A stretch of 11,373 nucleotides of DNA from Bacteroidota bacterium (GTDB lineage: Bacteria; Bacteroidota; Ignavibacteria; Ignavibacteriales; Ignavibacteriaceae). A model generated the notes under the pieces. It was given only the letters and a program-made list of their open reading frames with translations. It did no database searches and had not been told where the DNA came from. The stretch spans positions 1 to 11,373 of the forward strand of contig JADFGB010000015.1 in assembly GCA_022567875.1 (NCBI GenBank), read 5' to 3'. Of this stretch, positions 1 to 11,373 are shown piece after piece (positions within the stretch are counted from its first letter, which is position 1; the number at the start of each line of letters is the position of its first letter). The position numbers were made by a program, and so were the translations under genes.

Positions 1-16
1 GGAGCCTGTCTCAAGC
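1..16. repeat. Possible insertion-sequence terminal sequence
   Basis: The window opens with GGAGCCTGTCTCAAGC. Ends containing a CTGTCTCAA-type core are common among IS5- and IS1182-like elements, and the neighbouring minus-strand frame terminates inside it, as transposase genes often do. The partner inverted repeat is not in the window, so this is only a suggestion. Confidence 0.2.
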
Positions 17-370
17 TGCTTTAACATTTAGCCTTTCGTACTGCCCCTTTCCATGAAAACAATCATCCCACGTATCAGTTGCAATAACATGGATCAGGCC
101 AATGCCATGCTCCATCCCTTTTCGGGCAGAGGAAAACATATCCTCCATTAAACCTAGATGGGCAAGCAGTACCAAGCTCTGGACTGATTCCCTAATTCTT
201 AACAGCATAGAATAAAAAACCTGACATGGAACAGTTTGGTACTGTGAGCATACTATGGCCCACTGCTTTAATGTCTCGCCTAGCTCAAGGAATTCAATAC
301 TGTCCTCAGTGCTAGATGCAAGAAATGGCTGGCGATGGGCTCGAACATATTCAAAAATTTGTTTTCTTTT
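11..370 (-). CDS. Unidentified protein, 3' part only (possible mobile-element gene)
   Basis: This minus-strand reading frame ends in TGA at 11-13 and is open throughout the GC-richer left end. I do not recognise the product. It is a soluble-looking, probably helical stretch of about 120 residues containing the segment IATDTWDDCFHGKGQYERLN close to its C-terminus. It has no membrane segment and no catalytic signature I can name. The frame stays open to an ATG at 424, but its last 18 codons there are only antisense to tsaD, so the true N-terminus is probably missing and the gene is cut near 345-370. The stop codon lies within 16 bases of the window edge, next to a sequence resembling an insertion-sequence end. 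A transposase C-terminus is therefore possible, but this is a guess from position, not homology. Confidence 0.4.
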   Translation of the reverse strand, partial: KRKQIFEYVRAHRQPFLASSTEDSIEFLELGETLKQWAIVCSQYQTVPCQVFYSMLLRIRESVQSLVLLAHLGLMEDMFSSARKGMEHGIGLIHVIATDTWDDCFHGKGQYERLNVKAA

Positions 371-375
371 AGATA

Positions 376-1392
376 ATGAATGTATTAGGAATTGAAAGCT
401 CTTGTGACGAAACTTCAGTAGCAATAATATCAGGCGATGAATTACTTTCTAATTTAATTTCTTCTCAAGATTTTCATAAAAAATACGGGGGTGTTGTGCC
501 AGAGCTTTCAAGCCGCGCTCATCTGCAAATAATAATACCCTTAGTAAAACAAGCATTAATAAAATCAAATTTAGAATTGAAAGATATTGATTTAATTTGT
601 GCAACAGCAGGCCCCGGTTTAATTGGAGCTTTGCTTGTTGGTTTTACATTTGCAAAAGGATTGGCACTTTCTCTTGATAAACCATTTATACCTGTTAATC
701 ATATTGAAGGACATATTTTTTCCGGTTTTTTAATGGATGAAAAACCTGAATTCCCTTTCCTGTGTCTTGTTGTTTCCGGTGGACACACCTTACTTTTGCT
801 TGTTAATAGCATTACTGATATTGTACAACTTGGTTCTACAATTGATGATGCTGCCGGTGAAGCTTTTGACAAAGTTGCAAAAATGCTGCAACTTCAATAT
901 CCTGGCGGACCTAAAATTCAAGAACTTGCCTCAAAGTCAAAAGGTACTGATATAAAATTTCCGATTGCAGTTTTAAAGCAACCTTATGATTTTTCTTTCA
1001 GCGGAGTTAAAACTTCAGTTTTAAGATATATTCAAAAAAAAAGTGTTGATGATAGACAATTAGATCTAAATTTGAAAAATGATATTGCTTTTGCATTTCA
1101 GAATGCTGTTGTTGACGCTTTGATACAAAATACTGAAAAAGCTTTGCAGAAAATTAATGTTCGTTCTATTTCATTAGTCGGAGGAGTAGCAGCTAATAAA
1201 TGTTTAAGGGATTCAATAATAAGTTTGGGTAATAAGTACAGTAAAAAATCAATTATTCCAAAATTAGAATATTGTGGTGATAATGCAGCAATGATAGCAT
1301 TTAGAGGAATGACAGTATTTAATGAGGGAAAAAGATTTGATTTATCCACTAAACCCTTTCCGCATCTTTCAAAAGATGGTTTTAATTTTTAA
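376..1392 (+). CDS. tsaD: tRNA N6-threonylcarbamoyladenosine transferase TsaD
   Basis: TsaD is the Kae1/Qri7 family protein that transfers the threonylcarbamoyl group from threonylcarbamoyl-AMP to A37 of ANN-decoding tRNAs, in the cytoplasm with TsaB and TsaE. The 338-residue length is normal. The N-terminus begins directly with the family signature GIESSCDET (residues 5-13). The metal-binding pair is H109 and H113 in HIEGH, followed by VVSGGHT (132-138), the DDAAGEAFDKVAK segment (158-169), YPGGP, the DFSFSGVKT loop (205-213), VGGVAANK (268-275) and CGDNAAM with metal ligand D302. The start at 376 matches the family start; no Shine-Dalgarno sequence precedes it. The sequence just upstream changes composition, so the native promoter and upstream neighbour may be lost. 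The gene is intact and the assignment is secure. Confidence 0.97.
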   Translation: MNVLGIESSCDETSVAIISGDELLSNLISSQDFHKKYGGVVPELSSRAHLQIIIPLVKQALIKSNLELKDIDLICATAGPGLIGALLVGFTFAKGLALSLDKPFIPVNHIEGHIFSGFLMDEKPEFPFLCLVVSGGHTLLLLVNSITDIVQLGSTIDDAAGEAFDKVAKMLQLQYPGGPKIQELASKSKGTDIKFPIAVLKQPYDFSFSGVKTSVLRYIQKKSVDDRQLDLNLKNDIAFAFQNAVVDALIQNTEKALQKINVRSISLVGGVAANKCLRDSIISLGNKYSKKSIIPKLEYCGDNAAMIAFRGMTVFNEGKRFDLSTKPFPHLSKDGFNF

Positions 1393-1483
1393 TTATTGTA
1401 TTATCTTATAATAAAAATTAAAAAAGTTAATAAAAATGTAAAAAATATTTTAAACTATTTTTGCTAATTCTAATTTAAAATAA

Positions 1484-1846
1484 ATGAATCATAAAGAATA
1501 TAAATCATTACTTGCTGAATTAAATGAATCTAATAAAGATGAAAAAGAAATCCTTCTTGCAAAGTTAAGAAATGAGATGGATTCCTTGGATGAAAATTTA
1601 GCAAAAATATTAAACAAAAGAACATATATTTCTGTGATAATAGGTCGTGTTAAACGTGCTTTAAAAATGCCTACTTACAGTCCTGAAAGAGAAAGAGAAA
1701 TTAGTAAAAAGATAAATAAGTTTGCTAAAAAACCACTTACAATTTCAGCTTTACAGAGAATTTATGAAAGGATATTAGACGAATCAAGAGCAATCCAAAA
1801 AAATGATATTGAAGAAAATGAAATTAAATACGGAAAAGATAAATAA
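1484..1846 (+). CDS. Chorismate mutase, AroQ type II helical family
   Basis: This 120-residue protein fits the all-helical AroQ chorismate mutase fold, which converts chorismate to prephenate for Phe/Tyr synthesis. Alignable active-site positions, relative to the E. coli P-protein mutase domain, are R29 (first helix, LRNEMD), R46 (NKR), K57 (RVKR), R69-E70 (PERERE) and Q105 at the end of SRAIQ; S101 is also kept. A charged extension of about 22 residues precedes the domain and about 15 residues follow it, so it is a free-standing mutase without a prephenate dehydratase/dehydrogenase or DAHP synthase partner. It lies 91 bp after tsaD, and its 3' end overlaps the start of the mltG frame by up to 44 bp, which suggests co-transcription. 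The ATG has only AT-rich sequence before it and no Shine-Dalgarno. The family call rests on motif spacing; exact pathway role is inferred. Confidence 0.82.
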   Translation: MNHKEYKSLLAELNESNKDEKEILLAKLRNEMDSLDENLAKILNKRTYISVIIGRVKRALKMPTYSPEREREISKKINKFAKKPLTISALQRIYERILDESRAIQKNDIEENEIKYGKDK

Positions 1847-2897
1847 GATATTAGAAAGATTAATTGTTTTTGTGAACAAAAAAGAAGTTGTACTTATTAC
1901 TAGTATCTTTTTAATAGTATGGATGACTCTATATCTTATTCTTTTTACTCCTAATTATTTTGATAAATCCTCTCCTGTTAAATTTGAAATTAATAAAGGA
2001 GAAACATTAAATAGTATTGTTAATCGCTTATATGATGTTGGGATTGTTCAAAACAAAATAAATATGTTTTTAGCATGCTATATTTATGGAGCACAGAATA
2101 AACTAAGGACGGCAAGATATTATATTCCAAATGGATTGAGCTATTTAGATTTGGTAGATCTTTTTACAAAAGGAAAAGCAGATTTTTTAAGACAAGTTAA
2201 TATAAGAGACGGATTATCACTTAAATGGATGGCATATGTTCTTAAAAATAAGATATTTATAGATTCTACGTCATTCATAAATTTAAGTTTTGATAAACAT
2301 TTTATCCGAAGTATGGGGTTACGGAAAAATTCACTTGAAGGATTTTTAATGCCTGGTGAATATGAATTTTATGAGCGGAGCACAGCCAAAGAAGTTATAA
2401 AAAAAATGTATAAATCGTTCAAAAAGTTTATAGCCGATTCACTTTGGGAGCAAACTAAAAAATCAAAATATTCATTTGAACAAGTAGTTATTTTAGCGTC
2501 AATTGTAAAAGGGGAAACAAATTTAAAAGAAGAAATGCCAATAATTGCCAGTGTGTATTTGAATAGACTTAGAATAGGTATGAAATTACAGGCAGACCCC
2601 ACAATACAATATTTACAAAAAAATGGTTGGAAGAGATTATTATATGAGGATTTAAAAATCAATTCACCTTACAATACATACAAATATGCCGGCTTGCCAC
2701 CAGGCCCAATAAATAATCCTGGTAAAACAGCTATCTTAGCAGTATTATATCCTGCTAAAACTAGTTTTCTTTATTTTGTTGCTAACGGAGAAGGCGGACA
2801 TAATTTTTCAAGAAGTTATAATCAACATTTAAGAAATGTAAAAATATTTAGAAGATGGGTAAAGCATCAAAAAAGGAAAGCAAAACAAAAATCATAA
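1803..2897 (+). CDS. mltG: Endolytic murein transglycosylase MltG (YceG-like)
   Basis: MltG is an inner-membrane enzyme that cleaves nascent peptidoglycan strands and is thought to set glycan length. The 364-residue protein has a short cytoplasmic N-terminus, one membrane segment (about residues 29-48), a LysM-like subdomain (about 58-125) and the YceG catalytic domain. The core is very clear: ASIVKGET (232-239), NRLRIGMKLQADPT, then YNTYKYAGLPPGPI, PAKTSFLYFV and GGHNFS. E238 in the GET triplet aligns with the catalytic Glu; the other Glu usual in ASIVEKET is Lys here, which is tolerated if GET carries catalysis. The start could be 1803 or the in-frame ATG at 1818; both lie inside the chorismate mutase gene. 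The 3' end overlaps the next gene by 43 bp, so translational coupling on both sides is likely. Confidence 0.95.
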   Translation: MILKKMKLNTEKINKILERLIVFVNKKEVVLITSIFLIVWMTLYLILFTPNYFDKSSPVKFEINKGETLNSIVNRLYDVGIVQNKINMFLACYIYGAQNKLRTARYYIPNGLSYLDLVDLFTKGKADFLRQVNIRDGLSLKWMAYVLKNKIFIDSTSFINLSFDKHFIRSMGLRKNSLEGFLMPGEYEFYERSTAKEVIKKMYKSFKKFIADSLWEQTKKSKYSFEQVVILASIVKGETNLKEEMPIIASVYLNRLRIGMKLQADPTIQYLQKNGWKRLLYEDLKINSPYNTYKYAGLPPGPINNPGKTAILAVLYPAKTSFLYFVANGEGGHNFSRSYNQHLRNVKIFRRWVKHQKRKAKQKS

Positions 2898-4561
2898 TAT
2901 TTTTTTTAATTATATTATTTTTATCAGGTTGTGCAAATCAGTTGCCGCCTGGAGGGGGTGAGGTAGATAAAATACCTCCAACAATTGAAGAATTCTATCC
3001 TCAAAATGGAATAACTAATTTTTTAGAAGATCATATTAGTTTTGACTTTTCTGAATATGTAAACAAAAGGTCTTTTAAAGGAGCGGTTTTTATTTCACCT
3101 CAAATTGAAGGAGAGTTGAAATACAATTGGAGCGGTACAAATGTTACTATTGAATTTCCTAATAAGTTAAAAGCTAATACAACTTATGTAGTTACTATAG
3201 GGACTGATGTTGCTGATGTTCAAAATAGAAATAAAATGGCTCAATCTTTTTCTTTAACATTTTCTACCGGTAATGAGATAGATAAAAGATCAATCATAGG
3301 GAAAGTTTTTGACAACAATCCTTCAGGTGTTATGATCTACGCCTATAAATTAAATGGTGATACTTTGGATCCAAACAAAGTTAAACCTGACTATATAACA
3401 CAATCCGGAAAAAACGGTTCATATAAACTTGACGGTTTATCTGCAGGTAAATTTAGAGTATTTGCTGTTCGGGATAAGTTCAAGGATTTTTTATTCCAAC
3501 CAAAACAAGATGAAATTGGAATAAGTAATAGAGATGTTATCTTTATTAAAAATGATACTACTGTAAATAATGTAAATTTCAAATTGACAAAAAATGATTC
3601 CGAACCGCCAAGAATAATGAAAGCTATAATGACAGATAGTAAGCACGTTATTGTGGATTTTAGTGAAGATTTAGATCAGCTATCTATCAAATTTAAAAAT
3701 TTTTCTATTATAGATTCCACACAAAATAAAACATACTATTTTAAAAACATTTATAGAAAGCATCCTAAAAAAGATCAGATAATATTAATTAATGATAACC
3801 AATTAATTGGTACTTCTAATTTATTTTTACATTCCTCAAATATTAAAGATGTGCATGGTAATACAACTGAAAAAGATTTTGTAAAATTGATCTTTAGCAA
3901 TAGAGAAGATACTTCAAAGCCAGGCTTGATTTATACATTCCCTTCTTCAGGTGGAACTGAAACAGATTATGTTGGACAAAAATTTGAATTTTATTTTTCT
4001 GATTATTTAGATACCTCAACAGCTAAATCTGGAATTGATTTTATGGACACTTATAACCATAAAATTGGTTTCAGTACTAATTATATTGATGATGCATCGT
4101 TTTCAATTAAAGCCAATATTGATTTATTACCTGTAAAAGATTATAAAATAGTAATTGATCTATCAAAGATTAGAAACAAAAACGGTACATCTGCTGACTC
4201 AATTTATGTATTTAATTTTACAACAATTAATGGGTTAAATTTTTCCGGTGTTTCCGGTGAAATAAAAAATCTAAATACAGATAATCCTGTTTATATTATT
4301 TTAGTCGGAATTGATAAAAGCAAAAAGATTTATAAAAAGCTTTTAGGAAAAGACTTAAAATTTATTTTTAATAGAGTCATTTCAGGTAACTATAAACTTT
4401 GGTGTTTTATAGATTCAGATAAAAACGGAGAATACAGTTTTGGTACAGTAGTACCTTTTAAACCGAGTGAAAAATTTTCATATCTTAAATTAAAATTAGA
4501 ATTAAAACCAAGATGGATGCAAACAGATGTTGTCTTTGATTTTGAAAATAAAATAAATTAA
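2855..4561 (+). CDS. Outer-surface lipoprotein with Big_5-type Ig-like domains
   Basis: The 568-residue protein begins with a basic n-region (residues 1-12), a hydrophobic core rich in Ile/Leu/Phe and a lipobox LSGC with the lipidated cysteine at 26. The mature N-terminus has the proline/glycine-rich pattern CANQLPPGGGEVDKIPPT, typical of Bacteroidota Ig-like lipoproteins. The body reads as a bacterial Ig-like (SbsA/Big_5) domain at about 40-138, a carboxypeptidase-regulatory-like beta sandwich at about 146-240 (GKNGSYKLDGLSAGKFRV), then further Ig-like repeats at about 250-348 and 352-458, and a C-terminal beta-rich region with a DSDKNGEYSFG turn. No catalytic motif is seen. The ATG at 2855 is inside mltG and is the only ATG upstream of the signal peptide, so the 43-bp overlap is real unless a rare start is used. 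The ligand is unknown; envelope binding or structural support is plausible. The family call is reliable, the function is not. Confidence 0.85.
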   Translation: MGKASKKESKTKIIIFFLIILFLSGCANQLPPGGGEVDKIPPTIEEFYPQNGITNFLEDHISFDFSEYVNKRSFKGAVFISPQIEGELKYNWSGTNVTIEFPNKLKANTTYVVTIGTDVADVQNRNKMAQSFSLTFSTGNEIDKRSIIGKVFDNNPSGVMIYAYKLNGDTLDPNKVKPDYITQSGKNGSYKLDGLSAGKFRVFAVRDKFKDFLFQPKQDEIGISNRDVIFIKNDTTVNNVNFKLTKNDSEPPRIMKAIMTDSKHVIVDFSEDLDQLSIKFKNFSIIDSTQNKTYYFKNIYRKHPKKDQIILINDNQLIGTSNLFLHSSNIKDVHGNTTEKDFVKLIFSNREDTSKPGLIYTFPSSGGTETDYVGQKFEFYFSDYLDTSTAKSGIDFMDTYNHKIGFSTNYIDDASFSIKANIDLLPVKDYKIVIDLSKIRNKNGTSADSIYVFNFTTINGLNFSGVSGEIKNLNTDNPVYIILVGIDKSKKIYKKLLGKDLKFIFNRVISGNYKLWCFIDSDKNGEYSFGTVVPFKPSEKFSYLKLKLELKPRWMQTDVVFDFENKIN

Positions 4562-4575
4562 GGAAGTATTCCTTT

Positions 4576-4595
4576 ATTCTCTAAATATAGAGAAT
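4576..4595. terminator. Bidirectional hairpin between convergent genes
   Basis: A perfect 8-bp inverted repeat, ATTCTCTA and TAGAGAAT, with a 4-base loop sits between the stop codon of the Ig-like lipoprotein gene (4561) and that of the minus-strand cyclodeaminase gene (4595). A TTT precedes it and a short T-rich run follows, so it could work in either direction. The stem is AU-rich and would be weak alone; flanking GAAGT and ACTTC can extend it with bulges. Confidence 0.6.
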
Positions 4596-5224
4596 TAACT
4601 TCTTAATTTATTATTTATAAGTTCAATTATTTCAGCACAAGATATTTTTACTTCTTCATAAATTATTTCTGTCCTTTTTAAAAATTCATTACCAAGAGTC
4701 TGATTGGATAAAGAAGTACAATTAATTAGAACATTTAAGAAAGCACCTTCAGCTGCTGTGTTTACAAGAGAAGCGGCAACACCTGCATCTGAAAGTGAAT
4801 TTTGATTCCCTTTAATAACAATTGTTTTAATATTTGGAAGTATTTGTTTGCATACATTTACAACATCTGAGGGAACTTCCGCTGCACCAAGAGTAGCTTC
4901 GTCTATTTTTGCTGCTCTTTCCAGTTTCTCTTTGTCAGTTTCTTTTGGCAATTTAAAAGCTTCCATTACTTTCTCAAATGCCTTGTTGTCTTCATCTGCT
5001 AACTCAGAGAATCTATTTTTAAGATTTTCTAATTTATTTTTTAAATCTATCATCTCTGATTCCACATCAACATATTTCTTTTTCCCAATGGTAAGATTGC
5101 AAACCATTATTGCCAAACTTGCTGCTAATACTCCACTGAACGCAGAAACATTTCCTCCACCTGGAGTAGGAGCTTTTGAAGATAAACTTTGAAGATAATC
5201 GTTTAATGTTATTGAATAATCCAT
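4595..5224 (-). CDS. Methenyl-/formimino-THF cyclodeaminase (FTCD_C family)
   Basis: The 209-residue protein corresponds to the C-terminal half of the bifunctional formiminotransferase-cyclodeaminase, encoded here as a separate gene. It converts 5-formimino-THF to 5,10-methenyl-THF and ammonia. Signatures are PTPGGGNVSA (19-28) near the N-terminus, the helical DEDNKAFEKVMEAFKLP segment (about 78-93) with its conserved acidic/Phe pattern, and GNQNSLSDAGVAA (139-151). Length matches stand-alone members such as FchA, which in other bacteria acts in one-carbon metabolism, so a methenyl-THF cyclohydrolase role is an alternative. The gene is last in a minus-strand operon, 68 bp after the formiminotransferase gene, which favours the histidine-degradation role. 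Upstream of its ATG is only a weak purine stretch, AAAGAGAA. Confidence 0.9.
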   Translation of the reverse strand: MDYSITLNDYLQSLSSKAPTPGGGNVSAFSGVLAASLAIMVCNLTIGKKKYVDVESEMIDLKNKLENLKNRFSELADEDNKAFEKVMEAFKLPKETDKEKLERAAKIDEATLGAAEVPSDVVNVCKQILPNIKTIVIKGNQNSLSDAGVAASLVNTAAEGAFLNVLINCTSLSNQTLGNEFLKRTEIIYEEVKISCAEIIELINNKLRS

Positions 5225-5273
5225 AATACATTCTCTTTATAATTATTTAGTTATATGTATAAAAAAAATTGTT

Positions 5274-5300
5274 AATTATTAATTGTAAATTATTAATTGT
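5274..5300. repeat. Two-copy AT-rich direct repeat, 14-bp period
   Basis: The 13-mer AATTATTAATTGT occurs at 5274-5286 and again at 5288-5300, and related AATTGTTAAT and ATTGTTAAT pieces flank it on both sides. The second copy runs into the last codons and the stop codon (5293-5295) of the formiminotransferase gene, so the C-terminal Asn-Asn is encoded by the repeat. The repeat fills most of the gap to the cyclodeaminase gene. Confidence 0.7.
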
Positions 5301-6321
5301 TAATAATATATTCTATAATTTTTTTATCCTTTTCAAATGGTGTAATGCTGTTCAGCCCCAATTTATCAATTGCTAAATCAACTAATTCATTTTCTGTTGC
5401 TGATTTGTTTCCGGAATAATATTTTCCGGCTAATATCATTGCATCCAAAGGAACCAAACCTACAATTTCACTACCCATAACTTCAACGGAAAGTCTTTCA
5501 GCTTCTCTTTTAACTTCTTCAAAAGCAATATGCATAGGAGTAACAGTGTAGTTTGTCAAGTTCATTGAGACCTGAGATATTTTATGTTTTTCAAGTGCAA
5601 CACCCATTCCTTTTACATTTTTCAACCTTCCAGGAATACGAATAGTTTTACCATCTACTTTTATAATTTTCCCTTCTTCATCTCTTTTAGGTTTACCCGA
5701 TTCTCTTAAAACCACTGCTATTTCTTTCGAATATTTTGTATCGGTTGATTTTATATTAACATTGTAAGCAATTAAAAAAAATCTTGCGCCTGTAACTAAT
5801 GCACCAAGCTTAGGATTAAAAACAGCTTCACCAAAATCAGGGGCCCACTGTTCATCTTTTAATTTCTCTTCAAGTCCTTCGTATTCACCTTTACGAATAT
5901 TTGAAAGATTACGTCTCTCAGGTTTTCTTGCAGATGCTTCGTATAAATACACGGGAAGATTTAACTCTTTAGAAATACGTTTACCGAACTCTTCTGAAAT
6001 TCTAATACAATCATCCGTTGTAACGTTTTTAACCGGGATAAATGGTACCACATCTATTGCACCAAGGCGGGGGTGTTCTCCTTTTTGGTAACGCATATCA
6101 ATATTTTCTGCTGCTGCTTTACAGACATTTAATGCTCCCTCTATTATGCCGGTTTCATTTCCGGCTAAAGTTACAACAACTCTATTGTAATCAGCATCCG
6201 GTTCTAAATTCAATAATTTAACACCTTCAGTTTTATTTATTGAATCCTTTATAACATCAAAAGTTTCGTTTCTTTTTCCCTCACTAAAATTTGGAACACA
6301 TTCAATAATTTTCAAAATCAT
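5293..6321 (-). CDS. Glutamate formimidoyltransferase (FTCD N-terminal family)
   Basis: This enzyme transfers the formimino group from N-formimino-L-glutamate to tetrahydrofolate, giving glutamate and 5-formimino-THF. At 342 residues it contains both subdomains of the transferase but no cyclodeaminase part, which is encoded by the next gene. The start reads ECVPNFSEG (residues 7-15), and KGEHPRLGAIDVVPFIPV carries H83, aligning with the catalytic His82 of the mammalian enzyme. Further conserved parts are LYEASARKPERRNL, FGEAVFNPKLGALVTGAR and the QVSMNLTNYTVTPMH segment. Its ATG overlaps the stop codon of hutI in an ATGA arrangement, a strong sign of translational coupling within a histidine-utilisation operon. 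The last two codons lie in an AT-rich repeat. Assignment is secure. Confidence 0.95.
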   Translation of the reverse strand: MILKIIECVPNFSEGKRNETFDVIKDSINKTEGVKLLNLEPDADYNRVVVTLAGNETGIIEGALNVCKAAAENIDMRYQKGEHPRLGAIDVVPFIPVKNVTTDDCIRISEEFGKRISKELNLPVYLYEASARKPERRNLSNIRKGEYEGLEEKLKDEQWAPDFGEAVFNPKLGALVTGARFFLIAYNVNIKSTDTKYSKEIAVVLRESGKPKRDEEGKIIKVDGKTIRIPGRLKNVKGMGVALEKHKISQVSMNLTNYTVTPMHIAFEEVKREAERLSVEVMGSEIVGLVPLDAMILAGKYYSGNKSATENELVDLAIDKLGLNSITPFEKDKKIIEYIINN

Positions 6322-7568
6322 ACTCCGTTTTTATCAAAAATAACTTTACCTTTTTTAATTGTTTTTATGTTTAAATTTTCAGTCGTTTGATAGATTAGGT
6401 CAGCATAATTATCTGTATCATAAATTGACAGATCAGCCTGCTTTCCTATTTCTAAACTTCCTATTTTATCACTTAAATTTAATGCTTTTGCAGAATTGAT
6501 AGTATAGGCTGAAATTATCTGCTCTATGCTCATTCCCAATTTCAATGCTGCCAAACTCATTATAAAACTGATGTTTGAAATATTGGAAGAACCCGGATTA
6601 AAATCAGTAGCCAAAGCAATTATTGCATTTTTATCAATTAGTTTTTTTACCGGCGAATATTTATGATTAAGAAAATAAGATACTCCGGGTAGTATAACAC
6701 AAACCATATCTATATCAGAAAATTTTGAAATATCGTCGTCGGTTATTACTTCCAAATGGTCAACGCTAATTGCATTATTTTTTAAAGCCGTATCAATTCC
6801 GCCTATGCTGTTAAATTGATCTGTATGAAGTTTGCATCTTAATCCCAATTCAATTGCCTTATTAAAAATTAAATCAACTTCGTTTTTTGCAAATGCAGTA
6901 GATTCACAAAACGCATCGCAGGCGGTTGCAAGTTTTTCTTTGTTTATAGCCGGTAACATTTCATTAATGATCAAATCTATATAACCATTTCGATTATTAG
7001 AAAATTCTTTTGGTATTGTATGAGCACCTAAAAATGTTGAATGAATATCAATGGGAAATTTTTTATTGAGTTGATTGATTACTTTTAGAAGTTTTATTTC
7101 ATTTTCAAAATCAAGTCCATAACCGCTTTTAATTTCTAAAGTAGTAACACCCTGTTCAATAAAATGTTGAACTCTTTTAGAAGCAATGTTAAATAATTTT
7201 GTAAAGGACGTTTCTCTTACGGAGTTAACAGTTTTGTTTATTCCTCCACCGCTTCTGGAAATATCTTCGTAAGAAACTCCTTCTAATTTTTGTTTAAATT
7301 CATCTGCACGCGAACCCGAAAAAACAAGATGTGTGTGGCATTCAACTAACCCTGGCATTACAATATTATCTTTAGCATCAATAATTAAATCAAATTGATT
7401 TTTTTTTACAGAAGTGTTTGGAATAAAATCCTTTATTAAATTATTTTCAATTATCAGAGAATGGTCTTCGATAGTTTCAATATTATTTAATTCGTTTCCT
7501 CTTTTATAGCCTATTCCTTTTGTGTTTACAGTAATTATTTGTGAAGGATTTAAGATTAACAAATGCAT
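6318..7568 (-). CDS. hutI: Imidazolonepropionase HutI
   Basis: HutI is an amidohydrolase-superfamily metalloenzyme that opens the ring of 4-imidazolone-5-propionate to give N-formimino-L-glutamate, the third step of histidine breakdown. The 416-residue length is typical. The metal-binding HxH is H78 and H80 in GLVECHTHLVFSGSR (73-87), followed by the family's GVSYEDISRSGGGI (97-110), GAHTIP with H183, LHTDQF with H248, VDHLE with H271 and the catalytic/metal Asp D322 in ATDFNPGS. Urocanate hydratase and histidine ammonia-lyase are not nearby, so the first two steps must be encoded elsewhere. The gene lies 17 bp after the SPOR lipoprotein gene and overlaps the formiminotransferase start by 4 bp. 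No Shine-Dalgarno precedes the ATG, only AT-rich sequence. Confidence 0.96.
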   Translation of the reverse strand: MHLLILNPSQIITVNTKGIGYKRGNELNNIETIEDHSLIIENNLIKDFIPNTSVKKNQFDLIIDAKDNIVMPGLVECHTHLVFSGSRADEFKQKLEGVSYEDISRSGGGINKTVNSVRETSFTKLFNIASKRVQHFIEQGVTTLEIKSGYGLDFENEIKLLKVINQLNKKFPIDIHSTFLGAHTIPKEFSNNRNGYIDLIINEMLPAINKEKLATACDAFCESTAFAKNEVDLIFNKAIELGLRCKLHTDQFNSIGGIDTALKNNAISVDHLEVITDDDISKFSDIDMVCVILPGVSYFLNHKYSPVKKLIDKNAIIALATDFNPGSSNISNISFIMSLAALKLGMSIEQIISAYTINSAKALNLSDKIGSLEIGKQADLSIYDTDNYADLIYQTTENLNIKTIKKGKVIFDKNGV

Positions 7569-7586
7569 TAAAATTTAATATTTATG

Positions 7587-8069
7587 TTAGCGATAATTGT
7601 TTATTTTTTCTCTGACTATCCTAACATTACTGTAACCCAACTGCTCTAATTTTAAGTTTAAATCTTCAGCTAATGAATGTACAGTAAAATCTCCTATTTG
7701 AACATTATAAAATGGTGGGTCAAATAAAATGTAAACATGTTTCTGATTTATTTTTGATAAAACTCTGTATTTCATTCTTCTTGCTTGTTCAAGGTTATCA
7801 GTTGATAAAATTTGTACTCTAAATCCGTTTACCTTTTCAAATACATTTGAAGTATCAGTGCTATTAGAAATATCATCATTATAACCGTACCAAATATTAA
7901 GATGTGAAGGTAGTGTAGTATTTGTATTAGGTTTAACTTTTATCTTTGTTCTATAAGGAGTAATGATAAAGTCTTCTTTAATTTTTTCAGTACTTATTTT
8001 TTTATTTGTTTTTTCCCTGGTTTTATCTTCATTACTAATTTTGGCTGAAGAACTGCAAGAGATTAGCAT
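7587..8069 (-). CDS. SPOR-domain lipoprotein, N-terminus disrupted
   Basis: The C-terminal part (about residues 82-155, from GFRVQILSTDNLEQARRM to YSNVRIVRE) matches the SPOR fold, which binds peptidoglycan lacking stem peptides. In between lies a charged, low-complexity linker (about 9-60). Counted from the ATG at 8069 the protein is 160 residues and starts MLISCSSS, too short for a signal peptide. The same frame continues upstream without a stop and encodes LLTVLFLLILSFMLISC, a complete hydrophobic core and lipobox. A normal start such as MK followed by LLTV would be expected near 8110, but no ATG is there; the next upstream in-frame codon of note is a stop. The real start has therefore been lost at the host/phage junction near 8100, and the gene is a 5'-truncated lipoprotein gene. 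It heads the hut operon, probably by chance of co-transcription. Confidence 0.8.
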   Translation of the reverse strand: MLISCSSSAKISNEDKTREKTNKKISTEKIKEDFIITPYRTKIKVKPNTNTTLPSHLNIWYGYNDDISNSTDTSNVFEKVNGFRVQILSTDNLEQARRMKYRVLSKINQKHVYILFDPPFYNVQIGDFTVHSLAEDLNLKLEQLGYSNVRIVREKINNYR

Positions 8070-8094
8070 GAAAGAAAGTATTAATAAAAATAAA

Positions 8095-8112
8095 ACAGTT
8101 AGAAGAGACGAT
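8095..8112. other. Junction between AT-rich bacterial DNA and phage DNA
   Basis: Left of here the minus strand encodes the hydrophobic core of a lipoprotein signal peptide. Right of here the plus strand encodes the end of a phage-like gene that leads into tail genes. Both genes are missing their starts, head-to-head. The exact base cannot be fixed by eye; 8095-8112 is the plausible interval. No integrase, tRNA or evident duplicated att core accompanies it. Confidence 0.6.
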
Positions 8113-8208
8113 AAGTTACCAATGGAAGTACAAGGTCAATATGCAAATTTACAACCAGAAGTTACAAGCTTAATACAAAAGCATAGAAGGTATAGGATGA
8201 ATGGCTAA
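8101..8208 (+). CDS. C-terminal fragment of an unidentified phage protein
   Basis: The frame ending in TAA at 8206-8208 encodes a hydrophilic tail of about 35 residues (from RRDDKLPMEV through QKHRRYRMNG). The stop codon overlaps the start of the next gene by 8 bp (ATGGCTAA), the tight packing usual in phage head-tail modules. The frame remains open to an ATG at 7963, but that part is antisense to the SPOR lipoprotein gene and its signal peptide, so it is not a genuine N-terminus. By position (before a gp10-like gene) it may be the end of a head-tail connector or head-closure protein; the sequence itself does not show this. Confidence 0.5.
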   Translation, partial: RRDDKLPMEVQGQYANLQPEVTSLIQKHRRYRMNG

Positions 8209-8629
8209 AAAAAGAATATTTAAATTTGTAAATAAAAAAAAGGTTCTTGCGTCTTTTGAAACTAGAAATAAAAAATTTATAATGGCTGTTAGAACTGAAC
8301 TTATATTAGGTGCAGACGAATTTATAGAACATATAAGAGCTTTTTGGTATTCAGGAAGACGAGCAGACGATACTGGGTTGAATAAACTTTCAAAGGCATT
8401 ACATAATTTTTGGACAAGTGAGCCTACACAAGGAACAAATTTTATAGGTGTTTCAATGAAACCTAAAGTTAACTATGCAATAATGCACGAACAACCAGGA
8501 AAAAAATTAGGTGAAACTGAAAACATATTAAAGAAAAGAACTGATATCCTTGGAGATTTAAATAACAATTTAATAGGTGGAGCCTTTTTTAAGAAAGTAA
8601 TTAAGAACGCAATGAAGAAGGCTTTTTAG
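8201..8629 (+). CDS. HK97 gp10-like tail completion / head-tail joining protein
   Basis: The 142-residue basic protein has the size, charge and pattern of HK97 gp10-family proteins: a long N-terminal helix (about 25-50, including LGADEFIEHIRAFW), a central beta part, and a motif of the type YAIMHEQPGKK (about 92-102), like the YA.. HE.G segment of that family, followed by a Lys-rich C-terminal helix (FFKKVIKNAMKKAF). These proteins act at the head-tail interface in siphoviruses. The start at 8201 overlaps the previous stop and has AGAAGG (8185-8190) and AGGA upstream. Gene order, followed by a terminator-position gene and the major tail protein, supports the call. Distant homology only; the fold has not been verified. 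Confidence 0.62.
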   Translation: MAKKRIFKFVNKKKVLASFETRNKKFIMAVRTELILGADEFIEHIRAFWYSGRRADDTGLNKLSKALHNFWTSEPTQGTNFIGVSMKPKVNYAIMHEQPGKKLGETENILKKRTDILGDLNNNLIGGAFFKKVIKNAMKKAF

Positions 8630-8636
8630 GATTATT

Positions 8637-9026
8637 ATGAGTATTACATTTCCAATCGTAACTAAAAATTCTAGGGCTGATACTATTGTTGACTCCATAG
8701 ATTTAGGTACAACGAACGCTACTGGAAAATTAAGATTAAAAGATTCTTCAAACAATACCTTAACTGAACATTTAATGTCTAACCCTGCTTTTGGAGCTGC
8801 TTCGGGAGGTGCGGCAGTAGCAAATTCTATAGGAGATGGTACTGGGCTAATTACAGGTCAAGCAGTTACATTTGATTTAATTGATAGAGATGAAGTTTTA
8901 ATATTTAGTGGAACTGTTGGAGCAGTTGGAAGTGGTGCTGATTTGGAGTCGACAACATCTTCCACAGCTATAGCAATCTCAGAAAATGTACCTATTACAT
9001 CGTTAACTTATGTAGAGGTAAGTTAA
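8637..9026 (+). CDS. Small Gly/Ala/Thr-rich phage virion-type protein
   Basis: The 129-residue acidic, mostly beta protein is rich in Gly, Ala, Ser and Thr. After a short N-terminal segment (ITFPIVTKNSRADTIVDSID) come GKLRLKDSSNNT, the PAFGAASGGAAVANSIGDGTG stretch around residues 50-70 and a second half with LIFSGTVGAVGSG and a C-terminal SLTYVEVS. Similar short proteins sit between head-tail connector and tail genes in many siphophages and are usually left hypothetical; a decoration or tail-associated role is possible. A TAGG stretch (8627-8630) precedes the ATG by 6 bases, and the gap to the previous gene is 7 bp. Its TAA overlaps the next ATG (TAATG). Function is unknown. Confidence 0.6.
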   Translation: MSITFPIVTKNSRADTIVDSIDLGTTNATGKLRLKDSSNNTLTEHLMSNPAFGAASGGAAVANSIGDGTGLITGQAVTFDLIDRDEVLIFSGTVGAVGSGADLESTTSSTAIAISENVPITSLTYVEVS

Positions 9027-9598
9027 TGCCTAGTTTTTCAGGATCTCCAACTGTTAATCCAAGTATTACCACTGGATTATTAAGTATAGTTAAGGCTCGT
9101 TCTGTAAGAACTAGAATAAGAGAAGCTTTAGCCGATGGAATTAAAAATAGAATCAATAAAAATGATGGGTACTTTTTTAATATTGGTGAAGTACATGTAA
9201 ATGCTCCAGCTAATAATGGGAATAGAAAAGCTTTTCCTTCGGTAGATATATTGTGGGTTACAGAGAGATATACAAATAATCGTCGAGGTGGGGGTAGTTT
9301 AGGTGGATTTAATAAGTTTGCAACTATTCTCATAGATGGTCATCTTTTTGAAGATAAATGTAATCTTTTAATAGAAGATATAGTTTTGATGAGAGAAAAT
9401 TTTGTTGCTGATATTGAAAGATTTGTTGGTAATTTTTTCTTTATCCCAGATTCATCTGGAGATGAAACGGCTTTTAATACCATACCAATAAATAATGATA
9501 CATATGGAATAAAATCTACTGAACCATTAGGTGGAGTAGAAGTTATAATAGAGGTTTCTTATAGGATAGAACAAAAAAACCCAACACAAAGTTTTTAA
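9026..9598 (+). CDS. Tail-terminator-position phage protein
   Basis: This 190-residue protein lies between the gp10-like gene and the major tail protein, where siphoviruses usually encode the tail terminator that caps the tail tube and joins it to the head. After a short N-terminal extension there is an amphipathic helix (about residues 24-46, SVRTRIREALADGIKNRI), then beta strands including FPSVDILWVTERY, an acidic helix (about 112-133) and a C-terminal strand EVIIEVSYRIEQ, an alpha/beta layout compatible with the lambda gpU-like terminator fold. A glycine-rich loop NNRRGGGSLGGF (about 84-95) is notable. The start overlaps the previous stop by one base. The role is inferred from gene order and predicted secondary structure, not from a recognised motif. 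Confidence 0.5.
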   Translation: MPSFSGSPTVNPSITTGLLSIVKARSVRTRIREALADGIKNRINKNDGYFFNIGEVHVNAPANNGNRKAFPSVDILWVTERYTNNRRGGGSLGGFNKFATILIDGHLFEDKCNLLIEDIVLMRENFVADIERFVGNFFFIPDSSGDETAFNTIPINNDTYGIKSTEPLGGVEVIIEVSYRIEQKNPTQSF

Positions 9599-9606
9599 AA
9601 GGAGAA
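9599..9606 (+). promoter_or_regulatory. Strong Shine-Dalgarno of the major tail protein gene
   Basis: AAGGAGAA lies 7 bases before the ATG at 9614, immediately after the preceding stop codon. It is the best ribosome binding site in the window, as expected for a highly expressed virion protein, and contrasts with the chromosomal genes, which show none. Confidence 0.8.
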
Positions 9607-9613
9607 TAAAAAA

Positions 9614-10609
9614 ATGTTTTTAACAAATAAAACAACTATAATTGCAGCTTTGGAGGGTACTTCTTACGATGTGGCAGGAGAGACTCTAACAAGTACTGAC
9701 TTTGATATTCGTATAAGAAATGACGTAACTTATACTCTTGAGATGGATGAATACAGGAGGAAATATCTCGAAGGTACTTTAGACCATGACTTATCTGTAA
9801 TAGGAAGACAGCGAGGAACTTTTACTTTTACCGTGGATATGGCTCCAAGTGCCACAGGCTCAGAAGATGTTCCACCTCCCTGGAGTAAACTATTACAAGG
9901 TTGTGGGTTTGAGGAAGAGATACATGCTACCTTTGGAGTAAGTTGGAGGCCACACTCAGATTTTACTCATATACCTCTTACTGTTCATGTAGTTGAACAA
10001 TTGGAGGGGGCTTCTGCTGACATGCTTGTGACAAGATATCAGGGTGTTATGGGTAATGTAACTTTTGTTATTGGTACTGTGGGCGAACCTGTTCAAATGA
10101 ATTTTGATTTTTCGGGTGCATTTATATCTATGGAAGATTTGGCTTTTGGTTCCCGATTAGTCCCAACTGATCTATCTACTGTTAAACCTGGAGCTATATT
10201 AGGTTCTACTGTTACTGTAAACGGTGTGGCTCAAGATATAGATACATTTGAATTTAACATGAATAATTCTATACAAGAACATATTGACCCATCTAGAGGC
10301 ACAGGTCTACGAGGATTTTATAAGGATGCTTATGAACCTCAACTAACTTTAGACCCGACTTTAAAACAAATTTCTGCTGAACCTGTATATACAGAATGGT
10401 TAGCTTGTACTCCTGGCGTTATATCTGTTATTACTGCACCTGCTCAAACAGGACCAGTATTAACTTTATCTGCTCCCGCAGCACAAAGAATTGCTTTAGA
10501 TATAGGTGACCGTAATGGGGCTAGATTAGCGGGTACAAATTTTCTTTTGACTAAAGGTGCTCCTGCTGGTAACGATGTATTTGAAATTTTACAAGGCACT
10601 AAGTCTTAA
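9614..10609 (+). CDS. Major tail protein (siphovirus tail tube subunit)
   Basis: The 331-residue, beta-rich acidic protein fits the phage tail tube family. The N-terminal half resembles the common pattern of these proteins: YRRKYLEGTLDHDLSVIGRQ (about 47-66), then GTFTFTVDMAPS, then PPPWSKLLQGCGFEEE (about 87-102), which matches the PxW..LL.ACGF element of many major tail proteins. A second beta region (about 110-200) includes a DMLVTRYQGVMGNVTFVIG turn and a GEPVQMNFDFSGAF strand pair. The C-terminal half (about 205-331) has DTFEFNMNNSIQEH and a TGLRGFYKDAYEPQLTLD stretch and may form an additional Ig-like or tube-decorating part. It is preceded by the strongest ribosome binding site here and followed by the assembly chaperone gene, the standard order. 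Confidence 0.78.
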   Translation: MFLTNKTTIIAALEGTSYDVAGETLTSTDFDIRIRNDVTYTLEMDEYRRKYLEGTLDHDLSVIGRQRGTFTFTVDMAPSATGSEDVPPPWSKLLQGCGFEEEIHATFGVSWRPHSDFTHIPLTVHVVEQLEGASADMLVTRYQGVMGNVTFVIGTVGEPVQMNFDFSGAFISMEDLAFGSRLVPTDLSTVKPGAILGSTVTVNGVAQDIDTFEFNMNNSIQEHIDPSRGTGLRGFYKDAYEPQLTLDPTLKQISAEPVYTEWLACTPGVISVITAPAQTGPVLTLSAPAAQRIALDIGDRNGARLAGTNFLLTKGAPAGNDVFEILQGTKS

Positions 10610-10641
10610 TAAACAACAACAATAAAAAGAAAGGTAATAAT

Positions 10642-11142
10642 ATGGAAGAGACAATAATAAACAGAGTTCTCGATAATGATACTAGAAAAAAACTTATGGA
10701 AGCTGGTGCATTTGGCTTTACTAAAAATAAAGAATTCCCATATGTACCAGAGTCAGTAAGAGAAAAAGATGAAAACGACATCTATAAGCTACCCAAAGAA
10801 TATTGGCCTGTGTTTAAATTTAAAGGTAAGGATGGTGTCGAATCTGCCAATATGGAAAAAGACCTTGGATATATGCAGATGGTTAAAGAAAATGGAAAGG
10901 ACGTTCAAAATTGGATTAGCAAGTCCGGTGCATCAAGAATAAAAGTTTTAATGGATTGTGTTAAGGGCTGGAAAAATTATTATGATTCGGAAGGTAATGA
11001 AATACCTTTTAGGCATAATAATGGAATGGTTAACAAAGATTCAATAGCTAGAATACCTTCAGCATGGGCTATAGAATTTGTCAATGTTATAATTGAAAGA
11101 ACAGTCTTATCCCCAGAGGAACTGGAGGGTTTAGAATCCTAG
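10642..11142 (+). CDS. Tail assembly chaperone (gpG-like, zero-frame product)
   Basis: This 166-residue protein follows the major tail protein directly, the usual place of the tail assembly chaperone that coats the tape measure protein during tail assembly. It is charged and helical, with a conserved-looking middle (DLGYMQMVKENGKDVQNWI, about 72-90) and an acidic C-terminus LSPEELEGLES. An AAAGAAAGG ribosome binding site lies upstream (10627-10635). Its last codons contain the -1 frameshift heptamer GGGTTTA in the correct phase, three codons before the TAG (11140-11142). Most ribosomes should make this short form and a minority a longer fusion, as for lambda G and GT. There is no similarity I can quote to lambda gpG itself; the call rests on gene order and the frameshift signal. 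Confidence 0.72.
   Translation: MEETIINRVLDNDTRKKLMEAGAFGFTKNKEFPYVPESVREKDENDIYKLPKEYWPVFKFKGKDGVESANMEKDLGYMQMVKENGKDVQNWISKSGASRIKVLMDCVKGWKNYYDSEGNEIPFRHNNGMVNKDSIARIPSAWAIEFVNVIIERTVLSPEELEGLES
11127..11133 (+). promoter_or_regulatory. -1 programmed ribosomal frameshift heptamer GGGTTTA
   Basis: The heptamer is a canonical X XXY YYZ site. In the chaperone frame it is read as G GGT TTA, and after slipping back one base the tRNAs re-pair with GGG TTT. The next codon is then AGA at 11133. It lies 6 bases before the zero-frame TAG and inside the 46-base overlap (11097-11142) between the two open frames. Confidence 0.8.
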
Positions 11143-11373
11143 CGGGGTATCATTCTGGTGTCATACCCTCTGCTCCATGTAAGGTATGCCCCTATAATGA
11201 TAGTATTGGTAAACGTAGAGGATGCAAAGGTCAACCCGCACCTAGCATAGTTTTAAAAGAAGAACATGATGGAAAAGAGATATGTTATTGGAATTGTCCA
11301 AAGTTATTTATACCACAAAGTATAATACGTTGGCATAAAATATATAAGTATCATAAAGACTTTCCTGGAGCTT
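11133..11373 (+). CDS. Cys-rich frameshift extension of the tail assembly chaperone (GT-like), partial
   Basis: The -1 frame is open from 11097, just after a TGA at 11094-11096, to the end of the window. It has no ATG, GTG or TTG start codon before the Cys-rich part, so it needs the frameshift at 11127 to be translated. Entered at AGA 11133 it encodes RILAGYHSGVIPSAPCKVC, then a run with CPYNDSIGKRRGC, and later EICYWNCPKLFIPQSIIRW and KYHKDFPGA at the window edge. Five cysteines are spaced CX2C-X11-C-X19-CX3C, suggesting a zinc-binding fold. From memory, comparable Cys-rich segments (a PC..CPY start, then a CP..LITPE-like stretch and a Tyr/His-rich end) occur behind tail chaperones of other siphophages; this recollection has not been checked. 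The 3' end is outside the window. Confidence 0.7.
11144..11169 (+). promoter_or_regulatory. Hairpin downstream of the frameshift heptamer
   Basis: GGGTAT at 11145-11150 pairs perfectly with ATACCC at 11163-11168, extended outward by a G-U pair (11144 with 11169). The loop is 12 bases with limited further pairing. The stem starts about 10 bases after the slippery site, at the long end of the spacing usual for stimulatory structures, and covers sequence just after the zero-frame stop codon. Confidence 0.55.

Follow-up and report, generated by a model that had tools for sequence, protein, structure and literature searches.

A probable -1 programmed ribosomal frameshift site in the tail assembly chaperone gene of a long-tailed phage from a Bacteroidota genome assembly

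Positions 11127-11133 of the DNA analysed here very probably form a -1 programmed ribosomal frameshift site in the tail assembly chaperone gene of a long-tailed phage. The window (the whole stretch of 11,373 nucleotides) is an entire contig, end to end, of a 408-contig, 1.85 Mb genome (contig label C101), and carries phage genes on the + strand from about 8.1 kb. The frameshift reading is supported by a conserved heptamer with conserved phase and frames, by a synonymous constraint, by gene order and by a chaperone-like predicted fold; that slippage takes place, and its frequency, we infer from the sequences.

In brief, most ribosomes would read as far as the TAG and produce a short chaperone, while on some ribosomes the Gly-tRNA on GGT and the Leu-tRNA on TTA would slip back by one base onto GGG TTT; AGA ATC CTA would then be read, giving a longer protein whose C-terminal domain is Cys-rich. 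If lambda gpG/gpGT is a guide, these forms may divide the labour of assembly: many copies of the short form would bind the tape measure protein, and the long form, which is rarer, would recruit tail tube subunits. The features concerned are as follows.

9614..10609, + strand: upstream gene, probably tail tube (major tail) protein (43% identity to a gene in the same order in L004)
10642..11142, + strand: putative zero-frame tail assembly chaperone gene, lambda gpG-like role (ORF, protein relatives, predicted fold)
11115..11119, + strand: Shine-Dalgarno-like GAGGA, candidate frameshift stimulator, 6 nt before the heptamer
11127..11133, + strand: putative slippery heptamer G_GGT_TTA, in phase, kept in 17/19 IMG/VR contigs with both frames
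11133..11373, + strand: putative -1 frame extension, Cys-rich domain, beginning with the codon AGA at 11133 and truncated where the contig ends
11140..11142, + strand: zero-frame stop TAG (sequence)
11145..11168, + strand: 6-bp stem GGGTAT (11145-11150) / ATACCC (11163-11168), loop of 12, probably due to chance

The zero-frame gene and its surroundings

Read directly, the zero-frame ORF (10642-11142) starts with ATG, encodes 166 amino acids and stops at TAG 11140-11142; its 3' end is GAG GAA CTG GAG GGT TTA GAA TCC TAG. A protein search yielded five relatives (96-45% identity), in four of which EELEGLES is the C-terminal end; P0001, with 96% identity, is encoded on contigs of up to 36,721 bases. 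The predicted fold resembles phage tail/tape-measure chaperones, which suggests that the protein is chaperone-like. Sequence comparison with described chaperone families gave nothing beyond weak matches. Neither of the two chaperone parts (zero frame and -1 frame) is matched in Pfam or clearly matched in PHROGs, so the second part is missed or misplaced by gene finding; the database proteins P0006, P0007 and P0008 have three different start places.

The original prediction placed the cassette after the major tail protein gene. Judged by its position, the 9614..10609 product is probably a tail tube (major tail) protein, the comparable place in the RcTiptonus and JP1 records being held by an annotated tail tube protein, but a family match is lacking for this part of the prediction (no PHROGs match below 0.08). 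On the other side of the cassette, 15/15 relatives have a long ORF (395 to 941 aa) whose start falls between -62 and +18 nt from the -1 stop, three of these ORFs being cut by the end of the examined stretch. The only one tested, that of L004, lies 1 nt after the -1 stop and is a tape measure protein according to PHROGs. The window contig ends before the -1 stop, and the tape measure position is seen in relatives only.

The assembly shows signs of two joins. Bacterial and phage DNA meet at about 8068-8110 of the window: similarity to same-genus genomes around a SPOR-domain gene stops at 8095, the signal-peptide start of this gene is replaced, and the phage side begins, by eye, inside the apparent end of a head-tail adaptor gene. 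A chimeric contig would account for this join better than the end of a prophage. In the same genome, another contig (C347:18169-20370 of G000; L051:1170-3371) has at its end the C-terminal portion of a tape measure protein, which shares 32-39% identity with that of L004 and is preceded in the same ORF by an apparent cellular B12-binding domain (by eye), with cellular-looking genes beside it. It is likely another chimeric join, and its tape measure part is perhaps from the same phage as the window.

Conservation of the slippery heptamer

The heptamer GGGTTTA is phased as G_GGT_TTA in the window, and GAATCC (6 nt) separates it from the stop, so that the predicted phase and spacing hold on direct reading. 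Scans of IMG/VR gave 19 contigs with both frames, or 15 after dropping the near-duplicates L016, L025, L026 and L031, which together with the window make 16 representatives; L005, whose contig ends within the zero-frame gene, was left out of the counts. GGGTTTA is present in the same phase, with both frames kept, in 17/19 contigs and in 14/16 representatives counting the window. Among these 14, the spacing from heptamer to stop is 6 nt in 11 and 3 nt in the other 3.

Taken alone, the occurrence of a heptamer close to a stop would be no more than moderately unlikely by chance. Indeed, an in-phase X_XXY_YYZ (Y=A/T) occurs at 18/2521 other positions of the 16 representative genes, and another in-phase heptamer (AAAAAAA at 10686) lies in the window gene itself. 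Chance is excluded because the heptamer is conserved across relatives.

Selection on the heptamer itself is best indicated by a synonymous bias at its first base. This base, just ahead of GGT, occupies the third position of a zero-frame codon for E, Q, L, A or S across relatives and is undecoded in the -1 frame. It is G in 12/14 relatives, where codon usage in the + strand ORFs of each contig would predict 4.04 (P 2.9e-6), and in 13/15 with the window included (P 8.0e-7); relatedness of the sequences makes the true P larger in both cases. L023 is left out of this test since it was retrieved with a search pattern in which that base is fixed; the window is left out of the 12/14 count since it was chosen for its heptamer.

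Relatives keeping both frames and lacking the heptamer, which the original prediction regarded as counter-evidence, were found in 2/16 genes, namely L028 (CTT TCT TTA GAA TCT TAG) and L029 (GAA GGC TTA AAA TTC TAG), and not in the others. Neither site (L028:5985-6013; L029:5985-6013) contains a tandem X_XXY_YYZ, and L028 has a stable downstream hairpin. Since both are distant relatives, they limit the rule and do not refute it for the window.

The -1 frame extension and alternative explanations

The -1 frame opens at 11097, 43 nt ahead of the stop's first base (46 counting to the last base), and continues until the contig ends (11373), 77 codons past the zero-frame stop; it has no ATG, GTG or TTG before the first Cys, which confirms the predicted opening 46 bases upstream of the stop without a usual start. 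It shares 63% identity with the -1 frame of L004. Four cysteines, which may bind metal, are invariant in 18/18 aligned -1 frame sequences.

If the Cys-rich protein were instead made alone, from a second, overlapping gene, whether by reinitiation after termination or from a non-standard start close to the TAG, candidate starts upstream of its first Cys would be expected, and these do occur in L022 (TTG), L026 (ATG) and L029 (GTG, TTG, codons that also bear on the predicted absence of an own start). Furthermore, in distant phages an ATG overlaps the stop of RcZahn (TAATG) and a GTG lies 8 nt after the stop of RHph_I4, and the heptamer is absent in L028 and L029. However, ATG, GTG and TTG are absent before the first Cys in 17/20 loci (window included), the -1 protein is conserved from the heptamer onwards (GFRILAG), and constraint acts on the synonymous base that completes GGG, so that independent synthesis of this protein appears improbable. 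An assembly error or a decayed gene, with one continuous gene having lost a base, would agree with the signs of bad joins near 8.1 kb and in C347, but the same frame change with the same heptamer in 17/19 independent contigs and the conservation of both frames refute this in practice. Transcriptional slippage, an alternative route to a frame change known from the available portion of PMC5009743, is likewise very improbable, the runs comprising only three G and three T and the conserved feature being a tandem heptamer in codon phase.

Ribosomal frameshifting in a tail assembly chaperone gene, as originally predicted, is thus supported by conservation in 14/16 representatives, by the downstream ORFs in 15/15 relatives and by the predicted fold.

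Upstream element and downstream structure

GAGGA occurs upstream of the slip region in 15/16 representatives (it is absent in L047), as against 112/2297 control windows in the same genes, and ends 6 nt before the slip site in 12 representatives and 9 nt before it in 3. The element was noticed after the fact. The Glu at codon -4 is encoded by GAG in 12/14 cases, whereas elsewhere in these genes GAG accounts for 71/232 Glu codons and stands first in 16/44 other Glu-acidic pairs; this preference is synonymous (P 3e-5 to 7e-5). GAGGA thus appears to be kept at its distance beyond what protein coding requires and is a candidate stimulator. Sequences resembling ribosome-binding sites play a role in -1 shifts, according to the available portion of PMC10885494.

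Downstream, the perfect 6-bp stem of the original prediction is present and begins 11 nt after the heptamer, but its role as an element is unsupported: the 60 nt after the heptamer of the window fold no better than shuffles (z 0.00), no relative (0/15) has a perfect 6-bp stem within 40 nt of the stop, and no consensus pairs were found over 60 nt in an alignment of 10 of the 16 sequences, these tests covering simple stems. The window stem is probably due to chance, since 206/1619 of the 40-nt segments of the window hold a perfect 6-bp stem with a loop of 3-15. The heptamer phase was conserved across relatives, and the hairpin was not. Most shuffles fold less well than L028 (z -2.18), L047 (z -2.54) and the distant TM16 (z -1.97), so that single members may have a stimulator.

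Tentatively, and with the odds rather against it, these genes could represent a distinct class of tail chaperone cassette, with a four-Cys, probably metal-binding extension and a GAGGA-aided slip without downstream structure, in which L028 and L029 would have lost the heptamer and use another route to the -1 domain. Long chaperones made by frameshifting are well known in tailed phages. The frameshift mechanism itself is already known, as the available portion of PMC5009743 describes; the present case carries this textbook form of recoding over to uncultured phages of a family about which little has been described. Together, the conserved GAGGA and the two heptamer-less members offer a natural series on the drivers of -1 frameshifting in phages.

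Comparison with known systems

Five phages, namely RHph_I4, L338C and TM16 (Rhizobium), JP1 (Agrobacterium) and RcZahn (Rhodobacter), share with the window an in-phase heptamer before the zero-frame stop and a -1 frame with C-x2-C, GC and CP cysteines, and differ from it in having GGGAAAC or AAAAAAC as heptamer. The tape measure gene comes next in RHph_I4, L338C, JP1 and RcZahn; the TM16 record ends there. In RHph_I4 and L338C, an in-phase GGGAAAC lies 3 nt before the stop and is followed by a Cys-rich -1 frame. The zero frame of RHph_I4 matches the family profile (probability 96.9), and its -1 domain has no significant match to the profile (3.8), so that common descent of this domain and that of the family is suggested by the Cys pattern only. 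These two cassettes (L002:4824-5632; L003:4824-5632) are annotated as separate hypothetical proteins, and the annotated start in L338C (5375) removes the first cysteines.

AAAAAAC precedes the stop by 27 nt in JP1, 12 nt in RcZahn and 0 nt in TM16. From the heptamer on, the -1 frames of RcZahn and TM16 read KKLRLGV-x-AIRLMP, upstream of both annotated starts (in-phase AAAAAAC with the conserved KKLRLGV reading at L009:3498-3522 and L011:3501-3512, respectively). Clear frameshift sequences were reported as not evident in the RcZahn paper; the shared AAAAAAC suggests that RcZahn has them after all, although its TAATG could also be a site of reinitiation. RcTiptonus (L008) was not counted as support: its in-phase AAAAAAG lies 81 nt before the stop, with none within 40 nt.

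A chaperone gene matching the family profile (98.1) is also present in a single-contig genome of the host's family (G023 C1; L007:1453-2228), where it probably belongs to a prophage; it ends in AAAAAAC TAA and has an open -1 frame without the Cys pattern. The HK97 tail assembly chaperone (PDB 2ob9) shares 4% identity with that of the window, with a Z within the range of chance arrangements.

In E. coli dnaX the spacing of the Shine-Dalgarno-like sequence is about 10 nt, longer than the 6 or 9 nt in the family of the window. Such a sequence lies upstream of the -1 slip site in both dnaX and the window, whereas dnaX also uses a 3' stem-loop (PMC5009743, available portion). The window differs from lambda G/GT in its heptamer GGGTTTA, its Cys-rich -1 domain and the Shine-Dalgarno-like GAGGA upstream. 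The lambda heptamer is GGGAAAG and begins with GGG, as does that of the window. In lambda G/GT, the chaperone gene stands before the tape measure gene, as it does in the window's relative L004, and a -1 shift close to the end of the chaperone gene supplies a second domain, as predicted for the window (PMC5009743, available portion).
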